NCBI GenBank assembly: GCA_947165145.1
Contig: CAMUZG010000012.1
Span: 1-62,897, forward strand
Direction: 5' to 3'
DNA from: an uncultured Selenomonadales bacterium
GTDB lineage: Bacteria; Bacillota; Negativicutes; Selenomonadales; Selenomonadaceae
DNA: 62,897 bases
The notes under the pieces were generated by a model. It was not told where the DNA came from, did no database searches, and was given only the letters and a program-made list of their open reading frames with translations. Positions 1 to 62,897 of this stretch are shown here, piece after piece (the stretch's first letter is position 1; every line of letters begins with the position of its first letter). Made by a program: the position numbers and the translations under genes.

Positions 1-1
1 G

Positions 2-91
2 CTTGCGCCGCTGATTGTCCACAACGACGACAATTCTTACACCGACGAGATTTATGAAATTTACAACGAACATCTTGAACGCGGTGATTGA
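2..91 (+). CDS. C-terminal fragment, possibly TrmN6-type tRNA methyltransferase (cut by window edge)
   Basis: An open frame enters from the left edge and ends at a TGA at 89-91, leaving only the last 29 residues. The tail (PLIVHNDDNSYT, then an EIYEIYNE run) resembles the C-terminus of tRNA1(Val) A37 N6-methyltransferases of the YabB/TrmN6 family as I remember them. No catalytic motif is visible, so this is a weak family guess. The same tail is duplicated in the same frame 138 bases downstream. Confidence 0.4.
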   Translation, partial: LAPLIVHNDDNSYTDEIYEIYNEHLERGD

Positions 92-114
92 CTTAGACCG
101 CTGAAACGTTTAAT

Positions 115-144
115 CGCGACCGCTGGGTCAAGCGTCACGCTTGC
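115..144 (+). repeat. 30-nt dispersed repeat, copy 1
   Basis: This 30-nt unit recurs at 2238-2267 with one mismatch, and in a diverged reverse form at 7818-7854. It contains the small perfect hairpin CAAGCG-tca-CGCTTG. All three copies lie just beyond the 3' ends of genes. Confidence 0.7.
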
Positions 145-223
145 GCCGCTGATTGTCCACAACGACGACAATTCTTACACCGACGAGATTTATAGGATTT
201 ACAACGAACAACTCACAGAATAA
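139..223 (+). pseudogene. Duplicated gene tail
   Basis: Bases 139-210 repeat bases 1-72 almost exactly. In the same frame the segment encodes a second copy of the C-terminal tail of the preceding gene (residues 1-18 of the copy are identical), ending in TAA at 221-223. There is no start codon or ribosome binding site, and the upstream gene already stops at 91. It is therefore an untranslated duplicate, probably left by recombination. A terminator follows at 240. Confidence 0.6.
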
Positions 224-239
224 ATACGACCGTAACGAA

Positions 240-275
240 AAGACCGCGCTCCGATTGGAACACGGTCTTATTATT
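240..275 (+). terminator. Bidirectional hairpin terminator between gene tail and tRNA-Ser
   Basis: AAGACCG (240-246) pairs with CGGTCTT (263-269). It is followed by an AT-rich stretch on the plus strand and by TTCGTT on the minus strand. It can end both the incoming plus-strand gene and the minus-strand tRNA-Ser. Confidence 0.6.
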
Positions 276-284
276 TGCGATTTA

Positions 285-373
285 TGGCGGAGGGGGTGGG
301 ATTCGAACCCACGGTGGCTTTTGACCACACTTGATTTCGAGTCAAGCACCTTCAACCGCTCGGACACCTCTCC
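285..373 (-). tRNA. tRNA-Ser (anticodon CGA)
   Basis: Read on the minus strand this folds as a class II tRNA with an 89-nt gene including encoded CCA, G73 and a long variable arm. The anticodon loop CTCGAAA sits on a CTTGA/TCAAG stem and the T-arm is GTGGG-TTCGAAT-CCCAC. The anticodon CGA decodes UCG. The acceptor stem has an apparent A5-C68 mismatch; the other six pairs are canonical. Confidence 0.93.
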
Positions 374-465
374 GCAACGCGTGCAATGTTATCACGCAAA
401 AAATTTTCTGTCAAGTTTGTTTGTTAGTTTCAATCCTCGCGGTTGTGTCCGCGCAATTCATTGGA

Positions 466-1011
466 TTATTTGCCGAAGTAACGTTTCAGCAGACCTGCGA
501 AAGCTTTGCCGTGACGAGCTTCATCGCGTGCCATTTCGTGAACGGTGTCGTGAATTGCGTCGAGATTGAGAGCTTTGGCACGTTTTGCAAGATCCGTTTT
601 GCCGGCAGTAGCACCGTTTTCAGCCTCAACACGCATTTGCAGATTTTTCTCCGTGCTGTCAGTGAGAACTTCGCCAAGCAACTCCGCGAATTTGGCAGCA
701 TGTTCAGCTTCTTCTAAAGCGGCACGACGCCAGTATTCGCCGATTTCGGGATAGCCTTCGCGATAGGCAACGCGAGCCATAGCAAGATACATGCCGACTT
801 CCATGCATTCGCCGTTGAAATTTGCGCGAAGATCTTTCATGATGTCTTCGGGTGCACCCTGTGCGACGCCTACGACGTGTTCAGCAGCCCAAGTCATTTC
901 GCCAGCCTGTTTGGTGAATTTTTCGGCGGGAGCTTTGCAAATCGGGCACTCAATCGGCGGCTCGTCGCCTTCGTAAACGTAACCGCAGACACTGCATACA
1001 TACTTAGCCAT
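466..1011 (-). CDS. Rubrerythrin with N-terminal rubredoxin domain
   Basis: A 181-residue peroxide-reducing iron protein of anaerobes. Residues 6-9 (CSVC) and 22-25 (CPIC) form an N-terminal rubredoxin site. The rest is a ferritin-like diiron domain with EEAEHA near the middle and a DEARHG motif near the C-terminus. Classical rubrerythrins carry rubredoxin at the C-terminus, so this is the reverse arrangement known from clostridia. The start is the ATG at 1011, with GGAGG eight bases upstream; the longer frame to 1026 has no ribosome binding site. It has its own strong promoter and is probably monocistronic. Expected role: cytosolic NAD(P)H-dependent peroxide or oxygen detoxification. Confidence 0.92.
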
Positions 1012-1057
1012 AATTAAAACCTCCAAAATAAAACTTTTAAGTCATACGCTTATGCGG

Positions 1058-1086
1058 ATTATAGCACAGAGAAAATTTTTTGGCAA
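1058..1086 (-). promoter_or_regulatory. Promoter of the rubrerythrin gene
   Basis: On the minus strand TTGCCA (1081-1086) and TATAAT (1058-1063, preceded by TGC) are separated by 17 bases. This is a near-consensus vegetative promoter 46 bases upstream of the ATG. Confidence 0.8.
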
Positions 1087-1104
1087 CGTGACGGTTCAAG
1101 CGAT

Positions 1105-1482
1105 TTAGCGACGCCGACGCCGACCGCGACGTTGATTGCGCCAATCTTCTTCTTCATCGTTCTGCACGGGAACGGGTTTGGGCTTTTTGTTCAAGACGTA
1201 AAGTCCGCCGACGATTAAAATATCCAGCACGAACAGCACGATAATTGAGTAGGTGCTGTCGGATTCGGCTTTCGACCTGTCCTCGTAAGTCGTGAGCGAA
1301 TTTTTCGATGCGCCGACGTATTTTGTCCAAAAGCTTTCGAGTTTGCCGACGCCCGTTCTTTGCGAAATGCCCGCGTCGTAGGAAGCAATCGACATTGTGT
1401 TCGAGTTGACGCGCAGGACGAGATAAATGTTCGACAGAATCATGAAAACGATTAGAGCGATTGAAATATGTTTCTTCGACAT
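1105..1482 (-). CDS. Small two-helix membrane protein, unknown function
   Basis: A 125-residue protein I do not recognise. A hydrophobic segment at about residues 7-25 could be a signal anchor, and a second one lies at about 80-97. The loop between is about 55 residues and rich in Ser, Lys and Asp. The C-terminal tail is cytosolic by the positive-inside rule, starting with prolines and acidic residues and ending in an arginine cluster (RRGRRRRR). AGGAG lies eight bases before the ATG. It begins 15 bases after the ung stop, so it is probably co-transcribed with ung. Confidence 0.7.
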   Translation of the reverse strand: MSKKHISIALIVFMILSNIYLVLRVNSNTMSIASYDAGISQRTGVGKLESFWTKYVGASKNSLTTYEDRSKAESDSTYSIIVLFVLDILIVGGLYVLNKKPKPVPVQNDEEEDWRNQRRGRRRRR

Positions 1483-1497
1483 GAGAACGGCTCCTTT

Positions 1498-2175
1498 CTA
1501 CAAGTTCGGAATTTGCCAATCGATAGGAGTTTCGCCGATTGATTCAAGGAATTTGTTCACGCGCGAAAATGGTCGACTGCCGAAGAAGCCGCCGCTTGCC
1601 GACAACGGACTTGGGTGCGCCGATTCGACAATCAGATGACGCGAATTCGTTATCATCGATTTTTTGCGACGAGCAGGATTGCCCCACAAGATAAACGCCA
1701 GCGGTCGTTCGTGGTCGTTGAGCAGGCTGATAATTTTGTCGGTGAAAATTTCCCAGCCGTGTCCGCGATGTGAGTTCGCCGCGTGTGCTCTGACCGTCAA
1801 GACCGTGTTCAACAGCAAAACGCCTTGGTCAGCCCACGGTTTGAGGCAACCATTGTTCGGGACGGTACAGCCCAAATCGTCACGCAGTTCCTTGAAAATG
1901 TTCATCAACGACGGCGGCGGCGGCACGTTCGGCAAAACAGAAAAACTTAGCCCGTGAGCTTGTCCTGGTTCGTGATAAGGATCTTGCCCCAAAATGACGA
2001 CCTTTGTTGCCGCGTAGCTCGTGAAGTGTAGCGCGTTGAAGATGTCGTACATGTTCGGGAAAATTTGTTTCGTGCTGTACTCGTCAATCAAAAATTGCCG
2101 CAGTTCCCGATAATACGGCTCGTTCAGCTCGGCGTCCAACAGCTCCGCCCAATCGTTTCTAAAAATTTTTCTCAT
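1498..2175 (-). CDS. ung: Uracil-DNA glycosylase (family 1)
   Basis: Removes uracil from DNA as the first step of base excision repair. The 225-residue protein has the catalytic water-activating motif GQDPYH at about residue 62, the uracil-binding [10 protein letters not shown] strand, and the C-terminal HPSPLSA loop that inserts into the minor groove. Length matches the family. The ATG at 2175 has GGAG eight bases upstream; an in-frame ATG at 2196 lacks a site. It lies downstream of the folate genes in the same direction, separated by the 30-nt repeat. Confidence 0.96.
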
Positions 2176-2237
2176 GAAATTATCTCCGTTAATCATTTAA
2201 GCGCGGCGACTGGCTTAAAATTATCGTAACGTCACGG

Positions 2238-2267
2238 CGCGACCGTTGGGTCAAGCGTCACGCTTGC
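2238..2267 (+). repeat. 30-nt dispersed repeat, copy 2
   Basis: This is identical to 115-144 except for one base. It abuts the stop codon of the folK-folA fusion (TGA, 2268-2270 on the minus strand) and separates that gene from ung. Confidence 0.7.
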
Positions 2268-3182
2268 TCATCGCGAATATCTCCTAAACTCGAAGCCGTC
2301 AAAAATTTTCACGTCTCGCAAAATGAATTCGTCAACGTTCGGAAATAAAACGTCGGCTTGAACTTCGGCGTCGACGACCGTCAAAAAAATTTTCGTCGCG
2401 TAGGGAATGAGTTCGCTAAAAATTTCCGAGCCGCCAATAACAAAATTTTCTTCCGCAATGTTGAGCGTGTTAAAAAGTTCTTCAAGACTGCCGACAACTT
2501 CCGCGCCAAAAATTTTTTTCGTCGAACGGCTCAAAATGATATTTCTGCGACCGTCAAGCGGTTGAGCGTTCGGAAAAGTTTCAAGCGTCTTGCGCCCGAA
2601 AATTATCGTGTGTCCCAATGTGAGGCGACGGAAATTTTTCAAGTCGGCAGGGATTCTGAACAGCAACTTGCCGTTCATGCCAAGCCCAAAATTTTTGTCG
2701 ACGCACGCAATCAGCTTGAAGTTGAAATCAATCGGCGAACCGTTGACGCGTGAAATTTTTTCGCCGTGAAGTTTGCATTTGAGCGCGGGGAAAATTTCTT
2801 TCAGTGGAATCAACGCGAAGTCCCGCTCGAATAAAAATTTGTGCGGCACCGTCAATCGCTCCGAAGAAATTTCGCGTCCTTCAATCAGCAAGATGTCTAG
2901 GTCAAGCGTGCGTGCGCCCCAATGTTTGCGGCGAACTCGTCCGAATTCAAATTCAATGCGTTGCAGTTCGTCAAGCAGTTCAAGCGGCTCAAGTTCGGTT
3001 GAAATTTTTATCGCGGCGTTGAGGAAGTTTGGCTGGTCGACGACGCCCCACGGCTCCGTTTCATAAAACGACGACACCCGCAACAATTTGCCTGTGGGAA
3101 TATTTTTGACGCGTTCAATTGCCCGCCGCAATGTCTGCTGACGTTCGCCAAGATTGCTGCCTAATCCGACGTAACAAATCAC
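2268..3182 (-). CDS. folK: Bifunctional HPPK-DHFR fusion (FolK-FolA)
   Basis: A 304-residue fusion of two folate enzymes. Residues 1 to about 150 are 6-hydroxymethyl-7,8-dihydropterin pyrophosphokinase, with the N-terminal YVGLGSNLG, ETEPWG and RTLDLDILL motifs. Residues from about 155 are dihydrofolate reductase, with the active-site acid in IPADLKNF, the NADPH-binding FGRKTLE turn and the late IGGSEIF motif. The usual LPW before the DHFR acid is LLF here. HPPK acts before dihydropteroate synthase and DHFR acts at the end, so the fusion joins non-consecutive steps. Its start overlaps the folB stop by four bases, indicating translational coupling. Confidence 0.9.
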   Translation of the reverse strand: MICYVGLGSNLGERQQTLRRAIERVKNIPTGKLLRVSSFYETEPWGVVDQPNFLNAAIKISTELEPLELLDELQRIEFEFGRVRRKHWGARTLDLDILLIEGREISSERLTVPHKFLFERDFALIPLKEIFPALKCKLHGEKISRVNGSPIDFNFKLIACVDKNFGLGMNGKLLFRIPADLKNFRRLTLGHTIIFGRKTLETFPNAQPLDGRRNIILSRSTKKIFGAEVVGSLEELFNTLNIAEENFVIGGSEIFSELIPYATKIFLTVVDAEVQADVLFPNVDEFILRDVKIFDGFEFRRYSR

Positions 3183-3547
3183 CTTGAGTGTCTCCGAAAG
3201 ATTTCGACAGCTACGCCCGCAAATTTTTCACCGATTGGCGGATTCGGCTTGTGCAACGTGATTTTGACGCCGTCAAGGAGCATGTAGCGTCGCAGAAGAA
3301 AATCAGCAATTTCCTGCGCGACAGTCTCAATCAGATTGCGTGACGTGCCCTCGACGATTTTTCTGATGTCGGCAAGAACCGTAGCGTAATCAATCGTGTC
3401 GCCAAGATCGTCGCTTTTCGCCGCCTGCGTCAAGTCAAGAAAAAGTTCCGCGTCGACGACAAAGGGTTGCGCATGTTTACGTTCCGCTTCGGAACAACCG
3501 TGTCGCCCCGAAACTTCAAACCCCGTCAGAATAATTTTATCAGCCAT
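3179..3547 (-). CDS. folB: Dihydroneopterin aldolase
   Basis: Converts dihydroneopterin to 6-hydroxymethyl-dihydropterin and glycolaldehyde. The 122-residue length is typical. The pterin-binding Glu lies in the GCSEAER region, and the catalytic Lys in the C-terminal LHKPNPP motif. I chose the ATG at 3547, ten bases after GGAGG; a TTG at 3556 is too close to that site. It sits five bases after folP and overlaps folK-folA by four, so all three are one operon. Confidence 0.93.
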   Translation of the reverse strand: MADKIILTGFEVSGRHGCSEAERKHAQPFVVDAELFLDLTQAAKSDDLGDTIDYATVLADIRKIVEGTSRNLIETVAQEIADFLLRRYMLLDGVKITLHKPNPPIGEKFAGVAVEIFRRHSR

Positions 3548-3552
3548 AAAAA

Positions 3553-4374
3553 TCAAACCTCCTTTAATGAATCAATCATCTTGCACATACGCGAAATCAT
3601 CTTGACGTTGTGGACGCGCACAATGTCGACGCCGCGTTCAATCGCATGAACACAGAGCGCACCGGTCGCTTCGTCGCGTTCATCAACTTCAAAGCCCGTC
3701 GCGTAGCCGATAACGCTTTTTCGACTGACACCGAGCATCAAAAAATTTTCCCGCCCGTCAAAAGTTTTGAGTTCATTCAGGCGGCGCAGGACAGTCAAAT
3801 TTTCTTCTTGCGTCTTGCCGAAACCGATACCAGGGTCGAAAATGATTTGTGACGCGTCGAAGCCGTGAGCCTCACAATTCGCCAACGTCCGCTTAAAAAA
3901 TTTTTTCACGTCGCAGATAATGTCGCACTTGCAACATCTCTCGAAATGTCCCGCAATGACGGGCGCGCCGAATTTTTTTGCAACGTCAATCATGCGCAGG
4001 TCTTCCAAGCCGTGAACGTCGTTGATTATGTCCGCACCGAGTTCGAGAGCCTGCGCGGCAACTTCGGGCTTGTAAGTGTCGATTGAAATCGGCACACCGA
4101 AATTTCTCAACGCGGGCAAAATATTTTCGAGTCGGGCAAATTCTTCGGCTGCGTCAACAAGCGTGGCGTTCGGGCGAGTGGATTCCGCGCCGACGTCGAT
4201 GATGTCCGCGCCGTCCGCGATAAGTTCTGCCGCATGATTCGTTGCCGCATCTACCGAAAGAAATTTCCCGCCGTCAGAAAATGAATCGGGCGTTACGTTC
4301 AAAATGCCCATCACCAAAGTTTTTGCGCCGACCGTGAGCTTACGACCGCCGCGCAGATTAAAAATTTTTTCCAT
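3553..4374 (-). CDS. folP: Dihydropteroate synthase
   Basis: Condenses hydroxymethyl-dihydropterin pyrophosphate with p-aminobenzoate; this is the sulfonamide target. The 273-residue TIM barrel shows the MGILNVTPDSFSDGG signature at about residues 22-36, the second signature region around GADIIDVGAESTRP, and a C-terminal RVHNV strand. GAGGAGGT lies six bases before the ATG. It is first of the folP-folB-folKA run and 12 bases downstream of cobK, with which it may be co-transcribed. Confidence 0.95.
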   Translation of the reverse strand: MEKIFNLRGGRKLTVGAKTLVMGILNVTPDSFSDGGKFLSVDAATNHAAELIADGADIIDVGAESTRPNATLVDAAEEFARLENILPALRNFGVPISIDTYKPEVAAQALELGADIINDVHGLEDLRMIDVAKKFGAPVIAGHFERCCKCDIICDVKKFFKRTLANCEAHGFDASQIIFDPGIGFGKTQEENLTVLRRLNELKTFDGRENFLMLGVSRKSVIGYATGFEVDERDEATGALCVHAIERGVDIVRVHNVKMISRMCKMIDSLKEV

Positions 4375-4386
4375 GAGTACACCTCC

Positions 4387-5142
4387 TCAACCGATGAACT
4401 TCAGCACGTCGTCGAATGTCGTTGCGATGTTCGGATAAAAAATTTTCGGGCGATTAATCATTACGATGGGCAAATTCAAAATCTCCGCCGCCGCCAATTT
4501 CGTATCTGCACCGCCGATTTGTCCGCTGTTCTTCGTGACGATGACTTCAGCCGCCGCTTGCCGAAAAAGTTCGACGTTGAGCGCGACGGAAAACGGTCCT
4601 TGCATGGCGACGATTTGTTTCGGCGACAAACCGAGTGCCTCACATTGCGCGATAACTTCGGCTGTCGGCAACACGCGAACGGTCAAGTTGCAATCGCTGA
4701 GCCTGTCGACGAAAATTTTCAAATTGCGGCTGCCCGTCGTGAGAAAAATATTTTTGCCGAGCTCCGACGCTTTGTCCGCCGCTGATTCGTAGCTGTCGAC
4801 ATTGAAAATTTTTTCGTAGTTCGGCGCGACTTGAGCGCGTTCATAGCGGACGTAGGCAATCTGCGCGGACTTTGCGGCGTCAATGGCGTTGACGGAAACA
4901 TTTTGTGCGTAGGGGTGACTGGCGTCGACGAGGCAATCGAAATACCCCGCGAGCAAAATTTTTTCCAAGTCGTTGCGGTTGAGCGGCTTGTCATTGATTT
5001 TGATGTCCGCGCAGTTCTGCAGGAGTTTTCTGCCGTAATCGCTGACGACGGAGGCAGTCACGTCGAAATTGCGCTGTACAAGAAATTCGGCTAGTTTGCG
5101 ACCGTCTTCCGTGCCCGCGAGCAGAAAAATTTTTTTGCTCAT
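4387..5142 (-). CDS. cobK: Precorrin-6A reductase (CobK/CbiJ)
   Basis: NAD(P)H-dependent reduction of the corrin macrocycle in cobalamin biosynthesis. The 251-residue protein has an N-terminal nucleotide-binding start (LLAGTEDGR), the family motif DASHPYA at about residue 79, and the second-domain TTGSRNL and KNSGQIGG motifs. The ATG at 5142 follows an AGGTG sequence; earlier in-frame GTG and ATG codons lie inside that site. It is divergent from the SpeD-like gene. The tandem CobT-like gene is also nearby, but no other corrin-ring genes are in the window. Confidence 0.92.
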   Translation of the reverse strand: MSKKIFLLAGTEDGRKLAEFLVQRNFDVTASVVSDYGRKLLQNCADIKINDKPLNRNDLEKILLAGYFDCLVDASHPYAQNVSVNAIDAAKSAQIAYVRYERAQVAPNYEKIFNVDSYESAADKASELGKNIFLTTGSRNLKIFVDRLSDCNLTVRVLPTAEVIAQCEALGLSPKQIVAMQGPFSVALNVELFRQAAAEVIVTKNSGQIGGADTKLAAAEILNLPIVMINRPKIFYPNIATTFDDVLKFIG

Positions 5143-5203
5143 CAACATCACCTGCCGTGAAAAATTTTTCGGGCTTACAAAAAAACAACGCGGTTAAATT
5201 TCT

Positions 5204-5232
5204 TTGCGGTATTCGACGATACCTGCTATAAT
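5204..5232 (+). promoter_or_regulatory. Promoter of the SpeD-like gene
   Basis: TTGCGG (5204-5209), a 17-base spacer, then TATAAT (5227-5232) preceded by TGC as an extended -10. It is followed by AAGGAGG five bases before the ATG at 5269. Confidence 0.7.
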
Positions 5233-5268
5233 CAACCGCCGAATAAAAAAATTTTTAAGGAGGACATC

Positions 5269-5712
5269 ATGAAGATATTGGCACGTCAAATGACATTGGA
5301 TATGTACAACTGCGACACGAGCCGCTTGGGCAATGTCGACACGATAAAGGACACGTTGAAAAGCGTTGTGGGCAGCGAACCGCGACTGAGTGCCGAAGCA
5401 ATCGACGAAGGGCACAGTTCGATTGTCGGCGTGTTCTCCGAAGGTCATATCGCTTTGCACGTCTACAAAGAATTGCGCTACGTCGCGGTAGATATTTTCA
5501 CTTGCACCGACTCGGAAGACCCCGAAGAGCTTTCAAAAGTTCTGCGGCATTTTTTCCGCCCCGATAAAACGAAGTCAACGTTACTCAAGCGCGGCGATTT
5601 CGGCTTGGAACGCGAAGTCAAACCGCAAATTAAAGTTCGTGTTGCCCCGCTCCGTCGCGTGAAAAATGCTGGTGCCAAAGTCGTCAGCAGACTTGTTCGC
5701 CGCGGGAAGTAA
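5269..5712 (+). CDS. SpeD/AdoMet decarboxylase-like protein lacking the pyruvoyl serine
   Basis: The 147-residue sequence aligns by eye with bacterial S-adenosylmethionine decarboxylase over residues 50-80, including the active-site His (ALH, residue 64) and the Cys in DIFTC (residue 79). The proenzyme normally cleaves itself between Glu and Ser in an ESH motif to make the pyruvoyl cofactor. Here the motif reads SEGH, with Gly at residue 59 (codon 5443-5445). By known chemistry this protein should not self-process. It may be a structural paralog, a regulator, or a protein with another function. The C-terminal 35 residues are basic. The tandem CobT-like gene follows 47 bases downstream. Confidence 0.72.
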   Translation: MKILARQMTLDMYNCDTSRLGNVDTIKDTLKSVVGSEPRLSAEAIDEGHSSIVGVFSEGHIALHVYKELRYVAVDIFTCTDSEDPEELSKVLRHFFRPDKTKSTLLKRGDFGLEREVKPQIKVRVAPLRRVKNAGAKVVSRLVRRGK

Positions 5713-5745
5713 CAATTTGGAATTAGGAATGTGGAATTGATAACC
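5713..5745 (+). repeat. Heptamer (TTAGGAA) intergenic repeat, site 1
   Basis: A short run of AATTAGGAATGTGGAATT-like units lies right after the SpeD-like stop codon. It belongs to the same family as sites near 26750, 33200, 37570, 48700, 49320 and 54210. Confidence 0.6.
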
Positions 5746-5759
5746 AAAGGAGAAATTAA

Positions 5760-7793
5760 ATGACTTTCACTCACATATCGGAGCTTTATCGAAGTGTCGG
5801 CAAGTCCAAGAAGTGCACGTTCATTTTCTGCGCCGATCACGGTGTCGCACGCGAAAACGTCAGTGCTTACCCGCAATCGATGACCGCCGACATGGTGCGA
5901 AATTATCTCGTCGACGAAGGTGCCGCCGCTAACGTCTTTGCCAAATTCGCCTACTCCGAACTTTACGTCGTGGACATGGGCGTCAACGCGAACATCTCGA
6001 ATTTGCCCGGTCTCGTCGACAGAAAAATTTCTAACGGCACGAACAACATCACCAGAGGTCCCGCAATGAGTTTCGTTGAGGCAATGAGATCCGTTCGTAT
6101 CGGCAAACAGCTCGCCGAAGCCGCAATCTCCGCCGGCTACAACTGCTTTCTTATCGGCGAAATGGGCATTGCCAACACGACAGCCGCCGCCGCAATGGCT
6201 GCCGCTTATCTCGAAGTCGACCCCGAAGAAGTAACCGGACGAGGCTCGAATATCGACGACGAAAAATTTGCGCATAAAATCGAAGTCGTTCGCCGTGCGC
6301 TCGAAGTCAACAAGCCTAATCCACACGAAATGCTTGACGTGCTCACGAAGGTTGGCGGCTTTGAATTCGGAGCAATGGCGGGCGTGATTCTTGCGGCGTC
6401 GCACAACGATTGCATTGTTCTGCTTGACGGTTTCAACACGGCGGTTGCCGCACTCGTTGCCGAAGAACTCATGCCACGCTCAACGGATTGTCTTATCGCC
6501 ACTCACGTCGGTCGCGAAATCGGTCACCGTGCTATTCTCGAATATCTCGACTTGGAACCAATTTTCAATCTCGACCTTGCGCTCAGTGAGGCTGTCGGTT
6601 CGTCAATCGCCGCTCGTGTGCTTGACAATTTGGTTTACATTTTCATTTGCGGACCCGATGCGGATTTCGACGGCGATTTCACGGACAAAGACGAAGCTCT
6701 CGAAGATTTGAAATGTCAGCTCGGTATCGACGATGTCCCCAATCTCGACACGATTGACGATATCCGCGAATATCTCGGCGACGATATTCAGATTGAAGAA
6801 ATTCCGGTTGATTTCCGCGTCAGCGAACACCGCATGGAGCAAGTTGAAATTCCGTTCAGCACGCAGACGCTTAATATCCCGCGCGCATACCCGATGACGA
6901 TTCGCGTTATGGGCGACAATGTTGACGAAGCCGTTGCCGCAACCGACAGGACGTTTAATTTTTATCTGCAGACGATGCCGCACCTGCACGACCGCCCGAT
7001 GAACAACTGCAAAGATATTTTGGACAGCTTGACCAAACCGAAAGGCAGTCTCGGATATTTGGAGGAAATTGCCGTACAAGTCGCGGGCATTGCCAACGAG
7101 GATCGCCCGAATAACAAACTTCGACACGCCGCGCTTGCCTTCACGAACAGGGAAAATTGTCCGTCGGCAGTCGACCCCAATTACGACCCGAACGACAAGA
7201 CAGGTCGCCGCGATATTTTGATGGACTTCAGCGCAACGACAAGGACGTTCGGCATGAAAATTTTTCTTGGCATTGTTGACCCCGATGAAAATCTGAACGT
7301 CGCGTTCAATTTCGGGCGCAACATTGCCGAGGAAATTTCTTTCGACACGCCGATTATCGCGCTCACGGACTTGAGCAACATTTTGGAAGACAGGCTCGAC
7401 GAAATATTTGCCGCTGAACTTTTGACTGCGGACGGCGAATTGAAGTTCAAGCCCGAAGAATTTTTGCAACACGTCCCCGAAAATTATCGTTGCATGGCAG
7501 GCGCGCTTATCGGTGCGATTGTCGCGGCGGCTCACAATTCCACGCTGATTGTCGTCGACACCGGCGCGATTGAAATCATTGCCCGCTACCTTGAGGAGAT
7601 TTGTCCCGAAGTTCGTCCGTTCATTCTGCACTCCGCCAAGTTAATCGAGTACCGCAACGAAGACGGCAGCCCCGAAAGTTTTGACGGCGAATCGGCGTGT
7701 ATGGGCGTCGAGATTGTTGAGGCGGCGTTGACTGCGCTCAACGAAATGAAATCTTTTGACGAGATCGGCGTCAACAAGTCGACAAAATTTTAA
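5760..7793 (+). CDS. Tandem CobT-like phosphoribosyltransferase (possible fused ArsAB)
   Basis: A 677-residue protein built from two CobT-type units. Unit 1 (residues 1 to about 300) has FCADHGV, a glycine-rich FLIGEMGIANTT loop, and the late Glu region (ALSEAVGS), but begins where CobT residue 50 or so would be. The missing N-terminal CobT motif (LTKPKGSLGYLEE) appears at residues 424-436, at the head of a more diverged unit 2 that lacks FCADHGV. An acidic linker of about 100 residues joins them. CobT activates the lower ligand base of cobamides. Sporomusa and Veillonella use a pair of CobT homologs, ArsA and ArsB, for phenolic bases, and a fused version fits this gene. AAGGAG precedes the ATG. 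Confidence 0.78.
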   Translation: MTFTHISELYRSVGKSKKCTFIFCADHGVARENVSAYPQSMTADMVRNYLVDEGAAANVFAKFAYSELYVVDMGVNANISNLPGLVDRKISNGTNNITRGPAMSFVEAMRSVRIGKQLAEAAISAGYNCFLIGEMGIANTTAAAAMAAAYLEVDPEEVTGRGSNIDDEKFAHKIEVVRRALEVNKPNPHEMLDVLTKVGGFEFGAMAGVILAASHNDCIVLLDGFNTAVAALVAEELMPRSTDCLIATHVGREIGHRAILEYLDLEPIFNLDLALSEAVGSSIAARVLDNLVYIFICGPDADFDGDFTDKDEALEDLKCQLGIDDVPNLDTIDDIREYLGDDIQIEEIPVDFRVSEHRMEQVEIPFSTQTLNIPRAYPMTIRVMGDNVDEAVAATDRTFNFYLQTMPHLHDRPMNNCKDILDSLTKPKGSLGYLEEIAVQVAGIANEDRPNNKLRHAALAFTNRENCPSAVDPNYDPNDKTGRRDILMDFSATTRTFGMKIFLGIVDPDENLNVAFNFGRNIAEEISFDTPIIALTDLSNILEDRLDEIFAAELLTADGELKFKPEEFLQHVPENYRCMAGALIGAIVAAAHNSTLIVVDTGAIEIIARYLEEICPEVRPFILHSAKLIEYRNEDGSPESFDGESACMGVEIVEAALTALNEMKSFDEIGVNKSTKF

Positions 7794-7817
7794 GTGGATA
7801 ACTTCACCATGACTGAC

Positions 7818-7854
7818 GCAAGATTGACGCCTGACCCAACGGTCGCGCCGTGAC
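7818..7854 (-). repeat. 30-nt dispersed repeat, copy 3 (diverged)
   Basis: The reverse complement matches 2231-2267 over its first ~25 bases and then diverges, so its small hairpin is broken. It lies 25 bases past the stop of the tandem CobT-like gene. Confidence 0.6.
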
Positions 7855-7933
7855 GTTTCGATAAATCGAAGTCAATCGCCGCGTTCGAGCGTTAAAAGAA
7901 ATTTTGTCGACTTCGCCAACGTCATTTGCTTGA

Positions 7934-8669
7934 CGACGAGGGAAATTTTTTTGCGCCGATAAAAGCGGCACCGTCAAAACTACGCTGGACAAATTCGGCT
8001 ACACGAACGCGCAAGTCCTTGAAATTTCGGAAACGCCAAATGTAATGACAAATACCGACGGCTCGACCGTCATGATTGACACGGACGAAAATTCTTTGCA
8101 ACGAATTCGGGGCGGCAAGCGTGTGACCGCTTATCAGCCCGAAAACTTTCGCAACAAAATTTACTTCGTCGGCTTGTGTCACTACTACGGCGTTAACGCG
8201 CACTTCGACAAGACGATTGAAAGTTATCTTCAACAACTGCTCAACGAAAATAATTTGCCTTATCGCGTCGAAAATGAATCGCAATTTTGTTACGGTCGCA
8301 CTCAAGACGCAGCAGACGTTCAGCGGCTACTTCAACAAGGCGCAACTTCAGGACGTGCAAGTCGATTCAAGCGAGGACGTTGAAATTTTCGGTAGGGAGA
8401 TTGCTCCGACGTTGGGGATTACGATTCGATTTGCGGGCGAAGAGCCGACCGACAACGTCACGCGCCAATACAACGAGACCATGAAAAATATTTTGCCGAA
8501 ATTTGGCGTCGAGTTCCGTGAAATTCCCCGCAAGACTTTTGGCGACGAAATTATCAGCGCGAGTGTCGTACGTGAGGCTCTCAAGCGCGGTGACTTCGAC
8601 AAGATAAAAAATCTCGTGCCCGATACGACGTATCTTTATCTGCAAAAACGTTATTCGGCGACGACCTGA
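7934..8669 (+). pseudogene. Decayed chimera ending in a citrate-lyase-ligase (CitC) C-terminal domain
   Basis: Two conserved pieces lie in different frames. Bases 7934 to about 8300 encode an uninterrupted protein-like stretch (including NKIYFVGLCHYYGV) directly after an in-frame TGA and without a ribosome binding site. From about 8300 the similarity jumps one frame over and continues to 8669 as the C-terminal half of CitC-type ligases (FAGEEPTDNVTRQYNE, the ISASVVREAL motif, LVPDTTYLYL). CitC normally adenylylates and acetylates citrate lyase. The nucleotidyltransferase N-terminus is absent and no citrate lyase genes are near. It looks like a larger gene degraded by deletion and frameshift. 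Confidence 0.68.
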
Positions 8670-8680
8670 AAATTTTTCGG

Positions 8681-8705
8681 CGGAACCTTCGGGCTCCGTT
8701 TTTTA
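8681..8705 (+). terminator. Terminator after the citC-like pseudogene
   Basis: CGGAACC-TTCG-GGCTCCG hairpin with one internal mismatch and a UUCG tetraloop, followed by TTTTTT. Confidence 0.8.
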
Positions 8706-8734
8706 TTGCCTACAAAAAATTCTTTTGCTACAAT
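8706..8734 (+). promoter_or_regulatory. Promoter of the zinc-ribbon/TPM/TA/arg gene run
   Basis: TTGCCT (8706-8711), 17-base spacer, TACAAT (8729-8734) with upstream TGC. The next gene in the same direction starts at 8773. The following plus-strand genes have small gaps up to 16188, so this promoter may serve a long unit. Confidence 0.75.
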
Positions 8735-8772
8735 CTGCGCGGACAACTCAAAATTTTTTGGGAGGAATTCAT

Positions 8773-9876
8773 ATGGCTGATACATCTGTTAGTTATAAAT
8801 GTCCTAATTGCGGTGCGCCGCTAAGCTTTTTGCCTGGCAAGAAAACCGTCACGTGCGAATACTGCGGCACCGAGTTCGAGGTCAGCGCGATTGAAGAACT
8901 TTTCCGCGACAAGCAGGACATGGCAGTTCACGCCGCCGAAGCGCAAGAGGCTAAGTGGCAGACCGAAGACGCAGGTTCCGAGTGGACGAGCGACGAGGCT
9001 AAAACTTTGCACGCGTTCACCTGTTCGAGTTGCGGCGCGGAACTTGTCTGCGACGAAAACACAATGGCGACTGAGTGCGTTTATTGCGGCAACCCGACGA
9101 TGATTCCGAAACGTTTCGACGGTATGCTCAAGCCCGATTTCGTGATTCCGTTCAAAAAGAACAAGCAGGACGCCGTTAACGCGCTGAAAAATTTTTACAA
9201 AGGTCACATGCTCCTGCCGAGCAACTTCACCGCAAATAACCGCGTCGAGGCGATTCAACCAATGTACGTGCCGTTTTGGCTGTTCGATTCGCAAATCACC
9301 GCACAAGCCGAATTTCGTGCAGCAAAGATCAGATCGTTCAGCGCGGGCAATGAGGTCGTCACTGAAACGAGCGTTTACAACTGCCGTCGCGCAGGCACAA
9401 TGAGCTTTGAACGCATTCCCGTTGACGGCTCAAAAAAAATGGAAGACGCTTACATGGAGAGCATTGAGCCGTTCGATTACTCCGAGCTTGTGCCGTTCAG
9501 TGCGGCTTATCTGACAGGTTATCTTGCCGACAAGTACGATGTCGATGCCGAGTCTTCCGCCGCCCGCGCAGATAAACGCGTCGAGACCAGCGCGATTGAT
9601 GTTCTCAAATCGTCGGTTGAAGGCTTTGACGAGTGCAATTTGGAGAACGCCGCCGTAAAAAAAGATGTCGGCAAAGTCAGCTATGCGATGGTTCCCGTGT
9701 GGATTTTGACAACGCGCTACAACGACAAGCCCTATACTTTCATGATGAACGGGCAGACCGGCAAAGTCGTCGGGTCGTTGCCGTACGATTCAACCAAGGC
9801 ATTTTTGTACCCCGCGCTGTGTTCGTTGGTGCTCATACCGATTTTTTATTTTATAATCAGCATGTTAATGCAATGA
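8773..9876 (+). CDS. Double zinc-ribbon membrane-anchored protein
   Basis: A 367-residue protein with two CxxC-CxxC zinc ribbons. The first is CPNC/CEYC within residues 9-30 and the second is CSSC/CVYC at about 84-110. A long middle domain with a VPFWLFDSQI stretch follows, and a single hydrophobic helix ends the protein at about residues 345-365. The architecture matches proteins often annotated as TFIIB-type zinc-ribbon-containing, whose function is unknown. GGAGG is seven bases before the ATG. The next gene, 12 bases on, encodes a TPM-domain protein, which suggests a membrane-associated pair. Confidence 0.8.
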   Translation: MADTSVSYKCPNCGAPLSFLPGKKTVTCEYCGTEFEVSAIEELFRDKQDMAVHAAEAQEAKWQTEDAGSEWTSDEAKTLHAFTCSSCGAELVCDENTMATECVYCGNPTMIPKRFDGMLKPDFVIPFKKNKQDAVNALKNFYKGHMLLPSNFTANNRVEAIQPMYVPFWLFDSQITAQAEFRAAKIRSFSAGNEVVTETSVYNCRRAGTMSFERIPVDGSKKMEDAYMESIEPFDYSELVPFSAAYLTGYLADKYDVDAESSAARADKRVETSAIDVLKSSVEGFDECNLENAAVKKDVGKVSYAMVPVWILTTRYNDKPYTFMMNGQTGKVVGSLPYDSTKAFLYPALCSLVLIPIFYFIISMLMQ

Positions 9877-9888
9877 GGAGGTGTCGTT

Positions 9889-10671
9889 ATGAAAAAATTT
9901 TTTGGATTACTCGCGCTGATTGTCGCATTGAATTTTTCCGCTGTCGAAGCAAGTCTCGAATCAGTCACCGACAACGCGGGAATTTTAAAACCTACGGAAG
10001 TCGAATTGCTCAACCAAATGATTGCCGAAGTCGAACAAACTCACAAAATCAAAATCGGTGTCGTCTTCGTCAAATCGCTTGAAGGTCGTAATATTGTGAA
10101 GGCGGCGGACGATTTGCTTGACCAAAACTTCAACAACGGCATGAACGGTTCGATTCTCCTGCTTGTCGACATGAGCGGGCGCAAATACGAAATTTCGACG
10201 AACAGCCGCATGAGCGAACGTATCACGAATTCCGACGGCATTTCCTTCCTGAAGGAAAAGTTCAAATCTTCCTTGAGCGCGGGCAATTATTTCGTCGCGG
10301 TGAATAATTTCGTCGACGGCGTGGGCGAATTGATGACTTACTACGAAACGAACGGCAAAGCTTACGGCAATCAAAATCTTACGGGCTTTGACCAAACTTC
10401 TGCAGGTATCGACCCGGTTACGGCGGTGCTTGCTGTCGTAATGGCGATATTCTTCGGCGTGATGATTCGTTCGTCGCTTATCGGCTCAATGAGCAACGTT
10501 CACCATGCAATGGAGGCGACTGACTATCTTAAGCGCAACACCGTCAAATTCACCGAGAAACGCGACACTTTCCTTTTCAAAAATGTTAAGCGGCGTATGC
10601 GTTCAGGCGGCGGCAAACGTGGTGGCGGTGGTCACGGCGGCGGTCACGGAGGCGGCGGCGGCAGTTTTTAA
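9889..10671 (+). CDS. TPM-domain (YgcG-like) exported membrane protein with Gly/His-rich tail
   Basis: 260 residues. An N-terminal signal sequence ends near residue 21 (VEA), followed by a TPM domain (residues about 25-150; VTDNAGIL and NNGMNGSILLLV motifs), a transmembrane helix near 180-200, a basic segment, and a low-complexity C-terminal tail of Gly and His ending in GGGGGSF. TPM domains occur in YgcG and in plant photosystem-II assembly factors. This C-terminal SF-ending glycine tail is typical of the bacterial group. Its biochemical role is not settled. It is tightly linked to the zinc-ribbon gene upstream and the toxin-antitoxin pair 12 bases downstream. Confidence 0.85.
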   Translation: MKKFFGLLALIVALNFSAVEASLESVTDNAGILKPTEVELLNQMIAEVEQTHKIKIGVVFVKSLEGRNIVKAADDLLDQNFNNGMNGSILLLVDMSGRKYEISTNSRMSERITNSDGISFLKEKFKSSLSAGNYFVAVNNFVDGVGELMTYYETNGKAYGNQNLTGFDQTSAGIDPVTAVLAVVMAIFFGVMIRSSLIGSMSNVHHAMEATDYLKRNTVKFTEKRDTFLFKNVKRRMRSGGGKRGGGGHGGGHGGGGGSF

Positions 10672-10683
10672 GGAGGAGATATT

Positions 10684-10959
10684 ATGTTAAACAGTCAAGC
10701 CATGATTCACGAACAGATTTTGCCGAACGATATTGACGACAATGAACAGATAACTTTCACGGGCTTGGAATGGAAATTCTTCGTCTCGGAACTTAAAGAC
10801 ATGATTGACGCCGGCGAAGTCGATATTGTCAAGGCAATGCGCAGCGCACGTTTCTACGCGGAAATTGCTCGACGCACCGAAAACATCAAAGCACGAAAAA
10901 ACGTTGTCGAGTTCACTGCTGAGGAATGGGAGAAATTCGTAAATGAACAAGCTGTTTGA
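10684..10959 (+). CDS. Antitoxin partner of the YoeB-like toxin
   Basis: A 91-residue acidic protein ending in VEFTAEEWEKFV, like the toxin-wrapping C-terminal segment of YefM-type antitoxins. The N-terminal half is not clearly a Phd/YefM fold by eye. It is called an antitoxin mainly by position, because it overlaps the toxin gene start by 17 bases, which is usual in these modules. AAGGAGG lies seven bases before the ATG. Such antitoxins repress their own operon with the toxin as co-repressor, but no operator is obvious here. Confidence 0.75.
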   Translation: MLNSQAMIHEQILPNDIDDNEQITFTGLEWKFFVSELKDMIDAGEVDIVKAMRSARFYAEIARRTENIKARKNVVEFTAEEWEKFVNEQAV

Positions 10960-11194
10960 CGATCGCGGCTTCGCGGACTATTTGTATTGGCAAATGCAAG
11001 ATCGCAAAACGTTAAATAAAATCAATCGGCTGTTGCAAAGCATTGAACGCGACGGAGCAATGGGCGGAGAAGGTAAGCCCGAACGTTTGAAGTACGGACT
11101 CGGTTACAATCGCCGCATTGACGACGCGAACAGATTGGTTTACGACATTGAAAACGATACATTGATAATCAAATCTTGCAAAGGTCACTATTGA
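10943..11194 (+). CDS. yoeB: YoeB/Txe-family mRNA endonuclease toxin
   Basis: 83 residues. It shares with YoeB the DYLYWQ motif near the N-terminus, KINRLLQSIERD, GKPERLKY, the RRIDDANRLVY core and a C-terminal GHY, which places the catalytic Glu, Arg and His in register. YoeB binds the ribosomal A site and cleaves mRNA. It usually begins with a short MK.IWS strand; here that is MNKLFDDRG, a modest divergence. It is encoded inside the end of its antitoxin gene and 20 bases before argC, an unusual position within a run of metabolic genes. Confidence 0.9.
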   Translation: MNKLFDDRGFADYLYWQMQDRKTLNKINRLLQSIERDGAMGGEGKPERLKYGLGYNRRIDDANRLVYDIENDTLIIKSCKGHY

Positions 11195-11214
11195 TTTTGG
11201 GGAGGTCAACAACT

Positions 11215-12252
11215 TTGGTAAAAGTCAGCATTATCGGCGCGACAGGCTACGCGGGAGCAGAATTGCTCTCGATTTTGATTCGGCACCCGCAAGCTAAAAT
11301 CGCACACATCACATCCGAAAGCCACACCGGCAAAAAAATTTCGGAACTGTATCCGCACCTGCGCGGCATCTGCGAATTAACGTTGGAATCGCTGGAAGAC
11401 ATTGAGACAATCGGCGCGGACAGCGATTTTATCTTTATCGCACTGCCGCACGGTCACGCAATGGACGCAGGTTTGAAACTCGACAAATTGCCCGTGAGAA
11501 TCATCGATCTCGGCGCGGATTATCGTTTCAGTGACACGACCGTTTACGAAGAGTGGTACAACCTTCCGCACAAACACAAGGACGCGCACAGAGTTTACGG
11601 GCTGGCGGAAATTTATCGCAATCAAATTCGTGACGCCAAAATCATCGGCAACGCGGGCTGCTTCACGACGGCATCAATCCTTGCGCTGGCTCCGCTCGTC
11701 AAACATCATCTTGTCGACACGAACTCAATTATCGTCGACGCGGCAAGCGGTGTGTCGGGTGCGGGCAGAGGACTCAAGCTCGGCAATCACTTTCCCGAAC
11801 TCTACGACAACTTCAAGGCTTACAACGTCGCTCATCATCGTCACACGCCCGAAATCGAACAGGCTCTAAAAGATCTCGGCGGCGAAGAAACTATCATCAA
11901 TTTCACACCGCATTTGGTGCCAATGTCGCGCGGGATTTTGGCGACGTGTTACGTTACGCTCAAGGAAAATATTTCCAACGAAATGATTGACGCGGCTTTT
12001 CTCAAAATGTACGGCTCGGAAAAATTTATTCGTCTGCTCGGTCGCGACGCTTACCCCGAAACGAAATTCGTCCGCGGCTCCAATTACTGCGATATTGCCT
12101 GGCACATTGACGAACGCACGCGCCGTGTTATAATTCTTTCTGCAATTGACAACCTCGTTAAAGGTGCGGCGGGGCAAGCCGTTCAGAACTTCAACATTGC
12201 CGCGGGTTTTGACGAGAGTATCGCGCTCGACAACGTTCCTTTTTATCCTTAA
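11215..12252 (+). CDS. argC: N-acetyl-gamma-glutamyl-phosphate reductase
   Basis: Third step of arginine synthesis: NADPH reduction of N-acetylglutamyl phosphate. 345 residues begin at a TTG nine bases after GGAGG, directly giving the Rossmann start VSIIGATGYAGAELL. The catalytic Cys is in GNAGCFTTA, and the HRHTPEIEQ motif is present. Upstream in-frame residues belong to the toxin gene region. argJ follows 27 bases later. argB, argD and argF are not in the window. Confidence 0.96.
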   Translation: MVKVSIIGATGYAGAELLSILIRHPQAKIAHITSESHTGKKISELYPHLRGICELTLESLEDIETIGADSDFIFIALPHGHAMDAGLKLDKLPVRIIDLGADYRFSDTTVYEEWYNLPHKHKDAHRVYGLAEIYRNQIRDAKIIGNAGCFTTASILALAPLVKHHLVDTNSIIVDAASGVSGAGRGLKLGNHFPELYDNFKAYNVAHHRHTPEIEQALKDLGGEETIINFTPHLVPMSRGILATCYVTLKENISNEMIDAAFLKMYGSEKFIRLLGRDAYPETKFVRGSNYCDIAWHIDERTRRVIILSAIDNLVKGAAGQAVQNFNIAAGFDESIALDNVPFYP

Positions 12253-12279
12253 GAAAATTTTTTATCGGAGGCAGATAAA

Positions 12280-13491
12280 ATGTTTAGTGACAATCACAAA
12301 CGCGCGGGCGTCGCTTATCCTCAAGGCTTCACGGCGGCCGGTGTTCGCGCAGGTATCAAAAAGAATGGCAATCTTGACGTGGCGGTTATCTACACCGAAC
12401 GCGAGGCGGCTGTTGCTGGCGTCTTCACGAAAAATTTAGTTGCGGCGGCTCCGGTCCAAGTCTGCAAAAAAGTTGTCGCAACGGGCAAAGCTCATGCTGT
12501 CGTCGCAAATGCCGGTTGTGCCAACGCTTGCACTGGTGAACAAGGTCTTCACGACGCGCAACAAACCGCTCAAATCGCCGCGCAGGAACTCAACTGCAAT
12601 CCCGACGACGTTATCGTTGCTTCGACAGGTTTAATCGGATCGAATTTGCCGATGGACAAGATGACCGCCGGTATCAAAGACGCCGTCAAAAATCTTTCAA
12701 AGGAAGGCTCCGTTAACGCGGGCAACGCAATCATCACGACGGACACTTATTCCAAGACTTGCGCGACTGAAATTGAGATTGGCGGCGTGGAAGTTCGTTT
12801 CGGCGCAATCGCTAAAGGTTCGGGCATGATTCGCCCCGATATGGCAACAATGCTCTGCTTCATCACAACCGACGCCGACATTGACCAGAAACTTTTGCAA
12901 CGTGCTTTGAGCGACGCAACCGAAGTCAGCTTTAACATGGTCAGCGTTGACGGCGACATGAGCACCAACGATTCTGTTGTAGTCTTAGCGAACGGCGCGG
13001 CGGGCAATAAAAAAATCGTCGAACAAGATGCCGACTACGAAAAATTTTTTTCGACGCTCAAAAATATTTGCGTTGAGTTGGCAAAGTGCATTGCTGCTGA
13101 CGGCGAGGGCGCAACTAAATTTTTGACGATTAACGTCACGGGCGCGAACTCTTTCGCAGACGCAAAGAAAGTCGGAATGGCAATCGCTAATTCTCCGCTG
13201 TGCAAAACCGCAATTTTCGGGCAAGACCCCAACGCGGGACGTTTCATTTGCGCGGTCGGCTATTCGGGCGTTCCGATAGATCCTAACAAAGTCGTCATCA
13301 AATTCGGCGACTTGACTGTTTACGCTGAAGGTCTCGTCACATATTTCGACAGAGACGCCATGAGAAAAATTTTGGCGGAACGCGACATTGTTGTTGACAT
13401 TGAGCTCGGACTCGGCAATTCCAACGCGACGGTCTACAGCTGCGATTTGTCGTTCGGCTACGTGAAAATCAACGCCGATTACACAACCTGA
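12280..13491 (+). CDS. argJ: Bifunctional glutamate N-acetyltransferase/ornithine acetyltransferase
   Basis: Recycles acetyl groups between ornithine and glutamate in arginine synthesis. 403 residues, normal length. The precursor cleaves itself before the Thr in the MATMLCF motif into alpha and beta chains. KGSGMIRPDMATM is intact, as are NAGCANACTG and the C-terminal DLSFGYVKINADY end. It starts at ATG 12280 after GGAGGCAG and forms an operon with argC. Confidence 0.96.
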   Translation: MFSDNHKRAGVAYPQGFTAAGVRAGIKKNGNLDVAVIYTEREAAVAGVFTKNLVAAAPVQVCKKVVATGKAHAVVANAGCANACTGEQGLHDAQQTAQIAAQELNCNPDDVIVASTGLIGSNLPMDKMTAGIKDAVKNLSKEGSVNAGNAIITTDTYSKTCATEIEIGGVEVRFGAIAKGSGMIRPDMATMLCFITTDADIDQKLLQRALSDATEVSFNMVSVDGDMSTNDSVVVLANGAAGNKKIVEQDADYEKFFSTLKNICVELAKCIAADGEGATKFLTINVTGANSFADAKKVGMAIANSPLCKTAIFGQDPNAGRFICAVGYSGVPIDPNKVVIKFGDLTVYAEGLVTYFDRDAMRKILAERDIVVDIELGLGNSNATVYSCDLSFGYVKINADYTT

Positions 13492-13510
13492 ACTTGGGAG
13501 TCTTTAACTT

Positions 13511-14776
13511 ATGACAAAAAAAATCGCCGCGTTGCTCACGGCGGGAATATTTTTCCTAAGCACGCCAACTTTCACGCACGCCGAATCTGTGCCGACTGAA
13601 CCGCCCGAAGGTGTGCCGTGGTCAATCGAACCCGACGCTAAACCGCGCCCGTCGAAAGACAGCTTGCCGCCCGAAGGTGTACCGCGTTCGATTGACGATG
13701 ATACACCAGTCGACGAACCATTTTATGAACCGCCACAACATGAACCGCAACCTGAGCCGGAGCCGCAACCGATTGATGACGGAGTCGAGGGCTTGGAATT
13801 TTTGGTTTATCATCAAGGCGGAGTGATGGCGTTCGCCGTAATTGCTGACCACGAAAAATATCAACTGCGTCCGGTTTTGGCTCGCGGTCAAGTTCCAGGT
13901 CGCGCGACAGTTTCGCAGATGAATTCCTCAAACGCAATCGCCACAATCAATGCAAGCTATTTCGGTGCGAACGGCACGCTTTACGGCAACACGAAAATTG
14001 ACGGGCTCACTGCCAGCACGACGTACTATATACGCTCGGCAATCGGAATCATGGCTGACGGCTCAACGATTTTCGCCAGACAAATTTATCGCGGCTCGTT
14101 GCGATTTGGCGGCAATGAAGTCGTCATTAACGGCGTCAACTGCGAACGCAATCCGAACACCGTTATCGTCTACAATGCTTGGAACGGCTCAACGACGGGC
14201 ACGAACAAATTCGGCGTTGAAATCGTCGTGCAGGACGGGCGTGTTATAAACGTTGTTCGCGGCGAAGGCAACAGCTACATTCCGCCCGACGGCTTTGTTG
14301 TCAGCGCGAACGGTTCTGCCGTTGAAAATTTTGCCAACGTTCAAATCGGCGACAGGTTCAAGTTTGAAGAAGATTATATCAACGTCGAGTACACGGGCGA
14401 CTTCAACGAGGCGATTCACGTTATTGGCGCAGGTCCGACGCTTGTCAAAGGCGGCAAAGTTTACGTGACGGCGGACGCTGAACAATTCCCCGACGACATA
14501 AGTATTGGACGGGCACCGCGTTCGGCTGTCGGAATCACGAAGTACGGCGATTATATTTTTGCAGTTGTTGACGGGCGGCAAGCTCACAGCAAAGGTTGCA
14601 CGTTGACGGAATGGGCGCGAATTCTGATTAACAATTTCGGCGCGGTCGAGGCGATTAACTTGGACGGCGGCGGCTCAACCGAATTGTTTTTCAAAGGCAG
14701 TTTGGTCAACAGTCCCAGCGACGGCAACGAACGTCCTGTTGGCGATGCGTTGACGATTGTGCGGCGCAACCCCTAA
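13511..14776 (+). CDS. Exported phosphodiester glycosidase-like (NAGPA domain) protein
   Basis: 421 residues with a signal peptide cut near residue 24 (THAES). A proline-rich linker follows in which the PPEGVP motif occurs twice. From about residue 95 there is a NAGPA/phosphodiester-glycosidase domain with NASYF, the GRAPRSAVGI stretch and the hallmark LDGGGSTELF near the C-terminus. The human homolog uncovers mannose-6-phosphate. Bacterial members act on cell-wall or exopolysaccharide phosphodiesters, but the substrate here is unknown. It lies 19 bases after argJ and 23 bases before the tubulin-like gene. Confidence 0.88.
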   Translation: MTKKIAALLTAGIFFLSTPTFTHAESVPTEPPEGVPWSIEPDAKPRPSKDSLPPEGVPRSIDDDTPVDEPFYEPPQHEPQPEPEPQPIDDGVEGLEFLVYHQGGVMAFAVIADHEKYQLRPVLARGQVPGRATVSQMNSSNAIATINASYFGANGTLYGNTKIDGLTASTTYYIRSAIGIMADGSTIFARQIYRGSLRFGGNEVVINGVNCERNPNTVIVYNAWNGSTTGTNKFGVEIVVQDGRVINVVRGEGNSYIPPDGFVVSANGSAVENFANVQIGDRFKFEEDYINVEYTGDFNEAIHVIGAGPTLVKGGKVYVTADAEQFPDDISIGRAPRSAVGITKYGDYIFAVVDGRQAHSKGCTLTEWARILINNFGAVEAINLDGGGSTELFFKGSLVNSPSDGNERPVGDALTIVRRNP

Positions 14777-14799
14777 AACCTACCACCGGAGGAAACGGC

Positions 14800-16188
14800 A
14801 TGAGTTATTACTTTGTATCAATCGGCGGCACTGGTGCCAAAGTCATGGAGGCGTTAACGCACGTTTGCGTTGCAGGTTTGTTGCCCGAAAACGAGCGGCT
14901 TTACATTGCGGCAATCGACCCCGATGTCGGCAACGGCAATCTTGAGCGCACGTCTACCGCGCTGAATAACTTCGCCGTCTTCCAAAATTTTTCCGTCGGC
15001 AACGACACGCCGCTTTTCAAAAATAAAATTTCAATCGTGCGACCGTTTCCGTGGAATCCGACTGGTCACGACAAGACGCTTGACGATTTGGTTGAGTTTC
15101 ATCATCAAGGCAACGCCGCCAAACTTTACGAAGCACTTTACACGCGCCGCGAACGTTCCACGACACTCAACGAAGGTTTTCGCGGACACCCATCAATCGG
15201 TGCGGCAGTCTTAGCCAAAAATTTCGACGACGCGACGAAGTGGACGACCTTGACCGCGCAGATTGAAAAAATCATCGGCGAAGGCGAGAACGTCAAAATT
15301 TTCTTGGCAGGCTCAGTTTTCGGCGGAACGGGTGCTGCTGGTTTGCCGACAGTCGCGCGACTCTTGCGTAACAATTTGAGCGATTACGCGGACAGAATTT
15401 CAATCGGAGGCGTGCTGATTCTGCCGTACTTCAGCTTCACGCCCGACGACGTTAAGAACGAACTTTTTGCCCGCAGTGAAAATTTTTTGCCGAACACAAA
15501 GGCGGCGTTGAAATATTATTCCGAACGCGAAAATCTTTTCGACGCGACGTATTTTGTCGGCGACAGCGTTATGACGCCCGTCGGAGAATTCAGCGTCGGT
15601 TCAGCAAATCAGCGCAACGAAGCTCACGTTGTGGAATTGTATGCGGCTTTGGCGGCGGCGGATTTCTTTTCGCGACCGATTCACGCGCAGAAAATTTTCA
15701 AGTACATTTGTCACGGCGAACGCGACCGTTTCACGTGGCGAGATTTCCCCGCGTCGAATGAGCGGTTCGTGCAGTTCGCGCGATTCATCTTCGCTTACGT
15801 CCATTTGATTAAGCCGGTGCTTAACGATTTGGGTTCGGGCTCGGCGAAGGCGTACAAGTTCCCGTGGTTCGTCGACATGCTCGACGGCGTGGACGTGACG
15901 GCTCCCGACGTGGTGAACTTCAATTTCTACGCGGAAACGTTCGCGGCGTGGCTCAAACAAATCGAGACGCTCAACGGGCGCGAAGTCTTCCTGATTGACA
16001 CGGCGATGTTCGAGGCGAATCCTGCGCGGCTGGTCGACAAAAAACTTTTCGCGGCAATGGACGGCACGCAAAGCAAATTGACATTGCACGAGATTTGGTA
16101 TCGACTGACGGAGCCGTTCAAAGCCGATTCGACTGTTCGCGGCTTCGGACGATTCTTGCGGCGATTGTATGATTGTTGCGCGGCGTAA
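14800..16188 (+). CDS. Tubulin/FtsZ-like GTPase family protein
   Basis: 462 residues. The N-terminus (SIGGTGAKVMEAL) resembles the glycine-rich first nucleotide loop of the tubulin superfamily. About 165 residues in, SVFGGTGAAGLPT matches the GGGTGSG signature (T4 loop), with a hydrophobic strand (ISIGGVLILPYF) after it. These fit the broad FtsZ-like families described from genome surveys rather than true FtsZ. The C-terminal half has no motif I recognise and there is no membrane helix. It may form filaments or a membrane-remodelling assembly. GGAGG precedes the ATG. It is last of the plus-strand run and faces recA across a shared terminator. Confidence 0.62.
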   Translation: MSYYFVSIGGTGAKVMEALTHVCVAGLLPENERLYIAAIDPDVGNGNLERTSTALNNFAVFQNFSVGNDTPLFKNKISIVRPFPWNPTGHDKTLDDLVEFHHQGNAAKLYEALYTRRERSTTLNEGFRGHPSIGAAVLAKNFDDATKWTTLTAQIEKIIGEGENVKIFLAGSVFGGTGAAGLPTVARLLRNNLSDYADRISIGGVLILPYFSFTPDDVKNELFARSENFLPNTKAALKYYSERENLFDATYFVGDSVMTPVGEFSVGSANQRNEAHVVELYAALAAADFFSRPIHAQKIFKYICHGERDRFTWRDFPASNERFVQFARFIFAYVHLIKPVLNDLGSGSAKAYKFPWFVDMLDGVDVTAPDVVNFNFYAETFAAWLKQIETLNGREVFLIDTAMFEANPARLVDKKLFAAMDGTQSKLTLHEIWYRLTEPFKADSTVRGFGRFLRRLYDCCAA

Positions 16189-16198
16189 ACCGTGAAAA

Positions 16199-16268
16199 AA
16201 AGCGTGTTGGATATGGCGATGATTTTTCATCCGTAAGAAATTTCGCCTTTACCAACACGCTTTATTAT
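16199..16268. terminator. Bidirectional terminator between the tubulin-like gene and recA
   Basis: A perfect 12-bp stem, AAAGCGTGTTGG (16199-16210) with CCAACACGCTTT (16252-16263), flanked by A-rich and T-rich ends. The stem encloses a 41-base loop. Confidence 0.75.
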
Positions 16269-16274
16269 TTTGCA

Positions 16275-17327
16275 TTATTCTTCGTCGTCAAAAGTTTCAT
16301 CTTCGTCAACATCTTCAGCACCGACGGCTTCAATCGGTTTGGTTGACTTTAAAACGGCGTCACGAATTTTATTTTCAATCTCTGCGGCGACTTCGGGACG
16401 TTCGCGCAGGAATTTTTTTGCATTCTCTTTGCCTTGACCGAGACGTTCGCCGTTGTAGGAGAAATACGCGCCGGATTTGTCGATAATCTCGAAGGCAACG
16501 CCCATATCGATGATACTGCCGATACGCGAATAACCTTCGCCGTAAATCAAATCGAATTCGGCTGTGCGGAACGGTGGAGCGACTTTATTTTTGGCGACTT
16601 TGATTTTGACGCGGTTGCCGATAACTTCAGTGCCTTGTTTAATCGCCTCGCCTTTGCGAACTTCCAATCGAATCGACGAAGAAAATTTCAATGCACGACC
16701 GCCCGTTGTAGTTTCGGGATTTCCGAACATTATGCCGACCTTTTCGCGAATTTGGTTGATAAAAATCATGACGGTCTCAGTTTTGCCGATAACAGCGGTG
16801 AGTTTGCGCATAGCTTTACTCATCATTCGTGCGTGCAGTCCGACGTTTGAATCACCCATTTCGCCTTCGATTTCGGATTTGGGAACGAGTGCGGCAACGG
16901 AATCGATAACGATAACATCAATCGCGGCGGAACGAATCAGTGCTTCGGCAATGTCAAGCCCTTGTTCGCCGGTATCGGGTTGAGCAAGTAGAAGATTTTC
17001 CACGTCGACGCCGAGACGTTTGGCATACATCGGATCGAGCGCGTGTTCAGCGTCAATGAACGCTGCGGTACCGCCCTGTTGCTGAATTGATGCGATAATG
17101 TGCAGAGAAACTGTAGTTTTGCCGCCAGCTTCGGGACCATAAATTTCGGTGATTCGTCCGCGTGGCAATCCGCCGATACCGAGCGCAACGTCCAGCGGCA
17201 GAATTCCCGTCGACACGGCTTTAACGTCCATGCGCGTCGCGTCGTCACCGAGCCGCATGATTGAGCCTTTGCCGAATTCTTTTTCGATTTGCTTCATAGC
17301 CGCCGCCAACGCTTCTTTTTTGTCCAT
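16275..17327 (-). CDS. recA: Recombinase RecA
   Basis: DNA strand-exchange ATPase and LexA coprotease for recombination and SOS. 350 residues. Walker A is GPEAGGKTT (most RecA have GPESSGKTT), followed by [10 protein letters not shown], Walker [11 protein letters not shown], the [18 protein letters not shown]2 region and an acidic C-terminal tail rich in Asp and Glu. The ATG at 17327 has AAGGAG seven bases upstream; an upstream frame to 17345 is not needed. It has its own promoter and no clear SOS box that I could identify. Confidence 0.98.
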
Positions 17328-17362
17328 AGTCGAGCTCCTTTTCAATGTCAGTGTTGCGGGCG

Positions 17363-17391
17363 ATTATAGCAAAAAAAATCTGCGCGGGCAA
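17363..17391 (-). promoter_or_regulatory. recA promoter
   Basis: Minus strand: TTGCCC (17386-17391), 17-base spacer ending in T8GC, TATAAT (17363-17368), 36 bases before the ATG. Confidence 0.8.
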
Positions 17392-17392
17392 C

Positions 17393-17420
17393 AAAAAAAG
17401 CAGTCCGCGTGAACTGCCCG
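17393..17420 (-). terminator. Terminator after the Sel1-repeat fragment
   Basis: On the minus strand GCAGT/ACTGC stem with a GC-rich loop followed by TTTTTTT, 18 bases past the Sel1 stop codon and just upstream of the recA promoter. Confidence 0.65.
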
Positions 17421-17437
17421 AAAAAATTTTTGAAACT

Positions 17438-17956
17438 TCAACCGAAATGTTTTTCAAGTTGAGTGTATGCGCCGACGTGCCCTGCATTTGCCGCTTTGAT
17501 GTACAATTCACGAGCTTTGGCTTTGTCGACGGGGCGACCGTTCCAGCCGTAAAAATATTCGTTGGCGCATTGATAAAATTCCTGCGCGTTTTTGTCGGAA
17601 CTGTTTGCAACGTAACTCCCGCCGAGTTGTGCAAGTTTTCTTTCGGAACCCAAATGCCCGTTGGCGGCGGCGGATGCGTACCATTTTTTCGCCGCGTTCA
17701 AACTCATTTCAACGCCCTCACCGTTCTCATAACAGCAAGCCAATCGATATTGCGCCAAAACATTGCCGTTAATAGCCGCCTCTTGATAAAGTTGCACGGC
17801 GCGATTTTTATTTTTCGTGCGACCATGCCAGCCATAAAAATAATTTTCGGCGTCTTCGTAACTTTGTTTTGCCTGCGCGGGCGTTAAAAACTTGAAAGAA
17901 ATTTCTTCGCGAAAAGTTTGCGGTTGTTCGGTTACAGTTGTATTCGCCGTTACAAT
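17438..17956 (-). pseudogene. Sel1-repeat protein fragment without a start codon
   Basis: The frame is open for 173 codons and encodes at least three Sel1-type helical repeats (two YFYGW(H/N)G-type turns and an EAAINGNVLAQYRLACCYENGEG unit). Sel1 repeats are alpha/alpha protein-interaction solenoids. No ATG, and no GTG or TTG with a ribosome binding site, precedes the first repeat. The only canonical start is a GTG at 17797 that would cut a repeat in half. A signal peptide is also missing. The 5' end abuts an A11 tract right after the stop of the ferredoxin-like gene. It is probably truncated, though an unusual start cannot be excluded. Confidence 0.55.
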
Positions 17957-17964
17957 TTTTTTTT

Positions 17965-18972
17965 TTAACCTTCGTCGCCGATTTGCCTTAAGAGATAATC
18001 AATTTTGCCGAGCCACTCCTGTTCAATCGCTTTGTGGAAGGCATCAAGTTCGCGTTCAGCATCTTGCTTTGTATATTTGCCCGACTTCCATGTCGCGCGT
18101 ACGACGTGATTATAAAAACGTTTCAAACCGTCGGCGTCAATATAATAAGCGTACTTGTAGACAAGCTTTTCTTTGTCGGAGCCGAACCAACTGCTGACCG
18201 TGACATACTCAGAAGTTTTATCGGTCTTGACGCAAGAATAAAATTCGCTTGCCGATTCAAGATTCTCCCTGATTCTGTTCGCCAACCAATCATTAGACTT
18301 TTCTTGCCGACGGTTTATATAATCTGTGTCGCGTGTGCGGAACGTAAAAAAATCCGACGGCAGAGGAAATTTTTTGCCGGTGAAACTCTCCAGCTCATTG
18401 ACGAACGAGCGCAAATCTTTAATTAGTCGCTGATGAACGCCGTATTTGTAATTGCCGCTCGTTTCGGCGTAACGGGCAACGCGATTCATCTTGCGCTGTT
18501 CATACATGACGATGACTTGTTGAGCAAGCGCGTCTGCCTGTGAATAAATTTCATCGCGGAAAGCACGTTCGCCCGCTGATCGTGCGGCACTCGCCGACTT
18601 GTAATCGAATTCATACTCATCAGAAACTCCACCGCGTGAATTGTTCCAGAGTGCCTGTGCGTATTCGTCTTTGTCTTCCAATCGGAAAGCATAATCGTCA
18701 TAAGGCGGCGGCGTAAATTTCAGCGGCTGTTTCATTTTAGACTTAAGCTCTGCCAGCTTTGCGCTCATGTCGACAAATTCTTCAGTCAAACTCAATGCGC
18801 CGACAGGACAAAGTTCAACTATATTTCTGACTTTGCCGACCTCCGAATCCGCAATGATACCTTCGCCAATAACTTCGACCTTGCCTGAAGAATCTTCCTG
18901 CAGAGCGTTGCATTCAAGCGCACACATTCCGCAAGCGTTGCACTTGTCGCTTTGAACTTTCAGTTTGTACAT
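17965..18972 (-). CDS. Ferredoxin-domain protein with large unknown C-terminal region
   Basis: 335 residues. The first ~60 form a ferredoxin-like [4Fe-4S] site: CNACGMC with a further Cys four residues on, and a distal ELCPVGAL motif. After residue 80 the sequence is soluble, charged and aromatic-rich, and unlike any family I recognise. Tyr/Trp-rich segments (SSWFGSDKEKLVYKYAYY) and a helical C-terminus predominate. The start follows a GAGGTGA site nine bases upstream. It is the fourth gene after the XRE regulator, each gap under 15 bases, so it is probably part of one operon. The cluster could give redox sensing, but function is unknown. Confidence 0.7.
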   Translation of the reverse strand: MYKLKVQSDKCNACGMCALECNALQEDSSGKVEVIGEGIIADSEVGKVRNIVELCPVGALSLTEEFVDMSAKLAELKSKMKQPLKFTPPPYDDYAFRLEDKDEYAQALWNNSRGGVSDEYEFDYKSASAARSAGERAFRDEIYSQADALAQQVIVMYEQRKMNRVARYAETSGNYKYGVHQRLIKDLRSFVNELESFTGKKFPLPSDFFTFRTRDTDYINRRQEKSNDWLANRIRENLESASEFYSCVKTDKTSEYVTVSSWFGSDKEKLVYKYAYYIDADGLKRFYNHVVRATWKSGKYTKQDAERELDAFHKAIEQEWLGKIDYLLRQIGDEG

Positions 18973-18981
18973 AAAATCACC

Positions 18982-19806
18982 TCATCTGACGGCTTGCATT
19001 CTCCTGATATACTCATTACCCGTGCTCAAAGTCGTTTCTATCTGCCGACTAAGCTTGCCGTTTGAATCGAATAGCGGAGCCTTCAAAATGTCGGAGGTAG
19101 CTTTGGCAAAGTTGCAACAGTTCATAATGTCATCAATGTCTGCGTTGCTGTAACAGTTCACATCAAAGCCGTTGCGGTCGATAATCGCGCTCGTGTGCTG
19201 AATGCTTTTCAAAAGCAACACGTTCATTTGAGCCAGCAATTTCAAAACGGCTTCCGCTTTGTCGTTGATACCTTCCACGGCAATTCGCTCCGTGTCAATG
19301 TTATGAGCAATAACTTCCGCCTCGTCGCTACGCGTATAAGCTACGTCCAAATTTATCTTGGCATCCTTTTTAATCGCACCACCAATGCCGCTGTATTCGA
19401 ACGAAAAAAGAAACGTACCGAGAATTTCTTTGTCCGACATCTGTATTCCCGAAACGGAAATCATCTGATTTATGTCAGATAAATTTTCAGGGCGCAGTGC
19501 CAAATTCCGAATCTCGTCAACCGAAAGACGCCCGCTAAAGTTAATCTGAATAATTTTTTCGTGAACGGCGATAAACTTTGGCAACGTGCCACTCATAATG
19601 CCGCGCTTGCGATTTGCCAACTTCTTCAGCGTTGAATCAAGTTTCTCGCACTGCGAATTCCTTTTCCTCATCGCTGATTCAACCAAACTAAACGCCTCAT
19701 AATTGACGTTGCGAGCTTCGCGTTCATATTTGTCGGCTTGCCAAATGTCCATGAAAAAACCGACCGTCGGCAAAGCCAAACGCACTGCAGAATTAACAAC
19801 CGACAT
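18982..19806 (-). CDS. Unknown protein of the XRE-led cassette (274 aa)
   Basis: I do not recognise this 274-residue protein. It begins with a hydrophobic, possibly amphipathic stretch (about residues 5-22), then a coiled-coil-prone Lys/Glu region (25-70). A mixed alpha/beta region follows (75-160) with a hydrophobic, glycine-containing FLFSFEYSGIGGAI segment. The C-terminal half is helical with two adjacent Cys (NCC). There is no signal peptide cleavage site. It lies ten bases downstream of the 335-residue gene and nine bases before the ferredoxin-like gene. Confidence 0.62.
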   Translation of the reverse strand: MSVVNSAVRLALPTVGFFMDIWQADKYEREARNVNYEAFSLVESAMRKRNSQCEKLDSTLKKLANRKRGIMSGTLPKFIAVHEKIIQINFSGRLSVDEIRNLALRPENLSDINQMISVSGIQMSDKEILGTFLFSFEYSGIGGAIKKDAKINLDVAYTRSDEAEVIAHNIDTERIAVEGINDKAEAVLKLLAQMNVLLLKSIQHTSAIIDRNGFDVNCYSNADIDDIMNCCNFAKATSDILKAPLFDSNGKLSRQIETTLSTGNEYIRRMQAVR

Positions 19807-19816
19807 AAAATCACCT

Positions 19817-20824
19817 CTACAAGTTCACAACAATTTTTCTCTGCCGAAAATCTCTGCGGAAGTCTTCGCGATTTGAAAAGGCAACTTGGCTGTCGAAGTT
19901 CTGTAAAATTTTATCCAAGCCCTGCGCGATAACGTCAACGTCGTTTGAATGCGTGCCCGAAGCAATGAGCTCGAAGCCGGCTTGAACGTTCCTGCGCCAT
20001 TGAAATTTTTCGTCAGCAAAATATTTTTCCATTAAGCTACGTTGATGATTCATTTCGGCAAGAGCGTCCGATTTGATTTTTAAAACGGTACTGCGCCTTT
20101 TTGACGCCGTATCAAGTCCAGCGTTCATTACGTCCATCAGCGCGAAAAGTTCGTTGCAAGCGTGCTCAATCGCCGTGTTCGCGAACATTCCGCCGGGAAA
20201 ACTATTTGCTAACGATTGCAAAGCAAGTATCGTGCAACGACGCGCCACGAGTTTAACAAATTGTTCGTCGGAAATTTTTCCGTCCGCCCAATCCAACGCC
20301 AAATCTTTGACGATGTCTCCGAAAGCAATCGCGTTTAAAACGGGGTTGTTCGAGCCGCCGACCTTCTTGATGATTGTCTGAGTTGCCTGCCCTGCAAATT
20401 CTCGACCGATACGTTGAGCCTCTGCAACGGCAACTTTTTCGGCGCGTTCAATGATAATGGTTTTGACAACGCCTGTTGATTTGTTTGCCAAAGCGCGACT
20501 TGCCTCGTCGAAATTTTTATCGCCTTTCACCACATCAATCAACGTGCCCGTCGTCGTTGCAATCAGCTTGGTCGTCGCCTCGTGCAAATTTTTGGCGTTC
20601 TCACTTTTGATTTTGTCTGTCGAGATTCGGAGCTGGCGTTCAACCTCGCGGGACATTGTAGGCGGCAAAGTTTCTTCGGCAATCTCGTAAGAAATTTTAT
20701 ATCCGCGTTCCAAAGCCGCATCACTGAATTTAATCAACTCGCGACTGACGGGCTTGGCAATTTTTTCGCTGTTTTTGTTCGCAACAGCTGTCGTGAACTG
20801 ATCACCATATTCTTCGTAAGTCAT
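19817..20824 (-). CDS. Unknown helical protein of the XRE-led cassette (335 aa)
   Basis: 335 residues, unrecognised. It is almost entirely helical and rich in Ala, Lys and Glu. A weakly hydrophobic, glycine-containing core at about residues 145-225 (GREFAGQATQTIIKKVGG, then a LANSFPGGMFANTAIEHA stretch) could insert into or associate with membranes. The C-terminus is basic. It starts six bases after the 53-residue zinc-ribbon gene stop, with a GAGG just upstream. It has no similarity I can see to the neighbouring 274-residue product. Confidence 0.62.
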   Translation of the reverse strand: MTYEEYGDQFTTAVANKNSEKIAKPVSRELIKFSDAALERGYKISYEIAEETLPPTMSREVERQLRISTDKIKSENAKNLHEATTKLIATTTGTLIDVVKGDKNFDEASRALANKSTGVVKTIIIERAEKVAVAEAQRIGREFAGQATQTIIKKVGGSNNPVLNAIAFGDIVKDLALDWADGKISDEQFVKLVARRCTILALQSLANSFPGGMFANTAIEHACNELFALMDVMNAGLDTASKRRSTVLKIKSDALAEMNHQRSLMEKYFADEKFQWRRNVQAGFELIASGTHSNDVDVIAQGLDKILQNFDSQVAFSNREDFRRDFRQRKIVVNL

Positions 20825-20830
20825 TGCGCC

Positions 20831-20992
20831 TCAACCTTTGCTGACTTTGAGCTTGTTGTTGCCGTATTCGACGGTGTAACGTTTGCCGCAAGCGGGGCAT
20901 GTGCCGTGAGTGCGCTGGGGACGTGGCGTGTCGAAAGGATAAGCACCGAGTTTGCGCCCGCAATGTGGACAGTTCACGCTTTGTGTAGCCAT
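20831..20992 (-). CDS. 53-residue zinc-ribbon protein
   Basis: A small protein with two CxxC pairs (CPHC at residues 8-11 and CPAC at about 32-35), probably one zinc site, and a basic C-terminus ending in KVSKG. AGAGGTG lies six bases before the ATG and the gene fits exactly between the XRE regulator (12-base gap) and the 335-residue gene (6-base gap). Treble-clef or ribbon proteins of this size often bind nucleic acid or act as adaptors; the role here is unknown. Confidence 0.75.
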   Translation of the reverse strand: MATQSVNCPHCGRKLGAYPFDTPRPQRTHGTCPACGKRYTVEYGNNKLKVSKG

Positions 20993-21004
20993 ATCAATCA
21001 CCTC

Positions 21005-21376
21005 TCAAATTTTATTGGCGGAAAAAATTTTGTCCGCGCGCTCGAATTGCTCCAACATCTTGTCCATGTCGTCGTTGAGCTTTTTGATCTCCTCGAATGT
21101 CTGCTTCATGTCGCTCCAAAAATTTTTTAAATCGGATTGGTAAATGCCGTCGATGTCGGTGAGCAATGCCAATTCAACGTTCAAGGCGCGGGAAATTCTG
21201 ATGAGCATACCGAGCGAAACCATTTTGCCCGACGTGGCACTTTCGATTTGTGATAAATAACTTTTGTTCATGTTGAGCTTGAAAGCCAGCTCTTCCTGCG
21301 TCATGTTGCGCAATTTGCGAAAACCTGCAATGCGCCGCCCGATACAGAGCATCTCATCGTGAAATTCTTCCTTCAT
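21005..21376 (-). CDS. XRE-family transcriptional regulator with coiled-coil tail
   Basis: 123 residues. An HTH_3 domain covers about residues 13-70 (RIAGFRKLRNMTQEELA, then the NKSYLSQIES recognition helix). After it comes a charged heptad-like C-terminus (LKNFWSDMKQTFEEIKKL) likely to dimerise. The ATG at 21376 has GGAGG seven bases upstream; the frame extends to 21442 but only through the promoter region. It heads the cassette down to 17965 and presumably controls it; a palindrome lies just upstream. Confidence 0.87.
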   Translation of the reverse strand: MKEEFHDEMLCIGRRIAGFRKLRNMTQEELAFKLNMNKSYLSQIESATSGKMVSLGMLIRISRALNVELALLTDIDGIYQSDLKNFWSDMKQTFEEIKKLNDDMDKMLEQFERADKIFSANKI

Positions 21377-21398
21377 GTGCTGACCTCCCGAATTCATC

Positions 21399-21414
21399 TG
21401 ATAATATTTTATCA
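21399..21414. promoter_or_regulatory. Palindrome upstream of the XRE gene (candidate operator)
   Basis: TGATAA-aata-TTATCA on the minus strand, a 6-bp inverted repeat with a 4-base centre located 23 bases before the ATG at 21376. Its position between a possible -10 region and the ribosome binding site fits autoregulation, but this is only positional evidence. Confidence 0.4.
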
Positions 21415-21487
21415 AAAAAATTTTTCTTGTCGATTGACCCATAACCTGATTTATTTAGCTGAAAGGTAAAGTCAAGCACATTTGGGC

Positions 21488-21520
21488 ATAAAAAAAGAGC
21501 GGTGCATTGACCGCCCGAAA
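21488..21520 (-). terminator. Terminator of the min genes
   Basis: Minus strand GGGCGGT-caatgc-ACCGCTC stem followed by seven T residues, directly after the minE stop. Confidence 0.75.
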
Positions 21521-21525
21521 ATTTT

Positions 21526-21792
21526 TTATCTCGCGTGCCGCATTGAATTCACGGGGATATTTGCAACCAACGCGACCGAATCAGCGTCGTTTTCCAACGC
21601 AATCTCCATGTCGGCGCGGTTGATGTTCATGTACTTGGACAGGACAGTGATAATTTCTTCTTTGATTTTTTCCATGATCTCCGGCGAAACGCTGGCGCGA
21701 TCGTGAATCAAGACGACCTGCAGACGTTCTTTGGCGACCGTTCCGGATTTTTTTTCAGACATGCCGAAGACCCTCTTTAAAACGCTTAGCAT
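21526..21792 (-). CDS. minE: Cell division topological specificity factor MinE
   Basis: 88 residues. The N-terminal MLSVLKRVFG is the membrane-targeting/anti-MinCD helix, and IKEEIITVLSKYMNI with the VALVANIPV strand matches the topological-specificity domain. It sets the oscillation of MinD so that division occurs at mid-cell. The start at 21792 is chosen by GGAGGGG upstream; a GTG two codons earlier overlaps that site. It lies 12 bases after minD. Confidence 0.95.
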   Translation of the reverse strand: MLSVLKRVFGMSEKKSGTVAKERLQVVLIHDRASVSPEIMEKIKEEIITVLSKYMNINRADMEIALENDADSVALVANIPVNSMRHAR

Positions 21793-21804
21793 GGGCACCC
21801 CTCC

Positions 21805-22596
21805 TTACAGCAAGCCGAAAAGTTTTTTCAGCCGAGCGAAGAAACCTTCTTTTGGCGGTTTGAGGAAGGGGACGTTCTCGCCGCAGATTCTGGCGACGAT
21901 ATTTTTGTAAGCCTGTCCCGCCAAAGAATTGCTCATTGTGATGACGGGTTCGCCTCTGTTCGTGGCGACGACGACGCTTTCATCGTCGGGGACTTGACCG
22001 ATACACGCAATCGATAAAATTTCGTCGATGTCGTTCATGTCGAGCATGTCGCCCTTTTCAACCATTTGCTGACGAATGCGGTTGACGACGAGTTTGACAT
22101 TTTCCTTGTCGGCACGACCGAGTTCGCCGATGATTTTGTCTGCGTCGCGAACGGCGGAAATTTCCGGCATAGTCACGACGATAGCGGTATCGGCGGCGGC
22201 AATTGCGGTTTTGAAGCCTTGCTCAATGCCGGCGGGACAATCGATAATGATGAACTCGAATTCTTTCTTCATTTCTTCGCAAAGTTTGACCAGTTGTTCG
22301 GGATTGACGGCGGATTTGTCTTTGATTTGCGAAGTCGGCAGGAGATAGAGATTCTCGAATTTTTTGTGGCGGACGAGAGCTTTTTTGTATTGGACGCGAC
22401 CGCTTGTCACGTCGACGAGATCGTACAGGATTCGATTTTCCAAACCGAGCAACAGGTCAAGGTTGCGCAAACCGGTATCGGTGTCGATTAACGCGACTTT
22501 GTTGCCGCGCATTGCCAATCCGACGCCGATGTTCGCCGTTGTGGTCGTCTTGCCGACGCCGCCCTTGCCCGACGTGATAACCAAAATTTGACTCAT
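21805..22596 (-). CDS. minD: Septum site-determining ATPase MinD
   Basis: 263 residues. It has the deviant Walker A GKGGVGKTT, the switch region LIDTDTGLRNLD and a C-terminal amphipathic membrane-targeting helix (FFARLKKLFGLL). ATP-bound dimers carry MinC to the membrane and are released by MinE. An AAAGGAAAAG site precedes the ATG. It is separated from minC by 245 bases containing structured repeat copy A, so minC and minDE may be expressed unequally. Confidence 0.97.
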   Translation of the reverse strand: MSQILVITSGKGGVGKTTTTANIGVGLAMRGNKVALIDTDTGLRNLDLLLGLENRILYDLVDVTSGRVQYKKALVRHKKFENLYLLPTSQIKDKSAVNPEQLVKLCEEMKKEFEFIIIDCPAGIEQGFKTAIAAADTAIVVTMPEISAVRDADKIIGELGRADKENVKLVVNRIRQQMVEKGDMLDMNDIDEILSIACIGQVPDDESVVVATNRGEPVITMSNSLAGQAYKNIVARICGENVPFLKPPKEGFFARLKKLFGLL

Positions 22597-22669
22597 AAAA
22601 CTTTTCCTTTCAAAGTTAGTTGACGCGTTGCGCTTCCATTTTGTTTGAATTCAATTTAGTTTTGATTAT

Positions 22670-22834
22670 CAACTTTTCTTTGCGTGCCCAAAGAAAAGTT
22701 GCAAAAGAAAGGGCACCTCGCAGGGGCGTTCAAGTCCAAACTGAGTCAGTGTTAAGACTACCCGTAAGTCATGGTTCCGGCAAAACGTCCTTTCCATGGA
22801 CGTGTTGCCGGCGGCCGTCATCCATGACGGCCTC
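22670..22834 (+). repeat. Three-hairpin dispersed element, copy A (between minC and minD)
   Basis: About 165 bp. Hairpin 1 is a 13-bp stem (22670-22682/22689-22701). A conserved single-stranded core containing GGGCACCTCGC and GGGGCGTTCA follows. Hairpin 2 is a 14-bp stem with one mismatch (22777-22790/22798-22811). Hairpin 3 is the palindrome GGCCGTCAT/ATGACGGCC (22813-22832). Related copies lie at 50193-50356 (reverse) and 60167-60331. It ends seven bases from the minC stop codon. Confidence 0.85.
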
Positions 22835-22841
22835 TGTTACA

Positions 22842-23492
22842 TTAGCGGGATACTGGTTCAAAGACGATTGTGTTGTCCTTGATGATGGCGCGTTCTGCCT
22901 GCGAGACTTTTTCGGGTTCGTCGGGAGCGCGAGCAATTATGTCGGCGATTTGAATTTGCACCGGCATGAGTCTGTCGGCAACGACGCATGCTGTTTTGTC
23001 GCCGAAAGCACCCGCATGGACGAAACCGCGACACGTGCCGCGAATGTCAATCGAGCCGCCCGCAATGATTTGCGCACCAGGATTGACATTGCCGCAGATG
23101 AGCACCGAACAATTCGCCGTAATTTCTTGACCGCCGCGCACCGTCCGATTGATGACCATCATCTTTTGCGCTTCGTCGACAGCTTCCTTGACTTTCGGCG
23201 CGGGAGTTTTAACGTTGTCGCGGGAGGGCGGCGCGAGATTCGGGCGTTTCAATTCCGTACTGAAAAGCATTCCGTGCCTATGAAACATTTTGCGCAAAGC
23301 CTCGGTCTGTTCTTCGGCAAAAGATCCTTTCGGGACAAAAACCGTCGTGCCGCGAATGAAAAAGTTATTCCCCGATTGCAACTTGTCTAAAAGATTCGCC
23401 TGCACGTCGTCGAAACTCGCGCCCTTGGCGAACGTGAGCTGCAAGCCGTACTTGAGCCCTTTAATCGTAACTATATCGTTCAATTTAATCAC
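22842..23492 (-). CDS. minC: Septum formation inhibitor MinC
   Basis: 216 residues. The N-terminal domain (to about 95) inhibits FtsZ polymers; the C-terminal beta-helix (from about 110) binds MinD. The latter shows VRGGQEI, GNVNPGAQIIAGGSIDI and GFVHAGAFG turns typical of the family. The start is either GTG 23492, close to an AGGCG, or the TTG three codons later with better spacing. It is transcribed ahead of minD and minE from its own promoter. Confidence 0.94.
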   Translation of the reverse strand: MIKLNDIVTIKGLKYGLQLTFAKGASFDDVQANLLDKLQSGNNFFIRGTTVFVPKGSFAEEQTEALRKMFHRHGMLFSTELKRPNLAPPSRDNVKTPAPKVKEAVDEAQKMMVINRTVRGGQEITANCSVLICGNVNPGAQIIAGGSIDIRGTCRGFVHAGAFGDKTACVVADRLMPVQIQIADIIARAPDEPEKVSQAERAIIKDNTIVFEPVSR

Positions 23493-23522
23493 CGCCTGTT
23501 AATCTGAATTGAGTCCTTCCGC

Positions 23523-23551
23523 ATTATACATAATCCCGCGCAGATTGCCAA
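23523..23551 (-). promoter_or_regulatory. minC promoter
   Basis: Minus strand TTGGCA (23546-23551), 17-base spacer, TATAAT (23523-23528). It is back to back with the carboxyltransferase promoter starting at 23606. Confidence 0.78.
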
Positions 23552-23605
23552 TATTTTTTACAGATTTTTTTCAGCGATAGACTTAGGAATTATTTTGCCG
23601 CAAGA

Positions 23606-23634
23606 TTGACGTTAAGATAACTAAAATCTATAAT
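23606..23634 (+). promoter_or_regulatory. Promoter of the carboxyltransferase gene
   Basis: TTGACG (23606-23611), exactly 17 bases, TATAAT (23629-23634). A strong vegetative promoter 39 bases before the ATG. Confidence 0.85.
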
Positions 23635-23673
23635 CGGAACAAAGTCAACAGTTTTTTTAAGGAGAGTGTAAAT

Positions 23674-25056
23674 ATGGCGAAACCGGTTCAAATCATGGAA
23701 ACAGTCCTGCGCGACGGACATCAATCGCTGTGTGCAACACGCATGCGTTATCGTCAAATGGAGCCGATGCTTGCGAGTCTGGACAAAATCGGCTACAAAG
23801 CTTTGGAGGCATGGGGCGGCGCGACCTTCGACACCTGCTTGAGATTTTTGGACGAAGATCCGTGGGAACGTCTTGACAAGCTCAAAGCAAATCTGAAGAC
23901 GCCAATTCAAATGCTCCTGCGCGGACAAAATCTGCTCGGCTACAATCACTACTCGAACGATGTCGTGGAAAAATTTGTTCAACACGCCGCAGCGCACGGT
24001 ATTGGTGTATTCCGCATTTTCGACGCGCTTAACGACGTTCGCAATCTTCGAGTCGCAATCAAAGCCGCGCTTGCCTGTCCCGAAAAGCCCGAAGTTCAAG
24101 GTTGCCTCGTCTACACGATAAGTCCCGTCCATACCAACGAAATGTTCGTTGAGCTCGCGAAAGAATTGCAGGAAATGGGCTGTCATTCGATTTGTATCAA
24201 GGACATGAGCGGATTGCTCGCGCCGTACGCTGCCGACGATCTCGTTCGCAAGCTCAAAGCGGGTCTCGATATTCCCGTTGAATTGCACACACATTGCACG
24301 TCGGGCTTCGGTCACGCGACTTATCTTAAAGCTATTGAGGCTGGCGTTGACATTGTTGACTGCGCATTGAGTCCTTTCTCAAGCGACACGTCACAGCCCT
24401 GCACCGAAACGATTGTTGCAATGTTGGCTGGCACCGAACGCGATACGGGTCTCGACCGTCAAGCAATGACGCCGATTGCCAAACATTTCCTCGGCGTCAA
24501 AGCTGAACTTATCAAAGAATTCGGGCTGAAAGGTTACTTCGACATCAACGTCAACGTTCTCGACTTCCAAATTCCCGGCGGCATGTTGTCCAATCTTGCC
24601 AATCAGCTCAAAGAGGCGGGCATGGAAGATAAGTATCAAGACTTGCTTGACGAAATGCCTCGTGTTCGCGCAGATGCAGGTTATCCGCCGCTGGTCACGC
24701 CGTCAAGCCAAATCGTCGGCACGATGGCGACCTTCAACGTTATGGCGGGCGAACGCTACAAAATGGTTCCGAACGAGTTCAAGGATATGGTTCGCGGCAA
24801 ATTCGGACGCACGCCCGTTCCCGTCGACCGCAAATTCATCACCGAGACGCTTAAAATCCCTGAAGACCAAATCATCGAGGATTGCTCAATCGAAGACGCT
24901 AAAGGTCAGACTTTCGCGCAATTCAAGGACGAGCTTATCAACAAAGGTTTCCTCAATCCGACCGACGAAGATGTTTTGAGCTACGCGCTGTTCCCGCAGG
25001 TTGCCGAGGAATTTTTCAAAAAACACTACAGCCAAGTCACAGCCTACAGAAGATAA
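23674..25056 (+). CDS. Biotin-dependent carboxyltransferase subunit (OadA / PycB / transcarboxylase 5S type)
   Basis: 460 residues. It transfers CO2 between oxaloacetate or pyruvate and carboxybiotin. Near the N-terminus ETVLRDGHQSL is the HMGL-like TIM-barrel signature. IKDMSGLL and HTHCTSG provide the metal-binding region, and a PycB-type domain ends the protein. The fused biotinyl domain found in many OadA proteins is absent, so biotin must be carried by a separate subunit not in the window. Candidates are the sodium-pumping oxaloacetate decarboxylase alpha chain or the 5S subunit of methylmalonyl-CoA:pyruvate transcarboxylase. AAGGAG precedes the ATG. A terminator follows. Confidence 0.9.
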   Translation: MAKPVQIMETVLRDGHQSLCATRMRYRQMEPMLASLDKIGYKALEAWGGATFDTCLRFLDEDPWERLDKLKANLKTPIQMLLRGQNLLGYNHYSNDVVEKFVQHAAAHGIGVFRIFDALNDVRNLRVAIKAALACPEKPEVQGCLVYTISPVHTNEMFVELAKELQEMGCHSICIKDMSGLLAPYAADDLVRKLKAGLDIPVELHTHCTSGFGHATYLKAIEAGVDIVDCALSPFSSDTSQPCTETIVAMLAGTERDTGLDRQAMTPIAKHFLGVKAELIKEFGLKGYFDINVNVLDFQIPGGMLSNLANQLKEAGMEDKYQDLLDEMPRVRADAGYPPLVTPSSQIVGTMATFNVMAGERYKMVPNEFKDMVRGKFGRTPVPVDRKFITETLKIPEDQIIEDCSIEDAKGQTFAQFKDELINKGFLNPTDEDVLSYALFPQVAEEFFKKHYSQVTAYRR

Positions 25057-25090
25057 TCAAAAGTTGTTTTACTTCAGATAAAAAAACAAG

Positions 25091-25119
25091 ACGGAGGTTT
25101 ATCGCCTCCGCCTTTTTCG
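25091..25119 (+). terminator. Terminator of the carboxyltransferase gene
   Basis: CGGAGG (25091-25096) pairs with CCTCCG (25104-25109), then CCTTTTT. Confidence 0.85.
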
Positions 25120-25437
25120 TTTGCTATGATTGACTTTATCTCTCCATATCTCACCTTCCTACTGCACGTGTTTGGTGGACACGGCAGGTTATTTGCCGCC
25201 GAATCAAGTTGCGGGGACAACTCATTCGGCACTGTGGCGATATTTTGTTATTGGGATTTACGGGCATTATATTTGAAGATTATTAAAGGTTACTTAGAAC
25301 GAAAATGATTTTCTCCTGAAGAATAATCTTCGCCCAACCCGTGGAATAACTGTAGCAGAATTTTTTTTCATTTGCAAGTCACAGACCAAATTTTTTTCAG
25401 CGCGTGTAAAAAATATTGTATTCACGGCGGGGCGGTA
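25120..25437. other. Intergenic region without a supported gene
   Basis: About 320 bases between the carboxyltransferase terminator and the malic enzyme promoter. A 60-codon frame at 25126-25308 has no ribosome binding site and an unremarkable sequence, so I do not call it. I see no tRNA, clear hairpin terminator or known riboswitch. AT-rich stretches dominate its second half. Confidence 0.5.
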
Positions 25438-25466
25438 TTGAAATTGTTTTGCATGGCTAATATAAT
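25438..25466 (+). promoter_or_regulatory. Malic enzyme promoter
   Basis: TTGAAA (25438-25443), 17-base spacer, TATAAT (25461-25466), 45 bases before the TTG start. Confidence 0.8.
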
Positions 25467-25510
25467 ATGCGGCGGTAAATTCAAGCAAGACTGTGAAAGG
25501 ATGAATTTCA

Positions 25511-26749
25511 TTGGCAAACGTCGACAAGGAAGCACTCGCCCTGCACAAAACACATCGCGGCAAACTCGAAGTCAAGAGCAAAGTTCCGCTCGGCACGGCA
25601 TATGATTTGACTTTGGCGTATACGCCGGGCGTCGCCGCTCCCTGTCTTGAAATCAAAGACGACTTCGATAAAATTTACGATTACACCAATCGCGGCAATT
25701 TGGTAGCTGTCGTCACGAACGGCACGGCTGTACTCGGTTTGGGCGACATCGGTGCGGGCGCAGGTCTTCCCGTCATGGAAGGCAAAGCGATTCTCTTCAA
25801 AGGTTTCGCGGGCGTCGACGCTATTCCCATTTGCCTGAACACAAAAAGCGTTCCCGAAATTATCAAGACGATTCAGCTTATGGCTCCGAGTTTCGGCGGC
25901 ATCAATCTTGAAGACATCAAGGCTCCCGAATGCTTCGACATTGAGCACGCGCTCAAAGACAGTGTTGACATTCCCGTCTTCCACGACGACCAACACGGTA
26001 CAGCGATTGTCGTTGCCGCCGCACTGATTAACGCGCTTCGTCTCGTCGGCAAAAAATTTGAGGACATCAAAGTCGTCGTCAACGGCGCAGGTGCCGCAGG
26101 TATGGCGATTACATATTTGATTCAAAAAATGGGCGCGAAAAACGTCATGCTGTGCGATTCGACTGGTGCAATTTATGAAGGTCGCGGCAAGGGCATGAAT
26201 CCCTACAAAGACCAAATCGCCGCCGTTACCAATTTCGATAAAGAGGCGGGCCAACTCGTCGACGTAATTCACGGCGCGGACGTTTTTATCGGCGTGTCGA
26301 AGGCAAATCTTCTTACTGCCGAAATGGTTAAGATGATGAACAGTGACGCGATTATTTTTGCAATGGCTAATCCCGTGCCCGAAATTATGCCTGACGTTGC
26401 GAAGGCGGCGGGAGCTCGTGTCGTCGCTACGGGTCGCAGTGATTTTCCGAACCAGGTCAACAATTTGCTCGCGTTCCCCGGCATTTTCCGTGGTGCGCTT
26501 GATGTTCGTGCTACTGATGTCAACGAGGCAATGAAAATTGCGGCTGCCTACGCGATTGCTTCACTGGTCAGCGAAGACGAACTCGACGAGGAACACGTTA
26601 TCACGACGCCGTTCGATGAGCGTGTTGCTCCGACTGTTGCTGCCGCCGTTGCCAAAGCCGCGCAGGAATCGGGAGTTGCTCGCAACATGACAATCACGCC
26701 CGAACAAGTCGCTCAACATACACGCGAACTTTTGGCAATTAGGAACTAA
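25511..26749 (+). CDS. NAD(P)-dependent malic enzyme
   Basis: 412 residues, the short bacterial form without a phosphotransacetylase tail. Oxidative decarboxylation of malate to pyruvate. The YTPGVA motif near residue 37, metal-binding HDDQHGTA, the Rossmann motif [11 protein letters not shown] and MANPVPEI are all present. The start is TTG 25511, in frame with [11 protein letters not shown], and AAAGG lies ten bases upstream. It follows the carboxyltransferase gene in the same direction but has its own promoter; together they suggest C4-dicarboxylate metabolism. Its last residues (AIRN) are written by a heptamer-like ATTAGGAAC sequence. Confidence 0.95.
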
Positions 26750-26780
26750 TCCAATTCCACATTCCTAATTCCCAATTGAT
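26750..26780 (+). repeat. Heptamer (AATTCCT) intergenic repeat, site 2
   Basis: CCAATTCCACATTCCTAATTCCCAATT lies between the malic enzyme stop and tRNA-Arg and has the same 7-nt periodic units as the other sites. Confidence 0.6.
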
Positions 26781-26784
26781 AAAA

Positions 26785-26859
26785 GTGCTCGTAGTCCAGT
26801 GGATAGGACGTAAGCCTCCGGAGCTTGAAGCGCGGGTTCGACTCCCGCCGAGCACACCA
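26785..26859 (+). tRNA. tRNA-Arg (anticodon CCG)
   Basis: 75 nt including encoded CCA. Acceptor GTGCTCG pairs with CGAGCAC, A73. Anticodon stem TAAGC/GCTTG encloses CTCCGGA, giving CCG (codon CGG). T-arm GCGGG-TTCGACT-CCCGC. A terminator hairpin follows immediately. Confidence 0.95.
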
Positions 26860-26871
26860 TTAACGCAAACG

Positions 26872-26905
26872 AAAAGCACCTTCCGAGTTTGGAGGGTGCT
26901 TTTGA
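26872..26905. terminator. Bidirectional terminator of tRNA-Arg and the TAXI receptor gene
   Basis: AAAAGCACCTTCC and GGAGGGTGCTTTT form a long stem with a 6-base loop, T-rich on both sides. Confidence 0.85.
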
Positions 26906-26922
26906 TTTATGCCGATAAAATT

Positions 26923-27879
26923 TTATTTGAGAACTTTGACTGCGCCTTCGTTCATTTTGATGAAGTCCAAAGCTTCAAGTGCAGTTTCTTTGTTTATGCT
27001 CTTTGCCGCAGAGTGAGCCGCCGCGATTTTGTCCAAGTTGTCGAAGATTGCTTTGGTGAGTTTTTCGCCGAGAGCCGCGTCAATTTTGTCGTTGGCGACG
27101 AGAATAGCCATAACGCTGACGGTCTGAACATCTTCGTCAAAACCTTGGTAAGTGCCTGCGGGAACGACGGTTTTCGTGTAGAACGGATATTTTTCGGCGA
27201 GCTTTTGAATTTGTTCGTCACCGACGGGCAACAAGCGGATTTTGTTCTGAGAAGCAACATCTTGCACGGACGCTGTGGGATAACCGGCCGTCACGAACGC
27301 CGCATCAACAGTACTGTCTTTGATTGCGTAGGCACCTTCAGCGAAGGAAAGGAATTGCTCTTCAACGTCTTCGTAGGTTATGCCGTAAGCTTCGAGAATT
27401 TGACGAGCATTGGCTTCTGCGCCGGAACCAGCCGCGCCGACCGCAACGCGTTTGCCTCTCAAGTCGTTAATGCTTTTGATTCCAGAATCCTCACGAACGA
27501 CGAATTGGCACGTTTCGGGGTAGAGCGACGCAATACCGAAGAGGTTTTCAATCTTGCCGCCCTCTTTGAACATTTCTTGACCGTTGACTGCGTAGTAAGT
27601 TATGTCGTTCTGTACGATTGCAAGTTCGACCTGCTTATCTTTAAGCATGTTGATGTTGGCAACGGACGCGCCCGTGGATTGTGCGCTGGCGTTCATGCCG
27701 CTCTTGTTCAGAACTTCAGCAATCGCGCCGCCGATGGGATAATAAGTGCCTGCAGTGCCGCCCGTGGCGATGTTGATGAATTGCTCCTTTTCACCGCCGC
27801 CGCAACCCGCGATGCCTATCGCTAAAGCCACTGCGCAGACGACCGTAACGATACCTCTGAAAAGCTTGGGCATTCTCAT
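26923..27879 (-). CDS. TAXI-family TRAP transporter substrate-binding lipoprotein
   Basis: 318 residues. A signal peptide with lipobox IAGC (Cys at about residue 26) anchors it to the outer face of the cytoplasmic membrane. The mature part has the TAXI start INIATGGTAGTYYPIG, SGAEANAR and DAAFVTAGYPT motifs. It delivers a ligand, often dicarboxylates or glutamate-like compounds, to a fused TRAP permease; no permease gene is in this window. GAGAGGAG precedes the ATG. The gene is monocistronic between its own promoter and a terminator. Confidence 0.94.
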   Translation of the reverse strand: MRMPKLFRGIVTVVCAVALAIGIAGCGGGEKEQFINIATGGTAGTYYPIGGAIAEVLNKSGMNASAQSTGASVANINMLKDKQVELAIVQNDITYYAVNGQEMFKEGGKIENLFGIASLYPETCQFVVREDSGIKSINDLRGKRVAVGAAGSGAEANARQILEAYGITYEDVEEQFLSFAEGAYAIKDSTVDAAFVTAGYPTASVQDVASQNKIRLLPVGDEQIQKLAEKYPFYTKTVVPAGTYQGFDEDVQTVSVMAILVANDKIDAALGEKLTKAIFDNLDKIAAAHSAAKSINKETALEALDFIKMNEGAVKVLK

Positions 27880-27925
27880 TTGGAAACACTCCTCTCAAAA
27901 ATACGGGGAAATAACTTTCGGGCAG

Positions 27926-27955
27926 ATTATATCACATTCGCCGCCCGCGCGACAA
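27926..27955 (-). promoter_or_regulatory. Promoter of the TAXI receptor gene
   Basis: Minus strand TTGTCG (27950-27955), 18-base spacer, TATAAT (27926-27931), 46 bases before the ATG. Confidence 0.7.
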
Positions 27956-28014
27956 GATTAGTCAATGACAATCTGAAAAATTTTCTGTTAATTTCAAACG
28001 CGCCGAATAATTTA

Positions 28015-28794
28015 TCACTCTTCGTGCGCCGCGAAGGCGTTGTGGTTGTGGATTGATTCAAAGTTCTCGCACTCGACAGCGAACGACGACAGATTTTCCA
28101 CGCCACGCAGAGCAATCACCACGTCGCGCAAAATATCTTCGACGAACTTTGCGTTGTGATAGGCAGCCTCCGTGACGAATTTTTCATCCTCACGTTTAAG
28201 CAACGGGAAAATTTCTGCCGAGCCTTGAGCCTCGATGAGCCTGACGAATTTTTCTATGCTCACATTGTCGAAGTCATTATTGGCGAACGTCAGCTTTGCA
28301 CGACAGATTGAGCGTTGATTGTGTGCGCCGCAGTCAGAAATTTCTTTGCTACAGGGGCACAGCGACGTAAACGGTACGTTCAAGCCCAACGTGAATTTCA
28401 TGCGACTGCCGCGACTCAATTCACCGCTGAATTCGCAGTCGACCGCACTAAGCGACGGTTTCAACGATACGGGCGAAAATTTTTTCACGAAGAATTTGAA
28501 CGCAATCGTTATCGCCGCGAAGTCCGTTGACAGTTTGTCGAGCGCGTCGAGCAAAATTTTTTCCACGTCGGAGATTGTCAGCGGGCGTTGCGTCCATTCC
28601 GTCAAAATTTCCGTCAATCGGCTCATGTGCGTGCCGCGCAGGTTCGCCGCTAATGCTACGGTGAATCGGATTTGCGCCGCGACTTGTTGCACGTTGCCCG
28701 CGTCCGAAATTAAAAATGGCAGGTGCACTCGCGTGACGCCCGTCTGATGTATTTTGATGCCGCGTTCGTCTGGCTGATTTTGTACGTCGATCAT
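28015..28794 (-). CDS. folE2: GTP cyclohydrolase IB (FolE2)
   Basis: First step of folate synthesis, GTP to dihydroneopterin triphosphate, in the metal-flexible class used by many bacteria instead of FolE. 259 residues. The N-terminal DERGIKIHQTGV, the SLCPCSKEISDCGAHNQR segment with the active-site Cys and His, and a late HNHNAFA are intact. The ATG is preceded by GAGGA at about 12 bases, a little far. The rest of the folate genes sit at 2.3-4.4 kb, so the pathway is dispersed. Confidence 0.94.
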   Translation of the reverse strand: MIDVQNQPDERGIKIHQTGVTRVHLPFLISDAGNVQQVAAQIRFTVALAANLRGTHMSRLTEILTEWTQRPLTISDVEKILLDALDKLSTDFAAITIAFKFFVKKFSPVSLKPSLSAVDCEFSGELSRGSRMKFTLGLNVPFTSLCPCSKEISDCGAHNQRSICRAKLTFANNDFDNVSIEKFVRLIEAQGSAEIFPLLKREDEKFVTEAAYHNAKFVEDILRDVVIALRGVENLSSFAVECENFESIHNHNAFAAHEE

Positions 28795-28900
28795 GAATTG
28801 TATCCGTCCTCAACTTATCTAAAATTTTTTCAAGGTTAATGTATATCGCCGTTAAAGTCAAGCGTGCGCCTGCGTCGGTGCTGACGGCACAAAATTTTTC

Positions 28901-28929
28901 TTGACAACGAGCGACGTGCGGTTTATAAT
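28901..28929 (+). promoter_or_regulatory. Consensus promoter of tRNA-Ala
   Basis: TTGACA (28901-28906), exactly 17 bases, TATAAT (28924-28929): full consensus at both hexamers, ten bases before the tRNA. Confidence 0.9.
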
Positions 28930-28939
28930 CGCGTGCGTT

Positions 28940-29015
28940 GGGGACGTAGCTCAGCTGGGAGAGCATCAGGTTCGCAATCTGGGGGTCAAGGGTTCGAATC
29001 CCTCCGTCTCCACCA
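28940..29015 (+). tRNA. tRNA-Ala (anticodon CGC)
   Basis: 76 nt including CCA. Acceptor GGGGACG/CGTCTCC contains the G3-U70 pair that marks alanine tRNAs. The anticodon loop TTCGCAA gives CGC (codon GCG), and the T-arm is AAGGG-TTCGAAT-CCCTC with one weak pair. Discriminator A73. Confidence 0.95.
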
Positions 29016-29029
29016 ACACAGAAATTTTC

Positions 29030-29060
29030 AAGGCGGGAGTTCAAAGCTTCCGCCTTTTGC
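29030..29060 (+). terminator. Terminator after tRNA-Ala
   Basis: AAGGCGG (29030-29036) pairs with CCGCCTT (29050-29056), followed by TTGCGTT. Confidence 0.75.
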
Positions 29061-29115
29061 GTTCAAAAAAAAAATCCCCGCTCAATCGAACGGGGAAATT
29101 TTTTTGCGGAGAAGT

Positions 29116-30084
29116 TCACGGGAATTGACGACTGCCGTAAATTTCAAGCAAAAGCCTGTTGATTTTATCGGTGTCTGGTAAGTCTGGGAGTTTGGAATTT
29201 TTGTGAGCCGCCGCAAATTTTTTCTTGAGTTCGTCAGCCATATCGAAAATTTCAGCGAACGGAATTTCTCCGGCACGAATTTTTTTGAGCAACGGCAAAT
29301 CTTTTTCGCGATACGTCACAATGCCGCGCCCGTCCAAAATGTCAATGCCCGTCAAATACATCCGAATCAAATGCATCGCGTGCTTGTTCAGATGATTGTC
29401 GTCCTTGCGGCGGCGGCGATTGTTCAGCTTGTCGTAATTTCTCACCAACGCTTCAAGACCCGAATTCATCGCCAAAAATTTTCTCAGCGGCAATTTTTCC
29501 GTAGCGACCGAAATAAAAATTTCCTCGTCAGTCGTCTCGAAATTTATCGCGGAATTGTTCAGCCCGTATTCTTCGCGGCAGGACATCATCATTGATTTTA
29601 TCGAGTTCAAGATGTGAAGATTTTTTTCGCGTTGTGGATAGCTGTCGTGCGCCAAAGCGTTCTGCAGTCGTCGAAGTTGTGCCGTCGCAAAGCCCGAAAA
29701 TGTTTTGTAGACGAGCTTCGACAAGAAAATTTCCGTGTTGTCGCGAATTTTTTTGCCCGCGTTGCTCATGTACAAAATGTGTTCCGACTTCGTGCCGAGC
29801 AAATCCAAGACGTTGGGATTATTTTCCGCGCAGAGTTTGAAAAATTTCCGCAAGCCGTAAATCACCGTGTCGGTTTTGTCGTCAACAATCTGTTCAAACG
29901 CTGTGTTCAGCAGTAGCGAATTCATCGACTCAACGGCGACGCCGCGAATGTCAACATCGGAATCGGCGTTGTTCGTCCCGTACGAGATTGAGCCCGCCAA
30001 CGTAAGATACAAAATATTTTCGCCGAGGCGTTCGTCTTCGCGCAAAAAATCATATTCGGCACGTTGCAAAATTTTTTCGTACAA
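29116..30084 (-). CDS. Predicted nucleotidyltransferase (DNA polymerase beta superfamily)
   Basis: 322 residues. The GSISYGTNNADSDVDIRG motif near residue 32 is the nucleotidyltransferase hallmark (GSx..GT, SDxDxRG). It fits the large-type family annotated as predicted nucleotidyltransferase (YcgL-like), whose substrate is unknown. The rest is helical, with a basic NNRRRRKDDN stretch in the middle. I place the start at the TTG 30084 (LYEKILQRAEYDF) because GGGGTGAT lies just upstream; the frame runs to 30117 through TTG codons without a site. It is divergent from nadE and convergent with tRNA-Ala. Confidence 0.85.
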   Translation of the reverse strand: MYEKILQRAEYDFLREDERLGENILYLTLAGSISYGTNNADSDVDIRGVAVESMNSLLLNTAFEQIVDDKTDTVIYGLRKFFKLCAENNPNVLDLLGTKSEHILYMSNAGKKIRDNTEIFLSKLVYKTFSGFATAQLRRLQNALAHDSYPQREKNLHILNSIKSMMMSCREEYGLNNSAINFETTDEEIFISVATEKLPLRKFLAMNSGLEALVRNYDKLNNRRRRKDDNHLNKHAMHLIRMYLTGIDILDGRGIVTYREKDLPLLKKIRAGEIPFAEIFDMADELKKKFAAAHKNSKLPDLPDTDKINRLLLEIYGSRQFP

Positions 30085-30184
30085 ATTATCACCCCGTTCA
30101 AAATTTCTCAACAACAACGTCGCGTCGAAATCATTTTACCACCAACGTTACCGACTTTCAAAAGAACGCGGGCTAAAAATCAGA

Positions 30185-30214
30185 TTGAAATGAACGGCTC
30201 AAAGAGTTTACAAT
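30185..30214 (+). promoter_or_regulatory. nadE-lysA promoter
   Basis: TTGAAA (30185-30190), 18-base spacer, TACAAT (30209-30214). Confidence 0.65.
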
Positions 30215-30304
30215 CAACCATCTGCCCCTTTACTCGTTGACAGCGCGGCATTGACGGTGTAGATTATGAAAAAATTTCACGAACGATTGAAAGGAGCGAT
30301 TGAC

Positions 30305-31918
30305 TTGCCAAAAATAGCTTACGTTCAAATGAAAGTGACGGCGGGGCACCCCGACCTCAACACAGAAAAAATTTTGTACTTCATCGACGAAGCACGGGCT
30401 CAAGGCGCGGACATTGTCATCTTCCCCGAATTCTCAACTCAAGGACAAATGCTCAGCGAAGGCGCATGGGATCAAGAAACTTTCCAAAATGATTGCCAAC
30501 ATTACATTGGAACAATCATCGCGGCGAGCCAAGATATTTTCGTGATATGTGACGACTCAGACGATATTTTTGAAGACTACATTATTGCCAAAGACGGCGA
30601 ACTCGTCGACACGGAGGATTTGCCGTGGAAGATAGAATTTGCTTTCGACGATTGGGATTTCAGCGGTGATGCGGATTTTTGCGTAAGATTTCATTCCGCG
30701 CCGTTCAGTCTCGACAAAAATTTTCCCGCCGAAGAAATTAATTGTCCGATGATTCGCGTCGGAGCGGTTGGTGTGCAGAATAGCGGCAAAAATGTTTACA
30801 CCTTCGACGGCAACAGCGCAGTCTTCAATTCACGCGGCAAAATCGTTCAAGCTATCAAACCGTTCGAGGAACAGATGAACATCATCGACCTGGACAGAAT
30901 TGACAAGTTGCCCGAACTCGACCTGCCTGAAGAATCTGAAGTCGAAAAAATTTATCGTGCGCTGAATTTTGGCGTGAAAAATTTTCTGGAGCAAATCGGC
31001 TTGAACAAAGTCGTTATCGGCGCAAGTGGTGGAATTGATTCTGCGGTTGCCGCCGCGTTGTACGTCGACGTTTTCGGCGCGGAAAATGTCGTTCTCGTCA
31101 ACATGCCCAGCGTCTTCAACTCCGCAACTACAAAAAATTTGAGCGAACAACTTGCCCGCAATCTCGGTTGCAAATATCTTGTCGTGCCGATTCAAGAATC
31201 TGTCGATTGGACGGTCAAACAGCTTGAAGGCGTCGGAATTAGCGTGTCGAGTTTCGTCCGTGAGAACATTCAAGCCCGCGACCGTAGTTCGAGAATTTTG
31301 GCGGCGATTGCGGCATCAATCGGCGGCGTTTTCACCTGCAACGCAAACAAAGCCGAATCAACCGTTGGTTACGCGACACTTTACGGCGACTCGGCAGGAT
31401 TTTTGAGCGCGTTGGCTGACCTGTGGAAATTTCAAGTGTACGCTTTGGCTCGTCACTTCAACGAAAAAATTTTCTGCCGCGAAGTCATTCCGCAAGGCAT
31501 TATCGACATCGTGCCCAGTGCTGAACTTTCAAACGCGCAAAACGTCGACGAGGGCAAGGGCGACCCGCTCAAATATCCGTATCATGATTATTTGTTCCGC
31601 GCTTTTGTCGAACACGATTTGACGCCCGAAGATATTTTGACGCTGTACGACAACGGCACGCTTGAAGATGAGCTCGGCATTGAGGCTGGGCTCGTCGAAA
31701 AATATTTTCCGTCCGCGTATGATTTCACTTCTGATTTGGAACGTTGGTGGAAACAATTCACGGGAATGGGCGTTGCAAAAAGAATTCAATCACCTCCGAT
31801 CCTTGCGGTCACTGACAGACCTTACGGAGCGCGTCACGAGTCGCAGAACGGTTGCTACTTCACGCAGGGCTACTTCAACTTGAAAGCCAAGTTGCTCGGA
31901 GGAACCGTTCATGATTAA
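30305..31918 (+). CDS. nadE: NAD+ synthase with degenerate glutaminase domain
   Basis: Last step of NAD synthesis: amidation of deamido-NAD. 537 residues from a TTG with AAAGGAG eight bases upstream. Residues 1 to about 220 are a nitrilase-like glutamine amidotransferase domain that keeps the Glu in FPEFSTQG. The strand that should carry the nucleophile (ICED) reads FAFDDW at about residue 112, with no Cys. From about 240 the synthetase domain has the ATP loop GASGGIDSAVA and the adenylate region. I infer that it uses free ammonia. The stop overlaps the lysA start by eight bases. Confidence 0.9.
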   Translation: MPKIAYVQMKVTAGHPDLNTEKILYFIDEARAQGADIVIFPEFSTQGQMLSEGAWDQETFQNDCQHYIGTIIAASQDIFVICDDSDDIFEDYIIAKDGELVDTEDLPWKIEFAFDDWDFSGDADFCVRFHSAPFSLDKNFPAEEINCPMIRVGAVGVQNSGKNVYTFDGNSAVFNSRGKIVQAIKPFEEQMNIIDLDRIDKLPELDLPEESEVEKIYRALNFGVKNFLEQIGLNKVVIGASGGIDSAVAAALYVDVFGAENVVLVNMPSVFNSATTKNLSEQLARNLGCKYLVVPIQESVDWTVKQLEGVGISVSSFVRENIQARDRSSRILAAIAASIGGVFTCNANKAESTVGYATLYGDSAGFLSALADLWKFQVYALARHFNEKIFCREVIPQGIIDIVPSAELSNAQNVDEGKGDPLKYPYHDYLFRAFVEHDLTPEDILTLYDNGTLEDELGIEAGLVEKYFPSAYDFTSDLERWWKQFTGMGVAKRIQSPPILAVTDRPYGARHESQNGCYFTQGYFNLKAKLLGGTVHD

Positions 31919-33212
31919 CGAGAATCCCGCCGAAACTTTTCAAACGCCGAAAATTTTTCCGCTACCCGAAAATGTTTTGCGCGACGTGATAAAAAAATTC
32001 CCGACACCGTTCCACATCTACGACGAAAAAAATATCCGCGAGAATTTCCGACGACTGCGCGAGGCTTTCAAATGGGCACCGAGTTTTCGCGAACATTTTG
32101 CCGTTAAAGCCACGCCGAATCCTTACATCGTCGAAATTATGGCGCGTGATGGAGCGGGCACCGATTGCAGTTCAATCGCTGAACTTTTCATCAGCGAGGC
32201 AGCCGGCGTCACGGGCGAAGGTATCATTCTCACGTCTAACGACACGCCTGCCGACGAGTTCCGCAAAGCTTTGGACTTGGGCGCGATTATCAACCTGGAC
32301 GACATCACGCACATCGATTACCTTGAGCGCAACGCTCGACTGCCCGAAATAATTTCGTTCCGCTACAATCCTGCGGACATCATGAACGACGGCAACGACA
32401 TCATCGGACGCCCCGCCGAGGCAAAGTACGGCTTGACGCGCGAACAGATTTTTGAGGCGTACAAAATTTGTCTCGATCGCGGCATTAAACGTTTCGGTCT
32501 GCACACGATGATTGCGTCCAACGAGCGCAAGGCGTCAACGTTCATTTACACGGCGCGGATTATGTTTGAGCTTGCCGTTAAGATTAAAAATCAGCTCGGA
32601 ATCAATTTCGAGTTCGTGAATTTGGGTGGCGGACTCGGCATACCGTACAGCCCCGACGAATTGCCCGTGAATTTGAAAATGGTCGGCGAAGGCGTCGAAA
32701 AACTTTTCCGCGAAATTTTAGTTCCGAATGATTTGGGCAATGTTCGTTTGGCAATGGAAAGCGGTCGTGCAATGACGGGACCTGCGGGCTGGCTCGTGTC
32801 GACTGTCCTGCACAAGAAGAACACTTACAAAAATTATGTCGGGCTCGATGCGTGCATGTCAGATTTGATGCGTCCTGCGCTCTACAACGCCTATCATCAC
32901 ATCACCGTCCTCGGCAAAGAAAATTTCCCCTGCGACAGGATTTACGACGTGACGGGCTCCCTTTGCGAGAACAATGACAAATTCGCAATCGATCGCCGTC
33001 TGCCGCATATCGATATTGGCGACGTGATTGTGATTCACGACACGGGCGCGCACGGTCACGCAATGGGCTTCAATTACAACGGCAAACTTCGGAGCGCGGA
33101 ATTGCTGATTCGTGAGAACGGCAACGTTGAAATGATTCGACGTGCAGAAACTCTCGACGACTACTTTGCCACGCTGAACTTCCCAAACGCCCGCATTGCA
33201 ATTAGGAATTAG
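31911..33212 (+). CDS. lysA: Diaminopimelate decarboxylase
   Basis: PLP-dependent decarboxylation of meso-diaminopimelate to lysine. 433 residues. The PLP lysine is in HFAVKATPNP, with the glycine loop LGGGLGIPYS, the dimer-interface CEN motif (SLCENND) and the C-terminal MGFNYNG. GGAGG is just upstream of ATG 31911 inside the nadE 3' end, so translation is coupled. The C-terminal AIRN is written by the heptamer repeat that follows. A close paralog such as carboxynorspermidine decarboxylase is less likely but not excluded. Confidence 0.88.
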   Translation: MINENPAETFQTPKIFPLPENVLRDVIKKFPTPFHIYDEKNIRENFRRLREAFKWAPSFREHFAVKATPNPYIVEIMARDGAGTDCSSIAELFISEAAGVTGEGIILTSNDTPADEFRKALDLGAIINLDDITHIDYLERNARLPEIISFRYNPADIMNDGNDIIGRPAEAKYGLTREQIFEAYKICLDRGIKRFGLHTMIASNERKASTFIYTARIMFELAVKIKNQLGINFEFVNLGGGLGIPYSPDELPVNLKMVGEGVEKLFREILVPNDLGNVRLAMESGRAMTGPAGWLVSTVLHKKNTYKNYVGLDACMSDLMRPALYNAYHHITVLGKENFPCDRIYDVTGSLCENNDKFAIDRRLPHIDIGDVIVIHDTGAHGHAMGFNYNGKLRSAELLIRENGNVEMIRRAETLDDYFATLNFPNARIAIRN

Positions 33213-33268
33213 GAATTTGAAATTAGGAATTATAATTCCACATTCCTAATTCCTAACTCCAAATTAAA
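33201..33268 (+). repeat. Heptamer intergenic repeat, site 3
   Basis: TTAGGAATTAGGAA units run from within the last lysA codons (providing its TAG stop), followed by an inverted AATTCCTAATTCC run. The two halves can pair. Confidence 0.75.
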
Positions 33269-33270
33269 AA

Positions 33271-33303
33271 AGTCCGCTCGACGTTGGTCGAACGGCTTTT
33301 TTG
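33271..33303. terminator. Bidirectional terminator between lysA and the C_GCAxxG_C_C gene
   Basis: CCGCTCGAC-gttg-GTCGAACGG stem followed by CTTTTTTG on plus and by T residues on minus. Confidence 0.8.
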
Positions 33304-33319
33304 TTGTGACGGCAACAAG

Positions 33320-33724
33320 TCAAGTCAAATTTTCTTCGACGACTTCGACGCCGTGTTTAATGCAGTCGGGGCAGGAACAAAGGACTTTGCCTGTGCCGAC
33401 GCCTTTGAGTTCACGGCAGGTGATTGATCCGCATTTGTCGCGAAAACTCGTCAGCATTGCCTTAGAAATTTTCATCGTCGCGGCTTTGGATTTTGGTGCG
33501 TCGAGATTGCCGTTGCTGTTCTTCAAGCCCGCAATTAACAATCCGCCCGTCAATGCGCCGCAAACGCCGTCCATAGTGCCCATACCCGCGCCGAAGCCTT
33601 CGGTTGCACGGAATAGAATTTCTTTCGGCACGTCGACCAAATCAGCGCAGGCGACCGCCACAGCTTGCGAACAGCTGTAGCCTTTGCGATGAAGTTCGTC
33701 GGCAAGTTGAATTCTGTTGCTCAT
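33320..33724 (-). CDS. C_GCAxxG_C_C family redox-type protein
   Basis: 134 residues. Spaced cysteines and glycines match this small family: CSQAVAVAC, GAGMGTMDGVCGALTGG, the KCGSITCREL pair and a C-terminal CSCPDC. Members are thought to be redox active, possibly with metal or disulfide chemistry; function is not established. The ATG at 33724 has AAAGGAG eight bases upstream; the longer frame to 33853 lies inside dacA. It starts 14 bases after the carboxypeptidase stop and probably shares its transcript. Confidence 0.87.
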   Translation of the reverse strand: MSNRIQLADELHRKGYSCSQAVAVACADLVDVPKEILFRATEGFGAGMGTMDGVCGALTGGLLIAGLKNSNGNLDAPKSKAATMKISKAMLTSFRDKCGSITCRELKGVGTGKVLCSCPDCIKHGVEVVEENLT

Positions 33725-33737
33725 GTTAAGCTCTCCT

Positions 33738-35030
33738 TTATGCGAAAAGACCGCGAATTTTGTTGAGTAGCAGTCGGAAGAAAGATTTTTGTTCAACGTC
33801 AAGCGTCGTGACAACGTCGACTGAAGCCGCCTCACGACCGTCAGGCAGCACAACGCGTATCTTGCCGATTGTCTCGCCGCTCGTTATCGGTGCGTTCAAC
33901 GTTTCGGGCAAATCGTAGACGAGACTGTAAGCGTTACTTTCGCCGCCGTCAAATACCGGCATGATAATTTCGCCCGCCGTTTTGACCGGCATTGATTTGC
34001 GACGACCCGAAGTTATCGGCAACGTCTTGACGATTTGACCAGGCTCAATCAATTTCTGCGACGACACGCGCCCGAAACCGTAGTCGAACAGGAAAATCGA
34101 ATCGTTCCAGATGTAAAGACTGTCGAGCACGACGGCGATAAGTTGAACGTCATTTTGTTTGGCGGAGGCGACAAGACAACGTCCCGCCGCGTCGGTGTAG
34201 CCCGTCTTGACGCCATTGGCACCGCGATAAAGCCACAGCATTTGATTTTCATTGCGCAGGAGTTTCGTGCTGTCGTGAATCCACGGGAAAGAAACTTCCT
34301 TCGCGCTGATGATTTCTTCAAAGTGCGGGAGCGTGAAACCGTGAGCCGCCATTAACGCCAAATCGCGAGCCGTGGTGTAGTGTTCGGAGTCGGGCAAACC
34401 GTTAGCGTTCGTGAAATTCGTGCCGGTTGCGCCGAGTTCTTGAGCGCGTTTAGTCATTCGTGCCGCGAATTCCGCGACAGTTCCGCCGCAGTGTTCGGCA
34501 ATGGCAATCGCGCCGTCGTTGCCGCTGATTAACATCATGCCGTAAAGCAATTCGCCGAGCGGAATTTTTTCGTTGACGTCAAGCCAAAGCGTCGAACCGT
34601 CAGCGTTGTAGGCACCTGGTCCGACCGTGACAATTTCGTCAAGCTGATTGCTTTCGAGCGCGGTTATGAGCGTCATCATCTTCGTCGTGCTTGCGGGGAA
34701 CATGCGTCGATCGGCGTTGCGTTCGTAGAGGACGTGCCCTGTTGACGCCTCAATGACGATAGCCGCAGTGGCAGTGACGTTCGGCAACGGGTCATCTGGT
34801 GCAACGGGTCGAGTGTTCTCGATTGGCGTGACGGAGTAGCCCGGGTTCATGCCCGAATTCTCGGAAGTAAGCGTCTTTTGCATGGGACGAGCAATTTCGC
34901 CGCGCGGAGCCTCGTCTAATCGCATGAGTTCGGAAGCGGGCATTCGTCCTTCGGGAGCCGCCTCGACGCTCAACATTATGAGCGGGATTGCAATTATCGC
35001 CGCCAAAGTTTTTTTCAAGTTCAAAGCCAT
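33738..35030 (-). CDS. D-alanyl-D-alanine carboxypeptidase (PBP5/DacA-type)
   Basis: 430 residues. It trims the terminal D-Ala from peptidoglycan stem peptides in the periplasm. A signal peptide covers about residues 1-25. The three penicilloyl-serine motifs are PASTTKMMT (SxxK), SGN in MLISGNDGA, and KTG in NGVKTGYTD. The PBP5-type beta domain and a C-terminal amphipathic membrane helix (RLLLNKIRGLF) complete it. A 60-residue unstructured segment separates signal and catalytic domain. GGAG lies only four bases from the ATG. Strong promoter upstream. Confidence 0.94.
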   Translation of the reverse strand: MALNLKKTLAAIIAIPLIMLSVEAAPEGRMPASELMRLDEAPRGEIARPMQKTLTSENSGMNPGYSVTPIENTRPVAPDDPLPNVTATAAIVIEASTGHVLYERNADRRMFPASTTKMMTLITALESNQLDEIVTVGPGAYNADGSTLWLDVNEKIPLGELLYGMMLISGNDGAIAIAEHCGGTVAEFAARMTKRAQELGATGTNFTNANGLPDSEHYTTARDLALMAAHGFTLPHFEEIISAKEVSFPWIHDSTKLLRNENQMLWLYRGANGVKTGYTDAAGRCLVASAKQNDVQLIAVVLDSLYIWNDSIFLFDYGFGRVSSQKLIEPGQIVKTLPITSGRRKSMPVKTAGEIIMPVFDGGESNAYSLVYDLPETLNAPITSGETIGKIRVVLPDGREAASVDVVTTLDVEQKSFFRLLLNKIRGLFA

Positions 35031-35061
35031 CTCTCCTTAACAAAGCAGAAAAATCCCGTTC

Positions 35062-35090
35062 ATTATAAATTCACCATGCTGTCTTGTCAA
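35062..35090 (-). promoter_or_regulatory. Consensus promoter of the carboxypeptidase gene
   Basis: Minus strand TTGACA (35085-35090), 17 bases, TATAAT (35062-35067): both hexamers perfect. Confidence 0.88.
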
Positions 35091-35234
35091 AAAGAAAACG
35101 GCTGGCTTTTAGCTATCAGCTTTCAGCAGATTTTCCTGACAGCTATTTTAAAATCTGTCGAACGGCTTTAAAATTTCGGCGCAACGGTGTAGAATAGGCG
35201 CGTTTGAAATTTTATCGACAAAGGAGCAAGGTTT

Positions 35235-36872
35235 ATGCCCGTTATGGAATATCTTGAGCGCAATGCCGAACTTTACGGTGATGAGATTGCGCTCGTGGAA
35301 TTGAATCCTGCCGTGGCGGACGGTCGCCGCATGACGTGGAAAGAATACAGTTTAATCGAGTCCACAAGCTTCGCGCCGTATCGTCGTGAAATTACGTGGC
35401 GTGTCTTCAACGAGAAGGCAAATCGTTGCGCAAACCTGCTGATTGAACGCGGTGTTCGTCGCGGCGACAAAGTTGCAATCATCATGTACAACTGCTTGGA
35501 ATGGTTGCCGATTTATTTTGGCGTGCTCAAAGCTGGTGCGATTGCCGTGCCGTTCAATTTCCGTTACGACGCCGCCGAAATTTTGTACTGCGCGGAACTT
35601 GCCGAAGTCGACGTGATTATTTTCGGACCCGAATTCATCGGGCGCATTGAGATTAACGCCGAACGTCTCAGCAAAGGTCGATTGCTCATTTACGTCGGCG
35701 ACAACTGCCCAAGTTTTGCCGAAAGCTATCACATTATGGTTGACGATTGCTCAAGCGCGAAGCCCGACGTCGGCACGATTTCCGAAGACGATTTCGGCGC
35801 GATTTACTTTTCATCGGGCACGACGGGTTTTCCGAAGGCAATTCTTCACAAACACCAAAGCTTGACGCAGGCCGCGCAGATGGAACAACGTCATCACCGC
35901 ACGGGTCGTGACGACAATTTTCTTTGCATACCGCCGCTTTATCACACGGGCGCGAAATTTCATTGGATGGGCAGTTTAGTCGCTGGCTCGAAAGCTGTTT
36001 TGCTCAAAGGCACGAAGCCCGAAATTATTTTGGACGCCGTCAGCAAGGAGCAATGTACAATCGTTTGGCTGTTGGTGCCGTGGGCGCAGGATATTGTTGA
36101 CGCACTCGACCGCGGCGATTTGAATTTGGAAGATTATAAACTTGACCAGTGGCGGCTCATGCATATCGGTGCGCAACCTGTCCCGCCCAGTTTGATTCGT
36201 CGTTGGAAAAAATATTTTCCGCACCACGACTACGACACGAATTACGGGCTCAGCGAATCGACAGGACCTGGCTGCGTTCATCTCGGTTTGGACAACGTCG
36301 ACAAAGTTGGAGCTATCGGCGTGCCCGGTTATCGTTGGCAGTGCAAGATTGTCGACGAACTCGGCGTTGAAGTCATTCGCGGCGACGTCGGCGAACTTTG
36401 CGTCAAAGGTCCCGGCGTTATGACGTGCTACTACAACGACCCGAAAGCGACTGCTGAAGTTTTAAAAGACGGCTGGCTTTTGACGGGCGACATGGCTCAT
36501 CAAGACAAGGACGGCTTTTATTTTCTCGTCGACCGCAAGAAAGATGTTATCGTCAGCGGCGGCGAAAATATTTATCCCGTGCAGATTGAAGACTTCCTGC
36601 ACAAATTCCACAAGGTTAAAGACGTGGCGGTTATCGGCTTGCCTGACCGTCGGCTCGGCGAAATTTCTGCGGCGATTGTCGAACTTCAACCGAACGTCAC
36701 CTGCACCGAAGAAGAAATTAACAATTTCTGCCTCGACTTGCCGCGCTACAAACGCCCGAAGAAAATTATCTTCGCCGAAGTGCCACGCAATGCTACAGGC
36801 AAAATCGAAAAGCCCGTTCTGCGCAAACGCTACGGTGCTGATAAACTCGTCGCACTAGAAAATCGTAGCTGA
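35235..36872 (+). CDS. Acyl-CoA synthetase / AMP-binding enzyme
   Basis: 545 residues, class I adenylate-forming enzyme. ATP-binding P-loop FSSGTTGFPKA near residue 197, NYGLSESTG (A5 motif), TGDMAHQDKDGFYFLVDRKKD (A7-A8 hinge), and the catalytic A10 lysine in NATGKIEK. No extra carrier domain. It activates an acid as its acyl-AMP and then acyl-CoA; the substrate is unknown. AAGGAGCAAGG precedes the ATG. It stands alone between a poorly defined promoter and a strong terminator. Confidence 0.92.
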   Translation: MPVMEYLERNAELYGDEIALVELNPAVADGRRMTWKEYSLIESTSFAPYRREITWRVFNEKANRCANLLIERGVRRGDKVAIIMYNCLEWLPIYFGVLKAGAIAVPFNFRYDAAEILYCAELAEVDVIIFGPEFIGRIEINAERLSKGRLLIYVGDNCPSFAESYHIMVDDCSSAKPDVGTISEDDFGAIYFSSGTTGFPKAILHKHQSLTQAAQMEQRHHRTGRDDNFLCIPPLYHTGAKFHWMGSLVAGSKAVLLKGTKPEIILDAVSKEQCTIVWLLVPWAQDIVDALDRGDLNLEDYKLDQWRLMHIGAQPVPPSLIRRWKKYFPHHDYDTNYGLSESTGPGCVHLGLDNVDKVGAIGVPGYRWQCKIVDELGVEVIRGDVGELCVKGPGVMTCYYNDPKATAEVLKDGWLLTGDMAHQDKDGFYFLVDRKKDVIVSGGENIYPVQIEDFLHKFHKVKDVAVIGLPDRRLGEISAAIVELQPNVTCTEEEINNFCLDLPRYKRPKKIIFAEVPRNATGKIEKPVLRKRYGADKLVALENRS

Positions 36873-36885
36873 ACATTTCCGCTTG

Positions 36886-36910
36886 CCTCCGATAACGTCG
36901 GAGGTTTTTT
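36886..36910 (+). terminator. Terminator of the acyl-CoA synthetase gene
   Basis: Perfect CCTCCGA-taacg-TCGGAGG stem followed by TTTTTT. Confidence 0.92.
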
Positions 36911-36925
36911 GTTGCAGAAAAAAAC

Positions 36926-37564
36926 TCAACGCTCACCGCGAAACTTTTTGTCAAGCAGTACGGTTATCAGCGCGAAGAAAATTATTTCGCCGAAGATCAT
37001 CGCCACGAAGATTGCGGCGGGCAATTCAGTCGCGGGCGTCGCGAAGATGTGCTTCATCAAAATTCTGTCGCCGACACGATTCAAGTACATTCCCGCCAAA
37101 CCGATTGCCGATAACGTCACGATTATCGCGCCGAAAATTTTTCCCGTGCTGAAAAATTTCATCAGCCGTTGCCGCAACTCTTGCCAATGTAGTCCGACGT
37201 GCACGCCGATAAAAATCATCATGACGAACGGTAACGCGACGTGCAGTTGGTGGAGCGTCATGTTGCGCCGCAGTTCAGGGCTAACCGCGTCCGTGAATAG
37301 GTAATTCGACATGCACACGCCGCTAACGAAAATGATTGCCGCGCAGATTATCAACGCGAAATTCGTCGTCAAGGAAATAATTTTCCTCGGCGACATTTTT
37401 TTTGTCAGAGAGACAAACCGCCGCCGATTTATCGCAACGTGGAAGGTAAAGCCGACCGTCAGCGCGACGCCTAAAATTTCGTGCAGGACTTTGGGCAGAA
37501 AATGAAAACTCATCTCGGCGACGAACAGCACGATTAAAATCACATCAAGCCAAAAATTTCTCAT
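36926..37564 (-). CDS. DUF4405-type membrane protein
   Basis: 212 residues with about five hydrophobic helices. His residues recur in predicted helices (FHFLPKVLHE, FTFHVAIN, LHQLHVAL, GVHVGLHW), a pattern seen in DUF4405 and cytochrome-b-like proteins that may bind heme. Function unknown. The ATG at 37564 uses AGGA within the adjacent heptamer repeat as its ribosome binding site. It is downstream of the sugar-phosphate transferase gene with only the repeat between them. Confidence 0.8.
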   Translation of the reverse strand: MRNFWLDVILIVLFVAEMSFHFLPKVLHEILGVALTVGFTFHVAINRRRFVSLTKKMSPRKIISLTTNFALIICAAIIFVSGVCMSNYLFTDAVSPELRRNMTLHQLHVALPFVMMIFIGVHVGLHWQELRQRLMKFFSTGKIFGAIIVTLSAIGLAGMYLNRVGDRILMKHIFATPATELPAAIFVAMIFGEIIFFALITVLLDKKFRGER

Positions 37565-37566
37565 AA

Positions 37567-37613
37567 GCAATTCCTAATTCCAAATTCCTAATTCCTAATT
37601 CCTAATTCCAAAT
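37567..37613 (-). repeat. Heptamer intergenic repeat, site 4
   Basis: Four to five AATTCCT units in near-perfect tandem with 7-nt period fill the 49-base gap. They follow the TGA of the sugar transferase and provide AGGA ahead of the next ATG. Confidence 0.8.
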
Positions 37614-39050
37614 TCAATACGCGCCTTTACCGCTGAAGACAGCCTTGACGGTCTTGAACAGATACATGATGTCAATCCAAACCGACCAGTTGCGGACGTA
37701 CCACGTATCCATCGCAACGCGTTCGGGGTAAGTGGTGTCGCTCCTGCCGCTGACTTGCCACATGCCCGTTATACCAGGTAGCACCATATAATATTCGCGG
37801 ATATTTTTGCCGTAACGGACGACTTCGGCTTGAACAATCGGACGCGGTCCAACCAAACTCATTTCGCCGCGAATCACATTCCACAACTGCGGCAATTCGT
37901 CAAGGCTCGTACGACGCAGAAATTTTCCAACTCTCGTGACGCGCGGGTCATCGGTCAATTTGAAAGTTTCTTCCCATTCGCGACGAGCATCGGGATTTTC
38001 CGCCAAATATTTTTTAAGCTTCTCTTCGGCGTCGGGAACCATCGTTTGAAATTTGTAGCAGGAAAATTTTTTGCCTGCGGCTCCAACGCGTCGGTGAGCA
38101 AAGATAACGTGTCCGCGATTCTCAATAGCCACGGCAATCGCAATTCCAATCAGAACCGGCGAAATCATCAGCCCGCCGAAAATCGTTAGCGTCAAGTCGA
38201 AAATTCTTTTGAAAGCGCGATTGTACGGTCGCGATAGATTATTGCGCAGGTTGAGCATCAAAATTTTTTCGCTGAATAAAATCGCGGGCTCGACGCTCGA
38301 CATCGGCGTTCCAATCAAATCGGGCACGAACGAAATATTTTTGACGTGCGGCTGAATTTCGCTGATTAGTTCTTGCAATTTGAGTTTGTCGAGACCAGGC
38401 GCGGCGATGATGACGGTTTGGACGTTCGCGGCACGAATTACCCCGCGTGAATCTTTGAAGCCGCCGAGTATCGGGAAATTTTTCGGCAAGTTCGCGCTGA
38501 CGGGGTGGTCGTCAATCAAGCCGAGAACTTTGTATCGGTAGCCCAAATCGGATTGCCAAAAATTTATCAGCCGTTCGCCCGTGAGTCCCGCGCCAATCAA
38601 AATTATCGGCTCGTAAAAAATATTTCGTAGCTTGAGAAACTTGAGCACGGCGTAACGAATCAAGCAGACGTTAATCAGCACGAACAGCCCGAACAGCGCG
38701 ATAAACAGCCGCGATGATTGCTCGCTCGCCTTGAGGAAGTAAATCAAGATGATTGACGCAATCCAGCCCGCGAAGACCGATTGAAAGATGTCGCGCATTG
38801 TGTCGACGACGGGTTTCATTTGCCGATATGAACGCGATTGACCGAGGAAGATGATAAACAGCAGCGGCACCCAACCGTAAATGTAAGCGTCGGAATAGAG
38901 ATACGTGACGCGATTCCAATAGTCGAGCCAATCGCGCAGAATGAAGGCAAGGTGTTCGCTGAGCACGACGCCGACATAATCGAACAGCAGGAAGACGATC
39001 GGCGGCACGAATGCGGTTAAGGTCGTCGAATTTTTTTTTGCGGGAGACAT
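37614..39050 (-). CDS. Undecaprenyl-phosphate sugar-1-phosphate transferase (WbaP/polyprenyl glycosylphosphotransferase)
   Basis: 478 residues. Four to five N-terminal helices (to about 150), a Rossmann-like domain with ILIGAGLTGERLI, a fifth long hydrophobic helix near 290, and a C-terminal phosphotransferase domain. That domain carries KFQTMVPDA, LRRTSLDELPQLWNV, MSLVGPRP and LPGITGMWQVSGR. It loads the first sugar phosphate onto undecaprenyl phosphate to start O-antigen, capsule or exopolysaccharide synthesis. The start at 39050 has AAAGGA six bases upstream; the frame extends to 39125 without a site. Confidence 0.93.
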   Translation of the reverse strand: MSPAKKNSTTLTAFVPPIVFLLFDYVGVVLSEHLAFILRDWLDYWNRVTYLYSDAYIYGWVPLLFIIFLGQSRSYRQMKPVVDTMRDIFQSVFAGWIASIILIYFLKASEQSSRLFIALFGLFVLINVCLIRYAVLKFLKLRNIFYEPIILIGAGLTGERLINFWQSDLGYRYKVLGLIDDHPVSANLPKNFPILGGFKDSRGVIRAANVQTVIIAAPGLDKLKLQELISEIQPHVKNISFVPDLIGTPMSSVEPAILFSEKILMLNLRNNLSRPYNRAFKRIFDLTLTIFGGLMISPVLIGIAIAVAIENRGHVIFAHRRVGAAGKKFSCYKFQTMVPDAEEKLKKYLAENPDARREWEETFKLTDDPRVTRVGKFLRRTSLDELPQLWNVIRGEMSLVGPRPIVQAEVVRYGKNIREYYMVLPGITGMWQVSGRSDTTYPERVAMDTWYVRNWSVWIDIMYLFKTVKAVFSGKGAY

Positions 39051-39104
39051 AAACTTTCCTTTCGGCTCAAAAATTTTTGCGCTTATTCTAACACAAAGTT
39101 TGCA

Positions 39105-39133
39105 AACAAAAAAATCCGCCAGCAACGTGACGG
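39105..39133 (-). terminator. Terminator of the RTX-repeat gene
   Basis: Minus strand CCGTCA-cgttgc-TGGCGG stem with one wobble pair, followed by ATTTTTTTG. Confidence 0.65.
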
Positions 39134-39155
39134 GAAAATTTTTTATGAGCCGAGA

Positions 39156-42100
39156 TTATTTTTTAACGAACTTGTTGCCGCTAAGCTGATAAGTATCGTC
39201 GTTGACATGGAAAGTTGTCGCGGTGAAATCGGTCAGCGTGATTGCCTTCGCTGTCGAGCCGACTTTGAAATAAATTTCTTTCTTCGAACTGTTGTAAGAC
39301 GTTGAGAATGTTCCCGTGATTTGGAGCAAGTCTCCGTTGTCGAAGCCCGTGATTGTATCTTTGCCGTCGCCGTCGCCGTAAATAAACGTGTCGGAACCGT
39401 CGCCGCCTTTGAGATAATCGTTGCCGAGACCGCCTTTGAGCAAGTCATTACCAATGCCGCCCCAGAGCGAGTCTTTGCCGCTTCCGCCGTACAGTGAATC
39501 GTTGCCGCTTTGTCCGTAAATTTTATCGTCACCTGCTTGACCGTAGAGCAAATCGTTACCATCGCCGCCGGTGAGAGTGTCTTTACCGTTGCCTGCAGTG
39601 ATTTTGTCGTCCCCCGCCAAGCCGCTGAGCGAATCGTTGCCATTGCCGCCCTTAATTGAATTGTTCAGCGAGTTGCCCGCGATTTTTACAGCAGTCGTGC
39701 GTTTAGAGGCGTCGATTGTCTTAACTGCAGAGCCAACTGTCACGGGAGATTTGGTCGAATTGGTTACGGTCTTGAGTGTCGAATTGCCTGTACCGTATTT
39801 TCTAGTGGACTCGTTGCCGTTCGCGTCGATTATGGTGATATTTTGATTCTTGCCTCCTGTGACGGTTAATTTGCCCGTGTCGAGCGTGAAGACGACATCA
39901 GAGCCGTTGACGGTCGCGCTTTTGATTGACGCGTTAGAGAGTTTGATTTTGTCTTGACCAGCCGTGAAGTCGGCGATAACGTCGTTGCCCGCGCTGTAGA
40001 TGAAAATGTCGTTGCCGTCGCCACCTTTGAGATAATCGTCACCTGCACCGCCGCTGAGCGAATCATTGCCGATGCCGCCGTACAGTGAATCATTTCCGTT
40101 CTGACCGTAGAGCTTATCGTTGCCCGACTGTCCATAGAGTAAATCATTGCCATTACCGCCGCTGAGAGTATCCGCACCATCGCCGCCGCTGAGCGTGTCT
40201 TTATTTGAACCGCCTTTAATTGAATTGTTCAGAGCGTTGCCCGTAATTTTAACGGCGGTCGTGCGTGTCGAGGCGTCGACGTTTTTAATTGCCGAGCCGA
40301 TTGACACGGGGGATTTTGTCGAATTGGTGACGGTCTTCAGCGTCGAGTTATCTGAGCCGCCGCCGCTTAATGTGCCTTTGATGTTGACGCTCGAAAGACT
40401 TGCCGCGCCGACCAAAGTTATCTTGCCGTCTCCGACCGTGACAATGACATCTGAGCCGCTCTTTTTAGTCGAGTAGGAGCCGCCGCCGATTGACAGCGTG
40501 GAATCTGCACGGAAACCGTAAACAATGTCATTACCATCGCCCGAAGTGTACTTGAATACAACATTTGAGACTTCCTCAGAATAAAATCCGTTGTAATTAT
40601 TGTAAATAGTGTCGTTACCCGCGCCAGAGTTGATTGTAACTTGCGAACCATAGTTATTAATTGAATCATTGCCTATGCCGCCGTTAATCGAAACACTGTT
40701 GTCCCAGTTTTTGATTGCGTCGTTGCCTGTGCCTCCATCAATCGTTACGCCGTCAGCATCGTTGTAGATGTAGTCGTTGCCTTTGCCGCCATAGATTGAA
40801 ACGTTGTAAGTCATGTTTTCGTAGCCTTCGTTGTTGATTGAATCGTCACCTGTACCGCCGTCAATTGTCACGCTGTCGCCAGTGTTAGATATGTGGTCGT
40901 TGCCTTCGTCGCCGCTGATTGTGACGCTGTCGCCAGAGTTGTTAAGGTGATCGTTGCCCGCGCCACCATTTATTGAAACGTTTGTGCCATTGCTACGAAT
41001 TGAATCGTTGCCCGCGCCGCTTTTGATTGTGACGTTCGAGCCGCCGTCATGCGAAGAACCATCCCACCAACCGCCATTGTAGATTGAATCGTTGCCACTC
41101 GTGCCGCTTAAAAGAGTATTGGACTTCTCGTTGTAAATCAGAGTGGAGTTGCTTGAATCGCCGCCGCTCAATGTGCCTTTTATGTTGACGTTTGAAAGAC
41201 TCGCCGCGCCGCCCAAAGTTATCTTGCCGTCTCCGACCGTGACAATGACATCTGAGCCGCTCTTTTTAGTCGAGTAGGAACCGCTCGTGATTGATAGCGT
41301 TGAATTCGATTTGAAGCCGTATACAATGTCGTTGCCGTCGCCTGAGCTGTACTTAAACACGACATTTGAACCGACGGAATCATCGTCGTAGTAAATACTG
41401 CCGTCAGATTGACGATAACAGTCATTATAAAACGTATCGTTTCCCGCACCGCCGGTAATCGTCACATAGTCGCCGCTACTCTCAATAGAATCGTTGCCAG
41501 TTCCCGCGTCGATTGTGACGCTGTTGCCGCTGTTGTAAATGTAATCGTTGCCGTTGCCACCGTCGATTGTTGCGTTGTCGGGCTGTATGGTTTCCCATTT
41601 CTCAGTTTCATTGTTCCATCGTTTGATACCGAGGTTGTAAATGTAATCGTTACCCGCACCGCCGTCGATTGTTACCGAATTGCCAGTGTTGTTAATTTCA
41701 TCGTTGCCTGCGCCACTGTTGATTGTGACGTTCTCGCCGCCGTTGTTAATGTAATCGTCGCCATCGCCGCCGCTGATTGTTGCGTTGTCGCCCTCGTTGA
41801 CAATTCTATCGTCATCTTCGTTGCCGTCAATCGTCACACTTTCGCCGTCATTTATGATTTCATCGTCGCCCATACCTCCGCTTATCGAAACGTTCGAGCC
41901 GTAGTAATTCACAATGCGATCGTTGCCCTCGCCGCCGTTGATTGTGACGTTCGAGCCGCCGCTTATCGACGTGTTGTCGCCTTGGTTGACGATATAATCG
42001 TTTTCCGTGCCGCCGTTGATTGTTACTCTGTAGCCCAAGTAGTTGTAGAGATTATCTGCGCCTGCACCGCCGAAGATTGAGACATTGTTGCCCTTCCAGT

Positions 42101-42278
42101 TTCTGATGTAATCGTATCTTGCGCCGCCGTTGATTGTAACATTCGAGCCGCCGTCGTGCCATTTAGTAGATGATCCTCCTTCGTAATATTCCCACACCTG
42201 ACCGCCATTTTCGATTGTGTTTTTGTCGCTCGTTCCGTTGATGACTGTATTGGATTTCTCGTTGTAAATCTTAGCCAT
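39156..42278 (-). CDS. Large RTX-type calcium-binding repeat protein
   Basis: 1040 residues made almost wholly of glycine/aspartate nonapeptide-like repeats. The N-terminal two-thirds alternate (V/A)(T/S)I-(D/N/S)GG-xGND-x(I/Y) units that predict a calcium-loaded parallel beta-roll. Two modules end with a near-identical KSGSDVIVTVGDGKITL block. The C-terminal third has two copies of a TVTNSTKSPV block, each followed by canonical GGxGxDxL RTX repeats. There is no N-terminal signal, consistent with type I secretion by a C-terminal signal; no secretion genes are in the window. The start is ATG 42278 with GGGAG eight bases upstream. The longer frame runs through the promoter. Likely a surface or secreted adhesin-like protein. 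Confidence 0.88.
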   Translation of the reverse strand: MAKIYNEKSNTVINGTSDKNTIENGGQVWEYYEGGSSTKWHDGGSNVTINGGARYDYIRNWKGNNVSIFGGAGADNLYNYLGYRVTINGGTENDYIVNQGDNTSISGGSNVTINGGEGNDRIVNYYGSNVSISGGMGDDEIINDGESVTIDGNEDDDRIVNEGDNATISGGDGDDYINNGGENVTINSGAGNDEINNTGNSVTIDGGAGNDYIYNLGIKRWNNETEKWETIQPDNATIDGGNGNDYIYNSGNSVTIDAGTGNDSIESSGDYVTITGGAGNDTFYNDCYRQSDGSIYYDDDSVGSNVVFKYSSGDGNDIVYGFKSNSTLSITSGSYSTKKSGSDVIVTVGDGKITLGGAASLSNVNIKGTLSGGDSSNSTLIYNEKSNTLLSGTSGNDSIYNGGWWDGSSHDGGSNVTIKSGAGNDSIRSNGTNVSINGGAGNDHLNNSGDSVTISGDEGNDHISNTGDSVTIDGGTGDDSINNEGYENMTYNVSIYGGKGNDYIYNDADGVTIDGGTGNDAIKNWDNSVSINGGIGNDSINNYGSQVTINSGAGNDTIYNNYNGFYSEEVSNVVFKYTSGDGNDIVYGFRADSTLSIGGGSYSTKKSGSDVIVTVGDGKITLVGAASLSSVNIKGTLSGGGSDNSTLKTVTNSTKSPVSIGSAIKNVDASTRTTAVKITGNALNNSIKGGSNKDTLSGGDGADTLSGGNGNDLLYGQSGNDKLYGQNGNDSLYGGIGNDSLSGGAGDDYLKGGDGNDIFIYSAGNDVIADFTAGQDKIKLSNASIKSATVNGSDVVFTLDTGKLTVTGGKNQNITIIDANGNESTRKYGTGNSTLKTVTNSTKSPVTVGSAVKTIDASKRTTAVKIAGNSLNNSIKGGNGNDSLSGLAGDDKITAGNGKDTLTGGDGNDLLYGQAGDDKIYGQSGNDSLYGGSGKDSLWGGIGNDLLKGGLGNDYLKGGDGSDTFIYGDGDGKDTITGFDNGDLLQITGTFSTSYNSSKKEIYFKVGSTAKAITLTDFTATTFHVNDDTYQLSGNKFVKK

Positions 42279-42320
42279 AAAACCATCTCCCTGCGAAAAA
42301 ATTTGAGTGTTGCTTTGTGC

Positions 42321-42350
42321 ATTATAATATTTGTTTTTTTTTTTTGTCAA
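42321..42350 (-). promoter_or_regulatory. RTX gene promoter with A12 tract in the spacer
   Basis: Minus strand TTGACA (42345-42350), 18-base spacer, TATAAT (42321-42326). The first part of the spacer is a run of 12 A residues (42334-42345, including the last base of the -35). Slippage in the run would change the -35/-10 spacing. Confidence 0.85.
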
Positions 42351-42368
42351 TTACAAATCGCGCGTTCC

Positions 42369-42399
42369 GAAAAAAAATCCGCCGAGCTTTTCGACGGAT
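42369..42399 (-). terminator. Terminator of the pyrH-rseP operon
   Basis: Minus strand ATCCGTCGA-aaagc-TCGGCGGAT stem (one wobble pair) followed by T8, just past the rseP stop. Confidence 0.8.
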
Positions 42400-42416
42400 A
42401 AAATTTTTCGTATCGA

Positions 42417-43457
42417 TTATTTCATGAAGACGCGGACAATGTCGTTCTTTGTGGCGAAGAGCATTAACATCAGCAGGAGAGCGATACCGACCCGTTGCGT
42501 GTAAGCGATTGCCTTTGCGCCGAGCGGTTTGCCGCGAATTGCCTCGATTGACAGATTTACGAAGTGTCCGCCGTCAAGCACAGGCACGGGCAACAAATTC
42601 ACAATGCCGAGATTTATTGATAACAGCGCGGCGAAATTCAGCAGGGGAATAAATCCGCGTTCGGCGACTTGCCCCGACATCTGAATTATTCCGATTGGTC
42701 CCGCGAGATTTTCTGTCTGACTCGGCTCTTTGAACAGGTTCGCGATTGCGTCAATCATTGCGACGGTGATTTCCTTCGTGTGAGTGACCGACATCGTAAA
42801 CGATTCGGACAAAGTTTTCGATTCGTAGACGATTGAGCTTTGCACGCCGACCAATGCACGTTTCTTCTGCGCGTCGTATTTCGGTGTGAGCGTGACGCTG
42901 TTGACTTGTTCGCCGCGTTTGTATTCGAGTTGAATGTCCTGACCCGCCTCAACGGTTTTAAGCTTGTCGGTGAAGTCTTTCCACGTGGCAACAGCTTGAC
43001 CGTTGACGCCGAGGATTATGTCGCCCGATTTGAGCCCGACTTTTTCCGCAGACATGCCAGGGATTACGTCGCCGATAATCGGGTCTGGTGACGGTTTTGC
43101 CACGCCGAGCGTTGCGAAAATCACGAAGAACAGCATTATCGGCAACAGGAAATTCATCGCCGCGCCCGCCAAAATCACAATCATTCGCGAGAGAATCGGT
43201 TTTTCGCAAAAGCCGCGTTCGCCCGCCGTGTTGTTATCGGGATCCATGCCGGCAATATCGTTGAAGCCGCCGAGCGGTATCGCACGCAGTGAGTAGACCG
43301 TTTCGCCGTAACGTTTACTGATGAGTTTAGGACCGAAGCCGATTGCAAATTCGTCGACGCGCATACCCGTCATTTTTGCGGTGATGAAGTGCCCAAACTC
43401 GTGGACGAGTACCAACAATCCGAAGACGAATACCGCCGCCGCTATCGTTAAAATCAA
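42417..43457 (-). CDS. rseP: RIP metalloprotease RseP (site-2 protease)
   Basis: Intramembrane zinc protease for regulated proteolysis of anti-sigma factors or signal peptides. 346 residues from a TTG with AAGGAG eight bases upstream. HEFGH in helix 1 is the zinc motif and LPVPVLDGGH near the C-terminus holds the third ligand. A single PDZ domain covers about residues 110-190 (GLKSGDIILGVNGQ). It starts two bases after the dxr stop and ends the operon. The frame reaches 43529 only inside dxr. Confidence 0.94.
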   Translation of the reverse strand: MILTIAAAVFVFGLLVLVHEFGHFITAKMTGMRVDEFAIGFGPKLISKRYGETVYSLRAIPLGGFNDIAGMDPDNNTAGERGFCEKPILSRMIVILAGAAMNFLLPIMLFFVIFATLGVAKPSPDPIIGDVIPGMSAEKVGLKSGDIILGVNGQAVATWKDFTDKLKTVEAGQDIQLEYKRGEQVNSVTLTPKYDAQKKRALVGVQSSIVYESKTLSESFTMSVTHTKEITVAMIDAIANLFKEPSQTENLAGPIGIIQMSGQVAERGFIPLLNFAALLSINLGIVNLLPVPVLDGGHFVNLSIEAIRGKPLGAKAIAYTQRVGIALLLMLMLFATKNDIVRVFMK

Positions 43458-43458
43458 A

Positions 43459-44613
43459 TCAAAGTCTCCTTCCGATAAATTCAGCCGACAATCGCCGAGC
43501 CTCTGCGTCCACCGCCAACAAATCTTCAAGCGTCGGATTTTGGACGAACGGGCAACTTGTCATTGCTTTATCAATTACGTTGTAAATATTCAAGAATTTT
43601 ATTCGCCCGCGCAGAAATTCATTTACCGCGACTTCATTTGCCGCGTTGAATGTGCAAGGTAACGTTCCGCCCGCTCTGCCCGCCTCGAATGCAAATTTCA
43701 ATCCGAGAAAAGTTTCAATGTCGGGCTGTTCAAATGTCAGCGCGTTCATCTGCCAAAAGTTCAATCGTTTGACGGGCGAAGGCAGTCGTCGCGGATAAGT
43801 CAGCGCGTATTGAATCGGCAATCGCATATCGGGCGCGGCGAGTTGCGCGATTATTGAACCGTCATTGAATTCGACCATCGAATGAACGACGCTTTGCGGG
43901 TGCACGACTACTTGAATTTGGTCGTAGTCGACGCCGTAAAGAAATTTCGCCTCAATGACTTCAAGCCCTTTGTTGACAAGTGACGCGCTGTCGACTGTGA
44001 TTTTTCTGCCCATATTCCACGTCGGGTGAGCAAGAACTTCATTAATCGTGACGTTCAAAAGTTCGTCGCGATGTTTGCCTCTGAAAGGTCCGCCCGAAGC
44101 TGTCAGCAAAAGTTTTTCAATCGTGCGAGAGTCTTCGCCTTGCAGACATTGGAAGAACGCGCCGTGCTCACTGTCGACAGGCAAAATTTTCACGCCGCGA
44201 GCCCGCGCAGATTTCGTGACGAGTTCGCCCGCAACAACGAGAGTTTCTTTGTTGGCGAGCGCGATATTTTTGCCGCAATCGATTGCCTTGAGCGTCGGCT
44301 CCAAACCAGCAAAGCCGCTCATCGACGTTAAAACAATTTCGACGCCGTCAAAGCCCGCCGCGTCAATGAAAGCTTGACGACCGCCCGCAATTTCGACGCC
44401 GTGAAATTTTTTTTCGCGCAGAATTCTATAAGCCGACTCGTCAGACAAAACTGCCAATTTCGGGTGAAACTCTTCGACTTGCCGCGCAAAAAATTCGACG
44501 TTAGAATTCGCCGCCAAAACTTCAACGGAAAATTCTTCGGGCAGATTGCGGACAACGTCGAGAGCCTGCGTGCCGATTGAGCCTGTCGAGCCGAGGATTG
44601 CAATTTTTTTCAT
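43459..44613 (-). CDS. dxr: 1-deoxy-D-xylulose 5-phosphate reductoisomerase
   Basis: Second step of the MEP isoprenoid pathway (fosmidomycin target). 384 residues. NADPH-binding ILGSTGSIGTQALDV, LANKETLVVAG, the VDSEHGAFFQ metal region with the Asp/Glu ligands, and the SGGPFR loop (here ASGGPFRG) are intact. The start has a GGAGAT site. The usual neighbour cdsA is displaced by an inserted family 8 glycosyltransferase gene. Confidence 0.97.
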   Translation of the reverse strand: MKKIAILGSTGSIGTQALDVVRNLPEEFSVEVLAANSNVEFFARQVEEFHPKLAVLSDESAYRILREKKFHGVEIAGGRQAFIDAAGFDGVEIVLTSMSGFAGLEPTLKAIDCGKNIALANKETLVVAGELVTKSARARGVKILPVDSEHGAFFQCLQGEDSRTIEKLLLTASGGPFRGKHRDELLNVTINEVLAHPTWNMGRKITVDSASLVNKGLEVIEAKFLYGVDYDQIQVVVHPQSVVHSMVEFNDGSIIAQLAAPDMRLPIQYALTYPRRLPSPVKRLNFWQMNALTFEQPDIETFLGLKFAFEAGRAGGTLPCTFNAANEVAVNEFLRGRIKFLNIYNVIDKAMTSCPFVQNPTLEDLLAVDAEARRLSAEFIGRRL

Positions 44614-44634
44614 AAGTATCTCCGATAAAAATTT

Positions 44635-45849
44635 TCACATTGCCTTAATAAGCGGGTGCGAATTGAACGACACGCCTTGCGCCTCCGACAAAAAGTCCAT
44701 GCCGTTGACAAAATCTCTGCCCGCCACAAAGCCCAACTGATTCAGAATTTGGAACGGGAAACCTTGCAAAATGATAAAGAAAAGTTTTCTGCCGCGCGAG
44801 GCGTTCATGCTGTCGATTAATTTTTTCAGCGACGTTTGATTTTCGGCAAGGATAATTTCTTCGTCAGCACGAACGGAAAAAATTTTCTTGATTGCGTCGA
44901 CACTTTGCGGCGCGGTGAAGAACGCGCGAGTTTTACCGCTCATCATTGCCGAGACGTTTGCCATTGACTGCTTAAGTTCGACGTGCATTTGCCTGAAACC
45001 GTTGTAAATTCTGCCGATTGTATCAACGTCAAACCACGGCGTCCGAATAAAATATTTCATCCACAGCCGATTGAAAGGGTCGCTCATGTCCATTGTCAAT
45101 CCTGCGCCCGCAAAGTGATAAATTTTTTTCTCCAAGGTAAGTTCATTTGCTTTACGCGCATAAATCGTAAAGCGATTGAATATATTGGAAAGTTTAACTG
45201 CTCGTGTTGAAAAACAAAAATTTAAAATATCTTGATCCATAAATTTTTGGTAGCGTGAATTTTGAGAAGTAAACTTTATCGCGTTGATAATGGCATCTTT
45301 TTCACTGCGCAACGCTTCCAAATTCATCAGCAAAACTCCCGCGTTAAAATAATTTTCCGGACTGATTAAACCGTCAGAAACAAGCGGAAAAGCTTTTTGA
45401 ACATCATTTCTGTTAAAAATTTCGGGAACGACACCGAGAATTTTATCGCCGAGTTCAATTTGCCAAAATTCCTTCACGTCAAGATTAACGACGAGATCCG
45501 AATCGAGATAAATAACTTTGTCAATGTTCGGCTTCAAAAGCTGTGGAATAAAAAATCTATAGAAAGTTGCAATACTGGAATAGGCGGATTTTGCGGCGGG
45601 AATCAGTTCAATGATTTTTTTGATTTTGTCCGCGCAGAGCATTTCGACATTATAGAACTTCACGGTTTGACCGTAGCGTCCCGCGAGGTAAATGAATTTG
45701 TCGCGGTTGTCGGCAGTGAGCGTGTTGTCGTGCAGAATGTGAGCCGTAACATCGGACGTTGTGTTCTCGAAGATTGACAGAATCGTCGTGCCCGTGAATT
45801 TAGAATAACGCCCCGTCTTGTCGTGCAGTCCGAAGCAGACGTGAATCAT
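44635..45849 (-). CDS. Family 8 glycosyltransferase with C-terminal extension
   Basis: 404 residues. The GT8 fold spans about residues 1-270, with YRFFIPQLL, the metal-binding YLDSDLVV (DxD) at about 115, FNAGVLLMN and the KIYHFAGAG motif. These resemble LPS galactosyl/glucosyltransferases. After residue 290 comes an extension of about 110 residues without a motif I know. The ATG at 45849 has AAGGGG upstream. It lies between cdsA and dxr, where no glycosyltransferase is usual; it is likely for surface glycan synthesis. Confidence 0.88.
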   Translation of the reverse strand: MIHVCFGLHDKTGRYSKFTGTTILSIFENTTSDVTAHILHDNTLTADNRDKFIYLAGRYGQTVKFYNVEMLCADKIKKIIELIPAAKSAYSSIATFYRFFIPQLLKPNIDKVIYLDSDLVVNLDVKEFWQIELGDKILGVVPEIFNRNDVQKAFPLVSDGLISPENYFNAGVLLMNLEALRSEKDAIINAIKFTSQNSRYQKFMDQDILNFCFSTRAVKLSNIFNRFTIYARKANELTLEKKIYHFAGAGLTMDMSDPFNRLWMKYFIRTPWFDVDTIGRIYNGFRQMHVELKQSMANVSAMMSGKTRAFFTAPQSVDAIKKIFSVRADEEIILAENQTSLKKLIDSMNASRGRKLFFIILQGFPFQILNQLGFVAGRDFVNGMDFLSEAQGVSFNSHPLIKAM

Positions 45850-45861
45850 CAAAACACCCCT

Positions 45862-46791
45862 TTACGCAATCCCCGCCAAAATCACGAAGTAATAGAAGGT
45901 TGGCGCGGTGAAAAATATGCTGTCGAAACGGTCGAGAACTCCGCCGTGACCAGGCAAGAAAATTCCAGAATCTTTGATGTTGGCGAAACGTTTCAGCACC
46001 GACTCAACCAAATCGCCGAACGTCGCCGCAATCGACAGGATAAAGCCTGCGACCGCCATTTTGACGAGCGGCAGACCGAAAATAACCGTGCCGACAATTA
46101 TCGCCGTGGCAATCGTGCCGATAATCGAGCCGAGAAAACCTTCGACGGTTTTGCTTGGGCTTATCGACGATGCAAGTTTATGCGAACCGAACGCCGAGCC
46201 GACGAAGTAAGCAAAAGTGTCACTCGCCCACGTGCAGGCGAACAGCACCCATACCAGAGCACAACCCGCGTCGACATTCAAATTCAAGCTGAGGTCGATT
46301 GTCGGCAGGAAGTCCAAAAATTTGCCTAGGTCGAGCTTGTCAAGAATCGTGGCATTGTTCGTGGCAATTTCTTTTACCGTCGTGACCTTCTCGCCGGGTT
46401 GAGGTTCGTCCGCCAAAAAGCGCAGGAAAATTAGATGTGCGAACGGTAAGCCGATGTACATTATCCCCGCAACCGAGACGCAAGCATCCGTTGGGCGAGT
46501 ACTGCCGCGCAGGATAACCGTCAGCAGGAAAATCATCATCATGCTGATTGTCAAGACCGCCAAAAGTTCTTCGACGTTGCCGAGCCACGCGCAACATAAA
46601 AGCACGATTAAGGTCAGTGCGCCGAAAATGTACGTCGTGATGACGCCAGCCCGTCTGAACACGCCGGAATATTCGTGCCAGGCAAGCAACGATAAAAATA
46701 TCGCGAACCCCGCGAAAGGCGCACCGCCGTGTTGAATCACGAACGCCGCGATTGCAATTCCGATAATCCCCGTGATAATTCTTAAAGCCAA
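45862..46791 (-). CDS. cdsA: Phosphatidate cytidylyltransferase
   Basis: Makes CDP-diacylglycerol for phospholipid synthesis. About 309 residues, eight or so membrane helices. The C-terminal signature SPSKTVEGFLG, GDLVESVLKR and KDSGIFLPGHGGVLDRFDS is complete. The middle has a soluble insertion of about 50 residues (EPQPGEKVTTVKEI onward), which makes it longer than many homologs. I prefer the TTG at 46791 (nine bases from GAGGA) over the GTG at 46800, which touches that site. Confidence 0.94.
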   Translation of the reverse strand: MALRIITGIIGIAIAAFVIQHGGAPFAGFAIFLSLLAWHEYSGVFRRAGVITTYIFGALTLIVLLCCAWLGNVEELLAVLTISMMMIFLLTVILRGSTRPTDACVSVAGIMYIGLPFAHLIFLRFLADEPQPGEKVTTVKEIATNNATILDKLDLGKFLDFLPTIDLSLNLNVDAGCALVWVLFACTWASDTFAYFVGSAFGSHKLASSISPSKTVEGFLGSIIGTIATAIIVGTVIFGLPLVKMAVAGFILSIAATFGDLVESVLKRFANIKDSGIFLPGHGGVLDRFDSIFFTAPTFYYFVILAGIA

Positions 46792-46804
46792 AGGCGACAC
46801 TTCC

Positions 46805-47917
46805 TCACTTAGTTTTTAATTGCGCTTCGAGTTCGGCGACTCGTTGTTGACTGTTTTTTAATTGCGTTTCAAGCTGAGCAATTCGAGCTTGAGCTTGCAT
46901 GAGGTATAAACGACAAATATTAAGCTCACTAAAAATAAATGTTGTAAGAGCTGTGTTATCTTCGTTTCCAAATTCTTTTCGTAAAATTTTGTCAAGAGCA
47001 AAAGCTGGCGTTCCGGCGTAAATTCCCGATACATACCGTAACATATCTTTGACAAAAACATCAAATAACATGTATTTCAATTCGGTATGTTGCGCGAAAA
47101 AATCTTGTCCGTTTAAAAATTCGTCAAGATATTTGACGCCGCATTTGATCATTGTTATCCAGCAATGCAAATGTTTTTCTAGGTCAATATTCGGACGAAT
47201 AAGATTGCGATGAATAAGCGAATCCTCGCGTGCTCTGTAATAATTTATCACACTGGGAACAAGGACATATCTTTTTGCAGAGCAAATTTCACAAATTGTA
47301 AAAATTACGTCATCAGATATGATGCCAACAAATTTAATCTGGTTTTCAAAAATGAAATCGCGACGAATAAGTTGTGCCCATATGTTCCAGATGAAGTGCC
47401 TTTGATGAATTTTCATGACTCTCTCGGCAAGATTATCCGTTATCAAAGTCGGTTTATCCACAAAGCTACCTTGTTTGTAACTGGAAGGTCCAAGTTTTTT
47501 TCTGAAATCAGCGTTGTACCAGAATTTTTCAAGAACACCGTAGTATTTCTCGCATTGAACGACATCAGCATTAAATTGTTTTGCCGTAGTATGCATTTCT
47601 TCAAGAGCCGTCGACGTTAAGGTATCATCGTTGTCAATGAAAAAAATATACTCTCCTCTTGATAACGTAATACCGATATTTCGAGGCATGGTGCCACTGC
47701 CCGAATTTTTTTTAGTCTTTGTTGATTTGAGTCGTCCGCCGAATTTTTCCTTATAACTTTCGACAACCGAGTAGCTTGAATCGGTGGAACAGTCGTCTAC
47801 AACGATAACTTCAAAATCTTGGAACGTCTGCGCCAAAATGCTGTCGAGACATTCGCCGATATATTTTTCCGCGTTGTACATCGGAATAATTACAGAAATT
47901 ACGGGGGCATTTGTCAT
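46805..47917 (-). CDS. Family 2 glycosyltransferase with C-terminal coiled coil
   Basis: 370 residues. GT-A domain at the N-terminus: ISVIIPMYNAEKYI, VVDDCSTDSS, and DxD in FIDNDDTLT near residue 96. A family-specific middle region is followed by a C-terminal heptad coiled coil of about 35 residues (RIAQLETQLKNSQQRVAEL). AAGGAG lies eight bases before the ATG. It sits between uppS and cdsA, an uncommon place. Its base composition is more AT-rich than its neighbours in the middle (around 46.9-47.6 kb), which suggests acquisition. Confidence 0.88.
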   Translation of the reverse strand: MTNAPVISVIIPMYNAEKYIGECLDSILAQTFQDFEVIVVDDCSTDSSYSVVESYKEKFGGRLKSTKTKKNSGSGTMPRNIGITLSRGEYIFFIDNDDTLTSTALEEMHTTAKQFNADVVQCEKYYGVLEKFWYNADFRKKLGPSSYKQGSFVDKPTLITDNLAERVMKIHQRHFIWNIWAQLIRRDFIFENQIKFVGIISDDVIFTICEICSAKRYVLVPSVINYYRAREDSLIHRNLIRPNIDLEKHLHCWITMIKCGVKYLDEFLNGQDFFAQHTELKYMLFDVFVKDMLRYVSGIYAGTPAFALDKILRKEFGNEDNTALTTFIFSELNICRLYLMQAQARIAQLETQLKNSQQRVAELEAQLKTK

Positions 47918-47929
47918 GAAAATTTCTCC

Positions 47930-48676
47930 TTAAGTGTTGAGCGCACCGAAACGACGAGTCCGTTTGCCGAAGTCGACGAGAGCCGAGACAAATTCTTCGG
48001 GCGTGAATGACGGCCAAGGCGTGTCGGTGAACCAGAACTCGGCGTAAGCGACCTGCCACAATAAAAAATTGCTGACGCGCAAATCGCCGCTCGTTCGTAT
48101 CAGCAAATCGACGGGCGGTTGACCTGCGGTGTCCAGCTCATTTTCAAAAAGTTGCGTGGAAATATTTTCGGGCGACAATTCTCCGTTTGCGACACGTTGC
48201 GCCAATTTCTGCGCGGCACGAACGATTTCGTCTTGACCGCCGTAATCAGCCGCGACGTTAAATATGACGCCGGTGTTGTTCTTCATGAGTTCGATTGAAT
48301 CATGAATCAAATTTTGCAAGGCGGGAGAAAAATCTTCCGTGCGCCCCAAAAATTTTATGCGGACGTTGTTCTCGTGCATTTCGAGTTTTTCGCGCTCAAG
48401 ATATTCCGAAAACAAATTCATTAAAAAGTCGACCTCGGAATGAGGCCGCTTCCAATTTTCCGTTGAGAAGGCGTAAACAGTCAACACTTCGAGCTTGAGG
48501 TTGACTGCGGTCTTCAAAATATTTTTGAGGGTTTTGACGCCGGCGAGATGCCCCGCGTTCCGTAGCAGACCGAGACCATTTGCCCAGCGTCCGTTGCCGT
48601 CCATTATGATAGCCACGTGCCGCGGCATTTTATTTTTGTCGACTCGCGCAAGCAAGTCGCCGTCGCTCTCCCACAT
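47930..48676 (-). CDS. uppS: Undecaprenyl diphosphate synthase (isoprenyl transferase)
   Basis: Makes the C55 lipid carrier for cell-wall and surface glycans. 248 residues, cis-prenyltransferase fold. HVAIIMDGNGRWA is the substrate P-loop with the catalytic Asp, and TVYAFSTENWKRP and LLIRTSGDLRVSNFLLWQ are complete. GAGGTG precedes the ATG. It belongs to the pyrH-frr-uppS-(GT2)-cdsA-(GT8)-dxr-rseP operon. Confidence 0.97.
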   Translation of the reverse strand: MWESDGDLLARVDKNKMPRHVAIIMDGNGRWANGLGLLRNAGHLAGVKTLKNILKTAVNLKLEVLTVYAFSTENWKRPHSEVDFLMNLFSEYLEREKLEMHENNVRIKFLGRTEDFSPALQNLIHDSIELMKNNTGVIFNVAADYGGQDEIVRAAQKLAQRVANGELSPENISTQLFENELDTAGQPPVDLLIRTSGDLRVSNFLLWQVAYAEFWFTDTPWPSFTPEEFVSALVDFGKRTRRFGALNT

Positions 48677-48689
48677 AGTTCACCTCAAT

Positions 48690-48738
48690 TAGAAGTTTGA
48701 AACTCAATTCCTAATTCCTAATTCCACATTCCTAATTG
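48690..48738 (-). repeat. Heptamer intergenic repeat, site 5
   Basis: AATTCCTAATTCCTAATTCCACATTCCTAATT fills the gap between frr and uppS within the operon. Confidence 0.75.
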
Positions 48739-48740
48739 AA

Positions 48741-49298
48741 TCAAACTTCCATGACTTCTTTTTCTTTGGTGGAACGTGCGCCGTCGACGAGCTTGATATA
48801 TTTGTCGAGAAGTTTTTGCATTTCTTCCTGCGCGTCTTTGCGGTCGTCCTCGGTAATTTCTTTGCCCTTTTCAAGTTTCTTGATTGCTTCGTTGGCGTCG
48901 CGGCGGATATTGCGCATGGCGACTTTAGCATCTTCAGCTTTCTTGCTGACGATTTTAACGAGTTCTTTACGACGTTCCTGCGTAGGTTGCGGAATTGCAA
49001 GACGAATCATCGTGCCGTCATTGTTGGGCGTGAGACCGAGATCGGATTTTTGAATGGCGCGTTCGATTTCGCGGAGTGAACTTCTGTCGTAAGGCTTAAT
49101 CATAATCATACGCGGTTCGGGCACTGTGACGTTTGCGATTTGATTGACGGGCGTCGGTGTGCCGTAATAATCGACCGTGACTTTGTCGAGAAGACTGGGT
49201 GCGGCGCGTCCTGCGCGGAGTGTGCCGTATTCTTTTTTGAGCGCGTCGAGAGTTTTGCTGAGGCGATCTTCCGCCGATTTGATAACGTCTTTGGTCAT
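48741..49298 (-). CDS. frr: Ribosome recycling factor
   Basis: Splits post-termination ribosomes together with EF-G. 185 residues, usual length. LRAGRAAPSLLDKVTVDYYGTPTPVNQ, RNIRRDANE and a C-terminal KYIKLVD helix match the family. A GGGGGAT site precedes the ATG. It is followed by uppS and preceded by pyrH, with heptamer repeats in both gaps. Confidence 0.97.
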   Translation of the reverse strand: MTKDVIKSAEDRLSKTLDALKKEYGTLRAGRAAPSLLDKVTVDYYGTPTPVNQIANVTVPEPRMIMIKPYDRSSLREIERAIQKSDLGLTPNNDGTMIRLAIPQPTQERRKELVKIVSKKAEDAKVAMRNIRRDANEAIKKLEKGKEITEDDRKDAQEEMQKLLDKYIKLVDGARSTKEKEVMEV

Positions 49299-49318
49299 TT
49301 GAAATCCCCCGTTCTAAC

Positions 49319-49388
49319 AATTTGGAATTGGGAATTAGAAATTAGGAATTATAATTCCACATTCCTAATTCCTAATTCCACATTGAAT
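49319..49388 (-). repeat. Heptamer intergenic repeat, site 6
   Basis: A 70-base gap between pyrH and frr made of GGAATTAGAAATTAGGAATT units followed by their inverted AATTCCTAATTCC form, able to fold on itself. Confidence 0.75.
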
Positions 49389-50096
49389 TCAGCTGACTGT
49401 TGTGCCGATTGTTTCGCCGATGGCGGCGCGATAAATATTTTCGTGATCGTCAATGTTGAAGACAACAAGCGGAATATGATTGTCCATGCAAAGGCTTGTT
49501 GCCGTGGAGTCCATGACGTGCAGTCCTAAGTTCAAAATATCGATGTAGCTTATTGAGTCGAACTTTTTGGCGTCGGGAAAACGATTCGGGTCGCAGTCGT
49601 AAACGCCGTCGGCTCCACGTTTCGCCATTAAAATAACGTCCGCTTCGACTTCCGCAGCACGCAAAGCAGCCGTCGTGTCGGTTGAAAAGTAAGGATTGCC
49701 AGTACCTGCGCCGAAGATGACGACGCGACCTTTTTCCAAGTGACGAACTGCGCGGCGTCTGATGTAAGGCTCGGCAACTTCGCGCATTTCGATAGCGGTT
49801 TGAACACGCGTGAAAACCTTGAGCTGTTCGAGAGCGTCCTGCAAAGCAAGCGCGTTCATGACGGTGGCGAGCATGCCCATGTAGTCCGCCGACGCGCGAT
49901 CCATGCCTTTAGCTGAACCGCTGAGTCCGCGCCAGATATTTCCGCCGCCGACGACGATTGCAACCTCAAGCCCTGCCTCGTGAATCCTTTTAATTTGTCG
50001 AGCAATACTTTCGACCACGGGCGGATATATGCCGAAACTTTTTTCGCCAGCAAGAGCTTCGCCGCTCAACTTCAAAACTACACGTTTATATTTCAT
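49389..50096 (-). CDS. pyrH: UMP kinase
   Basis: Hexameric bacterial UMP kinase of the amino-acid kinase fold. 235 residues. KLSGEALAG near the N-terminus, [26 protein letters not shown] and [11 protein letters not shown] are present. GGAGG lies 11 bases before the ATG, slightly far. It is the first gene of the envelope operon here; rpsB and tsf, its common upstream neighbours, are absent and repeat copy B stands upstream instead. Confidence 0.97.
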
Positions 50097-50192
50097 TGAA
50101 CTGATCGCCTCCGTTCGCCGCCAATTTTACAAGTTGAATCAGTTCCTGTCAATAATTCGGGCTCGCAGTTGCCAGCAACGTGACGCATATCA

Positions 50193-50356
50193 GAGGCCGT
50201 CATGGATGACGGCCGCCGGCAACACGTCCACGGAAAGGACGTTTTGCCGGAACTAAGAGCTACGGGTTGTTTCAACGTTGGAATCGTTTGGACTGAACGC
50301 CCCTGCGAGGCGCACTTTCTTTTGCTACTTTTCTTTGTGCGCGCAAAGAAAAGTAG
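50193..50356 (-). repeat. Three-hairpin dispersed element, copy B
   Basis: Reverse orientation. Close to copy A: hairpin 1 at 50325-50356, hairpin 2 at 50216-50250 (same sequence as A with a loop change), and hairpin 3 with a GAGGCC/GGCCTC stem at 50193-50216. The middle between core and hairpin 2 differs. It lies between divergent pyrH and the G-domain gene. Confidence 0.85.
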
Positions 50357-50459
50357 AAGAATAGATTTAAAATCGAAATTCAAAGTTTCGGACGCTTGCG
50401 ACCGCAAACTTAAAAAAATATTAACAGCGCGTCAACTTGTCGACTTACCTTTTAAAGTT

Positions 50460-50468
50460 TGATATAAT
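50460..50468 (+). promoter_or_regulatory. Extended -10 promoter of the G-domain gene
   Basis: TGATATAAT at 50460-50468 (TGn plus TATAAT). The -35 region is weak: TTGTCG is 20 bases upstream. Confidence 0.5.
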
Positions 50469-50493
50469 CGCCGCAAAAAGGAGGCGTGCGCTC

Positions 50494-50940
50494 ATGAAAC
50501 AGGTTGGCATTTTCGGTAAGCGCAAGAGCGGCAAATCCGCCCTTATGTACGCGCTGACAAGACAAAAAATTATACAGGACGCGGGATTCACCGCAATGGA
50601 GATTGGCGGCGTCGCGAAGGTCATGCTCGTCGATACGGTCGGCGTTGACGTTGAAGACTCCTCTGCCGAAAAATCCGCGCAAAGTGTCGAAGTCGCGCTG
50701 ATGTTAATCACAAACGATTCGTGCGATTTGGAACTGGCGTGGATTAACAAATTACGCAGAAGCGGCGTATCAGTCATCGTCGTTATCAGCATGGCGGACA
50801 CATTCGCGGACGGCGGCAAAGCTTTGGCGGCTGCTGTCGAAGAAGTTTCTGGTCAACAAACATTTTGCGTCAGCGCGGAGACCGGTAGCGGTATCATCGA
50901 ACTCGACGCAGAAATCAATCGTCGGCTCGCTAGGGGGTGA
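50494..50940 (+). CDS. Small HydF/Era-like GTPase domain protein
   Basis: 148 residues. The Walker A loop GIFGKRKSGKSALM near the N-terminus, MLVDTVGVDVEDSS (G3) and SAETGSGI (G5) resemble the G domain of the hydrogenase maturase HydF. The G4 NKxD motif is replaced around VVISMADT. The C-terminal dimerisation and iron-sulfur domains of HydF are missing, so it is a stand-alone G domain. No hydrogenase genes are near. AAGGAGG precedes the ATG. The secreted protein gene follows after six bases. Confidence 0.68.
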   Translation: MKQVGIFGKRKSGKSALMYALTRQKIIQDAGFTAMEIGGVAKVMLVDTVGVDVEDSSAEKSAQSVEVALMLITNDSCDLELAWINKLRRSGVSVIVVISMADTFADGGKALAAAVEEVSGQQTFCVSAETGSGIIELDAEINRRLARG

Positions 50941-50946
50941 ATTGCC

Positions 50947-51822
50947 TTGCTCAAAAAAATTTTTACCGCAATCATCTGCTTGACGATTCTTTTCGCCAAT
51001 GTTGAAGTCGACGCCGCGACCGAATGGTTTTGGCTCGACTCCAACGACAAATACAGCAAGTACTTCGACGCGGACAGCGTGACGGTTAACAAAAAGGTCG
51101 TCACCAAAGACGGCAGGGAAATCGCTATCGAAATTGAGGCGTGGACAAAGACAACATATTCCTACGAGGGAGCCGCCGAGACGATTAAAAATTACGGCAT
51201 AAGCAACATACTGCCTGACCCGCACTCGTTGGCTTACAGTCTGGCATTGCTCAGAATCAATCCGCAAAATCGCACACTGCAGTATATCCGCGAAGATTTT
51301 TACAACGCGAACAATCAAGTTGTCTGGTCGAAGGAAGAAGGACGCGTTAAGGAGATAACTTCCCGCACGTTTGACGAAGAATTTTATTGCGCCATTGTCG
51401 ACGAAGTTTTTCAAATGGGCGAACGTGACCGCAAACGTGCGCCCGCCGAAGAACGTTGGATTGAATTGTGGACTTATACCGATGAAGATGGCTCAACAAC
51501 GACGCTTTCCGCCGACACGACGACCATGCGCCTTAAAGGTACTAACTTGATTCTGTGGGAGTGGCAGGTTACTAAAAATTCTTCTGGCAAGACGAGTGAG
51601 ATCCGCTTCATGAAAAAATCCGTCAACTTGACGCAAGGCACCGAGGTCATCAAGGACGGTCAAACGTGGACGCCGAGCAATTCTTGGCAGGAACTCAAGG
51701 ACGATTACGACGGCGCGTACCGCATGATTAAAACCGATGAGCCTGATTACAAAGGTCTTGTTCGTCTGCGCGCTTACGTCAAGAACAATCAAAATTGGGT
51801 CAATCGCTATTCGTTGGATTAG
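50947..51822 (+). CDS. Exported protein with two related beta domains, unknown function
   Basis: 291 residues from a TTG with GGGGGTG seven bases upstream. A signal peptide ends near residue 23 (VDA). Two halves share a layout: [22 protein letters not shown] and [26 protein letters not shown] both begin strand-rich domains, like the small surface-adhesin E type repeats common in Negativicutes. No catalytic motif is visible. It sits between the G-domain gene and metA with short gaps. Confidence 0.68.
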
Positions 51823-51835
51823 GGAGGTAAAAATC

Positions 51836-52768
51836 TTGCCGATAAAAATTCCGAACAATTTGCCCGCGACGCACGTCCTTGAAAGCGAAAATATTTTCGT
51901 CATGGACGCCGACCGCGCTTATTCGCAGGATATTCGCCCGCTGAAAATTTTGATTCTCAACTTGATGCCGATAAAATCCGTCACGGAAACGCAACTACTT
52001 CGACTGCTGAGCAACACGCCGATTCAAGTCGAAGTCGATTTCATTTACACGAGCACTTATCAACCGACGCACACATCAAAAGATTATCTCACTGAATTTT
52101 ACGGGACGTTCGACGACGTTAGGCAGCAAAATTACGACGGCTTCATCATCACGGGCGCACCGATTGAGCTTGTCGAGTTCGAGGACGTTGCTTATTGGCG
52201 CGAACTCGTCGAGATAATGGAGTGGAGCAAATCGCACGCGTGGTCGACGTTCCATATTTGTTGGGGTGCTCAAGCCGCGCTGTATCATCATTACGGCATT
52301 CCAAAATATTTGTTGCCAGAAAAATTTTCGGGCGTCTACAAGCATCGGCTTTGCGTTCAGCATGAAAAACTTTTCCGTGGCTTCGATGATGAGTTTTATG
52401 TTCCGCATTCCCGCTACACTGAAATTCGCCGTGAAGATTTGGAAAAAGTTCCCGCGCTGACGATTTTGTCCGAGTCTGATGATGTCGGTGTTTATGCCGT
52501 GGCGAATCTTGGCGCGCGACAATTTTTCATCACGGGGCACGCCGAATACGACCCGAACACTTTGCGGAATGAATATGAGCGTGATGTCCGCGCAGGGCTT
52601 AATCCGAACGTGCCGCAGAATTATTATCCAAACGATGATCCGTCGCGCGAACCTGTCGTCAAGTGGCGGAGTGTGGCTCATTTGCTCTTTGCGAATTGGC
52701 TGAACTACTACGTTTATCAAGAGACGCCTTACGAGCTGGAGTCCATCAGCAGCAAATCGTTCTTATGA
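51836..52768 (+). CDS. metA: Homoserine O-acyltransferase MetA (likely acetyl-specific)
   Basis: First committed step of methionine synthesis. 310 residues from a TTG with GGAGG eight bases upstream; the longer frame lies in the previous gene. Catalytic Cys in [10 protein letters not shown], and the His and Glu in GHAEYDP. In this family the residue after TGAP.. discriminates acyl donors: Gly favours succinyl-CoA and Glu favours acetyl-CoA. Here it is [10 protein letters not shown], with Glu, so acetyl-CoA is expected. The stop codon overlaps an 18-bp inverted repeat. Confidence 0.95.
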
Positions 52769-52827
52769 GGTTATTAGGTTAATAGGGAATTAGGTTATTA
52801 GAATTTTTGCTATTAACCTAATAACCT
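52768..52827. repeat. 18-bp perfect inverted repeat between metA and the CorC gene
   Basis: AGGTTATTAGGTTAATAG (52768-52785) and its exact reverse complement (52810-52827) flank a 24-base spacer. Further TTAGGTTA-like units lie inside and after. No T-run follows, so it is not a standard terminator. The CorC start codon is 33 bases on. Confidence 0.8.
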
Positions 52828-52859
52828 GCTAACCTATTAACCTACAAGGAGGTTTTTAA

Positions 52860-54167
52860 TTGGACATCGTGCCCATATTGCTTCAAATGGTTCTCGTCGC
52901 GTTCCTGATAGCCATGAACGGCTTCTTCGTCGCGGCGGAATTTTGTTGTGTAAAAATGCGACCGTCACGTCTGGAAACTTTGATTCAAGAAGGCAACACA
53001 CGAGCCAAATACGCTAAGAAATTAATCGACGAACTCGACGAGGCTTTGAGCGTCACGCAACTCGGAATAACGTTGGCATCGTTGGGATTGGGTTGGGTCG
53101 GCGAACCGTTCGTTGCAAGTCTCATCGCGCCGGCAATTCACGCGCTCGGCTTCAATGAAACGCTCGGTCACACAATTTCATTCGCGCTGGGATTTTCGCT
53201 GATAACCGCCATGCACATAATCTTGGGCGAACTGACTCCGAAATCAATGGCAATCGCGGCGGCTGAAAAAATCCTGCTCAACATCGCGCTACCCATGCTC
53301 ATTTTCTGGAAAGTAATGTATCCGTTCGTTTGGCTACTCAACACAACTGCGGGCTTCGTCGGACGGCATTTGGGCTTATCGGCGGCTGGTGAAGGTGAAG
53401 TCGCGCACAACGCTCAAGAAATTCGTCTGCTGATGAAAGAAAGTCGCAAGCAAGGGCTAGTTGACGATACGGAAGTTGATTTCGTCGATAACGTCTTTGA
53501 CTTCGCTGAACGCAACGTCCGCGAAATTATGGTTCCGCGCCCCGATATGGTCTGCCTTTATCTGAACAAAAGCTACGAAGAAAATTTGGCGACGATTCTC
53601 GACGAGGAGATGACGCGCTACCCGATTTGCAACGAAGATAAAGATCACATAGTCGGCTTCCTGCACGTCAAAGATTTGATTCAACTCATGTTGCAAGGTA
53701 AACGCAAGCCGAGTTTGAAAAAATTAGCGCGAAAAGTTTTCTTCGTGCCGGAGAGCATGGACGTCAGCGTTTTGCTCGACACAATGCAAAAAAATCGTTC
53801 GCAGCTGGCAATCGTCGTTGACGAATACGGCGGGACAACCGGCATGGTCACAATCGAAGACATCATCGAGGAAATTGTCGGCGACATTCAAGACGAATTC
53901 GACGAGGAACGCCCCGACGCTGAGAAACGCGCCGATAATCTTTATTCAATCGACGCCAAAATGTTGCTTGAGGAACTTGAAGACGAATTCGGCATTACGA
54001 TTGACGATGAGGACGTTGACACTGTGGGCGGCTGGCTCAACGACAAACTCGGCGGCGAACCCAAAGTCGGACAATCTGCGGCGTGCAACGGCAACACTTT
54101 CTACGTCGAGGAAGTCGAAGGCTTGCGAATTACCCGCGTATTGATTCGTTTGGCTAAGGTCAGCTGA
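52860..54167 (+). CDS. CNNM/CorC (HlyC) family membrane protein with CBS pair
   Basis: 435 residues from a TTG with AAGGAGG upstream. An N-terminal DUF21/CNNM membrane domain has about four helices (AMNGFFVAAEF, then GELTPKSMAI). Two CBS domains follow (MVPRPDMVCLYLNKS and DEYGGTTGMVTIEDIIEEIVGDI), then a C-terminal CorC_HlyC domain. Relatives are implicated in Mg2+ or Co2+ efflux; the historical hemolysin name is not supported functionally. Monocistronic or weakly linked to metA. Confidence 0.92.
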   Translation: MDIVPILLQMVLVAFLIAMNGFFVAAEFCCVKMRPSRLETLIQEGNTRAKYAKKLIDELDEALSVTQLGITLASLGLGWVGEPFVASLIAPAIHALGFNETLGHTISFALGFSLITAMHIILGELTPKSMAIAAAEKILLNIALPMLIFWKVMYPFVWLLNTTAGFVGRHLGLSAAGEGEVAHNAQEIRLLMKESRKQGLVDDTEVDFVDNVFDFAERNVREIMVPRPDMVCLYLNKSYEENLATILDEEMTRYPICNEDKDHIVGFLHVKDLIQLMLQGKRKPSLKKLARKVFFVPESMDVSVLLDTMQKNRSQLAIVVDEYGGTTGMVTIEDIIEEIVGDIQDEFDEERPDAEKRADNLYSIDAKMLLEELEDEFGITIDDEDVDTVGGWLNDKLGGEPKVGQSAACNGNTFYVEEVEGLRITRVLIRLAKVS

Positions 54168-54210
54168 TTTGCCGACAGCGCAAGTCATTACAGCTTATAG
54201 CTTTTAGGTT

Positions 54211-54252
54211 AGGTTTGTAATTCCAAATTTCAAATTCCTAATTCCACATTGA
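54211..54252 (+). repeat. Heptamer intergenic repeat, site 7
   Basis: AATTCCAAATTTCAAATTCCTAATTCCACATT lies between the CorC gene and the aminotransferase gene. Confidence 0.65.
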
Positions 54253-54270
54253 TAAAAGGGAGTGTCTTTA

Positions 54271-55443
54271 ATGGTATCAGCCAAAATGTACGAACTCGGA
54301 ACGAAGAAGTCGACAATCCGCACGATTTTTGAATTCGGGCGCAAACGTGCCGCAGAAGTCGGTGAAGAAAATATTTTCGATTTCAGCTTGGGCAACCCGA
54401 ACGTCCCGACGCCCGATTTTGTTCGCGACGCCGCGATTGACATTTTGCAGACTTACGAGCCCGCGCAGGTTCACGGCTACACAGTCGCGCCCGGCAATCC
54501 GCAAGTTCGCGAAACGCTTGCCGCGAGCATCAACGCACGATTCGGCACGAACTTCACGGGGAAAAATCTTTTCGTCACGAGCGGAGCCGCCGCCGCGATA
54601 ACGATTTGTTTCAAAGCACTTGCCGAGGCTGGCGACGAGTTCATCACCTTTGCGCCGTATTTCCCCGAATACAAAATTTTCGTCGAATCCGTCGGTGCAA
54701 CGCTCAAAGTTGTCAAGCCGCGTCCCGCTGATTGGCAGATTGATTTCGACGACTTCCAAAAACTTTTGTCGCCCAAAACCAAAGCGGTCATCATCAATTC
54801 GCCGAACAATCCGAGCGGTGCAGTTTATTCGCGCGAGACAATCGCTAAGCTCACGGACATTTTGAAGGCTCAAGACCACGAGATATTTTTGATTTGCGAC
54901 GAACCTTATCGCGAGCTGGCTTACGGCGTCGAAGTGCCTTGGGTCACGAATTTTTATGCAAACACGCTCGTCTGCTATTCCTACAGCAAAAGTTTTTCTC
55001 TGCCCGGCGAACGTATCGGTTATATCGTCGTGCCCGATGAAGTTGCGAACTTCAACGCGGTTTACGGTGCGATTGCGGGTGCCGCACGAGTTGTGACGCA
55101 TGTCAACGCGCCGAGTCTGTGGCAGTTGGTCGTTGCGAAATGTGCTGGCAAAACCGTCGACATTACGCCGTACGAACGCAACGGAAAGCTCCTTTACGAC
55201 GGGCTGATTGCCGCAGGTTTCGAGTGCGTCAAGCCGCAAGGTGCGTTCTATCTGTTCCCGAAGGCGTTGGAGGCTGACGATTACGCTTTCTGCGAACGTG
55301 CCAAGAAATACGATTTGCTGTTGGTGCCTGGTGCCGATTTCGGTGCGGCGGGATATTTTCGCGCGGCGTACTGCATAAAGACCGAGACCATTGAACGTTC
55401 CCTGCCGTTGTTCAAAAAATTGGCGGAAGAATATCGGAGTTGA
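54271..55443 (+). CDS. PLP-dependent aminotransferase (class I/II)
   Basis: 390 residues, fold-type I. FSLGNPNVPTPDFV near the N-terminus, the aromatic/glycine cofactor region VTSGAAAAI, NSPNNPSGAVYSRE, DEPYRELAYG and the PLP lysine in SYSKSFSLPGERIGY are present. Similar to bacterial aspartate/tyrosine-type aminotransferases; the amino donor is not predictable by eye. The ATG at 54271 has GGGAG eight bases upstream; a GTG three codons before it is inside that spacing. It overlaps the control region of the next gene by proximity (4-base gap). Confidence 0.92.
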   Translation: MVSAKMYELGTKKSTIRTIFEFGRKRAAEVGEENIFDFSLGNPNVPTPDFVRDAAIDILQTYEPAQVHGYTVAPGNPQVRETLAASINARFGTNFTGKNLFVTSGAAAAITICFKALAEAGDEFITFAPYFPEYKIFVESVGATLKVVKPRPADWQIDFDDFQKLLSPKTKAVIINSPNNPSGAVYSRETIAKLTDILKAQDHEIFLICDEPYRELAYGVEVPWVTNFYANTLVCYSYSKSFSLPGERIGYIVVPDEVANFNAVYGAIAGAARVVTHVNAPSLWQLVVAKCAGKTVDITPYERNGKLLYDGLIAAGFECVKPQGAFYLFPKALEADDYAFCERAKKYDLLLVPGADFGAAGYFRAAYCIKTETIERSLPLFKKLAEEYRS

Positions 55444-55447
55444 GCTC

Positions 55448-56332
55448 ATGAAAAAAATTTTATGTCTTGTGCTGATTGTGCTGACGTTCGCGATGACGAG
55501 TTGCGGCTCCGAAAAAAAAGATGACAAACTCAAAATCGTCACGTCGTTTTATCCGATGTATCTTGCCACGCTGAACATTACCCGCGGCGTAAATAACGTT
55601 GAGGTCGTGAACTTGACGCCGCCGCAGACTGGTTGCCTGCACGATTATCAACTCACGCCCGAAGACATGAAGACGCTTGAGACGGCGGACATTTTCGTTG
55701 TCAACGGCTTAGGCATGGAAAATTTTCTCGACAAAGTCACCGAGGCGCGACCCGACTTGAAAATCATCAACGCGTCCGACACGCCCGCGATTGTGCCGAT
55801 TATGGAAAACGGCGTCCCCAATCCGCACGTTTGGTTGAGCATCACCTACGCGATTGCTCAAGTCAAAAATATTTCGTCTAAGCTGTGCGAAATCGACCCT
55901 GCACACGCCGACAAGTACAAACGTTGCACGTTGGATTACGTCGACGAGCTGACGACACTGCGCGACGAAATTCATTTTTCGTTGGACATGTTGCAGAACA
56001 AAGAAATCGTGACGTTCCACGAGGCGTTCCCGTATTTGGCGTCGGAATTCGGCTTGAAAGTCGCGGCAGTCATCGAGCACGAACCAGGCACGGAGCCTTC
56101 GCCGCAAGAACTCGCTGAGACGATTGAAAAAATCAACGCGCTACCCGTCAAAGTCATATTCACCGAGCCGCAATACTCATCAAAAGCAGCGGAGACCATC
56201 GCACGCGAAACGGGCGCGAAAATCTTTGAACTCGACCCAATCGTCACGGGCGAAGCAAAGCCCGAAAATTTATTGAACTACGTCGACAGAATGCTGACGA
56301 ACACTTTGACGATAATCAAAGCCCTGTCGTAA
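55448..56332 (+). CDS. Zinc/manganese ABC transporter-type substrate-binding lipoprotein
   Basis: 294 residues. A signal peptide with lipobox TSC (Cys near residue 18). ZnuA/cluster A-I fold with predicted metal ligands His in GCLHDYQLTPEDM, NPHVWLS and TFHEAFPYLA, plus an acid in FTEPQYSS. The His-rich loop of many ZnuA proteins is absent, so Zn versus Mn is open. It starts four bases after the aminotransferase stop. The permease and ATPase genes do not follow; an IS remnant does. Confidence 0.9.
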   Translation: MKKILCLVLIVLTFAMTSCGSEKKDDKLKIVTSFYPMYLATLNITRGVNNVEVVNLTPPQTGCLHDYQLTPEDMKTLETADIFVVNGLGMENFLDKVTEARPDLKIINASDTPAIVPIMENGVPNPHVWLSITYAIAQVKNISSKLCEIDPAHADKYKRCTLDYVDELTTLRDEIHFSLDMLQNKEIVTFHEAFPYLASEFGLKVAAVIEHEPGTEPSPQELAETIEKINALPVKVIFTEPQYSSKAAETIARETGAKIFELDPIVTGEAKPENLLNYVDRMLTNTLTIIKALS

Positions 56333-56349
56333 ATTTTGTGCGCATATTG

Positions 56350-56385
56350 AAAAAGAGCCGTCGTTAGTGGCGACTCTTTTTTTTA
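56350..56385. terminator. Terminator of the metal-binding lipoprotein gene
   Basis: AAGAGCCGTCG-ttag-TGGCGACTCTT imperfect stem followed by T8; it also reads as a terminator on the minus strand. Confidence 0.75.
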
Positions 56386-56391
56386 TCATAC

Positions 56392-56759
56392 GCGCCGTAA
56401 GACCCCTAGCTTTAGCTATGGGGATATAAGGCGCATATTGACTTTCAAAACTAACAAATGTAAAATAAAAATCTAAAGAATATTGAGGAAAGGAGAAGTC
56501 TTGCGTTTGAAAACAGCTGAAATCGAAAACCAAGTGCTTAAAAAAGCGGTAGGCTGTTTAGCAAGAAACAGGGCGCGTGTACCGTCCTCCTGGCAATTTA
56601 AAGACCTTGCCCGGTAGGAGCCGCAGAAGTGATAGGTCACAAGTACACATCTACCGTGGGACACACGGGAAGTTACGCTTGTGGAGAGAGTGTAAGACGC
56701 ATTGCGCAGTTCTCTTTGAAGCAAGAATCCCTCCGGCTTTAGCCGTGGGGAGTGTCAAG
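56392..56759 (+). mobile_element. IS200/IS605-family remnant with left- and right-end hairpins
   Basis: The left end has nested hairpins: GCGCC (56392-56396) with GGCGC (56430-56434), and inside it CCCCTAGC-ttta-GCTATGGGG. The right end has ATCCCTCCGGC-ttta-GCCGTGGGGAGTGTCAAG (56727-56759), the form typical of IS605-group right ends. In between is a TnpB C-terminal remnant and structured sequence. No tnpA and no full tnpB remain. The length, about 370 bp, fits a non-autonomous derivative that could retain an omega-RNA-like transcript. Confidence 0.7.
56602..56742 (+). pseudogene. TnpB C-terminal remnant
   Basis: An in-frame stretch of 46 codons between stops. It reads GHTGSYACGESVRR followed by SLKQESLRL, the characteristic end of IS605 OrfB/TnpB proteins. 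The RuvC and zinc-finger parts are gone. In intact elements this DNA also encodes the guide-RNA scaffold. Confidence 0.65.
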
Positions 56760-57576
56760 ATAATGCGTTCGATAATTTCGCGAATTCTTCAAGGCTCAAC
56801 GTTTCTGCGCGGCGTGTGACGTCAATTCCCGACGACAAAATTTTTTCTTTGGAAAAACCCGCGCCCGTCAACGAGTTCAGCAAAGTCTTTCGTCGTTGAG
56901 CAAATGCCGCACGCACGACCTTAACGAAAAATTCTTCGTCGACAGCAAACGATTGACGCCGCACATCGCAGACGACAACCGCGCTTGTGACTTCGGGCGA
57001 AGGCAAAAAACTTTCTGGCGGCACGTCAAAGGCGATTCGCGGCTGTGAACGGAACTGCACCGCAACCGACAACGCCCCGTAAATTTTCGTGCCTGGCGAA
57101 GCAACCATACGCTCCGCAACTTCGCGCTGAACCATAGTCACGATTTTTGTCACGGGCAAATTTTTTTCCAGCAACGTCAACAAAATCTGCGTCGTGATGT
57201 AGTACGGCAAGTTCGCCGCGACTTTGAACGGTCTCGGCATAAGTTCGGCGATGTTCAGCTTGAGTATGTCGCCTTCGACGAGACGGAAATTTTCGTAGCC
57301 CGCAAGTGTTTCTTTGAGCACGGCGGGTAATTTTTTATCGAGTTCGACTGCCGTGACGTGTGCGCCCGCCTCAAGTAAGCCTTGCGTCAACGTGCCGATT
57401 CCCGGTCCGATTTCTAAAACTTCGTCGCCCGCGCAGATTTCAGCCGCTTCAACGATTTGTCTGACGATTTGAGCGTCGATTAAAAAATTTTGTCCGAGAC
57501 CTTTAACGGCACGCAATTTGAATTTTTTCAAGATGTGCCGTGTCGCGAACGGGTCAGCTATCAGCGGGTGCAACAT
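56755..57576 (-). CDS. rsmA: 16S rRNA dimethyladenosine transferase RsmA (KsgA)
   Basis: Dimethylates two adenosines in the 3' hairpin of 16S rRNA. 273 residues. KGLGQNFLID, the SAM motif LEIGPGIGTLTQGL, NLPYYITT (NLPY catalytic motif) and FLPSPEVTSAVV are intact. GGAGG lies nine bases before the ATG, within the end of rnmV (23-base overlap). Its TGA stop is inside the TGTCAAG at the right end of the IS remnant, so its last residues may have been rewritten by the insertion. Confidence 0.96.
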   Translation of the reverse strand: MLHPLIADPFATRHILKKFKLRAVKGLGQNFLIDAQIVRQIVEAAEICAGDEVLEIGPGIGTLTQGLLEAGAHVTAVELDKKLPAVLKETLAGYENFRLVEGDILKLNIAELMPRPFKVAANLPYYITTQILLTLLEKNLPVTKIVTMVQREVAERMVASPGTKIYGALSVAVQFRSQPRIAFDVPPESFLPSPEVTSAVVVCDVRRQSFAVDEEFFVKVVRAAFAQRRKTLLNSLTGAGFSKEKILSSGIDVTRRAETLSLEEFAKLSNALS

Positions 57577-58099
57577 TTTTCAAAGCCTCCGTGAATTCTG
57601 CGCGCGTGACGCCGTAATTGTTGAGCCGCCGCACAAATGTTTTGACGTTGCCGTAACCGATGCCGAGAATTGCGCCGATTTTGTCGCGACGTTTGGAGCT
57701 GTCCTCGCCGCCCGCAAGTTTGAACGCAACCATTTCAGCCGCCGTGAATTCTTCGCGGGGATTGATTTCGAGCGTGCGAACTTTGCTCAAAGCCTTGCGG
57801 ATTGATTCGGGTGACGCCTGTTCAATGCCAACGTCGTCATTAGCAGTTGCCTCGTCGCGTGGAATGTAAGCGTGTTTTGCCGCAGGGAAATGTTTCGACA
57901 AAAAATTTCTGATGTTCTCGCCCGCCGAATCAGGATCAGTCAAAATGATTATCCCGCGCCGTTTGTAGGCAGCCGCAATGTCTTGGAGTGTGCGCCGACT
58001 AAAATGAAAGCCGCCCGTCGTTATGCAATCTGCCTTGACTGCACGATTGACGGCGGCCACGTCGGATTTGCCTTCGACAATCAAAACTTCCTTCAGCAA
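57554..58099 (-). CDS. rnmV: Ribonuclease M5
   Basis: Matures 5S rRNA in Firmicutes. About 181 residues. An N-terminal TOPRIM domain has the Glu in VLIVEGKSD and the DxD in ILTDPDSAG; the C-terminal M5 domain carries KIGAILGIGYGNVKTF. The start is probably the TTG at 58099, six bases after GAGGTG; a GTG at 58108 is part of that site. Its overlap with rsmA is the common Firmicutes arrangement. Confidence 0.94.
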   Translation of the reverse strand: MLKEVLIVEGKSDVAAVNRAVKADCITTGGFHFSRRTLQDIAAAYKRRGIIILTDPDSAGENIRNFLSKHFPAAKHAYIPRDEATANDDVGIEQASPESIRKALSKVRTLEINPREEFTAAEMVAFKLAGGEDSSKRRDKIGAILGIGYGNVKTFVRRLNNYGVTRAEFTEALKNVAPADS

Positions 58100-58116
58100 A
58101 AAATTCACCTCAAAAA

Positions 58117-59412
58117 TTAAACCATTTTCTCCAACTGTTCAAAGCCCGCGATAATTTCCTGCGGCGTGATTTGCGTGATACAATGCGCTTCGGGGTGATG
58201 ACAACCACCATAAACAGGCGGCAATGTTTCGCATTCGTCAAGCTGATGAGCGGGGCGCAGGACAACCGTTTTGGTTTGATACGGCGGAAAACGATGATAC
58301 TCGCTCAAAAAAGCGTTCAAAATATTTTCCCTGTCGACTGCCTCACGATAAAGGGCAAGCACGGGAATTTTCGCAGCCGCCGCCATGTGCATATTGCCAG
58401 TAACGTTGCCGAGATAAAAATCCGCTTGAGCCGTGAGAGCTTCGGATTCGCGCAACGACGTTTTGCCGACGAGATTTAAAATTTTTCCGTGCGGAAGATT
58501 TTGTTCGAGAAAGTTTGCGGCGTCGAGCTCCGAACTGTCACCGACAACGACGAAGACCAAATTTTTCTTTGCAAGTTCAGTGAGCGCGATTAAATATTTT
58601 TCGACGGGATAACATCTGCTTGCCTCCCGCGCACCAATGCCAAGCACAACTTTCTTGCACGCGGGCGGAATGTCTTCAAGCAATTCTTTCGCGCGATAAG
58701 TATCTGCCGACGTGTAAAAAAGTTCCATGTTCGTTTGAGTGATTTTGAACCCCGCAGTTTGCAAGAGATAAAAATTTTTCTCGGCGTCGCTTACAACGTT
58801 TCGGGGCGTCACGATATTTTTCGTCAGCAACAATTTATCTTGCGCGGCAACTTGCGGCGGCGGGTCACCCGTCCAATTTTTCAAAGGATATGAGCTGTAA
58901 CCGATTCGTTCGCGAGCACCGCTGAGCCACGCCATAACCAAATGAAAAAAAGTATCAGTACTCCAACGCGGCGAGAATGCGATTGAAAATTTCCTCTGCC
59001 AAAGATTGTCGCGACAAAAGACAGCGATTCTTTCCATGACATTAACGAAATTTCCCGCCAGCAAATTTCTGTCGAAGGACAAAACTTCGTTGACATATGG
59101 ACACAGCTCGACGACGGGGCGAACATCGCTGCAAACAAGCAAAGTTATTCGCGCACGGGGAAAATTTGCACGAACTTCACGGATAAAGCCCGAAGTTAAA
59201 ATCATGTCGCCGATTGCGTCGAAGCGCACGATTAAAATATTTTCCACGCCCGAAGAAATTTTTTCGCGGAAGCCGAGACGTTTGAATTCTTCCTCTGCAC
59301 GCGCCAAAAATTGTCCGTAAGCTTGCGACGGGGCTTTGCGCATTGCTCTGAAAAATTCGCCGAAAAAGAGATTCAATTTTTCGTGAGTTGGTGCCATAAG
59401 ATAAGTTGCCAC
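58117..59412 (-). CDS. Family 9 glycosyltransferase (heptosyltransferase-like)
   Basis: 431 residues from GTG 59412, with GGGGGA six bases upstream. After an N-terminal helical extension of about 55 residues comes the GT9 start ILIVRFDAIGDMILT, then VLGIGAREASRCYP and the C-terminal nucleotide-sugar loop VGNVTGNMHMAAA. A Cys/His cluster (YGGCHHPEAHC) lies near the C-terminus and could bind a metal. Likely adds a sugar in LPS core assembly. It sits between tmk and rnmV. Confidence 0.9.
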   Translation of the reverse strand: MATYLMAPTHEKLNLFFGEFFRAMRKAPSQAYGQFLARAEEEFKRLGFREKISSGVENILIVRFDAIGDMILTSGFIREVRANFPRARITLLVCSDVRPVVELCPYVNEVLSFDRNLLAGNFVNVMERIAVFCRDNLWQRKFSIAFSPRWSTDTFFHLVMAWLSGARERIGYSSYPLKNWTGDPPPQVAAQDKLLLTKNIVTPRNVVSDAEKNFYLLQTAGFKITQTNMELFYTSADTYRAKELLEDIPPACKKVVLGIGAREASRCYPVEKYLIALTELAKKNLVFVVVGDSSELDAANFLEQNLPHGKILNLVGKTSLRESEALTAQADFYLGNVTGNMHMAAAAKIPVLALYREAVDRENILNAFLSEYHRFPPYQTKTVVLRPAHQLDECETLPPVYGGCHHPEAHCITQITPQEIIAGFEQLEKMV

Positions 59413-59429
59413 TAAAGTTCCCCCTTGAA

Positions 59430-60095
59430 TTAAGTAACTTTGCCGGCAATCAAAAGCTCCTCGACGAGCGGCAAAATTTTTTCGTGAATGTCGGTAGTAG
59501 TTCGCGCGAAATTGCCGATTGAGCAGTCGATAGTTTTCCAGTTGTACTTTTCGGCAATGCTCCTGTAGACTTCATAAACTTTCTGCATAAAAGCGGCGTC
59601 ATCTTCGTGAATGTCTTCGCGCCCACGTTCACGGCGGAGAATAGCAGAAACTTCGGGCGGCATGTCAAGGAAGATCGTCAAGTCGGGACGCGGCAAGCCG
59701 AAACGTTTGTATTCCAAATCGTCAAGCCACGCCAAGAACTCTTCGCGGTCTTTATCTTCGGTGAACTTCGACGCTTGATAAACCATGTTCGAGCCGACGT
59801 ATCTGTCACTTAAAATAAGTCCGCCGTTCTCGTAAAAATCTTTCCACTGGCAGAAGTCAGCAAATCTGTCGACAGCGTAGAAAGTCGCCGCCGCGTAGGG
59901 ATTGACAGCCTCCGCTGAACCGCCGAACTCGCCGCGAAGATACATCTTTATCAGTGCGGAAGATTCGGATTCGTAATTGGGGAAGCTCACGCGCCTCACT
60001 TTTACCTCCAAGTCAAGCAAACGTCCGTAAAGTTTGCGAGTTTGCGTGGCTTTGCCGGAGCCGTCCGAGCCTTCGATAACGACCAACTTGCCCAT
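59430..60095 (-). CDS. tmk: Thymidylate kinase
   Basis: dTMP to dTDP. 221 residues. The P-loop EGSDGSGKATQTRKL has Ala where most TMP kinases have Ser or Thr after the lysine. DRYVGSNMVYQASK (DRY motif) and the lid RRERGRED follow. The ATG at 60095 has GGAGGTG upstream; three further upstream codons are in frame but inside the site. Repeat copy C lies immediately upstream. Confidence 0.93.
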   Translation of the reverse strand: MGKLVVIEGSDGSGKATQTRKLYGRLLDLEVKVRRVSFPNYESESSALIKMYLRGEFGGSAEAVNPYAAATFYAVDRFADFCQWKDFYENGGLILSDRYVGSNMVYQASKFTEDKDREEFLAWLDDLEYKRFGLPRPDLTIFLDMPPEVSAILRRERGREDIHEDDAAFMQKVYEVYRSIAEKYNWKTIDCSIGNFARTTTDIHEKILPLVEELLIAGKVT

Positions 60096-60166
60096 ACCGT
60101 GCACCTCCCTGTTCAGAGCGTGTTGGTAAACTTTTCGCGCTCAAAATTAAATTTAATTTTTGTTAA

Positions 60167-60331
60167 CTTACTTTCTTTGCTTGCCCAAAGAAAGTAAGCA
60201 AAGAAAGGGCACCTCGCGGGGGCGTTCAGTCTAAACGATTCCAGCGTCGAGACTACCCGTAAGTCGTGATTGTCGCCTTCGAAAACATCACGTTTTCTGG
60301 GCGACGGGGAGCCGTCATCCATGACGGCTCC
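60167..60331 (+). repeat. Three-hairpin dispersed element, copy C
   Basis: Hairpin 1 (60167-60179/60186-60198) and the core (GGGCACCTCGCGGGGGCGTT) match copies A and B. Hairpin 2 is built from a different sequence (GTCGCC 60272-60277 with GGCGAC 60300-60305, and GAAAAC with GTTTTC inside), so the fold is kept. Hairpin 3 is GAGCCGTCAT/ATGACGGCTC. It ends 27 bases from the GT2 stop codon. Confidence 0.85.
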
Positions 60332-60357
60332 AAAGTTACGCAACGGTTTTCGCGGAT

Positions 60358-61611
60358 TTAATATGTGCGTTTCTTTACAAAGTCGTCGTAGCTCATGGAG
60401 CGCGTGTGTTGCGTGTGCGCCCAATCGTGTTCGTTGCGGTGAATGAAACCCAAGAAAATTATCGGTATCCACGAATAAATGAACAGCGGGTAAAATAGCA
60501 GATACCACCACGACTTGAGCTTCGCGCGGACTTTGAGCAAGATTATCATCGGCAAGACGTATTGCGCGACCATAACGACCATTAGGATTTGCGACGGCAA
60601 CACGGCGTAAATGTTTGTGTAGAGCGTGCCGAAAATCAGCTGAATGTAGCTCATCAAAAAGAAGAACGACGACAGCATCAAGAAATGCGGCTGCAACAGG
60701 TACAGGCAACCGTCCCAAAGTCGAATGTCTTTGCGTCGCCAACCTTCACGCAACATTTTCGGGATAAAGCGGTGAGCCACGTCGAATTGACCTTGCGCCC
60801 AACGTTTTCTCTGCGTCCAAGATTGCGCGAACGTCAAAGGCTTTTCGTCGTAGACAATGGCATCGTGTGCCCAAGTTGTCTTCAAACCTTCGGCAAGCGA
60901 CTTCATTGTAAATTCCATGTCTTCCGTCAAACAGGTTGCACGCCAGCCGTATTTCTTGAGCACGTCAATCGTAATGCACATGCCCGTTCCGCCGAGGACA
61001 GCCGACAATCCGATATTGGTTTTGGCGAGATGACTGACGTAATCGATAACCCAGAAGGCAATCGCGAACGTGCCGCTGACCCACGTGTCGTAGGGATTCT
61101 TCGCGTCGAGGAAGCCTTGAATAATTTTGTCGCCCTTGCAAAGACGGTTGTTCATCTCGAACAGGAATTTCGGGTGCACGAGATTATCCGCGTCGAAAAT
61201 CGCCACGGCGTCATAAATTTGTCCGCGTTTCTCCATGTTAAACAGACGTTCAAACATCCATTCGAGCGCGAAGCCTTTAGACTTTTTCTTCTTGTCGACA
61301 CGCTTGCAGACAATCGCACCAGCCTGCGCGGCAATCTCGGCGGTGTTGTCGGAGCAGTTGTCGGCGATAACGTAGATGTCGTAGAGTTCGTCGGGATAAT
61401 CGAGCGACTTGAGATTTTCGATAAGCGGAGCAATGACCGCGCTTTCGTTGTGAGCCGCGACAATCACGGCGAATTTTTTTTGCGGCACGGTGATTTTGAC
61501 TTCCGAACGCCGCCACATTCCGCAAAAGCCGATAAGACACAAATAAAACGTGAACATGAACAGCACGGCTTGAATCGGAACCATTATTACATCAAGCGGG
61601 TATGTGAACAT
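60358..61611 (-). CDS. Membrane GT2 glycosyltransferase (poly-sugar synthase-like)
   Basis: 417 residues. An N-terminal membrane helix, then a GT-A catalytic domain: VIVAAHNESAVI, FDADNLV (DxD), CLTEDMEFT (TED) and QRKRWAQGQ (QxxRW). Four hydrophobic helices close the C-terminus. These features match processive beta-glycan synthases such as PgaC and its relatives, though length and missing partners leave product and processivity open. The ATG at 61611 has a weak AGG six bases before it. Divergent from the repeat protein gene. Confidence 0.9.
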   Translation of the reverse strand: MFTYPLDVIMVPIQAVLFMFTFYLCLIGFCGMWRRSEVKITVPQKKFAVIVAAHNESAVIAPLIENLKSLDYPDELYDIYVIADNCSDNTAEIAAQAGAIVCKRVDKKKKSKGFALEWMFERLFNMEKRGQIYDAVAIFDADNLVHPKFLFEMNNRLCKGDKIIQGFLDAKNPYDTWVSGTFAIAFWVIDYVSHLAKTNIGLSAVLGGTGMCITIDVLKKYGWRATCLTEDMEFTMKSLAEGLKTTWAHDAIVYDEKPLTFAQSWTQRKRWAQGQFDVAHRFIPKMLREGWRRKDIRLWDGCLYLLQPHFLMLSSFFFLMSYIQLIFGTLYTNIYAVLPSQILMVVMVAQYVLPMIILLKVRAKLKSWWYLLFYPLFIYSWIPIIFLGFIHRNEHDWAHTQHTRSMSYDDFVKKRTY

Positions 61612-61782
61612 ATCAAACCTAATTTCCAAAATTTATCGTCGAGAAAATATGGCGTAAGTCTACACTGCCCGCGCCGTTATTGTCAAGATTGAAGCCGCGC
61701 CGTTACTGACGTCACGCAAAAAAATTTTTAACTGCACGCGAAAAACTTTCGATAAACTTTCGAGAAAGAGGTGAGGCGAAAA

Positions 61783-62897
61783 ATGGCAAACAACTTAAAC
61801 GTGATGTCGATAGCTCCGAATCAACAACCGGCGTCGTCGACGCGAACAACTTCGCAAATTACACAGCCGAGAAATAGAACTACTGTGCGGGCGGGCAAGC
61901 GGAATTTCGGCGCGACGTTGGACAAATTCAACGCAAAGCTCGACGAGCTCAAACAGAACGTTAAAGATCTGCAGGACACTTCCAAAAATTTCGCGCAGAT
62001 TGACGCTGACGATAAACCCACAGTTGAAACGGACGATAAACCGCAAGTTGTCGCTGATGACAAGCCGCAAGTTGTCGCTGATGACAAACCGCAAGTTGTC
62101 GCTGATGACAAGCCGCAAGTTGTCACTGATGACAAGCCGCAAGTTGTCACTAATGACAAGCCGCAAGTTGTCGCTGATGACAAGCCGCAAGTTGACGCGG
62201 AAGTCGACACATCACAACCAAACAAAAAGGCTCAAGGAACGAGCAACACTCCGCAGGACGCACCTCAGACAATCGTTAATGTTGAATCGGAAAATAAGAA
62301 TGTTTCCGCGCCGATTGCCGAGGATAATCAGCCTGCGGATATTTTTTTCGACGCAGATAATTCTTCCGACAAACCGAAAATCATCAATCGGGCGGCGGTT
62401 ATCGACGAAAATATTTCAGTTGTCCCCGACGTTGAATCCGACGTTGCAACTGACGATCAGCCTGCGACGAATTTTCTTGCGGCGAACAATGCGGCGTATC
62501 TCTTCAACATGAACGCGGAAACGCTACTTGCCGTCCGCCCAGTTGAGGTTCAACCGAACGTTCAAGCCGCGCAGGTCGATGCCGTGCAGGAAGTCGCGCC
62601 CGTGACGAACTTGATGACAATCATGCCGCAGACGAATTCCGACAACGCGCAATCGATGTTGAATTTGCTCGGCGGCAGGACGTGGCGGCAAATCAACATT
62701 CAACCGCAAGCGCAACCTGTCGACGTTCAACCGATTGTTCAAGCTCAAGCGCAACCTATCGACATTCAACCGATTGTTCAAGCTCAAGCGCAACCTATCG
62801 ACGTTCAACCGATTGTTCAAGCTCAAGCGCAACCTGTCGACGTTCAACCGATTGTTCAAGCTCAAGCGCAACCTATCGACGTTCAACCGATTGTTCA
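61783..62897 (+). CDS. Repeat-rich protein, cut by window end (possibly FliK-like)
   Basis: 371 codons are visible and the frame runs off the edge. There is no signal peptide. After a basic N-terminus and a short coiled coil (NAKLDELKQNVKDLQD) there are about seven 8-residue DDKPQVV(A/T) repeats (61999-62193). An acidic spacer follows, then 13-residue QPIVQAQAQP(V/I)D(V/I) repeats from about 62701 onward. The soluble N-terminus plus Pro/Gln repeats resemble the variable part of flagellar hook-length proteins, but the diagnostic C-terminal domain would lie beyond the window. GAGGTG precedes the ATG. Confidence 0.7.
   Translation, partial: MANNLNVMSIAPNQQPASSTRTTSQITQPRNRTTVRAGKRNFGATLDKFNAKLDELKQNVKDLQDTSKNFAQIDADDKPTVETDDKPQVVADDKPQVVADDKPQVVADDKPQVVTDDKPQVVTNDKPQVVADDKPQVDAEVDTSQPNKKAQGTSNTPQDAPQTIVNVESENKNVSAPIAEDNQPADIFFDADNSSDKPKIINRAAVIDENISVVPDVESDVATDDQPATNFLAANNAAYLFNMNAETLLAVRPVEVQPNVQAAQVDAVQEVAPVTNLMTIMPQTNSDNAQSMLNLLGGRTWRQINIQPQAQPVDVQPIVQAQAQPIDIQPIVQAQAQPIDVQPIVQAQAQPVDVQPIVQAQAQPIDVQPIV

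What the first reader, a model, noticed from the sequence alone, without database searches (positions are those of the whole stretch)
22670..22834. Three-copy structured repeat with a hairpin conserved by compensatory change
Copies at 22670-22834, 50193-50356 (reverse) and 60167-60331 share the same order: hairpin, unpaired GGGCACCTCGC...GGGGCGTTCA core, second hairpin, palindromic third hairpin. In copy C the second hairpin has a wholly different sequence yet still folds at the same place. That argues for selection on structure, either as RNA or as single-stranded DNA recognised by a protein. It may be a REP/MITE-like mobile unit or a family of small RNAs. I do not recognise it.
Basis: seen in the sequence. 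Interest (0 to 1): 0.78.

Follow-up and report, generated by a model that had tools for sequence, protein, structure and literature searches.

The report
Dispersed CsrA-type RNA with triple-helix end
The window holds three copies of a scattered bacterial repeat whose transcript would carry hairpins of the kind bound by the regulator CsrA and end in a knotted RNA triple helix; the same triple-helix end recurs in distant bacteria.

Summary
The three copies are real and belong to a family with 38 places in this genome. In that strand the order is: hairpin P1 with loop AUGGAU, a swappable hairpin P2, a middle domain, then a pseudoknot. The pseudoknot's pyrimidine loop runs parallel to the purine strand of the long hairpin and mirrors it (U3CU4 with A3GA4, U4CU3 with A4GA3), the pattern of a U.A-U / C+.G-C triple helix: 113 of 116 parsed distinct copies obey it, at most 59 in shuffles. 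A 4-5 bp pseudoknot helix covaries too. Copy A is an insertion: 18 of 28 relatives compared have 21-31 bp where it has 245. Upstream hairpins match the CsrA consensus: 124 of 133 copies in CsrA-positive genomes, 0 of 24 in CsrA-negative ones. In Pseudoalteromonas the same triple helix directly follows TwoAYGGAY RNA (RF01731), already predicted in print to bind CsrA. RAYT-type transposase was not found here. Best reading: a mobile or formerly mobile repeat that spreads CsrA-binding, end-protected RNA. CsrA binding, transcription and present mobility are inferred, not shown.

The parts
22670..22834 (-). Copy A, whole structured unit in RNA sense (5' end at 22834)
   Evidence: R1 match 22670-22728 on '-'
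22813..22832 (-). Copy A, P1: GGCCGUC AUGGAU GACGGCC (CsrA-type loop C-AUGGAU-G)
   Evidence: pair counts
22777..22811 (-). Copy A, P2 (type i), apical loop AUGGAAA
22711..22716 (-). Copy A, strand a of the pseudoknot helix (GUGCCC), pairs with loop 22684-22689
22703..22710 (-). Copy A, third strand L1 (UUUCUUUU) of the proposed triple helix
22670..22701 (-). Copy A, long hairpin b/b' (13 bp; b' CAAAGAAAAGUUG supplies the purine strand)
50193..50356 (+). Copy B, whole unit in RNA sense
50195..50214 (+). Copy B, P1 with loop AUGGAU
50310..50314 (+). Copy B, strand a (GCGCA), compensatory to loop UGCGC
50316..50323 (+). Copy B, third strand L1 (UUUCUUUU)
50325..50356 (+). Copy B, long hairpin b/b'
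60167..60331 (-). Copy C, whole unit in RNA sense; P2 type ii with loop GUGAU (no GGA); L1 U3CU3 with b' A3GA3
60308..60331 (-). Copy C, P1 (10 bp stem, loop region AUGGAU)
60167..60198 (-). Copy C, long hairpin b/b'

Best explanation
The repeat is an insertion-derived intergenic element that encodes a structured RNA related to TwoAYGGAY RNA. Shown by comparison: two upstream hairpins, P1 always and P2 usually with a GGA loop in this genome; and a 3' H-type pseudoknot whose pyrimidine L1 lies parallel to the purine strand of the long hairpin, in the pattern of U.A-U and C+.G-C base triples. Also shown: at least copy A was inserted between minC and minD. Inferred: when read through or transcribed, the GGA loops bind the CsrA dimer, so the dispersed copies act together as a CsrA-titrating pool and locally as CsrA sites in UTRs and intercistronic gaps. 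Also inferred: the triple-helix knot protects the RNA end or insulates its neighbours from exonucleases. How it moves is unknown; no RAYT was found here.
For: Family: 38 places in the genome (43 rows less 5 opposite-strand hairpin self-matches); 51 of 60 genus genomes and 49 of 300 class genomes at E 0.001 or better, many outside the genus weak. Triple helix: 113 of 116 parsed distinct rows parallel-matched; among asymmetric purine strands 78 of 80 parallel and 1 of 80 antiparallel; shuffle mean 43.8, best of 2000 is 59. Pseudoknot: 39 of 82 distinct pairs with 4 or more WC pairs, shuffle mean 11.5, max 22, with many different helix sequences. In this genome 12 of 25 pairs have double changes, 0 of 500 shuffles. 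Other lineages: the L1/b' match in Paraburkholderia, Burkholderia, Variovorax, Chitinibacter, Aeromonas, Pseudoalteromonas, Pasteurella and Ilyobacter; an a/a' helix, by my reading, in all of these but Burkholderia. CsrA link: 124 of 133 copies from 27 CsrA+ genomes carry C-x-GGA-y-G hairpins, 0 of 24 from 7 CsrA- genomes; UCC control 1 of 133; shuffle expectation 1.6. The genome has csrA. RF01731 scores above gathering 5' of the triplex, on its strand, at four places in Pseudoalteromonas, each followed within about 20 nt by the a strand and L1. Insertion. Strand: GGA loops and RF01731 lie on the triplex-sense strand; the varying a/a' pair has 7 G-U, 9 G-A and no A-C; b/b' has 6 G-U to 1 A-C after I dropped opposite-strand and spurious rows from the 7 to 3 printed.
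Against: No transcript or binding data exist here. CsrA-negative genomes keep the triplex with a different upstream domain, so CsrA is not needed for the triplex, and CsrA status follows family lines, so kinship confounds the test; two of the CsrA-negative genomes are 72% and 84% complete, so absence there is less sure. 10 of 37 copies here, window copy C among them, have a P2 loop CGUGAUG without GGA. Folding energy does not choose the strand: the other strand of copy A has z -5.95 against -4.94. One of five covariation measures, further pair types, is no higher than in shuffles (16 against a mean of 16.7). The sense bias towards neighbours is strong here (++ 22, -- 3 of 30) but not in G006 (4, 7), G071 (3, 8) or G028 (2, 2; 7 of 20 G028 and 5 of 5 G062 regions did not parse and were dropped). 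In G006 P1 carries a T-tail on the opposite strand, like a terminator, in 14 of 20 regions. Window copies do not reach the RF01731 cut-off (21.9 of 43 bits for A). A short-loop class (G006, G028, G034, G002, G315) lacks the a/a' helix.
Confidence: 0.5

Rival explanations
1. A selfish DNA transposon end. The hairpins and the mirror-repeat triplex work as single-stranded or H-form DNA recognised by an unidentified transposase, and any RNA function is incidental.
For: Insertion at copy A; high copy and patchy spread; in a Paraburkholderia megaplasmid the 39 full-length matches printed form 19 inverted pairs plus one single, so the triplex sits at both ends like terminal inverted repeats; a triplex mirror rule also fits DNA; three of the seven genus genomes with a Y1 transposase are copy-rich (G002, G028, G061).
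Against: No Y1 transposase in this genome; no triplex beside the 9 Y1 matches of relatives; no Pfam family beside more than 2 of 60 flanking proteins here; no target duplication could be made out; strand-specific G-U pairs and the GGA/CsrA association point to RNA.
Confidence: 0.25
2. A REP-like mRNA end element. It sits at gene 3' ends and intercistronic gaps, stabilises or terminates transcripts in either orientation, and the GGA loops are chance or relics.
For: Many copies lie close behind stop codons; T-tailed P1 on the opposite strand in 14 of 20 G006 regions; strong fold on both strands of copy A.
Against: The GGA loop is kept while stems change (84 distinct hairpins) and is missing in the CsrA-negative genomes examined; T-tails are not general in G000.
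Confidence: 0.2
3. A cis-acting leader (riboswitch-like or CsrA leader) controlling the next gene.
For: 22 of 30 copies here have both flanking genes in the RNA sense; over the 30 copies b' ends 13-271 nt before the next predicted gene.
Against: The bias is absent in three other genomes; flanking genes share no Pfam family beyond pairs; copy A has no counterpart in the relatives compared.
Confidence: 0.05

Closest known systems
TwoAYGGAY RNA (Rfam RF01731, clan CL00106)
   Same: Two neighbouring hairpins with AYGGAY-type loops on the same strand. In Pseudoalteromonas four above-cut-off TwoAYGGAY matches are followed directly by this triple-helix pseudoknot.
   Different: Window copies score below the cut-off, P2 is replaced by other stems, and the matches to the Rfam model end before the 3' pseudoknot.
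CsrB/CsrC/RsmZ-type CsrA-antagonist sRNAs
   Same: Repeated GGA in hairpin loops with the CANGGAYG consensus (the consensus itself is recalled).
   Different: Here one or two sites per copy in tens of dispersed intergenic copies, not one sRNA gene with many sites; no own promoter shown; binding untested.
REP/RAYT and MITE repeats
   Same: Short, non-coding, intergenic, high copy, structured, insertion polymorphism.
   Different: No Y1 transposase here, no clear target duplication, and a pseudoknot with three-strand covariation, which I know from no such family (recall).
Triple-helix pseudoknots of telomerase RNA and SAM-II-type riboswitches (recalled, not compared here)
   Same: Pyrimidine L1 in the major groove of stem 2, parallel to its purine strand.
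   Different: Here in a bacterial interspersed repeat, with mostly 7-9 predicted triples and position-covarying C+.G-C.
Bp1_684 sRNA (RF02421) of Burkholderia
   Same: Overlaps b' and the 3' flank of the Burkholderia relative L356 on the same strand; RT-PCR-supported transcript in print (PMC3521395, passages read).
   Different: The Rfam match starts inside b' and misses the triplex and the upstream hairpins.

Membership tests
TwoAYGGAY RNA (RF01731) | Covariance-model score at or above 43 bits | tested here: not met
   Window: no match at gathering; copy A 21.9 bits
TwoAYGGAY RNA (RF01731) | Two adjacent hairpins with AYGGAY-type loops | tested here: inconclusive
   P1 AUGGAU in A, B and C; P2 AUGGAA (A), ACGGAA (B), GUGAU (C)
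CsrA-binding RNA (CsrB/Rsm type) | GGA in loops of hairpins, in genomes with CsrA | tested here: met
   124 of 133 copies in CsrA+ genomes, 0 of 24 in CsrA-; csrA in G000
CsrA-binding RNA (CsrB/Rsm type) | Binds CsrA and is expressed | not testable with these tools
   needs EMSA and RNA-seq
REP/RAYT | Companion RAYT (Y1_Tnp) in the genome | tested here: not met
   0 in G000 (82.8% complete); 7 of 60 genus genomes; 2 of 9 with 70 or more copies
MITE | Non-coding, dispersed, with empty sites | tested here: met
   one empty site tested, copy A
MITE | Terminal inverted repeats and target-site duplication | tested here: inconclusive
   No clear TIR or TSD in G000; inverted paired ends in Paraburkholderia
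H-type pseudoknot with pyrimidine-motif triple helix | L1 parallel to and matched with the purine strand; a/a' helix; covariation | tested here: met
   spatial structure not testable here

The most novel reading that the evidence does not exclude
A cross-phylum class of mobile bacterial repeats whose defining end is a natural RNA triple-helix pseudoknot with position-covarying C+.G-C triples. In Csr-bearing bacteria it carries CsrA-binding hairpins, so that a repeat family acts as a distributed CsrA sponge, domesticated or parasitic.
Probability: 0.35. Interest if true: 0.88.

Novelty: new variant of a known kind. Interest (0 to 1): 0.74.

Why it matters
If right, it gives TwoAYGGAY RNA, described in 2010 and predicted but not shown to bind CsrA (passages), a 3' domain, a repeat-family nature and a testable role. 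It would also be a natural, evolving series of Y.R-Y triple helices in bacteria, with tens of copies per genome. And it would show how binding sites for a global regulator can spread by insertion.

Tried and rejected
Rfam at gathering on the window: only three tRNAs. Leader hypothesis: set low after orientation differed between genomes. REP/RAYT: dropped. The pyrH neighbourhood of copy B gave no empty site because L072-L074 are not syntenic there; copies B and C and the other 35 places were not tested for empty sites. Phages: only chance-level matches for copy A and for the Burkholderia copy. Viral contigs with one exact 28-base pattern: 0. E. coli: no match for the Burkholderia copy. RNAalifold on the MAFFT alignment recovers only P1, part of the core and the long hairpin, and cannot show a pseudoknot. 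The first GGA-hairpin count (99 of 168 and 0 of 24) used a greedy pattern that missed real hairpins and included genomes whose CsrA status was not; one search replaces it. Hits in Leptospira and Borreliella plasmids were set aside as short, mostly coding, chance-level matches and not read. The Parabacteroides hit (L365) was read and gave no triplex.

Papers: only passages or search listings were seen. PMC4333381, PMC2864571, PMC8632094, PMC3521395 and PMC11882849: passages. Others: listings. The ten searches list no paper that, by title and abstract start, describes a triple-helix pseudoknot repeat; only open-licence PubMed Central text was searched.

Full report
What is there. The three copies are members of a repeat family with 38 places, one of them truncated, in a 1.94 Mb, 82.8% complete Selenomonadaceae-type genome (nearest named pyrH relatives). 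A core pattern gives 29 matches and 0 for the reversed control. The copies lie between the larger predicted genes; a few small, low-scoring ORFs overlap some of them. No Pfam family occurs beside more than 2 of 60 flanking proteins of 30 copies.

Which strand. Three things favour the other strand as the RNA: the GGA loops; the RF01731 matches in relatives, which share the strand of the triplex; and G-U rather than A-C pairs, 7 to 0 at the varying pseudoknot pair (with 9 G-A) and 6 to 1 at the foot of the long hairpin after I dropped opposite-strand and spurious rows from the 7 to 3 printed. Folding energy does not decide: the two strands of copy A give z -4.94 and -5.95.

Anatomy in RNA sense. 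P1 has a stem core with T-A, A-T and C-G exchanges and a GGA loop in 37 of 37 aligned copies. P2 is one of four hairpin types; 27 of 37 carry GGA and 10 carry CGUGAUG. A middle domain ends in CGCCCC[C/U]GCGAGG. Then come strand a, the pyrimidine tract L1, and the long hairpin b/b' whose loop holds a'. P1, b/b' and a/a' together, on 36 distinct rows: 25 pairs, 95.4% of cells paired, 12 pairs with double changes and covariation score 0.240, none of 500 shuffles as high; the number of further pair types (16) is not above shuffles; slid controls pair 37-57% of cells.

The triple helix. L1 is T_nCT_m and b' is A_xGA_y. Of 323 hairpin rows collected from the loci, 116 have both patterns in place; 6 more have the L1 tract but another purine strand, of which 5 fit with extra C opposite G by my reading and one (L198) is spurious; the other 201 lack a pyrimidine tract there, many of them the same hairpins read on the opposite strand, not sorted one by one. 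The match is parallel (m = y, n at least x) in 113 of 116, and in 78 of 80 rows with an asymmetric purine strand; the antiparallel alternative fits 1 of 80. Re-pairing L1 and b' at random gave a mean of 43.8 and at most 59 in 2000 shuffles. The rows come from one class and are related, so they are not 116 independent events, but several families and both asymmetric types are present. In the second helix 39 of 82 distinct a/loop pairs have at least 4 WC pairs (shuffle max 22). A short-loop class lacks this helix.

Beyond the class. The L1/b' match is found in Paraburkholderia, Burkholderia, Variovorax, Chitinibacter, Aeromonas, Pseudoalteromonas, Pasteurella multocida and the fusobacterium Ilyobacter; an a/a' helix was evident to me in all of these except the Burkholderia copy. 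In a Paraburkholderia megaplasmid 39 full-length R2 matches make 19 inverted pairs and one single, so there the knot is at both ends of a roughly 0.5 kb unit. The Burkholderia copy has no match in E. coli genomes.

Link to TwoAYGGAY. In Pseudoalteromonas loci L360 and L363 four RF01731 matches exceed the cut-off of 43 bits (65.1, 65.1, 51.8, 51.3), and in all four the a strand and L1 follow within about 20 nt. Aeromonas L358 scores 41.5, window copy A 21.9.

Mobility. For minC-minD, 60 genus genomes matched and the 29 relatives whose loci were fetched were compared: 28 gave both genes, of which 18 have 21-31 bp and 10 have 68-133 bp of other sequence, against 245 bp with copy A; one (G063) was incomplete. 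Many of the empty-site genomes carry the family elsewhere, which fits insertion rather than loss. Y1 transposase is not found in this genome and is present in 7 of 60 genus genomes, one of them below the curated cut-off; of the 9 genomes with 70 or more copies two have it (G028, G061), and of the seven with it two have no copies (G007, G027). None of the 9 Y1 loci holds a triplex in its flanks. Copy counts are capped near 92.

CsrA. CsrA is found in 163 of 300 class genomes, including all 25 sampled of this genus, and in this genome, where the residues I recall as critical, L4 and R44, are present. Counting only genomes whose status one search gives, 124 of 133 distinct triplex copies in 27 CsrA+ genomes have at least one C-x-GGA-y-G hairpin within 260 nt upstream, and 0 of 24 in 7 CsrA- genomes (four printed as negative, three absent from the 163 positives); the UCC control is 1 of 133 and the shuffle expectation 1.6. 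Copies with less than 200 nt of upstream sequence or a duplicate 120-nt upstream were dropped before this count, and the numbers per genome are uneven (36 from this genome, 22 each from G006 and G028, 16 from G071). The CsrA- copies instead carry other upstream sequence, often GUUUGAGCGNAGCGAGUU. The confound is that CsrA status follows families. That TwoAYGGAY may bind CsrA was proposed before (PMC4333381); what I add is the 3' triple-helix domain, the repeat-family nature and the association with CsrA.

How it works. Structure: strongly supported by comparison. CsrA binding: likely, untested. Pool or sponge role and end protection: inference. Mobiliser: unknown. I therefore file it as a relative, not a member, of TwoAYGGAY RNA, working like a CsrA-ligand RNA spread by insertion.

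Noticed in passing
L275-L289 (G071) and L012: A second repeat with GCAACGTGACGTTGC and GAGGCCGCCCACGGACGGGCGGCC surrounds several G071 copies; GCAACGTGACGTTGC also appears next to copy L012 of this genome.
   Followed up: no
L359, L373, L375, L376, L377: In CsrA-negative Negativicutes and in Variovorax the sequence upstream of the triplex holds GTTTGAGCGNAGCGAGTT-type motifs instead of GGA hairpins.
   Followed up: partly
L395-L413 (Paraburkholderia megaplasmid): Units about 0.5 kb between triplex ends, with further inverted ends GCTGGCATCCGCG...GCGTTGCCCCTGTGCGGGGCGGCACC outside the hairpin.
   Followed up: partly
L360 (Pseudoalteromonas), 889-3073: TwoAYGGAY matches alternate in orientation with a spacing near 750 bp, like an array of inverted pairs, with a third C-AUGGAU-G hairpin 3' of the triplex.
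   Followed up: partly
L318-L323, L326, L327, L329, L342: minC-minD gaps of relatives: Ten relatives without the element there have 68-133 bp of other short, partly repetitive sequence (such as GGAATTAGGAATT or AAAGCTAAAAGCT) at the same site, so the gap seems to tolerate inserts.
   Followed up: no
L255-L274 (G006): P1 carries T-tails on the strand opposite to the triplex sense in 14 of 20 regions, like intrinsic terminators, and the end of b' lies 3-11 nt from the neighbouring predicted gene in 12 of 20 copies.
   Followed up: partly
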